IMG/VR virus record: IMGVR_UViG_3300010885_030168
Location: 1-40,432 of that record
Source of the DNA: a virus
Strand: one strand, 5' to 3'
Length of the DNA: 40,432 bases
The notes beneath the pieces are model-generated. The model searched no databases. It had not been told where the DNA came from and saw only the letters and a program-made list of their open reading frames with translations. Positions 1 to 40,432 of this stretch are shown here, in pieces. How positions within the stretch are numbered: position 1 is the stretch's first letter; every line of letters begins with the position of its first letter. A program made the translations under genes and the position numbers.

Positions 1-427
1 GACGGTTATCTTCGGGGAGAGTTCTATATTCCTTGACAAACTCTGAAATCATCTTGGCCACGTCATCAATCATGGCCATGTTTAGCTTGAGTAATTTTTC
101 TTCCGAAGTGTCAACACCCAAGGCATGCAACCACTTTTCATCCAGGGCGTTTTCTGTGTCAATAAGGATAGGGTAAATGCCCTGTGCCTGTGCATTTTTA
201 ATAAGGTTGCCAGAACAAATAAATGATTTGCCTGCACCGGATTCACCAGCGAACACAGTTACTTTACCTAACGGAATACCTTTGTTAAAGTCTCCGCTGA
301 TAAGATAATTGAGTGCGTAGTTGTTAGTTGAGATCCAATCTGTTGGATCGTTAAATCCAACGCTGAGACCTTCGATACTTTTTGTTATGTGTTTCCTAAA
401 TTTAGATAGGTCAAACGGTTTAGCCAT
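1..427 (-). CDS. uvsX: UvsX-like (RecA family) recombinase, N-terminal part, runs off the window
   Basis: Reading leftward from an ATG at 427, the frame is open to the window edge and gives 142 residues. It begins MAKPFDLSKFRKHITK and has a Walker A loop GESGAGKS at about residues 61-68, followed by LIDTENALDEKW, the RecA/UvsX pattern after the P-loop. UvsX coats ssDNA (with gp32 and UvsY) and drives strand exchange in T4-like recombination-dependent replication. A strong ribosome-binding site (AGGAG, about 9 nt before the ATG) decides the start. It lies just downstream of gp32 on the same strand and may be read with it. A DnaB-type helicase also has a P-loop, but the short N-terminus and the IPLGKVTVFAG lead-in fit UvsX better. 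The C-terminus is outside the window. Confidence 0.88.
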   Translation of the reverse strand, partial: MAKPFDLSKFRKHITKSIEGLSVGFNDPTDWISTNNYALNYLISGDFNKGIPLGKVTVFAGESGAGKSFICSGNLIKNAQAQGIYPILIDTENALDEKWLHALGVDTSEEKLLKLNMAMIDDVAKMISEFVKEYRTLPEDNR

Positions 428-448
428 AATTATACTCCTAATAGATAA

Positions 449-482
449 CTCGGGCATACAGTATTAACTGTAGAGGCCCGAG
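449..482 (-). terminator. Two-part hairpin between gp32 and uvsX
   Basis: An outer 7-bp stem (CTCGGGC at 449-455 with GCCCGAG at 476-482) encloses an inner 6-bp stem (457-462 with 467-472) closed by a tetraloop. In the leftward transcript it follows the gp32 stop and precedes the uvsX ribosome-binding site. There is no long U-run after it, so it may be a weak terminator, a processing site or an mRNA-stability structure rather than a classical intrinsic terminator. Confidence 0.55.
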
Positions 483-489
483 CCGTATT

Positions 490-1485
490 TTACTTCTGAC
501 GATTGCGAATCATTGCCAAAATATCTTCTGCACGTTGACTAGCAGGTTTAGCTGCCGTTACTGGTGCAGTGACTTCTGGCTCATCCACTTCAAATGGAGG
601 TTCGTCGTGTGTTGCCGCAGGTGCTGGGCGGGATTCAGTGACCGGTTTTACAACAGGAGCTGATTCGTCATTGGACTGTTTGCTGCCAGCAGTACTAGCC
701 ATTCCAGCTGGCTTATAATAAGCACTCCACTTATCAGCATCGTATGGTTCACCATTTACACTGGCTTCAAACATTTCTTTGATGATTTTTAGTTCTGAAT
801 CAGATGGCTTTTTAGGCAAAAAGTCATTTAGATTGTACAATCCAAATTTTTCAATTGCTTGCAGTTCTGCAGAAGTCAGTGCCGATTCTTTACGTGCCCA
901 AGTGCTAGTATTGTAGTCAGCATATCCGCCTTTACTGGTTTTCTTAACGCTAAAATCAAGGCCAGCTTCGTAGTCAGTTGGTAAGTTTTCCAACTCAGGA
1001 TCCATCAAAGCATTCTTAATAAGATTAAAAATCTGAGGACTGATAATGAATCGACGAATTGGATTGTCTGTGGGTTTGTCATCAGCGAGAGGATTTTCGT
1101 GTACAAAGCCTTGCATGACATAACTGCGTTTCTTCCAGTACTTACGACCCATTTCTTCAAGACTCTTATCCTTGAACCAAGTACGAACTTCTGCAAGGAC
1201 AGGACATGCTTCGCCCCACATTTCAACACAAGGCACCTGTACAAAAATGGGTTTGCTATCAACTTGACCTTTTACGCCAGCAAACGGCAGTTTAATCATA
1301 AGTCGTTCGACCCAGAAAAAATCATTTTTTATATTTGCGTCTGGAAGGAAACGTACACGAGCTGTAGTACCTTCTGGGATATTCCAATGGGCATAAATGC
1401 CATTGTCACCGCCTGATTGGGATCCTTGTCCCTTGTTTTCTTGTGCTTGAAGTTTTGCACGAATTTCTGCTAAAGATGTTGCCAT
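490..1485 (-). CDS. 32: Single-stranded DNA-binding protein gp32
   Basis: This 331-aa protein is close in length to T4 gp32 (about 300). It binds ssDNA cooperatively at replication forks and recombination intermediates. An N-terminal basic segment (IRAKLQAQ) fits the self-association region. The OB-fold core follows (HWNIPEGTTARVRFLPD, residues 33-49; YWKKRSYVMQGFV, about 116-128). The C-terminal third is Pro/Ala/Glu-rich and low complexity, like the flexible tail that contacts partner proteins. In T4 a zinc site uses one His and three Cys. Here only C86 and C94 are visible in that region (VPCVEMWGEACPV) and the following CPxC-type cysteine is Leu, so zinc binding is probably lost. The ATG at 1485 is preceded by TAGGAGAACATT, a strong ribosome-binding site. 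A sigma70-type promoter lies about 60 nt upstream. Confidence 0.9.
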   Translation of the reverse strand: MATSLAEIRAKLQAQENKGQGSQSGGDNGIYAHWNIPEGTTARVRFLPDANIKNDFFWVERLMIKLPFAGVKGQVDSKPIFVQVPCVEMWGEACPVLAEVRTWFKDKSLEEMGRKYWKKRSYVMQGFVHENPLADDKPTDNPIRRFIISPQIFNLIKNALMDPELENLPTDYEAGLDFSVKKTSKGGYADYNTSTWARKESALTSAELQAIEKFGLYNLNDFLPKKPSDSELKIIKEMFEASVNGEPYDADKWSAYYKPAGMASTAGSKQSNDESAPVVKPVTESRPAPAATHDEPPFEVDEPEVTAPVTAAKPASQRAEDILAMIRNRQK

Positions 1486-1533
1486 AATGTTCTCCTATAA
1501 ATTTAAGATGGTCTTTGTTGTGCCTAGATGTAC

Positions 1534-1549
1534 ACTGCACCGTTGCAGT
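1534..1549 (-). other. Inverted repeat at the gp32 start point (candidate operator)
   Basis: ACTGCA-CCGT-TGCAGT is a perfect 6-bp inverted repeat with a 4-nt centre. It overlaps the downstream end of the -10 element of the leftward gp32 promoter and spans the expected transcription start. A transcript starting near 1540 would contain only one arm, so a DNA operator is more natural than an mRNA hairpin. It could also be chance. Confidence 0.4.
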
Positions 1550-1576
1550 ATATAACAATTGTATTTATCTTGTCAA
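1547..1576 (-). promoter_or_regulatory. Sigma70-type promoter for gp32, with an embedded late-promoter octamer
   Basis: On the minus strand TTGACA (1576-1571), an 18-nt spacer and TATACT (1552-1547) form a near-consensus host sigma70 promoter, fitting an early or middle gene. Inside the spacer lies GATAAATA (plus-strand 1562-1569), a one-mismatch match to the T4 late consensus TATAAATA. gp32 could therefore be transcribed in both early and late phases. The leader of about 55 nt carries the Shine-Dalgarno sequence. Confidence 0.75.
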
Positions 1577-1640
1577 GACTAAAAGTAAAATTTTTGTTTA
1601 GCACAACTAAAGTATAACTGTACTAGGGATAGAATTCAAG

Positions 1641-3092
1641 TTATTTGGTAATACCAGCTAATTGTTTGAGAAGATTAGTTCCTAACTCTTCCATTACACC
1701 ATTACTGTAACTGCCAATTTCTCTGTCAGCAGTGGTGCTTCCGTGGCTGCCGTATCCGTATCCGTATACGCCCATGCGGGGAAATTTGAAATCAGGATTC
1801 CAAGCTGCAATTATGTCTTTTGCTCTTTCAACTTCTTCTTTGCTTTCAAAGTAATAAACATTATTTTGGAATTTAAATTCAAATCCGTTATTTTTTAATA
1901 AATTATCTACATTAGAATCAATTATATCGTTATCAAATTGATCTTCATCATCCCTTGGATTGCTTAATTGATTTGCAAATGGGCTGGGACTCTCATCTTC
2001 TTCTTCGATGTCCTGATTCTGTTGAGCATGTTGTTTATTTTGGACATCGATTGGATTGTCTAATGTTTCCAACATTTCGTTGGCCCATGACTCAAATTCT
2101 TCCCCGACACGATTTTTATATTTGCTATAAGCTTTATACACAACTGGTAACGCATCCATAAGTCTATCATCGAAAATTTTTCTTGTAAAACGTTCTCTCA
2201 GAGAGTTCAAGTCAATTTCATTTTCGTCAATGATTTCAGGTTGCCATAATGTTTTATACTGTTCGTACCCACGTTGACCACGAAGTGTATGTAAATCTCT
2301 GTGCAATCTACCATAATGATCTATTGCACTGTTGACCATTTGAGTAGTTTCCATGTCTTCAAATGTTCGGCCACGCATATTTCTTGTAAATGTTTTAAGT
2401 GCGTTCATTTCACTTAAAAGTTTACTAATATGTTTTCCAAAATCATCATTGAGCTGACCGCCGTTCTTGACATGTCTTGCCAAGGCACGTGCGCCATTTA
2501 TTGTAGTGCCTTCGGGACAACGATAACGTTCCCCAATGGAATTTTCAATGTAGAACGATTCGATATTTCGACTTCTTGCACCAGGAATAGTTTCATCTAC
2601 AATAGGTTTGCTATGGCGAACAATTAGTTTTACATTTTCGAGTTTCTGGTAACTACTTCTGCTTGTTCCGTAAAGTTTACTTTCTGTTACCTTAATATCT
2701 TCTTTATCTAATATTTCTGCATTTTTATTTGCATGTTTCAAATCTCTTAAATTAAGGCCGCTTTTTGCAATATCCCTAACATCGAAACTTAATATATTTC
2801 TTTTTGCAAACAATCTCAATGACTTTAAAAAGTTATACCATACTGTTTTTTCTTCCGAAGACATTTCACTGTCAATGTCTTTGTCAAAGAATACCTTTAA
2901 GTTGTTTGAATCAACCAAACTTATAGTAATATTGCCTAAATTTCTGTCGTTTATGACATAATCAAAATTAAAAAATCTAGCCCGTGTGGGATCTAGTGTG
3001 GCTTTGGCATTTTCATCACCGATGTTTACCGCGTCGAATCGACTGCGAATCTTATCAAATAAATTTTCAGCTACTTTTTCAATTTCTACCAT
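1641..3092 (-). CDS. Unknown protein downstream of the large terminase, probably structural
   Basis: A 483-aa soluble protein with no signal peptide or membrane segment and no enzyme motif I recognise. The middle (about residues 215-330) is charged and helix-rich. About residues 355-400 are very acidic and low complexity (DIEEEDESPSPF). The C-terminus is a Gly/Tyr-rich stretch (YGYGYGSHGS) followed by LLKQLAGITK. The last motif recurs in the 70-aa protein at 5258 (LKLLAGITN). It begins 14 nt after the gp17 stop. The ATG at 3092 has no Shine-Dalgarno sequence and a late-promoter octamer ends 7 nt upstream, so its late mRNA may be nearly leaderless. Position and composition suggest a head-assembly or virion protein, which is inference. 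Confidence 0.75.
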   Translation of the reverse strand: MVEIEKVAENLFDKIRSRFDAVNIGDENAKATLDPTRARFFNFDYVINDRNLGNITISLVDSNNLKVFFDKDIDSEMSSEEKTVWYNFLKSLRLFAKRNILSFDVRDIAKSGLNLRDLKHANKNAEILDKEDIKVTESKLYGTSRSSYQKLENVKLIVRHSKPIVDETIPGARSRNIESFYIENSIGERYRCPEGTTINGARALARHVKNGGQLNDDFGKHISKLLSEMNALKTFTRNMRGRTFEDMETTQMVNSAIDHYGRLHRDLHTLRGQRGYEQYKTLWQPEIIDENEIDLNSLRERFTRKIFDDRLMDALPVVYKAYSKYKNRVGEEFESWANEMLETLDNPIDVQNKQHAQQNQDIEEEDESPSPFANQLSNPRDDEDQFDNDIIDSNVDNLLKNNGFEFKFQNNVYYFESKEEVERAKDIIAAWNPDFKFPRMGVYGYGYGSHGSTTADREIGSYSNGVMEELGTNLLKQLAGITK

Positions 3093-3099
3093 AGTATTA

Positions 3100-3107
3100 T
3101 ATTTATC
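3100..3107 (-). promoter_or_regulatory. T4-type late promoter element, leaderless arrangement
   Basis: GATAAATA on the minus strand, one mismatch to TATAAATA. Seven nucleotides (TAATACT) separate it from the ATG at 3092. With the usual late start point about 6 nt downstream, the RNA would have only about 2 untranslated bases. Confidence 0.55.
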
Positions 3108-4671
3108 AAATCATTATGAAGGGCATAGGCATCAAAATTTCATCGCTAGAATCTTTAAGTTTTTCATCCAAATTGGGATCGAACTCTCGCAAGAACATAG
3201 ACATTCGAACAGCTAACAACATAGCCATTACTAAATCATCTGTTTCTCCTATTTTAGCTGCATAACTGCTTCCAGCTGCTATAAAAGTTTTTAACTCACT
3301 TACCAGTGCTTTACTTGCAATATGTAATTTCCGAGTTTCTACTAGATTTTTAAATTTGGAACAAGCAGATAATTTTGATTTATTAGTTGTTGTGAATCCT
3401 TTTCTATAAGTTCGATTAGATCCTACTTTTTTTGGCTCACTCAAAAATATACCTTTTATATTTTCTTCTCCGTATTCGCTAATTGCTACCAGTGCCGCTT
3501 CACCGAGGGTATTGTTTTCTACACTGTAATAAACGTCATTATTTGATTTTGTAGTTTCCGCTAATGTCTTTGTTATTTCAGATAATATCTTTACCTGTGT
3601 TTGCACCGATGTTTTATTATGTTGCCATTCTGCGATTTGCTTCATGCTGGGCATTTCTAATACCTGGATAGCAGCAGGGTCGCCCCCCGTGCCTAAACTA
3701 GGATCTAGTGCAACTATGTAAACATTTCCTTGTTCTGGTTTTTTATACCAGCGAACCTGCCCTTGTTTAATCAACGGATCTATTCCCGACATTTCAGTTA
3801 AAAAGATAGGGTTAATCAGTGTTTCGTCGTAAATAATAAATTCGCATTCCATTTCTCGACGGAAACGTTCTTCTCCTAATTGGGCACGCATTTCTGCTGC
3901 CCATTTTTCATCCCTGTCAGGATGCTCTTGCCATTTGCTTCTATATGCCCTAAATCCGTTAACGCCTAATGTTGTTTCATTTCCGTATGCATCGACGCAC
4001 TTATTTGCTTGGCGCCAAATTTGTGCAAATTGATCTTCATCGCTGTTTGGTGTACTAGTTATAATGCACTTACCCCCTGTTGCTAAAGTGGGACTGATTG
4101 AAGTCCAAAATTCGCTGGCAATACTGGGTCGTACAAACGCAAACTCATCGCAATACAATAAGGATATACTCATACCACGACCAGTATTTTCTGTTGTGGT
4201 AGCACTTACTATTCGACTACCGTTGTCAAAATCTATACTGCCCTTATTATAACTAGTTACACCTGCTCGAATATAATCCGGGACACTTTCGTATGCATAT
4301 CGGATACGCTGCATAATTTCCTGAGAGCCAGTGTATTTGTGAGCTGCAACAAGAATAGTACTGTCGGGCACAAACATAGCATACCATAACAGATACCCTG
4401 CGGCTGTTGTTGACTTGCCCGTTTGTCGAGGCATCAATGATATTGAATATCTGTAATTATGATACGTTTCTACTAGTCTAGATTGATAATCAAATGGGTG
4501 ATATCGTAATCTTCCTTTGGTAGGATGCTGTATATAAAAATAGTTTTCTAAAAAATACTGAGGACCATTTATCGGATCTGCACATTTAATGACCTCATGA
4601 ATCTGCTCCTCAGTAAACGACTGTTTAACATTTGGTTTTTTAACGAGGACAGATTCTAATGGTTTAGACAT
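3106..4671 (-). CDS. 17: Terminase large subunit gp17 (packaging ATPase and nuclease)
   Basis: The DNA-packaging motor, 521 aa against about 610 in T4. The N-terminal ATPase shows an adenine-binding Q (FDYQ, residue 63), Walker A PRQTGKST (81-88), Walker B LLYCDEF with D175/E176, and coupling motif STPN (206-209). The C-terminal RNase H-fold nuclease supplies the acidic triad D323 (ALDPSLGTGGD), E385 (SVENN) and D478/D479 (ETDDLVMAM). All catalytic residues are in place, so it should be active. It docks on the portal, translocates DNA into the prohead and makes the headful cut. The ATG at 4671 lies about 30 nt downstream of the predicted late start point. In T4 gene 16 adjoins gene 17. Here the small-subunit candidate is 5.5 kb upstream, separated by the core-protein operon and an opposing HNH gene. 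Confidence 0.95.
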   Translation of the reverse strand: MSKPLESVLVKKPNVKQSFTEEQIHEVIKCADPINGPQYFLENYFYIQHPTKGRLRYHPFDYQSRLVETYHNYRYSISLMPRQTGKSTTAAGYLLWYAMFVPDSTILVAAHKYTGSQEIMQRIRYAYESVPDYIRAGVTSYNKGSIDFDNGSRIVSATTTENTGRGMSISLLYCDEFAFVRPSIASEFWTSISPTLATGGKCIITSTPNSDEDQFAQIWRQANKCVDAYGNETTLGVNGFRAYRSKWQEHPDRDEKWAAEMRAQLGEERFRREMECEFIIYDETLINPIFLTEMSGIDPLIKQGQVRWYKKPEQGNVYIVALDPSLGTGGDPAAIQVLEMPSMKQIAEWQHNKTSVQTQVKILSEITKTLAETTKSNNDVYYSVENNTLGEAALVAISEYGEENIKGIFLSEPKKVGSNRTYRKGFTTTNKSKLSACSKFKNLVETRKLHIASKALVSELKTFIAAGSSYAAKIGETDDLVMAMLLAVRMSMFLREFDPNLDEKLKDSSDEILMPMPFIMI

Positions 4672-4676
4672 TTTGA

Positions 4677-4705
4677 TTGCAAAAATAGATTAAATATGTT
4701 ATACT
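4677..4705 (+). promoter_or_regulatory. Sigma70-type promoter for the HNH gene
   Basis: TTGCAA (4677-4682), a 17-nt spacer and TATACT (4700-4705) on the plus strand. The expected start near 4712 leaves a leader of about 25 nt before the ATG at 4737. It points away from the late gp17 promoter and overlaps that region, so the two directions may interfere. Confidence 0.65.
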
Positions 4706-4706
4706 A

Positions 4707-4714
4707 TATTTATG
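4707..4714 (-). promoter_or_regulatory. T4-type late promoter for gp17
   Basis: CATAAATA on the minus strand, one mismatch to TATAAATA, about 35 nt upstream of the gp17 ATG. The leader is AT-rich and shows no clear Shine-Dalgarno sequence. Confidence 0.6.
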
Positions 4715-4736
4715 GTATTAACTTTGTGAGTTCAAA

Positions 4737-5261
4737 ATGTCTGACGTACTGCTGTTGAATAGCGACTACAATCCAATTTCAGTGTTACCTCTAAGTGTTA
4801 TCGGTTGGCAACATGCTGTCAAACTATATTTCTTGGATCGCATCACTGTGGTTGAAGAATATAAAAACTGGGTAATCCGTAGTGAACATTTCAGCATGAA
4901 TGTGCCCTGTGTTGCAGTTACCAAAGAATATTTTCACTTTAAAAAGTCAGCAAAGTTTTCCCGTAGTAACATGTTCTTGCGCGACATGTACCAATGCCAG
5001 TACTGTAGTGAAGTTTTCGAGCATAAAGAACTTACTCTAGACCACGTAATCCCACGTGCTCAAGGAGGTAAGACTACTTGGGAAAACAGTGTAACAGCTT
5101 GTAAAAATTGTAATCACAAAAAAGGACACAATCTGATTAAACCACTACGCACACCATACAAGCCAGATCACTTCCAATTAATTAAAAAATGGAAGGAACG
5201 GCCTATACAGGTGCGACACGAGAGTTGGTATCAATATTTGGGCATTAAGCCAAAGACTTAG
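4737..5261 (+). CDS. HNH endonuclease
   Basis: A 174-aa protein with a complete HNH module near its C-terminal end: zinc knuckle C87-x2-C90 (CQYC), catalytic LDHVIPR (D102/H103), N117 and second knuckle C122-x2-C125 (CKNCNHKKGHN). The first 75 residues (LLLNSDYNPISVLPLSVIGW) match the arrangement in bacterial and phage HNH proteins of this size. It should nick or cut DNA. It is the only + strand gene between the core operon and gp17, has its own sigma70-type promoter, and its 3' end overlaps the opposing 70-aa gene by 4 nt. It could be a freestanding homing endonuclease or an early nuclease acting on host DNA. HNH genes also sit beside terminases in other phages, where they assist packaging, but gp17 here has its own nuclease. 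Confidence 0.88.
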   Translation: MSDVLLLNSDYNPISVLPLSVIGWQHAVKLYFLDRITVVEEYKNWVIRSEHFSMNVPCVAVTKEYFHFKKSAKFSRSNMFLRDMYQCQYCSEVFEHKELTLDHVIPRAQGGKTTWENSVTACKNCNHKKGHNLIKPLRTPYKPDHFQLIKKWKERPIQVRHESWYQYLGIKPKT

Positions 5262-5470
5262 ATAGGTTTTTCGCCAGTAAGATATGGCCTAGAAAACCAG
5301 AGTTTAAACCAGGCATTCGTGCCTGGTTCTATTTTATGCTTTTTCATAAGTTTAGCTTTTTCTGTGCCAGTATAACTTATGTTACTTTCAGGAACTCCTA
5401 ATTTGTATTCCTGCATCAATGGACGATTAGTAATGCCAGCCAATAGTTTAAGTTGAGCTAGATCGTCCAT
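5258..5470 (-). CDS. Small unknown protein, last gene of the core/internal-protein operon
   Basis: A 70-aa protein starting MDDLAQLKLLAGITN and ending with an aromatic patch (AWFKLWFSRPYLTGEKPI). The LLAGIT motif is shared with the C-terminus of the 483-aa protein (QLAGITK) and resembles RRLAGLKE in the 772-aa protein. The start overlaps the upstream stop (TAATG), so translation is coupled. I do not recognise the family. Context suggests a minor head component. Confidence 0.7.
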   Translation of the reverse strand: MDDLAQLKLLAGITNRPLMQEYKLGVPESNISYTGTEKAKLMKKHKIEPGTNAWFKLWFSRPYLTGEKPI

Positions 5471-5754
5471 TATGTTGTAGTAAACTTAGGGGTCGGCTTT
5501 CCAATCGGCACAGCAGGTTGCTTTACTGTAGGATCGCCGTGTAATATATTCCACGGATGATCAGCAGGCAATTCAAGACCTTTTTGAACTATCGGTGCAG
5601 CCTGTGCAGCTGGATCGTCTTTGATTTTATCGGGTACTGTGATAATACCAGTCTCTGCTTTGCCGCGATTGAAATTCATCGGCGAGCCCGAAGTAGGAGT
5701 TAAATCCACATCAGCATTATCTTCTCGAGTTTTTATTACTTCAAAAATTTTCAT
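5470..5754 (-). CDS. Unknown small protein with a leader partly like a capsid-targeting sequence
   Basis: A 94-aa Pro/Lys/Asp-rich protein, probably largely disordered, with no hydrophobic segment. It begins MKIFEVIKTRED, resembling the neighbouring leaders MKIRDVIVE and MKIKDIILE but without an I/L-x-E site at the same position. The start codon overlaps the upstream stop (ATGA) and the stop overlaps the next start (TAATG). Operon position suggests a prohead core or internal protein, which is inference. Confidence 0.7.
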   Translation of the reverse strand: MKIFEVIKTREDNADVDLTPTSGSPMNFNRGKAETGIITVPDKIKDDPAAQAAPIVQKGLELPADHPWNILHGDPTVKQPAVPIGKPTPKFTTT

Positions 5755-6134
5755 ACACCAAATTTATTTTTCTTTGGTTTAGCTACGGGACTTATTTTAT
5801 TAGTGCTTTTTAATTCCTGACTTTTTAAGTCACCGTGATTTAAATCCTCATAATGAGTGCCTATAGTGTCGAAAGCTTGTTTTAGCATGGCTTGCTCTTC
5901 GCTGGTATAAGGAAAAGCAAGGTTATTTCTGCCTGCCCAAGATTCGGAATCGACATTGATTATTAAAGGATTAACGCCGTCTGCGCCAGCTACAGCCATC
6001 ATAACTCGATTTAGCTCATAGATTCGATCAGCAAATTGTTTATCCCGAAACTTTGTTAATCCAACTGTAGACTGTTGAAGACGTGAGGGTAACTTGCCCA
6101 CTGTATCTTCTAAGATTATATCTTTTATTTTCAT
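5751..6134 (-). CDS. Unknown protein with candidate capsid-targeting leader MKIKDIILE
   Basis: Taken from the ATG at 6134 this is 127 aa. The frame extends 12 codons further upstream to 6170, but the 6134 start forms a TAATG overlap with the preceding gene and produces the same MKIxDxI opening as its neighbours. The leader MKIKDIILE-D resembles the T4 capsid-targeting sequence MKTYQEFIAE-A, which the gp21 protease removes. The rest is a small helical, hydrophilic domain (FRDKQFADRIYELNRVMMAV; YTSEEQAMLKQAFDTIG) with a basic Lys-rich tail. A head-internal protein is the best guess. Confidence 0.7.
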   Translation of the reverse strand: MKIKDIILEDTVGKLPSRLQQSTVGLTKFRDKQFADRIYELNRVMMAVAGADGVNPLIINVDSESWAGRNNLAFPYTSEEQAMLKQAFDTIGTHYEDLNHGDLKSQELKSTNKISPVAKPKKNKFGV

Positions 6135-7189
6135 TACCAAGCTCTGCAAGACCAGTAACGTGCCTTCCAACGTGGGCCTGGATTAGCACAATTGTGACGG
6201 GCCCTAAAACTTTTACGGCGTGCGGGATTAGATTTTTTAATACGCATTTTTTTATCGCCGAAATTAACTTTTACAACATTACCTTTTGGTCCGCGAACAT
6301 AAACTTTAGATTTTTTAACGTCACCTGCCGTCGGCTTACCTAATGCAACTTCCCTACCTTGATATTTTGCTTCTTGCATTTCGTCTGTGCCATATTCATC
6401 AGCAAGTTGTTCTCCCATGATGTCAATGATTTGTTCAAAGTCGTCATCTGGATGTAAACGATTATCTATAGAAATGTTGTCGTACATGTCTTGTAATTTT
6501 TCAGATACATATTTCTCAACTGCATCCTGTGGATTATTCATAACATCATAGATATCCATAGTACCGTTTGCTAAATTTTGAAATACCCCATCAACTTCAG
6601 CCATTCGACCTTCACTTACATCCTGTTGACTTGCACGGGCGATTTGCTGCTGCAATACACGAATATTATCTCTGATTCCTTTTTGCATTGTCCAAAAACT
6701 ATAATCGTCGCTGTATTCGAATGCCGGATCAAATTCTCTTTCCAACTTGGCCAATGCTGCTTTTAGTTGTGGTAAATTTGCTCTGTCTTGAGTCAATGCA
6801 TCTACTTGTGCCTTTTCTCTTTGAGCAGCTAGTATCTTATTGGATCTAGTTTTAGCTCTGGTTAACCCTTGATCCCGACGTTTAGCAATTGCAAGATTCT
6901 TTTCACGATCTTCCGGGCTGGCAGCAAATGCAGCATTCATTTGTGCCATAGCTTTACCCATAGCAGCTTTTTTCTGATACCCACCTAAACTTACTTCTGG
7001 CAAGTTTACACTTTCAAACAAGGCACCACTAATACCTAGTAGAGTCATTGTTTTCTGATCAGCTTCTACTATGACGCCATCTGGCATGAAACCGACAATG
7101 CCAGTTTCGATAACTATATTACCTAATTCGATATCGAAGCTATCGCCTAGTTTAATATTGCTTTCTACAATAACGTCACGTATTTTCAT
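6134..7189 (-). CDS. Probable prohead core/internal protein with targeting-like leader and basic Arg/Trp/Cys tail
   Basis: A 351-aa protein. It begins MKIRDVIVE-S, which fits the T4 gp21 cleavage rule (I/L-x-E before A/G/S). Residues 1-75 form a beta-rich region. About 75-200 is a long charged helix or coiled coil (Ala/Lys/Gln/Glu-rich), typical of scaffold or core proteins. About 205-275 is acidic. The last 60 residues are strongly basic and end KARYWSCRAW, with SFRARHNC just before. I associate this tail with many marine T4-like phage proteins, and it may bind DNA or zinc. The start overlaps the previous stop (ATGA). No enzyme motif is seen. Assignment to the core is from context and leader. 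Confidence 0.72.
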   Translation of the reverse strand: MKIRDVIVESNIKLGDSFDIELGNIVIETGIVGFMPDGVIVEADQKTMTLLGISGALFESVNLPEVSLGGYQKKAAMGKAMAQMNAAFAASPEDREKNLAIAKRRDQGLTRAKTRSNKILAAQREKAQVDALTQDRANLPQLKAALAKLEREFDPAFEYSDDYSFWTMQKGIRDNIRVLQQQIARASQQDVSEGRMAEVDGVFQNLANGTMDIYDVMNNPQDAVEKYVSEKLQDMYDNISIDNRLHPDDDFEQIIDIMGEQLADEYGTDEMQEAKYQGREVALGKPTAGDVKKSKVYVRGPKGNVVKVNFGDKKMRIKKSNPARRKSFRARHNCANPGPRWKARYWSCRAW

Positions 7190-9504
7190 TTTTTTACCTT
7201 AATAGTTTCGTATTCTTTAATCAATTTTAAACTCATACTTTCTTTCATAGCTTGAGGATTGTCACCAAATTGATAACCATCAGGAGTCATTTTCTTTTCT
7301 TTACCAGCCACATCACCGTTGCCACCTTTGGTTTGTACTTGTACAGGCATTACGTGCTCCTCTGGAGTAGTGCTTGCATGATAACGTTCGTCTTTGGCTT
7401 CATCCACTTCCTGCTCTTCTGGAACATCGACTGTCTTCTGTGGAAGTCCTGGGGGTGGAGCTTCTGACGACGTTTGAGTTGCCGGGTTTGAAGTTTCTGG
7501 TTTGGCTGTATTTAATGCATTTTGTTTTGTTAGCTCTTGGCTCTGTTGTTGCCTGCTAGTCATTGCTTGCTGTAATTTTTGCATATCAGCTGGATCTGGT
7601 TGACCGTCAGCTCCTATTTTAGGCAAAGGCATTCTTTCACTTAACTCTTCGTCGTCCCCTGTACTAACAACCATGACACCTTCTGGTTTTTCTTGCGGCA
7701 TGTCACCGCCGGCCATGCCTGCTAGTTTTAGCATTTGCATTAGTTCTAATGCAGAGTTGCCATCAGCTGAAATAGTTACGCTCTTAGTACCGTCGCTGTT
7801 CATATTAGTACTGATATTCATGTTACCTTGACTGTCTTGCATATCTTGTGCGTAGCCAGCAACCGGGCTCATGCCGCATTCTTTCAATCCTGCCAGTCTG
7901 CGGAATAGATTTAAGGATTCAGACACTTTATCATCACACTTGCATTTGCTTTCCAACATGCCGCATTCCATGCACTTAGCCTCATTTACTTCTTCTTCAT
8001 TTTCACGAACTGGTTCCATGTCCCCATCGCCGTCTAAATCTGCTTGCTTTTTACCAGCAGCACGTGCCTTGGCTAGTTGTCCACTGAAATAATTGCCTTC
8101 TTCCATGTCAGCTTCATCAACAGGGACTGGAACAGGTACGCCTTTTTCACCTGACTTAGGAGGTTCACTGGTCCATACTCCGCCTTTAATAGATCCCATT
8201 GGAGGTTCTGGTTCAGATGGTGCGGTTTTTGAAGGTGTTTTTGGAGCAGGAGACACACTTCCGCCATCTATATTTTGCGGAACTGGTACATTAGGTTGTC
8301 CCTTCTTTGGTGGGTTACTAGTCCATACTCCGCCCTGAATACTACCTTCAATAATATCTTTGAAAGTTTCAACAATCATTTTATTAATAGTTGTTGAATC
8401 TTTTGACGCACTTTCAAATTGTGATTTCTTAGGGCGGCCGCGACTACGTTTCACTTGCTCACCATCACTACCCGTTTCTGTTTCACCAGTTTTACGATCG
8501 TAACGACGTGTATGCTTTATACCGCTGGCAGTTTTTTCAATTTCACCTTTAGCACCTTGACGCTTTTCGCCGGTTTTCATGTCGGTATTACGATTAGCCA
8601 CAGCTTTCATCATGTCGTCCCAACCTTCAACAATTTGTTCTTTGGTAAAGCCTGCTTCCATCATAGCTTTTATTGCTTCTTCTACTTTACGTTTATAGTT
8701 CGATTTCTGAATGTTCTTTTTCTTACCGCCCATTTCGTCTTTACCCAACCGGCCAGCAACAACATCACCCCGTGTTACTTTGTCATATGGTTTGGCATTG
8801 TTAGCTAAATTGCCGTCGTTGCCCTCGGGCAATACGCCTTTAGTACCTGCCATTGATTTTGTTTTTAGTCTTTGCTTTGTATCTTGTTGATGTTGTGTTT
8901 TATAATGTGGTGATTCTACTTGGTCAAGGTCCATCATTCTGTCAAAATCATCAGCGGCACGATTTATTCCACGATTTACTCCACGGTTAGATAAGTTAGA
9001 ATATTTGTTTTTTGAATTTTCTTCTGCCACACCTTTACCAAAAGATGTCATTGGCTTTTTGGTGACTGTAGAAGTCTTAGATGGTGTGACTTTAGTTGCC
9101 AGGCTACTCTTCCCTGGTGTTCGACCAACATCAACAACTTCTTTATCACCCTTCTTGAAATGTGGGTTCTTAGCATAAAAATCCTGATGTTGTTTATTCA
9201 TCTTGGAACTATCAATTTCACTTTCTCCCAATTTCTTGCCAGCAGCAGCGGCTTTTTGAAATTTTTCTTTGCCATACTTCTTACGGCCAATCGCAGCAGC
9301 CACAGCTTCAGGATTTTCTGCGCTACCGCCTTTTTTAACAGCGGCCACAGTTTTCTTAAATCCCATGTACTTCTCTGCTAGTACCCGATCCATATTTTCT
9401 TGTAATCGTGTTTTAGCTTTGGGCTGTGTTTGTGTAGCAGGCTGTTGTGGCTCTTGAGCTACTTTATTAAAATTATTTAGAATGTTATAAATGTTATCGC
9501 TCAT
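7186..9504 (-). CDS. Large low-complexity protein of the core operon, with internal repeats
   Basis: 772 aa, Lys/Gly/Glu/Pro/Gln-rich and probably mostly disordered. About residues 35-90 hold a basic Ala/Lys-rich segment (VLAEKYMGFKKTVAAVKK; AIGRKKYGKEKF). A degenerate repeat GGVWTSxPPKxG occurs twice (about 390-410 and 440-460). A Cys cluster C-x2-C-x6-C-x-C (about 508-525) may bind metal and is followed by LFRRLAGLKECGM, related to the LAGI motif of two neighbours. About 545-600 has Met/Asn/Ser-rich strands. It begins 2 nt after the upstream stop. A multi-site scaffold or internal head protein processed by the prohead protease is plausible but not shown. Confidence 0.7.
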   Translation of the reverse strand: MSDNIYNILNNFNKVAQEPQQPATQTQPKAKTRLQENMDRVLAEKYMGFKKTVAAVKKGGSAENPEAVAAAIGRKKYGKEKFQKAAAAGKKLGESEIDSSKMNKQHQDFYAKNPHFKKGDKEVVDVGRTPGKSSLATKVTPSKTSTVTKKPMTSFGKGVAEENSKNKYSNLSNRGVNRGINRAADDFDRMMDLDQVESPHYKTQHQQDTKQRLKTKSMAGTKGVLPEGNDGNLANNAKPYDKVTRGDVVAGRLGKDEMGGKKKNIQKSNYKRKVEEAIKAMMEAGFTKEQIVEGWDDMMKAVANRNTDMKTGEKRQGAKGEIEKTASGIKHTRRYDRKTGETETGSDGEQVKRSRGRPKKSQFESASKDSTTINKMIVETFKDIIEGSIQGGVWTSNPPKKGQPNVPVPQNIDGGSVSPAPKTPSKTAPSEPEPPMGSIKGGVWTSEPPKSGEKGVPVPVPVDEADMEEGNYFSGQLAKARAAGKKQADLDGDGDMEPVRENEEEVNEAKCMECGMLESKCKCDDKVSESLNLFRRLAGLKECGMSPVAGYAQDMQDSQGNMNISTNMNSDGTKSVTISADGNSALELMQMLKLAGMAGGDMPQEKPEGVMVVSTGDDEELSERMPLPKIGADGQPDPADMQKLQQAMTSRQQQSQELTKQNALNTAKPETSNPATQTSSEAPPPGLPQKTVDVPEEQEVDEAKDERYHASTTPEEHVMPVQVQTKGGNGDVAGKEKKMTPDGYQFGDNPQAMKESMSLKLIKEYETIKVKK
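8130..8338 (-). repeat. Intragenic repeat encoding GGVWTSxPPKxG
   Basis: Two related blocks, about 8280-8338 and 8130-8190, each encode Ile-(Gln/Lys)-Gly-Gly-Val-Trp-Thr-Ser-x-Pro-Pro-Lys and then a VPVP segment. They lie in the Pro-rich linker of the 772-aa protein and look like a short internal duplication. Confidence 0.6.
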
Positions 9505-9506
9505 GA

Positions 9507-10151
9507 TTATTTTCCGTTTCCTGCTTTCATACCACGTGGGTTAATTATTTTAGTTTTGTGTGTACCGATTGGACTTGCGCTGCCTTGCGGTAATTCGTTG
9601 GTTGTTTTTGCTACAGGTGTTTTGCCTCCAGCAGTTTCGGGATATTGGTATTTTCTAGTTTCTTCTAATTCTTTAATTAAATTAGGTATACGTGCATCGC
9701 CTACTAGAGCTTCTCCGTCTTTGCCAGGACGTTCTCTTTCCATTTTATCTTGTAGTAATACCGAGTCACCTGGTTTACCACCAATATTACTTTGTTCTAA
9801 ACCTTCTTTGGCAGCTTCATATGGACTATTTTTAGGAGTAACTTTAATACAAGATAAATTAATTCCTGCACGTTCTGCAATCAATACCTTAACTTGTTCG
9901 TCGTTACAAGGATAGTGAAAACTTGCATCCATAATATGAATTTCAACAGGACCCATATTAGGAAATTCTGGATTTTCTTGAATTGGCAAACGTTTAGGTT
10001 TGGTGATAGAATCTAATTTATATGCCTCTAAAACAGTTTTAATTTTTCCTATCAGATCGTCTGGAAGTTCGCAGGCCAATCTGATTCTGAAATCAAACGT
10101 TTTATGACTTTCTGTGAGATAAGCTTTAAACGATTTCATTTTAATTCCCAT
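9507..10151 (-). CDS. Probable internal head protein with candidate capsid-targeting leader MKSFKAYLTE
   Basis: The frame is open from a TTG at 10178, but the plausible starts are ATG 10151 (MGIKMKSF) or ATG 10139 (MKSFKAYLTE-S). MKSFKAYLTE-S matches the T4 capsid-targeting sequence MKTYQEFIAE-A residue by residue in character (K-S/T-aromatic-x-x-aromatic-I/L-x-E) and has a gp21-type site. Residues after the leader form a compact alpha/beta domain of about 100 aa (FDFRIRLACELPDDLIGKIK; EIHIMDASFHYPCNDEQVKVLI). About 100 Pro/Gly/Lys-rich residues follow. A late-promoter octamer ends 7 nt before ATG 10151, favouring that start. It is the first gene of the core operon. Confidence 0.72.
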   Translation of the reverse strand: MGIKMKSFKAYLTESHKTFDFRIRLACELPDDLIGKIKTVLEAYKLDSITKPKRLPIQENPEFPNMGPVEIHIMDASFHYPCNDEQVKVLIAERAGINLSCIKVTPKNSPYEAAKEGLEQSNIGGKPGDSVLLQDKMERERPGKDGEALVGDARIPNLIKELEETRKYQYPETAGGKTPVAKTTNELPQGSASPIGTHKTKIINPRGMKAGNGK

Positions 10152-10158
10152 TATACGA

Positions 10159-10166
10159 TATTTATT
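10159..10166 (-). promoter_or_regulatory. T4-type late promoter element, leaderless arrangement, for the core operon
   Basis: AATAAATA on the minus strand, one mismatch to TATAAATA. The seven bases TCGTATA precede the ATG at 10151, predicting an untranslated leader of about 2 nt. If ATG 10139 is used, the leader is about 14 nt. Confidence 0.55.
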
Positions 10167-10178
10167 AAAAGTTGGCAA

Positions 10179-10667
10179 TTATTGCTTGGGCTTGTTTAAT
10201 ATCTGAGCCAGTAAAGCATTTCGATCTAATACTACACCTTGCCCGTCAATTGATTCGCCTACAGCACCATCTTGTTTTAATTGATGGTCCAGCCTCATTT
10301 TTTTAAGTTGCAAATCAACCATTTTTAATTTTTTATCCAATTTGGCTTGTTTTGCTGTAATTGCATGACCCAGTAACACGCCAGCTGTTTGAAACACCTG
10401 TCCACTGAATCTTGCTTCCATGTTCATCCCCAAATCCATTAAATCGTTAAATTTATCTTTGGCAAGCTTTGCTAGTTCGTCCATTTCTTGATCGCTGGCA
10501 TCTAATCCTTTAACATGGGGCAACGCTTCGTCTATTTTGTCAATGGCTTTGTCAATATCTGCAAATACTGCTTTTTTTTCTTCTAGTGCAACTGAGGCTT
10601 GTTCGTGAGTTAAGTCTTCAGGAATGTTGTCTGGCAGATTGAATAATTCTTCTAATTTTCGTGTCAT
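10179..10667 (-). CDS. 16: Probable terminase small subunit gp16
   Basis: A 162-aa, all-helical acidic protein; T4 gp16 is 164 aa. Residues 20-60 (EQASVALEEKKAVFADIDKA) and 75-140 (FNDLMDLGMNMEARFSGQ; AKQAKLDKKLKMVDLQLKKM) form coiled-coil helices like the central oligomerising helices of gp16. The segment with a helix, a small-residue turn and TAKQAKLDKKL resembles the gp16 pattern of a helix, MGQMTTTNREILKL and a further helix. gp16 forms a ring that recognises DNA and stimulates the gp17 ATPase. It lies after gp4 and before the core operon, not next to gp17 as in T4. A different helical head protein is possible. Confidence 0.6.
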   Translation of the reverse strand: MTRKLEELFNLPDNIPEDLTHEQASVALEEKKAVFADIDKAIDKIDEALPHVKGLDASDQEMDELAKLAKDKFNDLMDLGMNMEARFSGQVFQTAGVLLGHAITAKQAKLDKKLKMVDLQLKKMRLDHQLKQDGAVGESIDGQGVVLDRNALLAQILNKPKQ

Positions 10668-10675
10668 AGTAACGG

Positions 10676-10683
10676 TATTTACC
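10676..10683 (-). promoter_or_regulatory. Weak late-promoter-like element before probable gp16
   Basis: GGTAAATA on the minus strand has two mismatches to TATAAATA and lies 8 nt before the ATG at 10667, predicting a leader of about 3 nt. It overlaps the last codons of gp4. Confidence 0.3.
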
Positions 10684-11113
10684 GTTTTTTAGTACCAGTA
10701 AAAATATCGGTTTCGTTAACTACTCTGAATGTTAACCCTTGTGCAGCACAGAATTTTCTTGCGGCGTCCCATTTATACATATTAAGAGCTACTGCTGCTT
10801 TATCTCTTATACTCTTTGCAGCTTCCATTGTTGTTTCTTTAGTTGGTTTAACTTCAATCACTTCACCATGTCTTTTACCGTTTTTATCAACATAAATGAT
10901 TAAAAAATCAGGAACATAAATTGTATTTTTTCCAGTAAATGGATTTTTATAATTAACATGAATGGCTTCGCTGGCCCATTGTACTACTGCGGGATTGTTA
11001 TCACAAAATCTCATAAAAGCAAATTCCCAACTTGACCTATATGTCGGTTCTCGCTTTCCAACATATTTGGTAGGATTTTGTACTGTGTATTTTCCCTGAC
11101 TGTACTTGCTCAT
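10679..11113 (-). CDS. 4: Head completion protein gp4 (nuclease-fold)
   Basis: 144 aa against about 150 for T4 gp4. The N-terminal YRSSWEFAFMRFCD, the central YVPDFLIIYVDKNGK, EVIEVKP, and the C-terminal AVALNMYKWDAARKFC and FRVVNETDIF are typical of this family. E30, D69 and E87-x-K89 form the PD-(D/E)xK-type set seen in TnsA-like nucleases. In T4 gp4 is needed to finish DNA-filled heads before tails join and is thought to trim or stabilise the DNA end. The start overlaps the previous stop (ATGA). This is one of the clearest identifications in the window. Confidence 0.88.
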   Translation of the reverse strand: MSKYSQGKYTVQNPTKYVGKREPTYRSSWEFAFMRFCDNNPAVVQWASEAIHVNYKNPFTGKNTIYVPDFLIIYVDKNGKRHGEVIEVKPTKETTMEAAKSIRDKAAVALNMYKWDAARKFCAAQGLTFRVVNETDIFTGTKKR

Positions 11114-11511
11114 GACACTATAGATCTAGTTACATAAGAATTTGTTGTCGGTTGCTGCTTTATTCCAAGATAGCTGGTATTCACTCTAGAAATATTTAGA
11201 TATAAAGCCAGTGCCGCCGATAAGTCTGATGAGGACATGCTTTGAAAAGAACTAAGAACTGTTAACGGATCTTCTCTCTGTGCCTGTGCAGTTTCAATTA
11301 CTGCTTGTACAAGTATTTTTGCACTTTCAATATTATCAGTCTGTTGTTGAAAATAACTCAATATAGCATCATTGATATTTTGATTTAATTCCAAAGAAGG
11401 GTCAAAATAATTGTTAAAATATTTTGTAGTTTTAGTCAATCCCGAACTATTAAGATTTGTTGGGCCTGATACTTGTAATTGACTTAATTGATCCATACTG
11501 TTATTATCCAT
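11110..11511 (-). CDS. Conserved small structural-type protein between the baseplate gene and gp4
   Basis: 133 aa from the ATG at 11511. A GTG at 11520 is in frame, but the ATG has AGGTGA 5 nt upstream, so I prefer it. The helical core (LNQNINDAILSYFQQQ; IESAKILVQAVIETAQAQ; LTVLSSFQSMSSSDLSAALA) is followed by the tail LNISRVNTSYLGIKQQPTTN, a pattern I associate with a small protein found beside gp4 and tail genes in marine T4-like phages. Its function is unknown. It overlaps the upstream stop by 8 nt and the next start by 4 nt, so it is translationally coupled and probably a virion or tail-assembly protein. Confidence 0.7.
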   Translation of the reverse strand: MDNNSMDQLSQLQVSGPTNLNSSGLTKTTKYFNNYFDPSLELNQNINDAILSYFQQQTDNIESAKILVQAVIETAQAQREDPLTVLSSFQSMSSSDLSAALALYLNISRVNTSYLGIKQQPTTNSYVTRSIVS

Positions 11512-13969
11512 CGAAATCACCTAAACTTTGATTATTTTCCCATATAGCTTGATCGCTGGGGCCAGACAAATCAACACCATTGGCCACGTCTTGTGCTACT
11601 ATATCATTTATGCTATCAATTGCGGATTGATTCATTGAGTTCCATTGCTCTTCTGTAAGTGCAGTAGGCTGAAGCGAAGGGTCTCCATAGTATAAGTAGT
11701 CCCCTGAACCAGTATATATTGGATTTCCGCTACCATCTGTCCATAAACCACCATATGGCGCTTCTATAGCAGCCGAGTCTGTATTTTGTCCTGGTGATTT
11801 GTTGAAGAAGCTTAACAGGCCAGTGTCATTTGATCCTGGGGTCAATGTTTCTTTACCATCTGTACTAATAGCGCGAACCGTTCCATCTTTATATACAAAC
11901 AATGAAGACCCGTCATCAAATATTTGTTTAGATACAGTATTATCCAGTGGTGTAGTTGCGTTATATCCGCCCGATCCGGTCCATGTACTTGCAACGTTTC
12001 TAATTTGTCCTGTTGCGGAATCAAATCCCTGTGTTACTGCGCCTGTTGCCTTGTTAATTATAACTTGTAATCCGTTATTAACCGCACGACCTACGGCTGC
12101 TCCTGTTGCTGTAGATACCGCGCCAGACACAACCCGACCAATAACAGAATTTCCTAGACCAGTGTTGTTCAATGCACCATATAAACTTTGGCCAGCATAT
12201 AGCCCTGCCCCAGCGCCGGTTGCTCCGGCAAGAGTATTAGTAAACAATGCAGACGTGCTATTTCCCACAGTATACACTAATCCAGTTGTAGGATCTGTTC
12301 TATACTGAACACTGTTTGCTGGAGACATAACTCCCTGTGCTGCCAGAGTTCGTGAGTCAATTGGATTTGTATTAATATTTTGATTTGGCAATCCTATGAC
12401 GTTATTACTGTTTGAACCTGGAATAACTTGTAAAGTGTTGCCTGTTACTGAATCATACCTGACTTGTGTTCCGTCGCGGTATTGATTAACAATAATTTCT
12501 TGACCTGACGGATCTGTAACTGTTTGTGCATACAATAAATTTTCACTTAAGTTGCTGGGATTATAGCTGCCCGACTGTGTACCAGATACTTGTATTTTGG
12601 ATATTGCATTACCTTGACTATCATAATAAACAGCAGTAGCAGTTCCAGTAACTGGTTGCAGTGAAGAAGCATTTACAATAACCCGACCTGTGTTGTCTAC
12701 TACGTCTGTTACCGCGGTACTACCAACAGTTGCAGGGAATATCCCACTTACTGCATTATTAATTCCGCGATTTATCTGAGAACTTACATAGTTTATTCCA
12801 CCATCTACTGCATTAACAGCAGCACCTGTTACTGCGCCAACAGCACTGCCTGCTATAGTTGCACCAAAATTAGGCACAGTGCTAGCATAAGGATAATTTC
12901 CTATTGCTCCACCGGATACGACTCCTGACCCGTTAATACCAGCAGGGCCGCCGCCTAATGTAGGAAATACATAATTCAATCCTTGATTAACTGCACTGTT
13001 AAGAATACCAACACCCATTGAGCCCAAAGTTGTTCCAACTACCGTTTTGAGATTTACATTTTTTAAATTATTATATAATCTAAACATAGACAATAGACTA
13101 GACAACGGACCGCCGGCACCACTTGATCCATCTGGTTTTCTAAGATCTTTGGGAACTGAATCTAATACACCTAAAAATCCTGCATCTGTGTAGATATTAG
13201 TTACACTAGTGCTAATTGGGCTACTAGCATTATCATAATGTAATAACGAAAAACCGTCTACGCTAACTGGGTTTACAAACCCAGTAAAATATTTGACTGT
13301 TTCATACGCCACCGTCATTTTGTTTTCCATTAAACTTCTATCATTTGAAGAATCATGTTCACCGTGTTGCCAACCTGTTATGATAGGATTAACTAAAAGG
13401 TACTCAGTAAATCGTTTATTGTGTAAACTAAAAATTCTGATATTTTTTATAAAATTCGGTACCGAACTATTTCTTGGGCTATAACCCCACCCAATTTTGT
13501 TTCTTGGCACGTACTTCTCTGGTCGGGAATAATCATTTACATTATAATCACTGTCTCTATAGTAATACGTATAATAATCATTCCAAAAATTTGTAATTAC
13601 ATCTGCTGCATCATCATGAAAAGTAAGATTAACTGGATCATATTGAATATTAGTTTGTACAATATTTTTTCTATTATATGCATTAAGAGTCTTGGTACCT
13701 ATGCTAAATTTTGGTAAGTCAACTCTTTTAACTAACATCCCAGTTTCTAAATTTTGAAATCTATCAGCAAAACTTAAAACTCCCCCAAGAAATCCACTAC
13801 CCAATTGAGTTTGGCTTGGATCTATATTAATTACAACATAATATAAAAAACTTTGCTTGGGTGCTAATCTATATGTATCTGCAACAAACAATTTAGTTGC
13901 ATGATCATACGGATGTGTGAACGTCCCTTTAGCTAAAGGTTTTAAATCAGCGTTATATAATGAGGCCAT
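11504..13969 (-). CDS. Tube-like baseplate protein (gp48/gp54 type) with long Gly/Ala-rich C-terminal extension
   Basis: 821 aa. Residues about 40-235 have tail-tube-fold features (FLYYVVINID; GMLVKRVDLPKFSIGTKTLN; IQYDPVNLTFHDD; KMTVAYETVKYFTGFV) as in T4 gp19-related tube initiator and cap proteins gp54 and gp48. From about 285 the protein turns Gly/Ala/Ser/Asn-rich with hydrophobic runs. Three stretches share the pattern A-V-N/D-x-G-L/I-x-V (about 326-334, 386-394, 629-637), interleaved with beta-rich RHS-like text (VYYDSQGNAISKIQVSG). T4 gp48 and gp54 are far shorter, so the extension is unusual and may reach into the tube lumen or act in tape-measure or membrane contact. Which of gp48 or gp54 it replaces cannot be decided. 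Its late promoter ends 5 nt before the ATG and no Shine-Dalgarno sequence is seen. Confidence 0.72.
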   Translation of the reverse strand: MASLYNADLKPLAKGTFTHPYDHATKLFVADTYRLAPKQSFLYYVVINIDPSQTQLGSGFLGGVLSFADRFQNLETGMLVKRVDLPKFSIGTKTLNAYNRKNIVQTNIQYDPVNLTFHDDAADVITNFWNDYYTYYYRDSDYNVNDYSRPEKYVPRNKIGWGYSPRNSSVPNFIKNIRIFSLHNKRFTEYLLVNPIITGWQHGEHDSSNDRSLMENKMTVAYETVKYFTGFVNPVSVDGFSLLHYDNASSPISTSVTNIYTDAGFLGVLDSVPKDLRKPDGSSGAGGPLSSLLSMFRLYNNLKNVNLKTVVGTTLGSMGVGILNSAVNQGLNYVFPTLGGGPAGINGSGVVSGGAIGNYPYASTVPNFGATIAGSAVGAVTGAAVNAVDGGINYVSSQINRGINNAVSGIFPATVGSTAVTDVVDNTGRVIVNASSLQPVTGTATAVYYDSQGNAISKIQVSGTQSGSYNPSNLSENLLYAQTVTDPSGQEIIVNQYRDGTQVRYDSVTGNTLQVIPGSNSNNVIGLPNQNINTNPIDSRTLAAQGVMSPANSVQYRTDPTTGLVYTVGNSTSALFTNTLAGATGAGAGLYAGQSLYGALNNTGLGNSVIGRVVSGAVSTATGAAVGRAVNNGLQVIINKATGAVTQGFDSATGQIRNVASTWTGSGGYNATTPLDNTVSKQIFDDGSSLFVYKDGTVRAISTDGKETLTPGSNDTGLLSFFNKSPGQNTDSAAIEAPYGGLWTDGSGNPIYTGSGDYLYYGDPSLQPTALTEEQWNSMNQSAIDSINDIVAQDVANGVDLSGPSDQAIWENNQSLGDFDG
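12050..13040 (-). repeat. Repeated Gly/Ala-rich hydrophobic segments inside the baseplate protein
   Basis: Three divergent copies of A-V-N/D-x-G-L/I-x-V, preceded by glycine-zipper-like runs (GSMGVGILNS; GSAVGAVTGAAV; VSGAVSTATGAAVG). They look like internally duplicated units, seen at protein rather than DNA level. Confidence 0.5.
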
Positions 13970-13974
13970 ACTAA

Positions 13975-13982
13975 TATTTATT
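13975..13982 (-). promoter_or_regulatory. T4-type late promoter element, leaderless arrangement
   Basis: AATAAATA on the minus strand with only TTAGT between it and the ATG at 13969. The expected late start point coincides with the A of the start codon. It lies directly after the terminator at 13987-14012. Confidence 0.6.
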
Positions 13983-13986
13983 CAAT

Positions 13987-14012
13987 AAAAAAGCTCGCCG
14001 AAGCGAGCTTTG
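13987..14012 (-). terminator. Intrinsic terminator after gp19
   Basis: A perfect 8-bp stem (AAGCTCGC at 13991-13998 with GCGAGCTT at 14003-14010), closed on the minus strand by a UUCG tetraloop and followed by a run of six U. It ends the gp18-gp19 transcript about 20 nt after the gp19 stop, immediately before the next late promoter. Confidence 0.9.
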
Positions 14013-14030
14013 CGGGTGAAGAATTTCTTT

Positions 14031-14648
14031 TTATCCTGTAATAGCAGCAGTGTTAAACTGTGTTATACCAGGACTGCCTACTCCGCCGCCTGTTGTTTGT
14101 ATAGCATTATCGTAACGTATACTCATAGTTATAGTAACAATCTCGTTGCTACCATAGTCGACGTCATTATAATTCACATCTGTTAAGAAACATCCATATA
14201 GTTGCCATGTTTCTAGCACTGTTGGTTCAACAGTACCGTTTGCACCATCTAACATTTCTAGTGTAGTCATGAACTTGTAATCGATTCCGGAGCTTGCACT
14301 TGCCTGTTCCATAAAGTCGAATTGCTTTTGTAACTGTTCGCCCACTAATCTAGAAACATTGCCGCCTGCATCATCACGTAATGATACTGCAACTGCATTC
14401 CAAGTTGGACGACCAGCCAAATAAACTCGGCTATTGTACACAGGAACTTCAATTGGATCAAATGTTACTTGTGGACGAGCAAACGTCATAATTTGCTTTG
14501 TTAATTCTGTCTTAGGATTACTTACGCCAAAATTGTCAAATGTAGCTCTAAATCTAAATTTGAGTTTTGGCATTAATAAGCCTTGGTTGGTAGCACTTTG
14601 GTTACCACCCAATGGGACTGTAAATCTTGTTAACGATGAAACTGCCAT
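14031..14648 (-). CDS. 19: Tail tube protein gp19
   Basis: A 205-aa protein; T4 gp19 is 163 aa. Conserved tube-fold text is visible: LMPKLKFRFRATFDNFG, FARPQVTFDPIEVPVYNSRVYLAG, TWNAVAVSLRDDAGGNVSRL, EMLDGANGTVEP, ETWQLYGCFLTDVNYNDVDY and EIVTITMSIRYDNA. Hexameric rings of this protein stack to form the tube through which DNA passes. It starts 2 nt after the gp18 stop, with AGGAG supplied by the end of gp18. A strong terminator follows, so gp18 and gp19 form a two-gene unit. The extra length is a Gly/Thr-rich C-terminus. Confidence 0.88.
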   Translation of the reverse strand: MAVSSLTRFTVPLGGNQSATNQGLLMPKLKFRFRATFDNFGVSNPKTELTKQIMTFARPQVTFDPIEVPVYNSRVYLAGRPTWNAVAVSLRDDAGGNVSRLVGEQLQKQFDFMEQASASSGIDYKFMTTLEMLDGANGTVEPTVLETWQLYGCFLTDVNYNDVDYGSNEIVTITMSIRYDNAIQTTGGGVGSPGITQFNTAAITG

Positions 14649-14649
14649 A

Positions 14650-17600
14650 TTATGCTCCTGTTCCTACTGCTGATGCTGATGCTAAATTGCCATCCTGGAT
14701 TTCCCCAGGATTCTTAAGTCTAATAGGAATGTAAATAAATTCAACATCTTTAGTTGGTTGAACTGCCACATCCACATACAGCTCATTTCTGGCAATACGC
14801 TCAGGCGTGTTATTTGTTGTGTCGCAAACCACTAAGTAGTCTGTGACACCGCGTTTTGCCACTAAATCATTTAATAAACTGTTTACTACTGCAAGAATTG
14901 CATTTCTTGTAATAGGATCATTTGGTTCAAATACAAACGGTCTACTAATAGTATTTAATGTTTGTCTTAGATAGTTAACCAGACGGGCAACATTAATTCT
15001 GTCCAATGCACTAGGAGTAGAACTTAGTGTCTTTTGTCCATAAATCAACAATCCATTTCCTGGAAGGAAAGTAAGTGGATTAATTTTATTAGTGTAAAGC
15101 ACATCTCTTAAACCTTGAGTTACACCTATGCTAATAAACTGGCCACTTGTAGAATCAATATATCCTATAGCATTAAGATTATCTATTAGCCCTCTGCGAG
15201 TTCCTGCAGGTGCTAGCCAAGGATAACTTATGTTATCGCTCTTAATAATTGCTCTTATTACTGCATGACTTGATGGCACTACCACTGGATTACCATTTAA
15301 ATCGTTAGTTTGTCCTTGCGGATAGTAAATTCCAACATAAGGATTTATAGTAACTAAACCACCTTCGCCGGTTGCTGTTACTCCCTCGGAATTTTGCGCC
15401 CAAGCTTGAATTGATGTTCCTGTGCCCTGTAAGCGCAACGGAGTGTCTCCAATTATAAATGATGTATTGTCACGATCTTCGTTCAATACAGTCATATTTT
15501 GAATTAGTTCCGGATAGCCGGGGCAAGAAATTAAATTAAAATTATTGGCATCTTCTCTAAGTGCAGTACTGCTATCAATTGCAGATTTTAAAGCTGAAAC
15601 TACTACCCCACGCGGGGCTTTTCTACCAAAATTTGGAACTCCGCTAGAATCGAATCCACTTATTGTTACCCATGCATCTTTTTGAGTAGGCAGGGATTCA
15701 TTTGGATACGAAGTACTATTAAAATAGTTTACTCTATATTCTTTTACATTGTATCCGCTGGCCCTTGTATTGAATATCAGCATGCCACGTGGATACAATG
15801 TAGCATCTGTTGCATCTAAATCAACGTAGTTACTTGTAGATAACGCTGCGATGGTCGGAATAGTATCCAATGATGGACTTGTAGTCCCGCTTGTTGCCCA
15901 ACGAGTATCTGCAAAAATAATTCCGTTTTGACTGACTGCATCTGTATTATCCAATAATACCCATTGATCAACGCCGGTTACATTTTGCCATCTATAAATT
16001 TTTGGATAATTTTCTAATTCACCGGTGTCTAACCACAAATCACCGTAAACTAAAGCTGTGTTGTCATCTTGGCTAGTCGGGGCCTCTGTAGAAAGTATAG
16101 GCCCTGTTGAGTTTGTTTGAGTTAGATTGTATCCGCGAATGTCTGAACTTAATGTTCTGTATCCTACCCAAGCAGACCCATTGCTTACCATGATATCTGC
16201 TCTAGTCGGAGTATTGTAGTACCATAATGAATTATTGGCTGGTGCTACATAAGGTTGAGTAGCACTGGCTGTATAAGTTACATCTTCCAACGGTTTCCAA
16301 TTTGTGCCTACTAGTGCAGTGTCACCAACTTCAGGGCTTGCATAAACTCTTGTTGCTGTAGAATTAATACCCACATTCGCCAACGGAGTTCTTGTCCCAT
16401 CAACGAACACCATATCACCACCTTGGGTGTGTGTTAATCTTACTGCACCCGAATCATCTTGGTCTGCTGTTACATTAGGAATAGCAGCAGCAAGTACAGC
16501 TTGAACAAAACCAACTACGGTGCCTGTGGTAACTGTTACATTGTATGAAGTAACCGTTCCTAGTGTTGCATTAGCTCTTGTTTGCAATGTAAAGTTACTA
16601 CCTACGCTTGGTGCAACCACCGAATTAGTATTAGCTACAACAACTGTTGAGCCTGTGCTAACACGTTGCCATAGATAGTTTGTGCAAGTTAGATTTCCAA
16701 ATGCATTATATTGACTGAAAACTGTACTTTGAGCAATGTTTAAACCACCACCTGTAGGATCTAATCCGTAAGTTGCGGTGAACACATTTGCATAATTGTT
16801 TACAGTTCTTGCTGTGAACACACCTGTTGTACTATTATATTCCTTAACAGACATATTCATTCCACTGCCTAATGCACTGGCTTTTTGCCAAACAGATCCA
16901 GATGGTTTTCCAACAAATGCATTTCCTTGCCATTCTGGAATCTGATTATAAGGTGCTATAGCTGTTACGGCAGCTGGATAAATGCCAGAAGTAATACCCA
17001 ATGTGGTCAACGCTGTTCCATTTGCATTTACAATATTACATGCAGAATTAGTAGCATCTGCTGTGGCACTAATAATAATTTGTCCATTCAATACACGAGA
17101 TTGAATACCTGTAATACTTGCAGAGTTAATTGCAGAGTTAACAGAAGAAACGTTAGAGGCCGCAGTCAATGTCACATTAGTACTGTTAATACTAATAATA
17201 CTAGTGGATGCAATTACGGGATTAGTTGCAGTCCCAGTAACTGTTGGCACAGACGCTTGCCATCCTTTACTACCTACTAACTGCCATGTGTTATCAAATC
17301 GTTTATAAAAAACTGGATTGTTTGCATCGTATGCGTTAACTGTGTAATCACCAATTTGTCCAATGTTTGCTGTTGGAGTAAAACTATCTCCTTGCAAATA
17401 GGTTGTATTTGTGATCACTGAAGTTGATTTTTTAGAGAACGATTGAGTACTAGAAACCCATTCGTATACGCCCCAGTCACTGCTAGAAACATCTAGCCAT
17501 AAGTTACCGTTACTTGGATTTGCCAAGGGTCTAGAAGTTGTTCCGCTTAATGCGCCCAGATCAACGTTAGCTCTTTGTACGTAAATTATATTACTGACCC

Positions 17601-17904
17601 CTAACGCACTATATGCTGCCAGCAGGCCATATTCATTTTGTTCGTCCCCATTTATAGGTGCACCACCGGATGTTGTTTTAAAAATTGGTGTGCCAAATGT
17701 GGTTACTAGATCTCTTTGACTAGTTATGGTATAAATCTTGCCTGCATTTTCTTGTAAGGTACCAGCAGCTAATGCAGTACCACCTGGGGCAACTTTATTT
17801 TGGGCGGTTGCCACAAGAAGGTAAGCTACCGATCCTAATGCAGTTGGTGCATAATTGCTTTGATCTGTAACTGTAACTTGTACGCCTGGTGAAACTAATG
17901 CCAT
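14650..17904 (-). CDS. 18: Contractile tail sheath protein gp18, with large insertions
   Basis: 1084 aa against 659 in T4. The N-terminus (LVSPGVQVTVTDQSNYAPTA) and C-terminus (INVARLVNYLRQTLNTISR; FEPNDPITRNAILAVVNSLL; DVEFIYIPIRLKNPGE) are classic sheath regions that form the inner conserved core, and VILRAIIK-type text (HAVIRAIIKSDNI) precedes them. Between about residues 110 and 700 lie beta-rich, Thr/Ser/Asn-rich insertions. These include two or three GxLWLD...YxW...W modules (GNLWLDVSSSDWGVYEW; GDLWLDTGELENYPKIYRW) that probably face outward and may bind glycans. The ATG at 17904 has GAGGAAATGAAAC upstream and a late promoter about 30 nt away. This is a major, highly expressed late gene. 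Confidence 0.93.
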   Translation of the reverse strand: MALVSPGVQVTVTDQSNYAPTALGSVAYLLVATAQNKVAPGGTALAAGTLQENAGKIYTITSQRDLVTTFGTPIFKTTSGGAPINGDEQNEYGLLAAYSALGVSNIIYVQRANVDLGALSGTTSRPLANPSNGNLWLDVSSSDWGVYEWVSSTQSFSKKSTSVITNTTYLQGDSFTPTANIGQIGDYTVNAYDANNPVFYKRFDNTWQLVGSKGWQASVPTVTGTATNPVIASTSIISINSTNVTLTAASNVSSVNSAINSASITGIQSRVLNGQIIISATADATNSACNIVNANGTALTTLGITSGIYPAAVTAIAPYNQIPEWQGNAFVGKPSGSVWQKASALGSGMNMSVKEYNSTTGVFTARTVNNYANVFTATYGLDPTGGGLNIAQSTVFSQYNAFGNLTCTNYLWQRVSTGSTVVVANTNSVVAPSVGSNFTLQTRANATLGTVTSYNVTVTTGTVVGFVQAVLAAAIPNVTADQDDSGAVRLTHTQGGDMVFVDGTRTPLANVGINSTATRVYASPEVGDTALVGTNWKPLEDVTYTASATQPYVAPANNSLWYYNTPTRADIMVSNGSAWVGYRTLSSDIRGYNLTQTNSTGPILSTEAPTSQDDNTALVYGDLWLDTGELENYPKIYRWQNVTGVDQWVLLDNTDAVSQNGIIFADTRWATSGTTSPSLDTIPTIAALSTSNYVDLDATDATLYPRGMLIFNTRASGYNVKEYRVNYFNSTSYPNESLPTQKDAWVTISGFDSSGVPNFGRKAPRGVVVSALKSAIDSSTALREDANNFNLISCPGYPELIQNMTVLNEDRDNTSFIIGDTPLRLQGTGTSIQAWAQNSEGVTATGEGGLVTINPYVGIYYPQGQTNDLNGNPVVVPSSHAVIRAIIKSDNISYPWLAPAGTRRGLIDNLNAIGYIDSTSGQFISIGVTQGLRDVLYTNKINPLTFLPGNGLLIYGQKTLSSTPSALDRINVARLVNYLRQTLNTISRPFVFEPNDPITRNAILAVVNSLLNDLVAKRGVTDYLVVCDTTNNTPERIARNELYVDVAVQPTKDVEFIYIPIRLKNPGEIQDGNLASASAVGTGA

Positions 17905-17932
17905 GTTTCATTTCCTCATTATTCTGTAAAGA

Positions 17933-17940
17933 TATTTATC
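17933..17940 (-). promoter_or_regulatory. T4-type late promoter for gp18-gp19
   Basis: GATAAATA on the minus strand. The leader of about 20 nt contains GAGGAAAT upstream of ATG 17904, a conventional late promoter plus Shine-Dalgarno layout. Confidence 0.7.
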
Positions 17941-17995
17941 GAAAGAAATAAAATATGGGCTGTTTGATTGCCCTTTGCAAAGGTTTCATAAATAT

Positions 17996-18349
17996 ATGAT
18001 GCAAAGACCTTTATGTGCAGTCTGTAATTCCAATCCAGCCGCAATAAATTATATAAAAGAAGGGCAACATCATTATAGGAAACTATGCGATAGTTGTATT
18101 CGTAAAGGCAAAAAGTTGAAGCCAACACCCCCAAATTGGTTTAAGTCGGGGTATCGAAAAAAATCTGTGTGCGAAAAATGTGGATATCGAGGTAAGTACC
18201 CAGAAAAACAAATGACAGTTTTTCACATAGACGGCAATCTTAAAAATACGTCTACGCTAAATCTAAAAACATTATGTTTAAATTGTAGGGTAGAAGTGGC
18301 AGTCAGCAGGTTGCCTTGGAGGGAAAGTCCCCTTACACCAGATTTTTAA
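17996..18349 (+). CDS. Small zinc-binding HNH-like protein
   Basis: 117 aa from ATG 17996. ATG 17999 is equally possible and the frame extends to a TTG at 17975. It has three CxxC pairs: C7/C10 (CAVC), C31/C34 (CDSC) and C59/C62 (CEKC), then FHIDGNLKN (H77, D79, N81), N89 and a final C94/C97 (CLNC). The last part reads as a degenerate HNH/beta-beta-alpha metal nuclease (H-x-D...N...CxxC) without the terminal His. The first two knuckles may bind DNA or RNA. It is a lone + strand gene inside the minus-strand structural cluster and its 3' end overlaps the dNMP kinase gene by 17 nt. It resembles freestanding homing-endonuclease-type insertions. No convincing Shine-Dalgarno sequence or promoter is seen; CATAAATA at 17987-17994 is too close to the ATG to be a sure late promoter. 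Confidence 0.7.
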   Translation: MMQRPLCAVCNSNPAAINYIKEGQHHYRKLCDSCIRKGKKLKPTPPNWFKSGYRKKSVCEKCGYRGKYPEKQMTVFHIDGNLKNTSTLNLKTLCLNCRVEVAVSRLPWRESPLTPDF

Positions 18350-18929
18350 GTTGATCGTATAGATCTTCAATTGATCCGTTATTGTCTACAATTAGATCAA
18401 AATTAGTAGATGCCCAACTGTATTCGCTTGCATGAATTGTTGGATATATTTTTTGTATTTCCTTTGGTGCAATACGTGCTAGATTAAACCAGTCCGGATC
18501 CGGGCCGCGAGCAATACGTATTACACGGCCGCCTGCATTACGAATACTTTGAATTTCATTGGGAAATCGACAATCACTAATCACAATATTATCTTTGGCC
18601 ATTCGTATTTTATTTTCAACGCTGGCAATCCAGATATCATCATGAAATCCTTTTCGACAAACTTCTGTGCCCCACAACTGTAGCACAAGTCTGGGTGTTA
18701 ATTGGGGCATGTTCAAACGTTCAGACCACCATGGATCTACTTGTTCTCTCCATTCCCTAGCGTTTTTAGTACGACCCTCTAGTAACTCCCTGTTCCACCC
18801 AAAAACAGATGATACTGCATCTTTAAGAGTAGCTGCAAAGCTATCTCGTCGAAAGCCATAAAAATTTACCAAATAATCTGCGGCAGTGTCTTTGCCTGCA
18901 CCAATAAGACCACAAATACCAATAATCAT
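18333..18929 (-). CDS. 1: Deoxynucleoside monophosphate kinase (T4 gp1-like)
   Basis: A 198-aa P-loop kinase; T4 gp1 is about 240 aa. It opens MIIGICGLIGAGKDTAAD, with the P-loop GLIGAGKDT at residues 7-15. It continues with LLEGRTKNAREWREQVD and a substrate-side region (LTPRLVLQLWGTEVCRKGFHDDIW). VISDCRFPNEIQSIRNAGG is the second conserved motif of the dNMP kinase family. The enzyme phosphorylates dTMP, dGMP and hydroxymethyl-dCMP in T4; the substrate range here is unknown. It is a nucleotide-metabolism gene lodged between gp13 and gp18. Its ribosome-binding site AGGAG lies inside the hairpin at 18933-18952, so translation may depend on how the mRNA begins or folds. Confidence 0.88.
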   Translation of the reverse strand: MIIGICGLIGAGKDTAADYLVNFYGFRRDSFAATLKDAVSSVFGWNRELLEGRTKNAREWREQVDPWWSERLNMPQLTPRLVLQLWGTEVCRKGFHDDIWIASVENKIRMAKDNIVISDCRFPNEIQSIRNAGGRVIRIARGPDPDWFNLARIAPKEIQKIYPTIHASEYSWASTNFDLIVDNNGSIEDLYDQLKNLV

Positions 18930-18932
18930 AAA

Positions 18933-18952
18933 AAGGACTCCTAGGAGTCCTT
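18933..18952 (-). terminator. Perfect 20-bp palindrome: terminator that also holds the dNMP kinase ribosome-binding site
   Basis: AAGGACTCCT followed by AGGAGTCCTT is self-complementary and can fold as an 8-bp stem with a CUAG loop. On the minus strand it is followed by UUUUU, so it can terminate transcripts arriving from gp13. The 3' arm carries AGGAG, 8 nt before the ATG at 18929, so the same structure would hide the Shine-Dalgarno sequence. Confidence 0.8.
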
Positions 18953-18960
18953 ATTTTACA

Positions 18961-20130
18961 TTAACCTATGACCCATGTCAACGGTTCTGATCCATCAACA
19001 TAATTTGCCAAATCTTTTTCTAACTGCTCCATTTCGGCTTGAGCTTCTGCCAATAATGCTGCTCCATTTAACTGAGTACCTGACTGTGGTCCTGCAATAC
19101 TGGCAAATTTTCCTCTGGCTTGTCCCAATATACTTTTACAAAATGCTAAAGAATATTCCTGTAACCAGGGGTAAACTTGTGGATCACTTAATAGCATACT
19201 GTCTGGTTTATAATTGTAAATCCAAAGTAACACACTTTCAGGCTGATAATCGTTGGTTTCATCCTGATATGTTTGAAAAGAAATCTGTGTTCTTTGCAAA
19301 GCAGTGCCAGTTACACTGGCTGCACCAAGAGTCTGATTAGCTAATACTGTAATCACAGTGCTGGTAGCGTCGATAGTTTGTATTCTGTATTGTGTGCTGT
19401 ACCCTTGCACAGAACAATTTTGTATGTATATACTGCTATTAACTTTTAATTTCGTTTGAGGAGCAGGAAGGACAATTGTAATGACACTGTTTACTACTGT
19501 ATTTGCTGCGGTAACAGAATTTGGAGATACCACTACACCGTCATCGTAGGGAATTTTCCTCACAAGAGTGAGTTTTTTAGTCACACGATTCCATGTATAG
19601 TTAATATAGCCACCGAACATCATCATGGCTAATTCCTGATATTGAGCAAATAATTCGTAGTTTGTTAATCCGCCTACCCTGCCAGCAACCAACATATAAG
19701 TGTTCAAATATCCCGATGCAAATGGTTCAAATTGACTAGCGGTGGTTCCTGTAGTACTACCGATGCCTCGTCTAAAAATCTGTCGCACTTCCATTATATT
19801 GTTTGGCAAAATGTATTCTTGTACATTGGGCAACAGGTCTAAAAATGCGTAACTTTCTTCTACAGCGTTTGATGCCTTCTGTCTGTATTTTGTTAATGCT
19901 TGTTTTATAGCAAGATCATAGTGCTCTTTGTCTAATTCAACATCCACAATCTGATCACCTAGTCGTAGCCGGATGTAATCAGTCATTTCATTGCGAAGCT
20001 GATTAAGAGTTTGAATCTGTTCGTTAGCCGCTATTGCACTTTCCTGGCTAATAAAACCTGGACCGTCGAGACTCTTGACTCTAAGGCTCTGATCGTTTCG
20101 TAAATTGGGTTGTATTACAACTTCTGTCAT
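18961..20130 (-). CDS. 13: Neck protein gp13 with an inserted beta domain
   Basis: 389 aa; T4 gp13 is about 309. The N-terminal helical part (QLRNEMTDYIRLRLGDQIVD; ELDKEHYDLAIKQALTKYRQ) and ESYAFLDLLPNVQEYILP, IMEVRQIFRRG and WLQEYSLAFCKSILGQARGK are typical of gp13-type neck or connector proteins in marine T4-like phages. gp13 binds the portal, and with gp14 closes the filled head and provides the tail-docking site. Residues about 200-285 form a Val/Thr/Ser-rich beta insertion that would explain the extra length. The partner genes gp14 and gp15 are nearby but on the opposite strand. The ATG at 20130 uses AGGAC in the 3' arm of the upstream hairpin. Confidence 0.78.
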   Translation of the reverse strand: MTEVVIQPNLRNDQSLRVKSLDGPGFISQESAIAANEQIQTLNQLRNEMTDYIRLRLGDQIVDVELDKEHYDLAIKQALTKYRQKASNAVEESYAFLDLLPNVQEYILPNNIMEVRQIFRRGIGSTTGTTASQFEPFASGYLNTYMLVAGRVGGLTNYELFAQYQELAMMMFGGYINYTWNRVTKKLTLVRKIPYDDGVVVSPNSVTAANTVVNSVITIVLPAPQTKLKVNSSIYIQNCSVQGYSTQYRIQTIDATSTVITVLANQTLGAASVTGTALQRTQISFQTYQDETNDYQPESVLLWIYNYKPDSMLLSDPQVYPWLQEYSLAFCKSILGQARGKFASIAGPQSGTQLNGAALLAEAQAEMEQLEKDLANYVDGSEPLTWVIG

Positions 20131-20135
20131 AAAAA

Positions 20136-20167
20136 AGTCCTGTTAGCAATATTTAGCTAACAGGACT
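20136..20167 (-). terminator. 12-bp hairpin: terminator, gp13 ribosome-binding site and a late-promoter-like loop
   Basis: AGTCCTGTTAGC (20136-20147) pairs perfectly with GCTAACAGGACT (20156-20167) around an 8-nt loop. On the minus strand it is followed by UUUUU and then ATG (20130). It can terminate the upstream transcript and bury AGGAC of gp13. The minus-strand sequence across the loop reads GCTAAATATT, containing TAAATA. If this acts as a late promoter, RNA starts near 20144 and lacks the 5' arm, freeing the Shine-Dalgarno sequence. T4 genes e and soc use the same logic. Confidence 0.75.
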
Positions 20168-20185
20168 GAACGATACATTATGGAA

Positions 20186-21343
20186 TTAACTAGCTTTTAA
20201 CAGCAGTATATCTGTGCCAATTCTGCCATTGAGTTTAGTTTCCACTGCTTTGATGTCTTTCATAAAAGTTCTCAGTGCTATTTTGCCGGCTTTTGCAAAC
20301 TCTTTAAGTTGCTCATCGGGTTTTCTTAATGTCTTACTTACAGATTTATCTGCATCAAATCCAATTATAGTAGTCCCCTTGACTGACAATGTTTGATATG
20401 AAGCAGACACATATTTTCCAAGTTTTCTAGTTTTATTATTATAAATCCACAGTTCAGCCGAGCCCACAATATCTGCAGGATTAATGGATACAATTTTTAA
20501 GAGTTTATCTTCTTTTGCGTATTTGAGTTTTGAAATAACTTTTTCTTTGCTAGGGGATTTCTTAACCCTTGCATTTTTTGTTGCCTTTTTTACACAGCGA
20601 TATTGTTCAATTGCAGCCAATAGATCTTCGATCCATTTAATATGTTTTTTAAAATCTGCGGCTTTATAATGACTGTAACCTTCAACCAATTGAGGATCAG
20701 TTTTTTGCCTTGCATCTTCGAGTTCGGCTTTTCGTTTTTGAAAAAGATTTTCATACTTTACCAATTGACTTTGTACTACATTATTATTGATTAGCCAGTC
20801 ATAAAATTTTACATCAGTTTGATCAATTTCGTCGTAGTAACCCTCAAGTTCGCCAATTAGTTCACTTGTTTTTTCTGCAAGTCTATCTTGAATTGTTGGT
20901 TTATAAGGTTCAGCCATTTTTGTAGCCACAACTTCAATTTTTTCTGGCTCAGCGTCACGGATAGCTTCATTGATCGAATTGGTTAGATATGTAAGATGTC
21001 TTTCTCTAAAAGTCATGCCGGCGTTATGAGCCATAATCAGGCTGCAAGTAGTCATTGGCACACTACGATCACCAGCACGATCAAAGGCTTTAATTTGTTC
21101 CTTATCCCATGTACCAACGGATTTTATCCATTCAGTGACATATTTTTTACAATCTTTTTGATTATAAAAATAATTGTAGTAGTAAAAACTTCGACGCAAA
21201 CGATTATCAAATTGATCGTCAGGCCAATTCACAGACTCTGCAGGCCATTCTGGCTCAGGGCCTGTGTATTTTTCATCCGCAAATAGCGGATTACGAATTT
21301 TAACTTCTTTCTTTTTAAGCTTAATTCCAGCAACAATTGCCAT
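20186..21343 (-). CDS. Unknown protein upstream of gp13, probably virion- or assembly-related
   Basis: 385 aa, Lys/Glu-rich and soluble. The N-terminal half is aromatic-rich (SFYYYNYFYNQKDCKKYVTE; WIKSVGTWDKEQIKAFDRAG). About residues 135-255 are predominantly charged helix, probably coiled coil (ELIGELEGYYDEIDQTDVKF; QKRKAELEDARQKTDPQLVE). The C-terminal part is beta (LLKIVSINPADIVGSAELWI; YNNKTRKLGKYVSASYQTLS). I do not recognise a named family. It starts after CGGAGTAAAAA, follows the 89-aa gene by 3 nt and is ended by the hairpin at 20136-20167. Confidence 0.7.
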   Translation of the reverse strand: MAIVAGIKLKKKEVKIRNPLFADEKYTGPEPEWPAESVNWPDDQFDNRLRRSFYYYNYFYNQKDCKKYVTEWIKSVGTWDKEQIKAFDRAGDRSVPMTTCSLIMAHNAGMTFRERHLTYLTNSINEAIRDAEPEKIEVVATKMAEPYKPTIQDRLAEKTSELIGELEGYYDEIDQTDVKFYDWLINNNVVQSQLVKYENLFQKRKAELEDARQKTDPQLVEGYSHYKAADFKKHIKWIEDLLAAIEQYRCVKKATKNARVKKSPSKEKVISKLKYAKEDKLLKIVSINPADIVGSAELWIYNNKTRKLGKYVSASYQTLSVKGTTIIGFDADKSVSKTLRKPDEQLKEFAKAGKIALRTFMKDIKAVETKLNGRIGTDILLLKAS

Positions 21344-21346
21344 TTT

Positions 21347-21616
21347 TTACTCCGGTTTAATTAAAATTGCCATAGTTATATAGCTTTCCAAATTTGTCAA
21401 TGCTAGTTCTAATTCCGACTGCTTTTTTTTGTATTCGCTGGTATATCCTCCAACTCGACGGCATTCTACTAGGGCCTTGTCTCTTTCGTTATTCAATGAC
21501 TTAACGTTGGTATACATTTTTGTAAGATCTCGTTTTGTCGGTCCAAAAGGGTAAGAGCGAACTATTTTATCGCACACACTTAATCGATTTAACAACGCTA
21601 GCTGTTGATAGTCCAT
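21347..21616 (-). CDS. Small helical unknown protein
   Basis: 89 aa, almost all helix, with LTKMYTNVKSLNNERDKALV and YKKKQSELELALTNLESYIT suggesting a two-helix coiled coil. No known domain is recognised. It is the first gene of the leftward unit and diverges from gp14. It is followed 3 nt later by the 385-aa gene, to which it may be functionally linked. No Shine-Dalgarno sequence is obvious before the ATG (TATAATTAAAAAATGG). Confidence 0.6.
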   Translation of the reverse strand: MDYQQLALLNRLSVCDKIVRSYPFGPTKRDLTKMYTNVKSLNNERDKALVECRRVGGYTSEYKKKQSELELALTNLESYITMAILIKPE

Positions 21617-21657
21617 TTTTTAATTATACATGAAATGGGTTTTTGTGTCAACTTAAC

Positions 21658-21665
21658 CATAAATA
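21658..21665 (+). promoter_or_regulatory. T4-type late promoter for gp14-gp15-Nudix
   Basis: CATAAATA on the plus strand, one mismatch to TATAAATA, 20 nt before the gp14 ATG at 21686. The short leader contains ACGGAAT as a weak ribosome-binding site. This is the only clear late promoter on the plus strand, matching the only plus-strand structural genes. Confidence 0.65.
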
Positions 21666-21685
21666 CACAATAAACGGAATTAAAA

Positions 21686-23059
21686 ATGCCTAGACTAAGT
21701 ATGTGGCGTGAAAACCACACTAACGACTACAACTTTTTCGATAAAGTTATAAGCGAACAATTTACAGTTGGCGGAACCGGTATTCTGTTGCACAAGTACG
21801 TGGGAACAAATACCCAAGCAAATTCGTATGCAACTTCAAATACCACCGCTTCTGGCCGTACTTTATACTTTTCCAATGTTGCTAATTTTGAAGTAGGTCA
21901 AACTGTAAGCGGAATTGGAATTTCTGACAGCACTGTAATTTTTAGTACAAATACCTCAGCGAATACTGTAACAATTTCGTCTAATGTCACGTCAACCATT
22001 AGTTCGGGACAACCGGTTAACATTTTTTGGAAAGATGGCACTCAACCTGTTTATCAAAACCAAAGTGCTTTAAATATTCAAGATTTGTTATTTTTAGAAA
22101 ACAGGGATCGAAAATATGATACTTCCGTCTATACTCTTCGGGGTGTTTATAATGTTAATGATAATGATTTTGATTTAAAACAATTTGGTATTTTCTTAAG
22201 TGCAGATACTATCTACATGACGTTTCATTTAAATGATACTGTAGCAGCACTGGGTAGAAAAATAATGTCAGGGGATGTATTAGAACTTCAACATAAAAAA
22301 GATTATTACCCACTTGATGCCGACATTCCATCTGTATTAAAAAGATATTATGTAGTACAGGATACCAGTTTTGCTGCCGAGGGGTTCAGTCAAACGTGGT
22401 GGCCGCATCTATGGCGAGTTAAATTAACTCCGTTAGTAGACAGTCAAGAATATAAAGATATATTAAATCAGCTTACAGGCAATGATGCAAATGCTACTCC
22501 TGTTGGAAATTATTTGAGCACATTAGACAAACTAATTAATATCAATGATGCAATTATTGAACAAGCAGAAATTGATGTACCCAAAAGCGGAACAGATACT
22601 GATAATTTATACATAGAACCAATTAATCCTGACGGAAGTCCGGGGGATCCTACCGGGGTACAAGTAGATATAACCACAATGACCGTTGATTCTACTTCGA
22701 ATTTTGCATCAGTTCAACCAACCACCCCGGACACAGACATACCTGCATATTTGGGAGGCGATGGTAGCACCCCTAACGGCTGGCCTGTTACTGTTGGTAC
22801 TTCTTTTCCAAGCAGCCCCACTATTGGGGACTATGCTTTACGTACAGATTACGTACCTAATAGATTGTTTAGATACAGTGGTACCAGATGGGTTAAAATT
22901 GAAGACAGTGTAAGAACAAGTCTAACGCCAGGACCAAATAATCAAACACAACGTAGTATATTTGTAAATAATACAAGCACATTTACAACTAAGGAAGGTC
23001 AGACATTGCCCACTAGACAATCGCTTAGTAAAGCACTAACACCCAAGGCAGACAATTAA
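21686..23059 (+). CDS. 14: Neck protein gp14 with inserted and appended beta modules
   Basis: 457 aa; T4 gp14 is about 256. The core is recognisable as the marine-type gp14: NDYNFFDKVISEQFTVGG, NIQDLLFLENRDRKYD, LRGVYNVNDNDFDLKQFGIF, GDVLELQHKKDYYPLD, KRYYVVQDTSFAAEGFSQTW and WRVKLTPLVDSQEYKDIL. gp14 pairs with gp13 to seal the head and receive the tail. Residues about 56-116 are an inserted beta module (VGQTVSGIGISDSTV), also present twice in the 1072-aa structural protein. After about 360 there is an appended module (IGDYALRTDYVPNRLFRYSG, then TRWVKIED) like those in gp18 and gp15. The stop overlaps the gp15 start (TAATG). Confidence 0.8.
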   Translation: MPRLSMWRENHTNDYNFFDKVISEQFTVGGTGILLHKYVGTNTQANSYATSNTTASGRTLYFSNVANFEVGQTVSGIGISDSTVIFSTNTSANTVTISSNVTSTISSGQPVNIFWKDGTQPVYQNQSALNIQDLLFLENRDRKYDTSVYTLRGVYNVNDNDFDLKQFGIFLSADTIYMTFHLNDTVAALGRKIMSGDVLELQHKKDYYPLDADIPSVLKRYYVVQDTSFAAEGFSQTWWPHLWRVKLTPLVDSQEYKDILNQLTGNDANATPVGNYLSTLDKLININDAIIEQAEIDVPKSGTDTDNLYIEPINPDGSPGDPTGVQVDITTMTVDSTSNFASVQPTTPDTDIPAYLGGDGSTPNGWPVTVGTSFPSSPTIGDYALRTDYVPNRLFRYSGTRWVKIEDSVRTSLTPGPNNQTQRSIFVNNTSTFTTKEGQTLPTRQSLSKALTPKADN

Positions 23060-24672
23060 TGGCCCTACAACAATTTTTTTATGATCAACAGATACGAAGA
23101 TATATAATTCAGTTCATTCGTATGGTGTCTAATTTTCAAGTCGAATTTGGCAAGGATCGACAAGGTACAATTGCATATCAACGAGTTCCTGTAGTATATG
23201 GTGATAGCAGCAGACAAGTGGCCAGCATTATACAACAAAATAGCGAAAACATACTTCATGCCGTTCCTGCCATGGCTGTTTATGTTGATAATTTAACTTA
23301 CGATAGATCTAGAGTTCAAAATCCAACGTATGTAGGAAAATTAAATTTACGAGAAAGATATTATGATACTAGTACCGGAGAATATTCTACTACCCAAGGA
23401 GACGTTCTTACAGTCGAAAGACTTATGCCAGTTCCATATCTATTAACTCTTAAATTAGATATCTGGACCAGTAATACCGAACAAAAATTACAACTATTAG
23501 AACAGCTAACTATTCTGTTCAATCCTGCATTAGAAATACAAAGTACTGACAATTATATAGACTGGACCAGTCTAAGTTATGTTTTGCTGACCAGCGTACA
23601 ATGGAGCTCAAGAACAGTTCCAGTTGGGACTGATATTTCAATCGATGTTGCGACATTAACCTTTGAATTACCAATTTTTATTAGTGCTCCTGCTTTAGTC
23701 AAAAAATTAGGAGTTGTACAAAAAATTATTGCTAGTATTTTCGACGCTAACGGAAATATCGATGAAGCAATTTATAACGAATCAAATTTAATGAGTAGGC
23801 AGACCTTTACTCCGTTACAGTATGGCACAATCCTATTAGGCAATGAGATAAGACTAGTAAAATACAATCAACACGTTCAGGATAATTTCGGGCAGCAAAT
23901 AATAAAAGAACTAACGGGCAACGTAAATGGCACATCAGTGTATGTGTCAGACTCTGACGGTGTTGAAGAAAAAATGATAGTTAGTTCTGTTTCTATTCAA
24001 TCCAATGCTGTTACTACCATTAGTCCTGTAACAAATTGTGTGGTTTTATCTGTCAGCGGAGATCGAATTTTTACTAGTAATACAGTTGTAGGAAACACTG
24101 GAGATCGAATTGCATTTACACCAGTTACTCAAAAATCAGGTTCGAGTGAACCTTGGAGAGATTTAATAAATGTATATGGAAATCTTACCAATGGTACCAG
24201 CACTATTACGTTTGAGCTCGAAGACGGAAACAATATTGTAGGTACCGTAGCTTATAACCCGTCTGACGACACTTCTTTACTATGGACTCCGGATATTGAT
24301 ACTATCCCTGTCAATACATTATCCCCAGTAAATGCAATTATAGATCCGTTGGCCAGCAGACCTAATAAAGATCTTCAAGATTTAGCTACAGGTACAAGAT
24401 ACTTATTGGTAAATGATTATGTTACCAGCGAAGGTGCTCAACCTTTATACAATTGGTTAGGTATAGACGATACCCCATTAGAAGCGTATACTAATGATAT
24501 AATAGAATTTAACGGCAGTCATTGGGCAGTTGAATTTGATCACAGATACGAAACACAGACCCAATATGTTACAAATTTAACCACTAATATTCAATATCGA
24601 TGGAATGGCAGCAATTGGGCAAAAAGTTATGAGGGATTTTATTCTGCAGGAAAATGGCAAATAACCATCTAA
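23059..24672 (+). CDS. 15: Tail terminator / sheath-stabilising protein gp15
   Basis: 537 aa; T4 gp15 is about 272. The first 230 residues are gp15-like: FFYDQQIRRYIIQFIRMVSN, RVPVVYGDSSRQVASIIQQN, VYVDNLTYDRSRVQNPTYVG, ERLMPVPYLLTLKLDIWTSN and ATLTFELPIFISAPALVKK. gp15 caps the finished tail and binds the neck. The remaining half is an extra beta-rich region. It ends with two copies of an aromatic YRWNGSNW-type module (IIEFNGSHW; QYRWNGSNW), probably surface-exposed. It is translationally coupled to gp14 and overlaps the Nudix gene by 19 nt. Confidence 0.82.
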   Translation: MALQQFFYDQQIRRYIIQFIRMVSNFQVEFGKDRQGTIAYQRVPVVYGDSSRQVASIIQQNSENILHAVPAMAVYVDNLTYDRSRVQNPTYVGKLNLRERYYDTSTGEYSTTQGDVLTVERLMPVPYLLTLKLDIWTSNTEQKLQLLEQLTILFNPALEIQSTDNYIDWTSLSYVLLTSVQWSSRTVPVGTDISIDVATLTFELPIFISAPALVKKLGVVQKIIASIFDANGNIDEAIYNESNLMSRQTFTPLQYGTILLGNEIRLVKYNQHVQDNFGQQIIKELTGNVNGTSVYVSDSDGVEEKMIVSSVSIQSNAVTTISPVTNCVVLSVSGDRIFTSNTVVGNTGDRIAFTPVTQKSGSSEPWRDLINVYGNLTNGTSTITFELEDGNNIVGTVAYNPSDDTSLLWTPDIDTIPVNTLSPVNAIIDPLASRPNKDLQDLATGTRYLLVNDYVTSEGAQPLYNWLGIDDTPLEAYTNDIIEFNGSHWAVEFDHRYETQTQYVTNLTTNIQYRWNGSNWAKSYEGFYSAGKWQITI

Positions 24673-25088
24673 ATCAAGGATGCGGAGCAATAATAGTTTG
24701 TTCGTCGACTAATAGGTATCTTTTCTTATTAAGAAGTTCAGGAAAATTTCCAGGGACATGGGGTTTGGCCGGTGGTAAACTTGAGCCCGGAGAAACCATA
24801 GAACAAGGATTATTAAGAGAGATTAAAGAAGAATTGGGCGGTGAGATACGAGGTGCCAAAATCTTACCTATCGAAAAATATACCAGCAATAATAATAAAT
24901 TTGTATATCATACTTTTTTAATTAAAGTAGAAGAAGAATTTATACCATTGCTTAATCATGAACACATAGGATATTGCTGGGTACCTATAGAACACAGCCC
25001 CAGTCCATTACACCCCGGCGTACTAAGAACTCTTAGGTTTGAAAAAATTAGAAATAAAATTCAAACTCACGAAAAAATTAAAGATTAA
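24654..25088 (+). CDS. Nudix hydrolase
   Basis: 144 aa. A complete Nudix box occupies residues 41-63: G-x5-E-x7-REIKEELGG, with GKLEPGE opening it. The family removes nucleoside diphosphate-linked groups using Mg2+; candidates are mutagenic dNTPs, NDP-sugars, NAD(H) or mRNA caps. The overall pattern (CGAIIVCSSTNRYLFLLRSS; GTWGLAGGKLEPGE) fits MutT/ADP-ribose-type enzymes, but substrate cannot be read from sequence. It overlaps the end of gp15 and is therefore made with late neck proteins. It converges on the oxygenase gene with an 11-nt overlap. The NDP-sugar operon nearby makes an NDP-sugar substrate conceivable. Confidence 0.88.
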   Translation: MANNHLNQGCGAIIVCSSTNRYLFLLRSSGKFPGTWGLAGGKLEPGETIEQGLLREIKEELGGEIRGAKILPIEKYTSNNNKFVYHTFLIKVEEEFIPLLNHEHIGYCWVPIEHSPSPLHPGVLRTLRFEKIRNKIQTHEKIKD

Positions 25089-25653
25089 ACACCAGACTGG
25101 TTCTAGGTGTTTGACTATCATTTGGCGTTACTTCGTGATATAACCAAGACGGCCACAGTAATAGTAATCCTGGATAAGGTGTATATTCTGTCTTAGGAAG
25201 ACTGTACCAATTATTGGGATCTTTGATCATAAACATATAATCAAAAAAGTCTTTAAAAGATTGATTGGGGTAAAAAGTAATATTACTGCTGCCAGGCGGA
25301 GTTTTAAGATAAAAGATGCCGCTTACAGAACATTGACTATGCAAGTGTTTGGGATGACTACTGCCTTTTAGAAAACTGTTTGCAAATAGATAAGGGCGCC
25401 ATGGCACTCTACTACTATCATATCCTTGCAATTCTAAAAATTCGCAGGCTCGTTGCTGAATAAATTCACCGAATTTTGCAAAGTCCGGCTCTCCCATTAA
25501 GTTATTGGTACCGTAGGTAGTCTGGCCATTATAATAAAAGTTTTTATTGACACCTTTTTGAAATTGTTTGTCCATGGCAGCGATCATAGGGTCAACCCAC
25601 CCCAAATGTTCTTCTCGGCCGATTACTGACGGAAACCAATGGTCTAAGTTCAT
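25078..25653 (-). CDS. 2-oxoglutarate/Fe(II)-dependent oxygenase, TIGR02466-like
   Basis: 191 aa. The conserved order of the putative 2OG-Fe(II) oxygenase family is visible: FANSFLKGSSHPKHLHSQ with H103/H105, SGIFYLKTPPGSSNITFY, PGLLLLWPSWLYHEVTPN with distal H173, and RTSLVFN with R184 for 2-oxoglutarate. The proximal ligand position reads H-x-H rather than H-x-D, as I recall for this subfamily. Such enzymes hydroxylate or otherwise oxidise a substrate using O2 and 2-oxoglutarate. The phage substrate is unknown; protein side chains or sugars are reasonable. It is the last of four leftward oxygenase genes and starts 1 nt after the preceding stop. Confidence 0.8.
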   Translation of the reverse strand: MNLDHWFPSVIGREEHLGWVDPMIAAMDKQFQKGVNKNFYYNGQTTYGTNNLMGEPDFAKFGEFIQQRACEFLELQGYDSSRVPWRPYLFANSFLKGSSHPKHLHSQCSVSGIFYLKTPPGSSNITFYPNQSFKDFFDYMFMIKDPNNWYSLPKTEYTPYPGLLLLWPSWLYHEVTPNDSQTPRTSLVFNL

Positions 25654-25654
25654 A

Positions 25655-26179
25655 TTAGTATTTGTTAAAGAATAATTGTATACTTAATCTTGGATATTCA
25701 GCATTGGAACTAATCATACTAGTGGCATGATAGATGGGAGGCTGAAACCACATCATAGTATTTCCGTGAGGGAATATCCATCCCTGACCCATTTCTGGAT
25801 GATCGTACAAAAATAATCCTCCCCAATTCCAATTCCATGTTTCATTGAGGTATATAGTACTGCTGAGTCTTGGATTATCATCACTTGCGTCGTGATGAAA
25901 TGTTATTTGGCTTCCTGGAAGCCAAACATGCATAAAACATGTCAAGTTGGGATAATCTTTAAATTTAGGATCCAAAGTTTGATATTTTTCTATTAGATAA
26001 TCTCTATACTCTGGAATAGGTAAAATTAGCACAGGTGCATAAGAACCTGCTTCAAGCCCTTTGCCCCATCGGCCCATATGATTTACTTCAAAAACTGCTT
26101 GACCGCGACTAGTTTCGTACTTTTTTCTTAGTGCTTCTAATATGTCCTGATCTAAGAAATTGCTGTGCCGGTGAATCAT
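25655..26179 (-). CDS. 2OG-Fe(II) oxygenase, prolyl-4-hydroxylase superfamily type
   Basis: 174 aa with the double-stranded beta-helix signature: H95-x-D97 (TFHHDASDD), SSTIYLNETWNWNWGGLFLY, PHGNTMMWF, distal H151 (YHATS) and R164 (PRLSIQLFF). All three metal ligands and the 2OG arginine are present, so it should be active. The GG-x-F, then H-A-T-S, then R-x-S layout is that of the P4H/PHD superfamily, whose members hydroxylate proline, lysine or small molecules. A collagen-like Gly-Pro-x fibre is encoded about 14 kb away, making a proline-hydroxylation role attractive but unproven. It is followed 1 nt later by the next oxygenase. Confidence 0.84.
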   Translation of the reverse strand: MIHRHSNFLDQDILEALRKKYETSRGQAVFEVNHMGRWGKGLEAGSYAPVLILPIPEYRDYLIEKYQTLDPKFKDYPNLTCFMHVWLPGSQITFHHDASDDNPRLSSTIYLNETWNWNWGGLFLYDHPEMGQGWIFPHGNTMMWFQPPIYHATSMISSNAEYPRLSIQLFFNKY

Positions 26180-26188
26180 ATATGACCT

Positions 26189-26740
26189 TTAAAATTCTGT
26201 TGTTATAAAAAATAATTGAAACAACCTACCTGTTTCCATGGTGTTGCCGAAATAATCTAGACTTGTATGAAACTGATCGCTGCGATATAACACTAATCTA
26301 TTGTATCTGTTGGCCACAGTGTCACATAGTTCCCACTTAGTATAATCTTGGGACTCATATGTTTCTAACTCTGACGCAAGGAAAGAATCTGTTTTTTTAT
26401 ATTTAAAAAAACCTGTGCCGCCTGTTAAAGGAGCATCAGGTGTCAAATAACATACGCCGGCCCATGTATTATAATGATCTGTATGAATCCAACTACGATC
26501 ACGAGACATAGCCAGTTCAAAACTCCCAGTTAACCCGTCTTGTTCGTTCCAGTTCAATACATTCCCGCCTGCATTTTTAAGTACAGATGCTATACAGTCT
26601 TTTGTACTTTGATTTAAAAAAGTTTTGGTTCTGAGTCCTGGGTAGTTTTCCCTGTGGGCAAACTCCTGGCTTAATGCAAAGGATCTGACTCCATCTGGAT
26701 TACTGTAAAAACTATCAATAACAATGGTATTTGTTCTCAT
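26189..26740 (-). CDS. 2OG-oxygenase-like protein (DUF6445-like), tandem paralogue 1
   Basis: 183 aa from ATG 26740. An in-frame TTG at 26758 would overlap the upstream gene, and the ATG gives MRTNTIVIDSFYSNP, which aligns with MKTNLIITDNFYGDP of the neighbour. Motifs: H86-x-D88 (WIHTDHYNTW), CYLTPDAPLTGGTGFF, distal H158 (FHTSLDYFG) and R172 (GRLFQLFF). This is the 2OG/Fe(II) fold in the form often called DUF6445. About half the residues match the adjacent gene by eye, so it arose by tandem duplication. Its substrate is unknown. Confidence 0.82.
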   Translation of the reverse strand: MRTNTIVIDSFYSNPDGVRSFALSQEFAHRENYPGLRTKTFLNQSTKDCIASVLKNAGGNVLNWNEQDGLTGSFELAMSRDRSWIHTDHYNTWAGVCYLTPDAPLTGGTGFFKYKKTDSFLASELETYESQDYTKWELCDTVANRYNRLVLYRSDQFHTSLDYFGNTMETGRLFQLFFITTEF

Positions 26741-26741
26741 A

Positions 26742-27299
26742 TCAATAAGCCGTGTCAAAGAAAAACAATTGGAACAATCGTCCGTTCTGTGATGTATTAC
26801 CGAAATAATCTAAACTACTATGAAACAAGTCACCGCGATAAAGCACTAGACGATTGTATCTATTAGCAATAACATCATATTTGTGCCATTTAGTCATGTC
26901 TTGAGCATCATATGATTCGTTGCCCATTTCAGCAGCAGTGGTTGCATTATTCTTTTTATACATAAAAAGACCAGTACCCGATGTCACCGGAGCGTCGGGG
27001 GTTAAGTATAACACACCTGCCCATTTGTTAAAATGATCAGTGTGGATCCAGCTTCTGTTTTCCGCGGTAGTCAATTGAAAAGATCCGGTATAACCATCTT
27101 TCTCAAACCAATTATTAACTTCTCCACCAGCATTCCAAATTATAGTCTGAATAGATTCTTTAAGTTCTGCTGTAAGAAAACTTCTAGTACGAGCACCCGG
27201 GTAGTTGCCTTTTACGTCAAATATCTGGTTTAGTGCAAATTTTCTAACAACATCAGGGTCGCCGTAAAAATTGTCTGTTATTATTAGATTAGTTTTCAT
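26742..27299 (-). CDS. 2OG-oxygenase-like protein (DUF6445-like), tandem paralogue 2
   Basis: 185 aa with H86-x-D88 (WIHTDHFNKW), LYLTPDAPVTSGTGLF, distal H160 (LFHSSLDYFGNT) and R174 (GRLFQLFF), so both paralogues keep the full metal and cosubstrate set. The two differ mostly in the 115-140 loop, which may set substrate choice. It is the first gene of the oxygenase unit. The ATG has no Shine-Dalgarno sequence and a late-promoter-like AATAAGTA ends 6 nt before it. That promoter overlaps the end of the GT10-like gene. Confidence 0.82.
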   Translation of the reverse strand: MKTNLIITDNFYGDPDVVRKFALNQIFDVKGNYPGARTRSFLTAELKESIQTIIWNAGGEVNNWFEKDGYTGSFQLTTAENRSWIHTDHFNKWAGVLYLTPDAPVTSGTGLFMYKKNNATTAAEMGNESYDAQDMTKWHKYDVIANRYNRLVLYRGDLFHSSLDYFGNTSQNGRLFQLFFFDTAY

Positions 27300-27305
27300 G
27301 TATTA

Positions 27306-27313
27306 TACTTATT
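27306..27313 (-). promoter_or_regulatory. Variant late promoter element, leaderless arrangement, for the oxygenase genes
   Basis: AATAAGTA on the minus strand followed by TAATAC and the ATG at 27299. It differs from TATAAATA at two positions, but the same variant and spacing (GATAAGTA, TAAGAT, ATG) occur before the fibre gene at 34617. Confidence 0.45.
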
Positions 27314-28154
27314 CGAGGATAATTGAATGTAAAAAATTGTCGTGTTGAACAATATCAAGCTCCATACTTTTTTCTATTTCATTTTCTATTCGCTGATAAA
27401 TGTTCTTTTCCCAAAATGGTTTAGCCAATTGATAATTTTCTTCCATATATGGTTTCATTTCTTCATACATTTCAGGTTCTAAATTATCTAGTATTTTTTC
27501 TAATTCTTCAAATGTATCAAATTTCAAAATGCCTTTAGGATTAAAATATTTTTCTATATTTTTGCACCCGTAGTAAATGGGAATCGTATAAGTTTTAAAG
27601 CAATCTAGTAATTTTTCTGTAAACATATTGGTCATAATTTGATTTTCACAGGCAATATTAAACTTTGCTCTATTAAAAAACTTATCTTTCGATGGTACCC
27701 GCGGGGGGCTGCGATACCAATTTACATTAAAGTTTTTAAATTTATTATCGATTAATTTTTCTAATTTTCGCATGATTCGAAAACGCATGTGATAAGCATC
27801 CCCGTTTATCTTACTACTCATTAAAAAACTAATTTCATTTTGTTTATCTAACGTTAAATTATCCGACATCCAAGAACCCACTGCACAAAACTCTCTTGCA
27901 TTGGGTAATTCCAACAATCTGTCATCATACGTTAATATTAAATCAAACTTATCAGCGTTTTCTTTTACCATACCTGCAAATGCAATATACAAGTTTGGCG
28001 GTTCGCTTTGTAACAAAACTCTAAAATCTGCATCCTCAATGATATCCACATTGTCTATATTAATAGATATTTTTTTATCAAACATTTTTGTAAAAGTTTG
28101 ATTATCGTATAAGCCATAACCAGGCATATAACCAATTTGTGTAATTTTATTCAT
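27309..28154 (-). CDS. GT10-type (alpha-1,3/4-fucosyltransferase-like) glycosyltransferase
   Basis: 281 aa from ATG 28154, which overlaps the previous stop (TAATG). The frame extends to 28187, but the overlap favours 28154. The C-terminal half has the GT10 signature: RAKFNIACENQIMTNMFTEK (E170, TEK 179-181), then DCFKTYTIPIYYGCKNIEKY and FNPKGILKFDTFEELE. The N-terminal half gives VLLQSEPPN and FDLILTYDDRLLELPNA, the acceptor domain pattern. These enzymes transfer fucose from GDP-fucose, or related GDP-6-deoxysugars, with inversion. The donor fits the Gmd in the same operon. No signal peptide is seen, so it is cytoplasmic. Confidence 0.78.
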   Translation of the reverse strand: MNKITQIGYMPGYGLYDNQTFTKMFDKKISINIDNVDIIEDADFRVLLQSEPPNLYIAFAGMVKENADKFDLILTYDDRLLELPNAREFCAVGSWMSDNLTLDKQNEISFLMSSKINGDAYHMRFRIMRKLEKLIDNKFKNFNVNWYRSPPRVPSKDKFFNRAKFNIACENQIMTNMFTEKLLDCFKTYTIPIYYGCKNIEKYFNPKGILKFDTFEELEKILDNLEPEMYEEMKPYMEENYQLAKPFWEKNIYQRIENEIEKSMELDIVQHDNFLHSIILE

Positions 28155-28921
28155 TAATATCTCACCCAATCTCCTGTGACTCCACATCTACCATCCACAA
28201 TCCAATCTACTATTTCAACATCTTTCATTAAGCCAAACATTCTAATGTATAGATGTAAAGTATATTCTACATCTTGATGATAGTACTTACCGTGTTCCAT
28301 TTGCATTTGAGCACTGGCAGCCATGAAAGCTTCATAATGGTCCAATCTACTAGTTCCAAATGCATGAGCCACAGTATAAAACCCATATAATTTATTGTCC
28401 ACTAATAAATCTCTAGGCAGTGCCTGTTCACTTAAAAAATTTATATGTTCGTCTGCCCAGACTAATTCTTTTTTCATAAAAAATTTATCTTTAAGCCATG
28501 GCTTAAAAATTGAAGTGCTGTAATTATCGCCCAGTGTATACCTGCCACATATTTTTGTAACAAAGTCGTATTTTTTTAATTCATTTTTAAAATGTTTAAA
28601 AAATTCTAGGATCATTAAACATTCGCAATACGATTTACTAGTGTACGTTCTGACTGTATTAGCTACTTCTGGATTAAGATTTTCTAATTGTATGTAATAA
28701 AAATTATCTAAATTTAAATCGTCTAACTCGCTAAAACGAGTCAGACTAGAATCAATGAAATATATCGAAGCTGAAGGATCTTTTTCCTTTAAATTTTTTA
28801 ATGTTAATATAGTATGCTCAAGTCTTTCCTCTGTTGTGAAAACTGTTCTTTTTGGTACCCCTTTAAAAGATTTTTTCGGGTCCAACTCTATGCTACTAGT
28901 TACAAAAAAAGCGTGTCTCAT
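28154..28921 (-). CDS. Unknown protein of the glycan operon, possibly glycosyltransferase
   Basis: 255 aa. The opening MRHAFFVTSSIELDP and the central KKYDFVTKICGRYTLGDNYS look like GT-A-type or capsular-transferase text, in which a K-I-S/C-G-R-Y motif is common, but I see no clear DxD. The C-terminus is acidic and aromatic (KYYHQDVEYTLHLYIRMFG; IVDWIVDGRCGVTGDW). It is flanked by two sugar transferase genes and coupled to both (4-nt and TAATG overlaps), so a role in glycan assembly is likely. The specific activity is not known. Confidence 0.6.
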   Translation of the reverse strand: MRHAFFVTSSIELDPKKSFKGVPKRTVFTTEERLEHTILTLKNLKEKDPSASIYFIDSSLTRFSELDDLNLDNFYYIQLENLNPEVANTVRTYTSKSYCECLMILEFFKHFKNELKKYDFVTKICGRYTLGDNYSTSIFKPWLKDKFFMKKELVWADEHINFLSEQALPRDLLVDNKLYGFYTVAHAFGTSRLDHYEAFMAASAQMQMEHGKYYHQDVEYTLHLYIRMFGLMKDVEIVDWIVDGRCGVTGDWVRY

Positions 28922-29760
28922 AAATGTATTATACGTCTTAACGAATTGCTAAACACCACTGCGGCATTACTAAAGTTGCTGTCTCGGCAAATAAGTCCCC
29001 CGCATCTAGACAATGTGATAGCTTCCATAAAACTTTCTTGCCAAAATCTTTTATGAAAGAATGCTTCGTATTCCCACGACCATTGCCATCTTTCAGTAAT
29101 GTCTTCAGTGGGCAGTCTCCATAAGTTAGGATAATATCGAATGATGTTTCCGTAACGTTGTTCCATTTTCACTAAAGATTCGATATTGTCTGTTGCTACA
29201 TACAACCCATCCCAATCGCCTGTAGCCAATTGGTTGTCGATTGCAGTACAATAATTTTCAAAAGTTATAGGATTGTAGTTAGTATGCACTGACATGGTTG
29301 TCATCCTTACATGTACTCCTAACGTTCGATGATTAATATTTACTAGCTTACATAAGTTGTCGACTTTAGTAGTAACCTCATTATTAATATGAATTTTATT
29401 CATTACACGTTTATAGTCTGCCAGTCTGTTGCTGTCTTCTATAGGCTTATCTTTAGTGTACATCTGCCCAATCGGTAAAAATCCTTTGTACTCATAAGTC
29501 ATGTCCGATTTCTGATCTAGTACATAACTCATAATATGATCGTATGGACGGTCGATCCCGTAGGATTGCATCGCAGATCTATTTCTTATAATATGTCCTA
29601 CAGCTTCTTCGAGGTACTCATCATTGTTAGTGTGTTCTTCAAAGGGACTCAAAGTTAAAAATACATTGTCAAACTCAATGTCTGCCAATGGAATAATTCC
29701 GCATTGTAAAAATCGACTGAAAGGGCCGCCACCGGGCATTACATATATATTATTCTTCAT
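28918..29760 (-). CDS. Fucosyltransferase-superfamily protein (GT11/GT23-like, HxR motif)
   Basis: 280 aa from ATG 29760 (ATGA overlap with gmd); a TTG at 29778 is the alternative. The family hallmark is LGVHVRMTT (H150-x-R152), which holds the GDP-sugar. It is followed by GLYVATDN and, near the end, LSRCGGLICRDSNFSNAAVV, the usual order of alpha-1,2 and alpha-1,6 fucosyltransferases. The D after the HxR motif in typical members (HxRxxD) is not present here (MTTM), so specificity may differ. It probably uses a GDP-6-deoxysugar. It is translationally coupled to its upstream donor-making gene, which supports the role. Confidence 0.66.
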   Translation of the reverse strand: MKNNIYVMPGGGPFSRFLQCGIIPLADIEFDNVFLTLSPFEEHTNNDEYLEEAVGHIIRNRSAMQSYGIDRPYDHIMSYVLDQKSDMTYEYKGFLPIGQMYTKDKPIEDSNRLADYKRVMNKIHINNEVTTKVDNLCKLVNINHRTLGVHVRMTTMSVHTNYNPITFENYCTAIDNQLATGDWDGLYVATDNIESLVKMEQRYGNIIRYYPNLWRLPTEDITERWQWSWEYEAFFHKRFWQESFMEAITLSRCGGLICRDSNFSNAAVVFSNSLRRIIHL

Positions 29761-30728
29761 TTTATTTCTTTCATCCAATGTGCAATCATTTCATCTAACA
29801 TTGTTTCAAAAGTATATTTTGGTTTCCATCCTAGTTCACCACGAATAGGAGCACTGTCCCCTTTGAGAAATTTTAATTCTTCGGGTCGTAAAAATTTTTG
29901 ATTTTGAACTACATAATTTTCGTAATTCATATCCAAACTTTCAAACACATACTTACAAAGTTCTCGAACAGTATGACTTTCTCCTGTAGCCACTACCCAA
30001 TCTGCGGGCGTATCACTGTTAGTGATTAAATGCATAGCGCGAACATAATCATAGCTATGACCCCAATCTCTACTGCTGTCTAAATTTCCAAGTTCTAGTT
30101 TATCAACTAGCCCTTTCTTAATTTCTACTGCGGTTTTCACTACCTTGTTAGTAACAAAGTTTGTGCCTCGGCGCGGACTTTCATGATTAAACAAAATACC
30201 ATTGCAGGCATGTAACTTATAAGCATCACGATAATGCCTGGTTAAATTGAAACCCATAACTTTACTGCACCCGTAAGGACTGACCGGAACCATGGGAGTT
30301 GTTAATCGTTGCACGCCGTCAGAATCTATACTGTTTCCAAACATTTCACTGGAACTGGCTTGGTAAAACTTTGCACCAGGACAAAATTGTCTATATGCTT
30401 CTAGCATGTTTAACACACCCAAACTATTTGTTTTAATAGTAAATGCAGGCATGTCAAAACTAATACGCACATGACTCATTGCTCCGAGATTGTAAATCTC
30501 GTCAGGTTTAACTTGATTTACTACATTAGCGATGCTCATTTCGTCTGTTAAATCGCCATAGATGCGTGTAATCTTGTCGTTAATATGTTCTAGTCTACTA
30601 CTCTGCCCTTCAGGCACACTGTGACGTCGAACAATGCCGTATACATCATAATTTAAACTTAGTAGGTATTCTGACAAATAACTACCATCTTGCCCATTTA
30701 TACCTGTGATTAATGCTTTCTTTTTCAT
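29757..30728 (-). CDS. gmd: GDP-mannose 4,6-dehydratase
   Basis: 323 aa, slightly shorter than bacterial Gmd (about 370). A Rossmann NAD(P) motif ITGINGQDGSYLSEYL starts at residue 7 (GxxGxxG at 9-15). VRRHSVPEGQSSRLEHI, IYNLGAMSHVRISFDMPAF, QASSSEMFG (S126, E128), SPYGCSKVMG (Y152-x3-K156), FNHESPRRGTNFV and DSSRDWGHSYDYV are all diagnostic. It converts GDP-mannose to GDP-4-keto-6-deoxymannose, the precursor of GDP-fucose, GDP-perosamine and GDP-rhamnose. No GDP-fucose synthase is seen in the window, but an aminotransferase and acyltransferase follow, so an amino sugar is possible. The ATG at 30728 begins 1 nt after the previous stop with GGAAAGAA upstream. Confidence 0.92.
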   Translation of the reverse strand: MKKKALITGINGQDGSYLSEYLLSLNYDVYGIVRRHSVPEGQSSRLEHINDKITRIYGDLTDEMSIANVVNQVKPDEIYNLGAMSHVRISFDMPAFTIKTNSLGVLNMLEAYRQFCPGAKFYQASSSEMFGNSIDSDGVQRLTTPMVPVSPYGCSKVMGFNLTRHYRDAYKLHACNGILFNHESPRRGTNFVTNKVVKTAVEIKKGLVDKLELGNLDSSRDWGHSYDYVRAMHLITNSDTPADWVVATGESHTVRELCKYVFESLDMNYENYVVQNQKFLRPEELKFLKGDSAPIRGELGWKPKYTFETMLDEMIAHWMKEIK

Positions 30729-30729
30729 G

Positions 30730-31419
30730 TTATTCTTTCCATAATTTCTTTTGACTCAGATCTGCATAGTTTTCCCAACTACCACAGTCAGGTGTATCGT
30801 CAGGCACTTGGTCCATTAATATAATTCCACGGGCAGCATCTTCGGGAGTCATATACATATGCCAACCGCATATGTCTGCATCATCATCCCACTGACTTAC
30901 GTCTAAATCTCTGCCATCATATCTTGCTTTGCACAGCCATTCGTAGGCTGCTGGGTCGTCGGTTAAAATCATTCCTCCGCGGCCAATAGGTATACGTTTT
31001 TTAATTTGAAAACTAACTACGTGCAGACCGCCCAGATACATACCCCGACGCCATCGAGTCGCGGCATCCCAAATCGGATAAGGTTTTAATTGATACGCAC
31101 CACTCCACTGTTCATCTCTGAACGTGGGTTGACAACCTGCATGTTTGATGTGCATAGGAATACTTTGGTAAGTATGCTTAGGTATTTCCACTAGCCCTGT
31201 GGCATTTAGATACTTCAAGCCTAAGAACACTCCGTGTGTGCAACAATCTACACTTACACCGTATTTTGCTCCGGCAAACTCTGCAACTTTACGTTCAAAT
31301 ACACCAACAACATCTCGGGGATCATCCCAATGATACCCCAGTTGCTTGACTAAATCCAGCTCGGGACGTTGAAATTCTTTGGGTAACTTGCCCGAAGGCC
31401 AACTGTTAAATTTGCTCAT
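30730..31419 (-). CDS. Short DegT/DnrJ/EryC1-type sugar aminotransferase
   Basis: 229 aa; ordinary DegT aminotransferases are about 370-400. Catalytic-domain motifs: FERKVAEFAGAKYGVSVDCC, VEIPKHTYQSIPMHIKHAGC, IWDAATRW with D118 to hold the pyridine nitrogen, and VVSFQIKKRIPIGRGGMIL with K140/K141 at the PLP-lysine position. The protein stops after RYDGRD, where the family usually continues into a C-terminal domain of about 130 residues. The frame is clean and both ends are coupled to neighbours, so it is compact rather than broken. It could convert the Gmd product to GDP-perosamine. Loss of the C-terminal domain may mean altered substrate or activity. Confidence 0.75.
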   Translation of the reverse strand: MSKFNSWPSGKLPKEFQRPELDLVKQLGYHWDDPRDVVGVFERKVAEFAGAKYGVSVDCCTHGVFLGLKYLNATGLVEIPKHTYQSIPMHIKHAGCQPTFRDEQWSGAYQLKPYPIWDAATRWRRGMYLGGLHVVSFQIKKRIPIGRGGMILTDDPAAYEWLCKARYDGRDLDVSQWDDDADICGWHMYMTPEDAARGIILMDQVPDDTPDCGSWENYADLSQKKLWKE

Positions 31420-31943
31420 TAATATTTGTATCCTAGTTTTTCTGCATATTCATATGCTTTATACATATCACGCTTACGAATCGGCCTAGCAGGATTACCA
31501 GCATACACAGTCCACGGTTCTGTATCTTCTTTGAGTAAACTGTTGGCACCTAATACACTACCTTCAGCCATAGTAACGCCAGGCAAAATTACACTATTAG
31601 CCAATGCTCCACTGAATCTCTTGAGTGTGATCGGCCATAGTTGTTGCTCATCTTGGTATTCTTTGGGAATTAGTGGACCGATCAGACCTGCTCCGTGAAA
31701 CGTTTCGCTGCCACAAATATACTTAGACCCCGCACTGAGAAAGCAAAAGTCTTCTACGTACAATGCAGTTTCTTTGCCACCAATTACTGCTACTTGCGGA
31801 CTAATATGAACATAGTCCCCAATGTCTAATAGAGTAGTGCAATAGAAAAAACTGTCAATGGCCACATGATTGCCAATCTTGCATAGTTCAGGTCTGCGTA
31901 TTTCTGCGCTGGGACTAATGTAAACATCGTCGCCTAAGATCAT
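31419..31943 (-). CDS. Left-handed beta-helix (hexapeptide) acyltransferase
   Basis: 174 aa with hexapeptide-repeat periodicity (ISPSAEIRRPELCKIGNHVA; LLDIGDYVHISPQVAVIGG; ALANSVILPGVTMAEGSVLG) and the usual ending YAGNPARPIRKRD. Such trimers use acetyl-CoA to acetylate sugar hydroxyl or amino groups. Following an aminotransferase it is a good candidate for N-acetylation of a 4-amino-6-deoxysugar. Start and stop are both coupled (ATGA with the cupin gene, TAATG with the aminotransferase gene). No separate N-terminal domain is seen. Confidence 0.85.
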   Translation of the reverse strand: MILGDDVYISPSAEIRRPELCKIGNHVAIDSFFYCTTLLDIGDYVHISPQVAVIGGKETALYVEDFCFLSAGSKYICGSETFHGAGLIGPLIPKEYQDEQQLWPITLKRFSGALANSVILPGVTMAEGSVLGANSLLKEDTEPWTVYAGNPARPIRKRDMYKAYEYAEKLGYKY

Positions 31944-32350
31944 AGAAATACCTTGTCTAGTGCTTGTCCTTGATAAGGCCCAGTTTTATATTCGTAGACC
32001 ACTGTGTCATCTTCCAATATCAAATAAGTATGACCGCCTTCGAAAGTCATAGAACAATCACCTTGACGTATGACCTGTTTTTCTAATAGTTGTCCGTCTG
32101 TATCAAAAAAACTAACTTCAACACTGCCTTTGATCACTACCCAAGATTCTTGTGCAATAATTTGTTCAACTGGGGTTGGCTTCCATATATGTTGATGTGG
32201 GCGGAATGTTTTACCTTTTTCCATTCTTAATGTGGCCAATTGGAGAAACTGATGCTCATCAGCTACTTCATTGCGCCCGGTTATATCTAAATAACGAAAA
32301 ACAGTGTGTAAATGTTTTTCGGGATTGAGTTTACTGTAAATTTTATGCAT
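31940..32350 (-). CDS. WbuC-like cupin protein of glycan operons
   Basis: A 136-aa single-domain cupin. Strand pattern: KGKTFRPHQHIWKPTPVEQI, SWVVIKGSVEVSFFDTDGQL, GDCSMTFEGGHTYLILED, then YEYKTGPYQGQALDKVFL. The PHxH and the K-x-GPY...DK ending resemble WbuC cupins in bacterial O-antigen loci. Metal-binding residues H53/H55 and E62 are suggested. The function of WbuC is unclear; sugar isomerase or epimerase roles are possible. The ATG at 32350 lies within the last codons of the GT4 gene (8-nt overlap). Confidence 0.72.
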   Translation of the reverse strand: MHKIYSKLNPEKHLHTVFRYLDITGRNEVADEHQFLQLATLRMEKGKTFRPHQHIWKPTPVEQIIAQESWVVIKGSVEVSFFDTDGQLLEKQVIRQGDCSMTFEGGHTYLILEDDTVVYEYKTGPYQGQALDKVFL

Positions 32351-33431
32351 AAAAATTGTTGATATGTATTTTCTTTAACCACGTGTCAAATTTATCATGA
32401 ATAACTTGGTCACTAAAATTTTGTTCAGCCCAAATTCGACAGTTGTTGGGATCTAACTTGTGTACTATTTTTGCAGCTTCAACAAAGCTGTTAAAGTCTT
32501 TACAACGATATCCAGTTACTCCTTGTACCACACTGTCTACAAACCCGCCCCAATCTGTGGTCAATACTGGAGTTCCGCAGAATTGTGCTTCGGCTACAAT
32601 ATTACCAAATGGTTCAATATAATGAGTAGGAGCCATTAAACACTGTGCTCTGCTCAATAGTCTGCTACGCTCTTCAGGGCCGACATAGCCCAAAAGTTCC
32701 ACATGATCTGGAATGCGGGAGTAACTTAGATGTGCTAATGTGTCTGTGGGGCCAGCAATCTTTAATTTTTTACCAATTCGTTCAGTGACTTGTATGCACA
32801 GATCAATACCTTTGTCGAAATTTACACGCCCCAGATAAACAAAATAATCATCTTTTTCGGCGCTGAATTCAAATTCACTGGGTGTAAATGCGTTATGAAT
32901 AACTGCGTCAAACCAGCTAGGGCTTAGTAGTTTACCATGTACGCCATAGTAATAGTGCATCTGACTATAGCTTACAAATGCGCGATATGGACTAAACACT
33001 GTGTCGGGAGGATATCCGATACTGGGTTCTACAATTTTGAGATCCGAATGTGCTTCTGTGGTAGCCTTATTGGCCAATCCATAAAAACAAAGTATCATGT
33101 CCCCGGGCTGTTTACGAGCCGCAATATGTGCTGTGGCTCTTTGATTGTAAATGCTTACTAATTCGGGTTTGTGTAAAAACAGGTCGCCATTTTCTGGTGG
33201 AGGCAGTTCTTGATTGGTAATGCATACCAAATTCTCGCAGGGCACTTCGGCACTCTCGTGACCATAGTGTAAGATATTCCATCCACGTGGCTGCATATTA
33301 GTAATAAACTTCAATGCAGCCACATTGAACGGATCCATTCTATACCTAGTATGTGTGATAGCACTAGGGTTGGTTAGGATGTGCAGTGTGGGTAGGAGAG
33401 AAGAGGCCGAACTTTCTTGTGCTGTACTCAT
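32343..33431 (-). CDS. GT4-family glycosyltransferase (GT-B fold)
   Basis: 362 aa. The C-terminal donor domain is clear: YLGRVNFDKGIDLCIQ (199-214), LKIAGPTDT, VELLGYVGPEERSRLLSRAQ, the E-x7-E motif (EPFGNIVAE, E273/E281) and GTPVLTTDWGGFVDSVVQG. The N-terminal domain holds the acceptor. Retaining GT4 enzymes use NDP-sugars, frequently GDP-mannose. It is the first gene of the eight-gene sugar operon, with a late-promoter octamer about 23 nt upstream, so the operon is expressed late with virion genes. The acceptor may be a virion protein or host glycan. Confidence 0.86.
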   Translation of the reverse strand: MSTAQESSASSLLPTLHILTNPSAITHTRYRMDPFNVAALKFITNMQPRGWNILHYGHESAEVPCENLVCITNQELPPPENGDLFLHKPELVSIYNQRATAHIAARKQPGDMILCFYGLANKATTEAHSDLKIVEPSIGYPPDTVFSPYRAFVSYSQMHYYYGVHGKLLSPSWFDAVIHNAFTPSEFEFSAEKDDYFVYLGRVNFDKGIDLCIQVTERIGKKLKIAGPTDTLAHLSYSRIPDHVELLGYVGPEERSRLLSRAQCLMAPTHYIEPFGNIVAEAQFCGTPVLTTDWGGFVDSVVQGVTGYRCKDFNSFVEAAKIVHKLDPNNCRIWAEQNFSDQVIHDKFDTWLKKIHINNFYA

Positions 33432-33453
33432 AGATAATTGATATTATATAGAA

Positions 33454-33461
33454 TATTTATT
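33454..33461 (-). promoter_or_regulatory. T4-type late promoter for the sugar operon, next to a small hairpin
   Basis: AATAAATA on the minus strand, one mismatch to TATAAATA, with a leader of about 16 nt and no clear Shine-Dalgarno sequence before ATG 33431. Immediately upstream TTGGC and GCCAA (33460-33478) can form a 5-bp hairpin that may help end the preceding fibre transcript. Confidence 0.55.
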
Positions 33462-33495
33462 GGCTTGTCTAGTGCCAAGGATATTCAATACCAAA

Positions 33496-34617
33496 TTATC
33501 CTATAAAGGTAACACCCCAGCTATCGTTAATATCAAAGTTAACGTTACCAGATATAACTTGTAATCTGATAGTGTCGCCTGCCACACACTTTGCGTAACC
33601 AGTCATTGAGAAGTGTACTGCTGTGCCAGTATTGGTATCTGTTTCCCAGAAAGCAACGACGTTGGCCCCTGTGTTATTACTGTTCTTTTGAATACTGGCT
33701 TGATTTAAGCCGTTGAAGGTCGCAACACGTACTGTAGCATAGCAATGATATAGACCGGCAGTTGGTGCAGTGAACAAGCCTGTGGTGTTACTGTAGTAAC
33801 TGCCTTGATTATAATCTATAACTTGATTGCTTACCGTAGTTCCTCCTACATACACTGTTGAAGTATTGCCGTAGACACGGAACGCTGGTAAGTTTGGTTC
33901 ACTGACAACACCACCCACTACGACGTTTCCGGCAACACCTATACCACCCGCTACGTTTAATGCACCAGTGGTTGTACTAATGGATGATGCCGTGTTCTGT
34001 ATTATGACGTTGGTACCCGTAGCAAATGTTGCTGTACCAAATCCGTTAAGAGTTGGTCCAATTAAAATTGTGGTGTTAGACCCAGCTAATCCGCCAGTGC
34101 CGATATTCAGTGTTTTGGTGTTAGTAGAAGCAGTTTGGCCAACGTGTAGTCCAATAGTAGCATTTGCAGTAGTTTGACCTAGAGTTACGTTACCAGTCTG
34201 AGCAGTTCCACCAAGAGCTAATGTTCCAGATGTAGCTGTGGTACCCAATGATGTAACTGTAGTTGTTGCACCTCCCAAAGTTATAGTGCTTGTCCCTGTC
34301 AATGTGCTGGAAAACGACCAAGGACCAGAAACAGTTCCAGTACTATTAGAACCAAATGTAGTACAAGTTAGGGCCGCGGCTGTTACAGTAGTAAATCCGC
34401 CTGTTGCAGGCGTGGCATTACCAATTATTTGATTGTTTAATCCAGATGCGACAGAGAGGTTGCTGCCTATGTTTAAGTTTCCAGTAATACCAGCGCCGCC
34501 GGAAACTATTAATGCTCCAGTAGTTGAGCTAGTAGACACGTTGCCGCCGTTAAGATTTAACGCACCGTCTACTATTGTGTTGCCCCAAATTCTTGTGTTA
34601 GATTTTAACTGTGCCAT
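33496..34617 (-). CDS. Tail fibre protein with C1q-like C-terminal domain
   Basis: 373 aa. The N-terminus (MAQLKSNTRIWGNTIVDGAL) and repeated modules (STTGALIVSGGAGITGNLNI; STTTGALNVAGGIGVAGNVV) are the fibre repeats common in marine T4-like phages. The middle is Thr/Gly-rich beta repeats (TSTITLGGATTTVTSLGTTA). From about residue 245, PAFRVYGNTS, SYYSNTTGLFTAPTAGLYHC, VHFSMTGYAKCVAGDTIRLQ and the final WGVTFIG give a C1q/TNF-like jelly roll, a trimeric receptor-binding head. It probably binds host surface glycans or proteins. A late-promoter variant ends 6 nt before the ATG and no Shine-Dalgarno sequence is visible. Confidence 0.82.
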   Translation of the reverse strand: MAQLKSNTRIWGNTIVDGALNLNGGNVSTSSTTGALIVSGGAGITGNLNIGSNLSVASGLNNQIIGNATPATGGFTTVTAAALTCTTFGSNSTGTVSGPWSFSSTLTGTSTITLGGATTTVTSLGTTATSGTLALGGTAQTGNVTLGQTTANATIGLHVGQTASTNTKTLNIGTGGLAGSNTTILIGPTLNGFGTATFATGTNVIIQNTASSISTTTGALNVAGGIGVAGNVVVGGVVSEPNLPAFRVYGNTSTVYVGGTTVSNQVIDYNQGSYYSNTTGLFTAPTAGLYHCYATVRVATFNGLNQASIQKNSNNTGANVVAFWETDTNTGTAVHFSMTGYAKCVAGDTIRLQVISGNVNFDINDSWGVTFIG

Positions 34618-34623
34618 ATCTTA

Positions 34624-34631
34624 TACTTATC
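34624..34631 (-). promoter_or_regulatory. Variant late promoter element, leaderless arrangement
   Basis: GATAAGTA on the minus strand followed by TAAGAT and ATG 34617. The spacing matches that seen at 27306-27313. The predicted leader is about 1 nt. Confidence 0.45.
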
Positions 34632-34634
34632 TTT

Positions 34635-35729
34635 TTATATTTCTACCAGTTCACCGTTGATATACCAAATGTTACCTTTAATTCGTTGAACTGTGTTGGG
34701 AGGCAATGATCCCAGTTCATTAAATTCACTGCTGAAAAAATAAGCAGAGTTAACAGAATTTGTTGGCACCGTGGAATACGTATTACCCACATTTGCAGTG
34801 TTGGTTTCTGGGTAGTATCTATAGACTCCCCATATAATTCTCACAGCTCCGGTGCCACCGGCTCGACCGTTGCTGGTGGTGTCATCTTCGGTAGCTCCTC
34901 CCCCTCCGCCATATAACCCGCCAACTCCCGCCACAGGTGAAGAACCACCCGACCCTGGGTTTCCTGGATTGTCTAATGTAGTTGCAGCACCTGAGTCACC
35001 TTGGCCCAATATTCCTACCCCGCCACCGCCGTTATTCACAGCGCCGCTCAGGCTGGCACCGCCCCCACCGCCCCCACCGCCACCTGCACCGCCCGAATTG
35101 CCGGTATTGGTATTGCCAGCACCGCCTGTGCCACCATTTCCAGAAAATCCACCGGCGCCACCGCCACCGCCGCCACCAGAGTTGGTTGGTTGACTACCGC
35201 CTGTGCCACCGCTGCCACCGCCAATATTTCCGCTTATCACAGAACCGTTACCGCCTGTGCCTCCTACGCCAGCACTGTTTCCAATATTACTAGCATAACC
35301 TCCGCCAGCACCTCCGCCAGCAAAAATTAAAAGATTTCCACCTCTAGAAATAGTACTGTTACCTCCGATACTGCCGTTAAACGATAAGTTTCCACCTGTA
35401 CCCCCAGCACCCACTACCACAGTTAATGTTTCGCCGGGTGTAACAGTCAAATTGTTTACATATCTTAGACCTCCACCACCTCCACCACCTCCACCTGCTC
35501 CAGCTCCAGTCACCGTGGAACCACTCCAAGCCGAACCTCCCCCACCGCCTACTAACACGGCAGATATAGTTGTTATGTTATCAGGTACTGTAAAACTATA
35601 ATTACCAGCAGTGGTATACTGAGTTTGCCCTTGAATTATAACACCACTGGCGCTGAAATTAATTTCAGAAGCTTCTGTAGAAATTTTTAAATTACCTGTA
35701 CTAGTAATACTTCCTAAAGTAGTAGGCAT
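34635..35729 (-). CDS. Glycine-rich tail fibre adhesin
   Basis: 364 aa. Residues 1-70 are beta-rich (ASEINFSASGVIIQGQTQYT; AGNYSFTVPDNITTISAVLV). About residues 75-295 are very Gly-rich, with runs of up to nine Gly and GGxGG spacing (GAGGGGGGGGGLRYV; GGTGGAGNTNTGNSGGAGG). The C-terminal 70 residues (RYYPETNTANVGNTYSTVPT; RIKGNIWYINGELVEI) resemble an attachment module. Poly-Gly regions in T2 and Salmonella-phage gp38 adhesins form packed polyglycine-II helices that present receptor loops. A similar fold is likely but not shown. The antisense strand is open through this region only because of the Gly codons. Confidence 0.78.
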   Translation of the reverse strand: MPTTLGSITSTGNLKISTEASEINFSASGVIIQGQTQYTTAGNYSFTVPDNITTISAVLVGGGGGSAWSGSTVTGAGAGGGGGGGGGLRYVNNLTVTPGETLTVVVGAGGTGGNLSFNGSIGGNSTISRGGNLLIFAGGGAGGGYASNIGNSAGVGGTGGNGSVISGNIGGGSGGTGGSQPTNSGGGGGGGAGGFSGNGGTGGAGNTNTGNSGGAGGGGGGGGGASLSGAVNNGGGGVGILGQGDSGAATTLDNPGNPGSGGSSPVAGVGGLYGGGGGATEDDTTSNGRAGGTGAVRIIWGVYRYYPETNTANVGNTYSTVPTNSVNSAYFFSSEFNELGSLPPNTVQRIKGNIWYINGELVEI

Positions 35730-35733
35730 AGCG

Positions 35734-36084
35734 TTAAATTAGAACAAAGTCGATGGCCACATTGCTACTGTTAAAAACCATATTAATAGAGTTAGCGGCT
35801 ACTCCTGTAAAAGTCAATGTAGTTGTAGTCAATGCTGTAAAAACGTTGCCACCTGAGTAAGAGCCGCCGCCTGAGCCGCTTAAAGCTGTACCATTAGAGT
35901 AGAAAAATCCAGCGGCTGTGATATTACCAGTAGTGGTTAAAGAATTGTTTGCTGGGACAAATGTAAGAGTGGGACTAACATAAAGTGCTGTGGTCCTGCC
36001 AGCAGTGCTGGGTTGCAGTTCAACATAATATGTTGTTCTGTCACTGACTGCTGGTAATACCTGTATTGCCGTTGTTTGTTGCAT
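35734..36084 (-). CDS. Small fibre-associated protein
   Basis: 116 aa, Thr/Ser/Val/Asn-rich beta protein. DRTTYYVELQPSTAGRTTAL and VSPTLTFVPANNSLTTTGNI lead into TAAGFFYSNGTALSGSGGGS, a typical fibre motif. The C-terminal TALTTTTLTFTGVAANSINM completes one beta module. It lies 4 nt upstream of the Gly-rich adhesin gene and 21 nt after the large structural gene. It looks like a short fibre segment or adaptor. No Shine-Dalgarno sequence is obvious, and AAGGT upstream is at poor spacing. Confidence 0.6.
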   Translation of the reverse strand: MQQTTAIQVLPAVSDRTTYYVELQPSTAGRTTALYVSPTLTFVPANNSLTTTGNITAAGFFYSNGTALSGSGGGSYSGGNVFTALTTTTLTFTGVAANSINMVFNSSNVAIDFVLI

Positions 36085-36105
36085 ATGTGTTAGCCATACC
36101 TTTAA

Positions 36106-39100
36106 TTAAGCCTGAGCTTCTGTCCAACTCATACGACAGAACAAGTTTGCGTTAGCTGTGCCAATATTTTGTGCAACTACTGTAACAATGTCTGGACCAT
36201 CTGGATAGACGCCAGTATTCAATGCTGCTGTTCCGCCACCTAGTATACTGGTTCCCAAATCTCGAACTAGATCCAACTCTTGCTGTGTGGCGGTAAAGTT
36301 TGATGCTCCGCCAGCGGCATTTAAGAAGAAACCATATATAGTTTCGCCGCTACCAATTGTAGTATTTGAAGTGTGGTTAACATACTGCGCCAAACTGGAT
36401 CCGCCCACGCTGGTCCAAGTTGGAGTAGCTATGTTTGCTGTTCCATTTAGAATCAATGAAACCAAGAAGTTACCGTTACTAAACAAGTCCAATTGACGCA
36501 ACACCATCTGCATACGGTTAACAATTTCTCTTGTACCTATACTAGACCCTGTAATACCATTGCTGACTGCAGGGGCAATACGGAAACTTTGAACTGCGGC
36601 TCTTAAACCAGGAGTAATAGTTAATGCATTAGTAGTTCCTTGTGTAAACACAAAAGATTTATCATCATCGTATCTACCGTCCATAATAACACTGGTTCCC
36701 CAATGGCTTATCAATGGTCCTGCTTGTTGCGATATAGTAAATAGTTCCACTGATGTGGGTGCAGTTGCACTATATGTATAGGTTTGAGCTGTAGTATTAG
36801 CCACAGGTACAAATGTTGCAGTAATAGAGCCTGTGGCTGTTGCGGCATAGTTTAGCGTAACGTTAGAATTTGTTGACACATTTGTTACAAAAGTTCCAGG
36901 AGGAATACCTGTTCCAATTACAGCTTGACCGATTTGTACGCCGCTGGTACTGACCGCAGTGGCCACTACTGTGTTTGCAGTAGTACCAATAGTCAAGTTT
37001 CCACCAACTTGTGCTCTAGTTAATCCGGTTAGTCTTGGATTAAACAACAGAGTAATGTTACCAGTTGTGATAGTAGCAGGTTGACTCATTATAATGCTGG
37101 TGTTTGCATTAATTGTTTGTACTGTGGTACCAACAGGGATACCGTTTCCTTGTATATACATACCTGCTACAAGACCTGTAGTGTTTGTTCCTGTGGCTGT
37201 TATGCTGCCGGCAATTAATGTAAATGGTAAACTATAATCCTGACTTATAGCTGAATAGTTTATTAGTTCAAATTGTGCCCCATCAGCACTCTTAACAAAT
37301 GCTGCTCCTGATGCTGGCCATCCTGATAAGTCTGAAACATAACAAGTTGTATTAGCACTAGACATTGTTTGTGCTAATATACTAGACTTTGGTGTGTTAG
37401 TAACTTCATAGTGCCCAGGTAAGTTACCTGAACGCATATAAGCTTCATAGTTAACGTTGTTATTAATTAACTTGTGGCAATATACAACGTTACCGTCTGC
37501 TGCCCTAAATCCCCAACGAATAAATCCTGCTCCATACCAGCTATAGTCCAAGTAGAACATCTGCATCTTAGACAAGTCGATGGTGTATCCGCTGGGACCC
37601 GTGCCGTCGCAGCGATCAATATTCCATTGACTTTGTGGGATTCTAGTTTCTATGGTCTTAGTAACAACTACGTTAGTAGCAGTTGGACCACGGTATGCTG
37701 GACTAATAGTTAAACTAGAGTCGCTGGCAATAGATTGAACACGGTAACTCATTCCTTTTAATACAATGAAATCTCCAGGAACCAATTGCTTACTGAATAG
37801 TGTGTTAACACCCTGATTGCTGACACCTGTGACTGTACAGTTATTGGTAGTCACGCTGACCGTTCCTGCAATTTGATATGTGGAACTTCTGCGGACTACA
37901 TATAATGTTTGCCCATCATATTCAAAGAATATACCATTTTGCTGATCATACAAGCCCACCCTAATTTGGCTTCCATACCAATTGGATACAGTAACCTGTG
38001 GCATACCTGTGGCAGTACTGGCGCTGGGTGCAGAATTTGCAGTATAAGTAAATCTAAAGGCATCAATTACTGTGGCTACTGTAAATGTACCGTTGTAGGC
38101 TGTTTCATTACATCCGTTAACAATAACAGTGACCCCAGGAGCCATGTTATGCCCTTGTTTGGTGTAAACTGTGACTGTGGTGCCTGAACTAATTATCTGG
38201 TCTACGTTGAAGCTGGGCCTAACTAATGTGCCAGTGCTTACTTGAATACCTTTACCAGACTGATAACGGAAATATCTGCGTGTTTGGCGCATATATGTTT
38301 CATTAGGACCAAAGCTGAAATTACTAAATTGTACACCGCCATCGTAGGCTCTGTGTAACAGTTGTCCTTGAGGTCGTGTATACAGTGTACCGCCAGTAAT
38401 AGAACCAGTGGGTGCATTTGTTGGATAAATGCTAAAAGAAGTAGCGTTGGCCACGGTGCCGATAACCCAACTACCATTAGGAGCAAATGTTGATGCTGAA
38501 GCACCAGTTAATGCTATTTCGTTGCCAGGCATAAGTCCGTGTGGTAGTGATGTAGTCACTTGTACATTAGATGCGTTGGTTCCATTTGCAACTATAGTAC
38601 TTACACCAATAGCAGCATTGGAAAAAATTGACCCGTTATATATTACTGTAGCACTGCTGTTAAAAATGGTTCCTGTGGGACCATTGAAGGGCAATCTGGC
38701 TGTGTAGCTAAAACTTGTGCCTGCTGCTACAGAATCTACCACATACAATCCGTCTGCGGGTTGCCAAGTAGTGTCTTGAACGAATACTGCCGAACCAGCA
38801 GCTGGTGGAGTAGTAGTTGCCACAGTGATCACTCTTGATCCATTAGTGGCTGTAATATTAGTCAATGCTTGCACTTGGCCGCCTGCTGAATAGTAAGCAA
38901 AAGGACGTCCATTGATTAATCCTATACTTTCCCACTTAGTAGACTGTGTTGAATATTCAAAGTCTGTGTCAATTAAAGCCTGTGGTGTACTAACTCTGAG
39001 TTTGTTTACTGGATCTGTATATGTTTCGCTGGGTGCAAATTTTTCGTCGTATTCGTCAATGACAATCTGTAGTTTGTCTGTTGCCGACATAGATGTCGTA

Positions 39101-39324
39101 TTATAGTTCAATACAGCAGTAGTTGTAGTGTTTCCTGCGCCATCTGTGCCAACTGAATAGCTAGTGGTTTTTAAAGAAGCATCAGAAAAATTAAAAATTA
39201 CTTGATTAGTGGTTACATTGGTAATCAGGATCAGACGCTCACGTGGTATTGCACGTGGAATTACCACAGTTCTTGTACTAGGGGTAAATGTATAGTACGT
39301 GTCCAATATTGCTTTTCTAGCCAT
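36106..39324 (-). CDS. Large virion structural protein of the fibre/baseplate region
   Basis: 1072 aa. The N-terminus (YYTFTPSTRTVVIPRAIPRE; RLILITNVTTNQVIFNFSD) is a likely attachment domain. Several beta modules of the HGLxPGxxIxLTG type (LPHGLMPGNEIALTGAS; KQGHNMAPGVTVIVNG) follow. A central enzyme-like or receptor-like block (GIFFEYDGQTLYVVRRSS; RIPQSQWNIDRCDGTGPSG; DYSWYGAGFIRWGFRAADG) is one I associate with structural proteins of marine T4-like phages. Two copies of a GxGIPxGTxV module come next. The C-terminal 190 residues (MDGRYDDDKSFVFTQGTTNA; VNRMQMVLRQLDLFSNGN) form a helix-containing cap. It has a late promoter and GGAGAT before ATG 39324. A baseplate-proximal fibre or whisker-like role is likely. 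Confidence 0.72.
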   Translation of the reverse strand: MARKAILDTYYTFTPSTRTVVIPRAIPRERLILITNVTTNQVIFNFSDASLKTTSYSVGTDGAGNTTTTAVLNYNTTSMSATDKLQIVIDEYDEKFAPSETYTDPVNKLRVSTPQALIDTDFEYSTQSTKWESIGLINGRPFAYYSAGGQVQALTNITATNGSRVITVATTTPPAAGSAVFVQDTTWQPADGLYVVDSVAAGTSFSYTARLPFNGPTGTIFNSSATVIYNGSIFSNAAIGVSTIVANGTNASNVQVTTSLPHGLMPGNEIALTGASASTFAPNGSWVIGTVANATSFSIYPTNAPTGSITGGTLYTRPQGQLLHRAYDGGVQFSNFSFGPNETYMRQTRRYFRYQSGKGIQVSTGTLVRPSFNVDQIISSGTTVTVYTKQGHNMAPGVTVIVNGCNETAYNGTFTVATVIDAFRFTYTANSAPSASTATGMPQVTVSNWYGSQIRVGLYDQQNGIFFEYDGQTLYVVRRSSTYQIAGTVSVTTNNCTVTGVSNQGVNTLFSKQLVPGDFIVLKGMSYRVQSIASDSSLTISPAYRGPTATNVVVTKTIETRIPQSQWNIDRCDGTGPSGYTIDLSKMQMFYLDYSWYGAGFIRWGFRAADGNVVYCHKLINNNVNYEAYMRSGNLPGHYEVTNTPKSSILAQTMSSANTTCYVSDLSGWPASGAAFVKSADGAQFELINYSAISQDYSLPFTLIAGSITATGTNTTGLVAGMYIQGNGIPVGTTVQTINANTSIIMSQPATITTGNITLLFNPRLTGLTRAQVGGNLTIGTTANTVVATAVSTSGVQIGQAVIGTGIPPGTFVTNVSTNSNVTLNYAATATGSITATFVPVANTTAQTYTYSATAPTSVELFTISQQAGPLISHWGTSVIMDGRYDDDKSFVFTQGTTNALTITPGLRAAVQSFRIAPAVSNGITGSSIGTREIVNRMQMVLRQLDLFSNGNFLVSLILNGTANIATPTWTSVGGSSLAQYVNHTSNTTIGSGETIYGFFLNAAGGASNFTATQQELDLVRDLGTSILGGGTAALNTGVYPDGPDIVTVVAQNIGTANANLFCRMSWTEAQA
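36800..37240 (-). repeat. Tandem beta modules of GxGIPxGTxV type
   Basis: Two copies of about 70 residues: VAGMYIQGNGIPVGTTVQTI (about 37020-37240) and IGQAVIGTGIPPGTFVTNVS (about 36800-37000). Each is followed by N-x-x-I/V-x-L/M-x-x-x-A-T. The same module occurs once in gp14. Confidence 0.6.
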
Positions 39325-39346
39325 TATATCTCCAGATTAATATCTT

Positions 39347-39354
39347 TATTTATC
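39347..39354 (-). promoter_or_regulatory. T4-type late promoter for the large structural gene
   Basis: GATAAATA on the minus strand, one mismatch to TATAAATA, with a leader of about 17 nt containing GGAGATATA before ATG 39324. Confidence 0.65.
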
Positions 39355-39356
39355 AA

Positions 39357-39755
39357 TTAATAGCCCATCAAAATATCTAGGGGTTTGAAGGGGTAAACTT
39401 TGGGGGTAGGGTTCACAGTGCCGCTGACAGTTCTAACTAATATTTGTGCTCCTTGATAAGGAGTATCTGCAAATTTTAACTGTAGGCTGTCGGGGTCAAC
39501 TGTATAACCTTTTTGAGCAGCTAGTACGTAACTACCTATAGTAGGTTCATAGGCTGTACTAAATGCAGGCTGTACTAGTCCGTCCACTGTGACTGTTATA
39601 AGAAACGGGCTGGTTACATTAGCAGACACTTGATTATATGTTAAATTAAATGCATTGGTTGTGCCGTCTGTGGCCGAAGAAACATCATCTAAGTCGTAGA
39701 CATAGGCACTGCTGGGTAAATTACTTTGTAATAGGGTTTGTACACTTATTGCCAT
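39357..39755 (-). CDS. Small structural protein downstream of the collagen-like fibre
   Basis: 132 aa of beta-rich sequence. SAYVYDLDDVSSATDGTTNA and FNLTYNQVSANVTSPFLITV are followed by VDGLVQPAFSTAYEPTIGSY, DPDSLQLKFADTPYQGAQIL and the ending KPLDILMGY. The pattern of strands with F/L-I-x-V-x-V-D-G-x-x-Q-P is typical of phage fibre or baseplate-attachment proteins that name no enzyme. It lies between the partial fibre and the 1072-aa protein on the same strand. The ATG at 39755 has CGGACT about 7 nt upstream. Confidence 0.65.
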   Translation of the reverse strand: MAISVQTLLQSNLPSSAYVYDLDDVSSATDGTTNAFNLTYNQVSANVTSPFLITVTVDGLVQPAFSTAYEPTIGSYVLAAQKGYTVDPDSLQLKFADTPYQGAQILVRTVSGTVNPTPKVYPFKPLDILMGY

Positions 39756-39775
39756 TTTTAGTCCGTTTTAGTTAT

Positions 39776-40432
39776 TTAATGTTTACCCACAACTATTTCA
39801 ATTATAGTTTTTGGTTGATCTGGAGTGGCTGTGAAATCTTCCACAGCTTTACCAATGATCGACCCTGGCAGTGGAGTAGATTCTGATCGAGCATATCCTC
39901 CGGAAGCCGCTACCATCAGATCACCTTTTCCAACAGGGCCAATAACTTTAGTTGGAACTCTGCCCTGTAGTGCCAAATCTGCCACCATTTCACCTTGCAA
40001 GAAAGCGTTCATTAAATAAGCGGGATTCGTTGTTACTACTCCTGCAACTTTGGTTGTCATATCCACAGAAGCAATAGTAACTTCTTTATCACCACCAAAT
40101 TGAAGTACTGTACCAGGTTCATATTTACGGTCGGCCAAATAACGTTCTGCTAAGTCAGCGTACCGTGCATTAACTGCTGTTGTGGTCAAAACGTTTGTGC
40201 TTAAATCAATGCTAAATGCTGTGGCAGTTGTTCTGATATACGGTGTTACTGCGGAACCCGCGGACTGCACTGTAACTGGATAATACGTACCAGCCGTCAC
40301 TGTATTTGTAGCATTAATTGCTGTACTTGGGCCAGCTGGCCCAATAGGCCCGATAGGTCCTTGATTACCAATAGGTCCGATAGGTCCTTGATTACCAATA
40401 GGTCCGATTGGTCCTTGTGGTCCTTGTGGTCC
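39776..40432 (-). CDS. Collagen-like tail fibre, C-terminal part, runs off the window
   Basis: The frame is open from the right window edge to the TAA at 39776, giving 218 residues plus the stop. A GTG at 40300 could be mistaken for a start. The visible part begins with about 28 residues of Gly-x-x triplets (GPQGPQGPIGPIG, then GNQGPIGPIG), a collagen-like trimerising stalk. Next come a short beta segment (TYYPVTVQSAGSAVTPYIRT) and about 125 residues (YADLAERYLADRKYEPGTVL; QFGGDKEVTIASVDMTTKVA; LALQGRVPTKVIGPVGKGDL) that I know as a C-terminal domain of marine phage fibres. The function is host attachment or fibre assembly. Its proline-rich triplets are a possible substrate for the encoded oxygenase. 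Confidence 0.8.
   Translation of the reverse strand, partial: GPQGPQGPIGPIGNQGPIGPIGNQGPIGPIGPAGPSTAINATNTVTAGTYYPVTVQSAGSAVTPYIRTTATAFSIDLSTNVLTTTAVNARYADLAERYLADRKYEPGTVLQFGGDKEVTIASVDMTTKVAGVVTTNPAYLMNAFLQGEMVADLALQGRVPTKVIGPVGKGDLMVAASGGYARSESTPLPGSIIGKAVEDFTATPDQPKTIIEIVVGKH
40352..40405 (-). repeat. Two perfect 27-bp tandem repeats in the collagen-like stalk
   Basis: 40352-40378 and 40379-40405 are identical 27-mers, each encoding nine residues of Gly-Pro-Ile-Gly-Asn-Gln-type triplets. Partial further copies continue to the window edge. Such repeats change number easily by slippage and would vary stalk length. Confidence 0.85.

Follow-up and report, generated by a model that had tools for sequence, protein, structure and literature searches.

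Three genes (A, B and C) in a late head-gene cassette of a PA5oct-related jumbo phage of the T4 superfamily probably carry functional propeptides of 9 or 10 residues that resemble the T4 capsid-targeting sequence (CTS) and would act as it does in T4, a reading to which we assign a probability of roughly 0.84. Each protein would be docked on the scaffold core of the prohead by the hydrophobic face of its leader and then enclosed by the growing shell, and a gp21-type protease would cut after [I/L]-x-E, the mature protein staying in the head among the DNA. We infer docking, cleavage and packaging in this phage from sequence, and the CTS reading for A, B and C follows from conservation at the positions mapped in T4, the sharing of leaders by unrelated bodies, the protease found in relatives, an LxE site in their capsid protein and the virion proteomics of related phages.

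Genomic context and organization of the cassette

The window analysed here is the entire IMG/VR record IMGVR_UViG_3300010885_030168 (40,432 bases), which is a fragment of a T4-superfamily jumbo phage. The nearest cultured relatives of its terminase large subunit (TerL) are PA5oct, MIJ3 and Paride (56% identity), followed by Phosso and Atu_ph07, and no near DNA matches to the window were found among cultured phages. On the minus strand, the genes for the tail sheath, the tail tube, a second tube-like protein, a gp4-like protein and a 162-aa protein are followed by A, a 772-aa protein, B, C, D and a 70-aa protein (Table 1), beyond which come an HNH gene on the plus strand, TerL, a virion-type protein of 483 aa and SSB. 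PA5oct shows the same gene order, and the two of its proteins that occupy the places of A and the 772-aa protein were detected by mass spectrometry (MS). The HNH endonuclease gene (window 4737-5261), which sits on the other strand in the gap separating the cassette from TerL, is possibly a homing element, and other genes occupy the same site in some relatives. An 821-aa tail-tube-like protein (window 11504-13969) combines an N-terminal tube domain with a long repetitive extension.

Table 1. Positions of the cassette genes and of neighbouring features in the window
Feature	Coordinates	Strand	Remarks
Gene A, 210 aa	9507..10139	-	leader MKSFKAYLTE-S, 10-residue form, T4 register
Leader of A	10110..10139	-	predicted cut after E10
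772-aa repetitive protein	7186..9504	-	without a CTS-like leader
Gene B, 351 aa	6134..7189	-	leader MKIRDVIVE-S, 9-residue form
Gene C, 127 aa	5751..6134	-	leader MKIKDIILE-D, 9-residue form
Gene D, 94-aa orphan	5470..5754	-	leader-like MKIFEVIKTRED (MKIFEVIKTRE-D), without I/L-x-E
70-aa protein MDDLAQLKLLAGI	5258..5470	-	no CTS-like leader; kept beside the cassette in 74 loci
Terminase large subunit (TerL)	3106..4671	-	downstream border of the cassette
gp4-like head closure protein	10679..11113	-	upstream border of the cassette
ATAAATA	10159..10165	-	20 nt upstream of gene A

The motif ATAAATA, the core of the T4 late promoter, occurs ten times in the window, and eight of these sites precede a gene start by no more than 40 nt (P = 1e-12). 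Since no ATAAATA site exists between A and the 70-aa gene, it is likely that this whole stretch is expressed as a single late transcript. The original prediction had placed four leaders on genes of one cassette, and all four are indeed present. The proposed coupling of these genes was likewise confirmed, with ATGA overlaps at the junctions of the 772-aa gene with B and of C with D, and TAATG at those of B with C and of D with the 70-aa gene; A and the 772-aa gene are spaced 2 nt apart. Translation of the first gene had been assumed to begin at 10151, but position 10139 is the most likely start, because a GGGA lies a few nucleotides 5' of that ATG and the leader itself is the part conserved in relatives.

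The idea that T4-type targeting leaders are carried by a co-transcribed set of genes is well supported for A, B and C, but not for D. Only the first two leaders had been considered to fit the I/L-x-E processing motif; both do, but the count was too low, as the third (I-L-E) fits too, whereas D does not. Hydrophobic residues are kept in D at the T4 targeting positions (F4 and I7) and the processing motif is missing, so that at most uncleaved targeting may be predicted for this protein. AF2 models of two proteins gave a lower confidence for the leader than for the body (63 versus 81-88 and 66 versus about 82), and in the model of A the leader forms a helix at residues 4-10 with lower confidence than the body, as expected for a removable extension. 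Some relatives of the 772-aa protein do carry a leader (for example MKKLTDYIAEAE in L081), and the PA5oct protein detected at its position is EST35_0203.

Conservation of the leaders and the experimental map of T4

Scans of IMG/VR yielded 103 loci that hold a relative of TerL or of A. Almost everywhere, the A leader keeps the form MKxFxx[Y/H][L/I]xE; among 37 aligned homologs, positions 2, 4, 7, 8 and 10 are conserved, with F4 in 93% and Y or H at position 7 in 100%, and the residues in between vary. Within positions 3-11, the set 4, 7, 8 and 10 is the most conserved (rank 1 of 126 four-position sets; 37 sequences). Amber-suppression tests on T4 IPIII have assigned targeting to residues 4 and 7 and processing to residues 8 and 10 (PMC9026906), in exact agreement with the positions conserved in A. 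In the C family (54 aligned sequences), the leader persists as MKIx[E/D]I[I/V]xE, with E9 at about 96%, and residues 12-40 are hypervariable (mean entropy 2.64 versus 1.61 bits). This 9-residue form preserves the T4 spacing when counted backwards from the glutamate, and only by this count do the hydrophobic targeting positions of B and C match those of T4. Overall, the leader glutamate and the I/L/V two residues before it rank with the most conserved positions, and the one they enclose ranks with the most variable.

The CTS of T4 IPII and IPIII (MKTYQEFIAE-A, cut by gp21; residues -10 to -1 of IPIII are marked as a removed leader in GenBank X04567) resembles the leader of A in its length, the aromatic residues at positions 4 and 7, the I/L at position 8 and the glutamate at position 10. 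Both systems also have leaders common to unrelated bodies, a gp21-type protease (here in relatives) and exchangeable cargo. Compared with T4, the cassette family adds the 9-residue form and a location of the cargo between gp4 and TerL, its bodies are unrelated to the T4 internal proteins, and its cleavage is predicted. Head proteins of phiKZ and SPN3US are likewise cut after glutamate by a prohead protease, but there the rules are S-x-E and A-x-E, respectively, and the propeptides are mostly much longer (PMC5694885), unlike the cassette leaders.

Distribution of leader-like N-termini

Two patterns, T1 (M[KR].[FLYM]..[YHF][LIFVM].E) and T2 (M[KR]..[DEQSTN][ILVF][ILVM].E), were composed with the A, B and C families in view, and hence independent testing comes from T4 and the cyanophages. 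In the window, they match 3 of 279 Met starts, all three inside the cassette. Across eight larger jumbo-phage contigs, the window and PA5oct, 21 of the 33 matches fall in the gp4-TerL cassette where 2.7 were expected (exact P = 7e-17, a value that overstates independence, since related families recur between genomes), and of the 122 unique matches in the loci covered by that count, 109 come from families A, B and C. As a positive control, only ipII, ipIII and gp61.1 matched among the 1326 Met starts of T4, and the scan of pelagiphage HTVC008M gave no matches. Against the cassette reading, none of the five matches in a 354-kb relative (G001) falls within the cassette span as defined, and three of them form part of another cluster.

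At 130-136 kb of G001 (L123 16407-17142, L124 1412-3367) there is a second cluster of proteins with 9-residue leaders; one of them has a metalloprotease-like HELTH motif, another is a DUF6321 protein, and a third is 651 aa long. In T4, the hypothetical protein gp61.1 (54 aa; NC_000866 18966-19130) begins MKTFKEFIKED, a perfect CTS-like leader, and its gene adjoins that of primase gp61; tagged cyanophage genes are likewise found within the gp41-gp61 interval.

Protease and probable capsid cleavage site

No gp21-type protease (PF03420) was detected in the 40-kb window, an absence that is uninformative because gp20 and gp23 are missing from this fragment too. The same profile, which detects T4 gp21, found the protease in 9 of 14 larger relatives, namely PA5oct, Phosso, Atu_ph07, CBB and five of ten larger IMG/VR contigs; four of the five contigs lacking it were checked (one only partly), and gp20 and gp23 were likewise not found there. 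In the major capsid protein of relatives, LAE, FLVE or LKE precedes NASAG and aligns at the FLTE-A site of T4. Given this LxE at the T4 position, the leaders and the capsid protein of these relatives would appear to obey one cleavage rule.

Bodies of the putative cargo

When the bodies were clustered without their first 15 residues, they fell into unrelated families with leaders in common. Within family B, near relatives have MKIRDVIVE-like leaders and others MKTFRDYLSE-, MKTLHDYISE- or MKNLRDYIVE-like ones on alignable bodies. C occurs as tandem paralogs in many loci, and relatives of D were found nowhere searched; in two contigs with 98% identical TerL, an empty junction (GTGTA/TAATGGA) occupies the place where D sits in the window. 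T-even internal proteins have little in common except the CTS (PMC3012670), and the shared and swapped leaders, the paralogs of C and the presence or absence of D are the behaviour of exchangeable cargo of that kind. Cargo bodies therefore appear to be gained, lost, duplicated and re-tagged between phages.

Searches of Pfam, PHROGs, NCBIfam and PADLOC assigned no function to the tagged bodies. Membership of these bodies in the T4 IPI, IPII, IPIII or Alt families was considered and rejected, as no PHROGs, Pfam or NCBIfam match to these families was obtained. A gave a weak fold match to Ip7 of phage MX01 (E 2e-3), and its fold search pointed to a ferredoxin-like core; the PDB matches (ribosomal protein S6, HPPK) were generic and scored low, and we draw no function from them. 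No cultured homologs of C were found. The C-terminal module of B (KSFRARHNC...ARYWSC; window 6134-6380) is conserved, with dozens of invariant residues and no Pfam match, and occurs also in pelagiphages, roseophages and flavophages, the copy in C48C1 lying behind the T1-like leader MKKFKQYIDE. Cassette proteins that are otherwise unrelated share a further motif, L-x-x-L-A-G-[ILVM], which is found (window 5258-5470, 7186-9504 and 1641-3092; L034, L036, L081 and L083) at ~14 times the per-residue frequency of other long ORFs of the same genomes, many of the occurrences being supplied by the 70-aa family. It may represent a second docking or sorting motif.

Virion proteins of related phages

The PA5oct protein at the position of A, EST35_0202, is its homolog and was MS-detected in virions, but unlike A it has no glutamate at position 10. 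This residue is missing from the homologs of A in the cultured phages PA5oct (MKSFRDYYDAS) and Phosso (MKNFYEYLSS) alike, suggesting either that cleavage is not universal or that those phages differ. PA5oct EST35_0150, encoded between portal and protease (the position of gp67 in T4), starts with the 9-residue leader MKINDIITE-G, like B and C, and is present in the virion; a peptide starting at its predicted cut would read GYYNPADDSSAIAHK. The expectation that PA5oct MS would cover all pattern matches was not borne out, as one of three is in the list and two are absent.

Enzymes of cyanophages, namely the GC190 cytidylyltransferase and the SAM hydrolase, APH-like kinase and Cas9-like nuclease of S-CREM2, have a T4-register MKxFxxFLxE at or near the N-terminus. 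Their bodies and genome position differ from those of the cassette, and they have been MS-detected in virions. The core protein T4-GC190, experimentally detected in cyanophage virions (PMC3037559), starts MK[K/S]FxAFLxEA in 44 of 44 distinct sequences, with positions 4, 7, 8, 10 and 11 invariant and position 9 the most variable. The virion proteins of S-CREM2 have been published (PMC10665884). Among its 217 annotated proteins, the T4-spaced motif, written after the virion-positive N-termini had been viewed, is found at the start of six, five of which are in virions versus 45 of the 211 others (Fisher P = 0.003). T1 gave three genome matches, 3/3 in virions, a smaller but cleaner test, since this pattern had been fixed earlier. 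The leaders are MKDFDSFLEE in the SAM hydrolase, MKNFSSFLTE in the cytidylyltransferase and VKRFDAFLTE (GTG start) in the kinase, and the nuclease has FASFMAE-A about 20 residues in. Peptides starting at the predicted cut would read FDRDQESLEESSLSR in ORF6, ADEKQQQAPK in ORF154 and EETEAHK in ORF14. The authors of that work left undecided whether these enzymes are cargo or contamination (PMC10665884); the leader in common favours the view that they would be cargo.

Alternative explanations

An improbable, though the least improbable, alternative to the propeptide reading is that the leaders target the prohead core but mostly stay uncut, acting as permanent docking helices in which the glutamate is kept for helix or salt-bridge reasons. 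EST35_0202 does reach virions without the glutamate, D retains F4 and I7 only, and in T4 an Asp at position 10 stops processing and leaves targeting intact (PMC9026906). However, a conserved E and I/L/V separated by a variable residue is the pattern expected of a protease site rather than of a helix face, and the capsid protein conserves the identical LxE site.

We regard as very unlikely a placement of A, B and C on the outside of the virion or in its neck or tail, in which the leader would direct assembly there or at the connector rather than into the head interior. The genes for gp4, tail tube and sheath are nearby and whole-virion MS lists cannot tell inside from outside, but the same leader form is borne by the prohead protein at the gp67 position, the T4-register form is found on soluble enzymes of cyanophage virions, and highly variable bodies together with one orphan gene are unlike neck proteins. 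That the likeness is an accident of AT-rich gene starts (MK, hydrophobics and Glu) is scarcely credible: genes that begin with MK are frequent in AT-rich phages and the leaders were already known when the patterns were composed, yet chance N-termini were rejected in view of the T4 hit rate (3/1326, two of them known internal proteins), the fixed-position conservation over 37-54 homologs and the clustering of 21 of 33 matches in the cassette.

Implications

The mechanism proposed for the A, B and C propeptides is itself already known from T4. According to the literature searched, the new elements are the 9-residue form, the placing of a cargo cassette between gp4 and TerL in a large clade of uncultured phages, the exchange of leaders and the signal on cyanophage virion enzymes. 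To our knowledge, these enzymes have not been described as CTS-tagged so far, and our literature search combining the capsid-targeting sequence with cyanophages or huge phages returned a single T4 review (subscription papers lay outside its scope). We incline, with some reserve, to the broader view that the CTS is an address code across the T4 superfamily (PA5oct-like jumbo phages, cyanophages and their kin), marking a large and for the most part unrecognised set of head-packaged and probably injected proteins and swapped freely between bodies; this set would include a SAM hydrolase, a kinase, a Cas9-like nuclease, nucleotidyltransferases and a metalloprotease-like protein.

The jumbo-phage group with the tagged cassette is known mostly from water samples. 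In jumbo phages and cyanophages alike, it is a long-standing question which of the phage proteins reach the cell interior together with the DNA, and it matters because early defence and takeover can hinge on them. A sequence signal predicting head cargo would turn hypothetical proteins into candidates and would offer a reason for the presence of enzymes in cyanophage virions, while the leaders themselves may provide new short targeting peptides to try in T4-like capsids.
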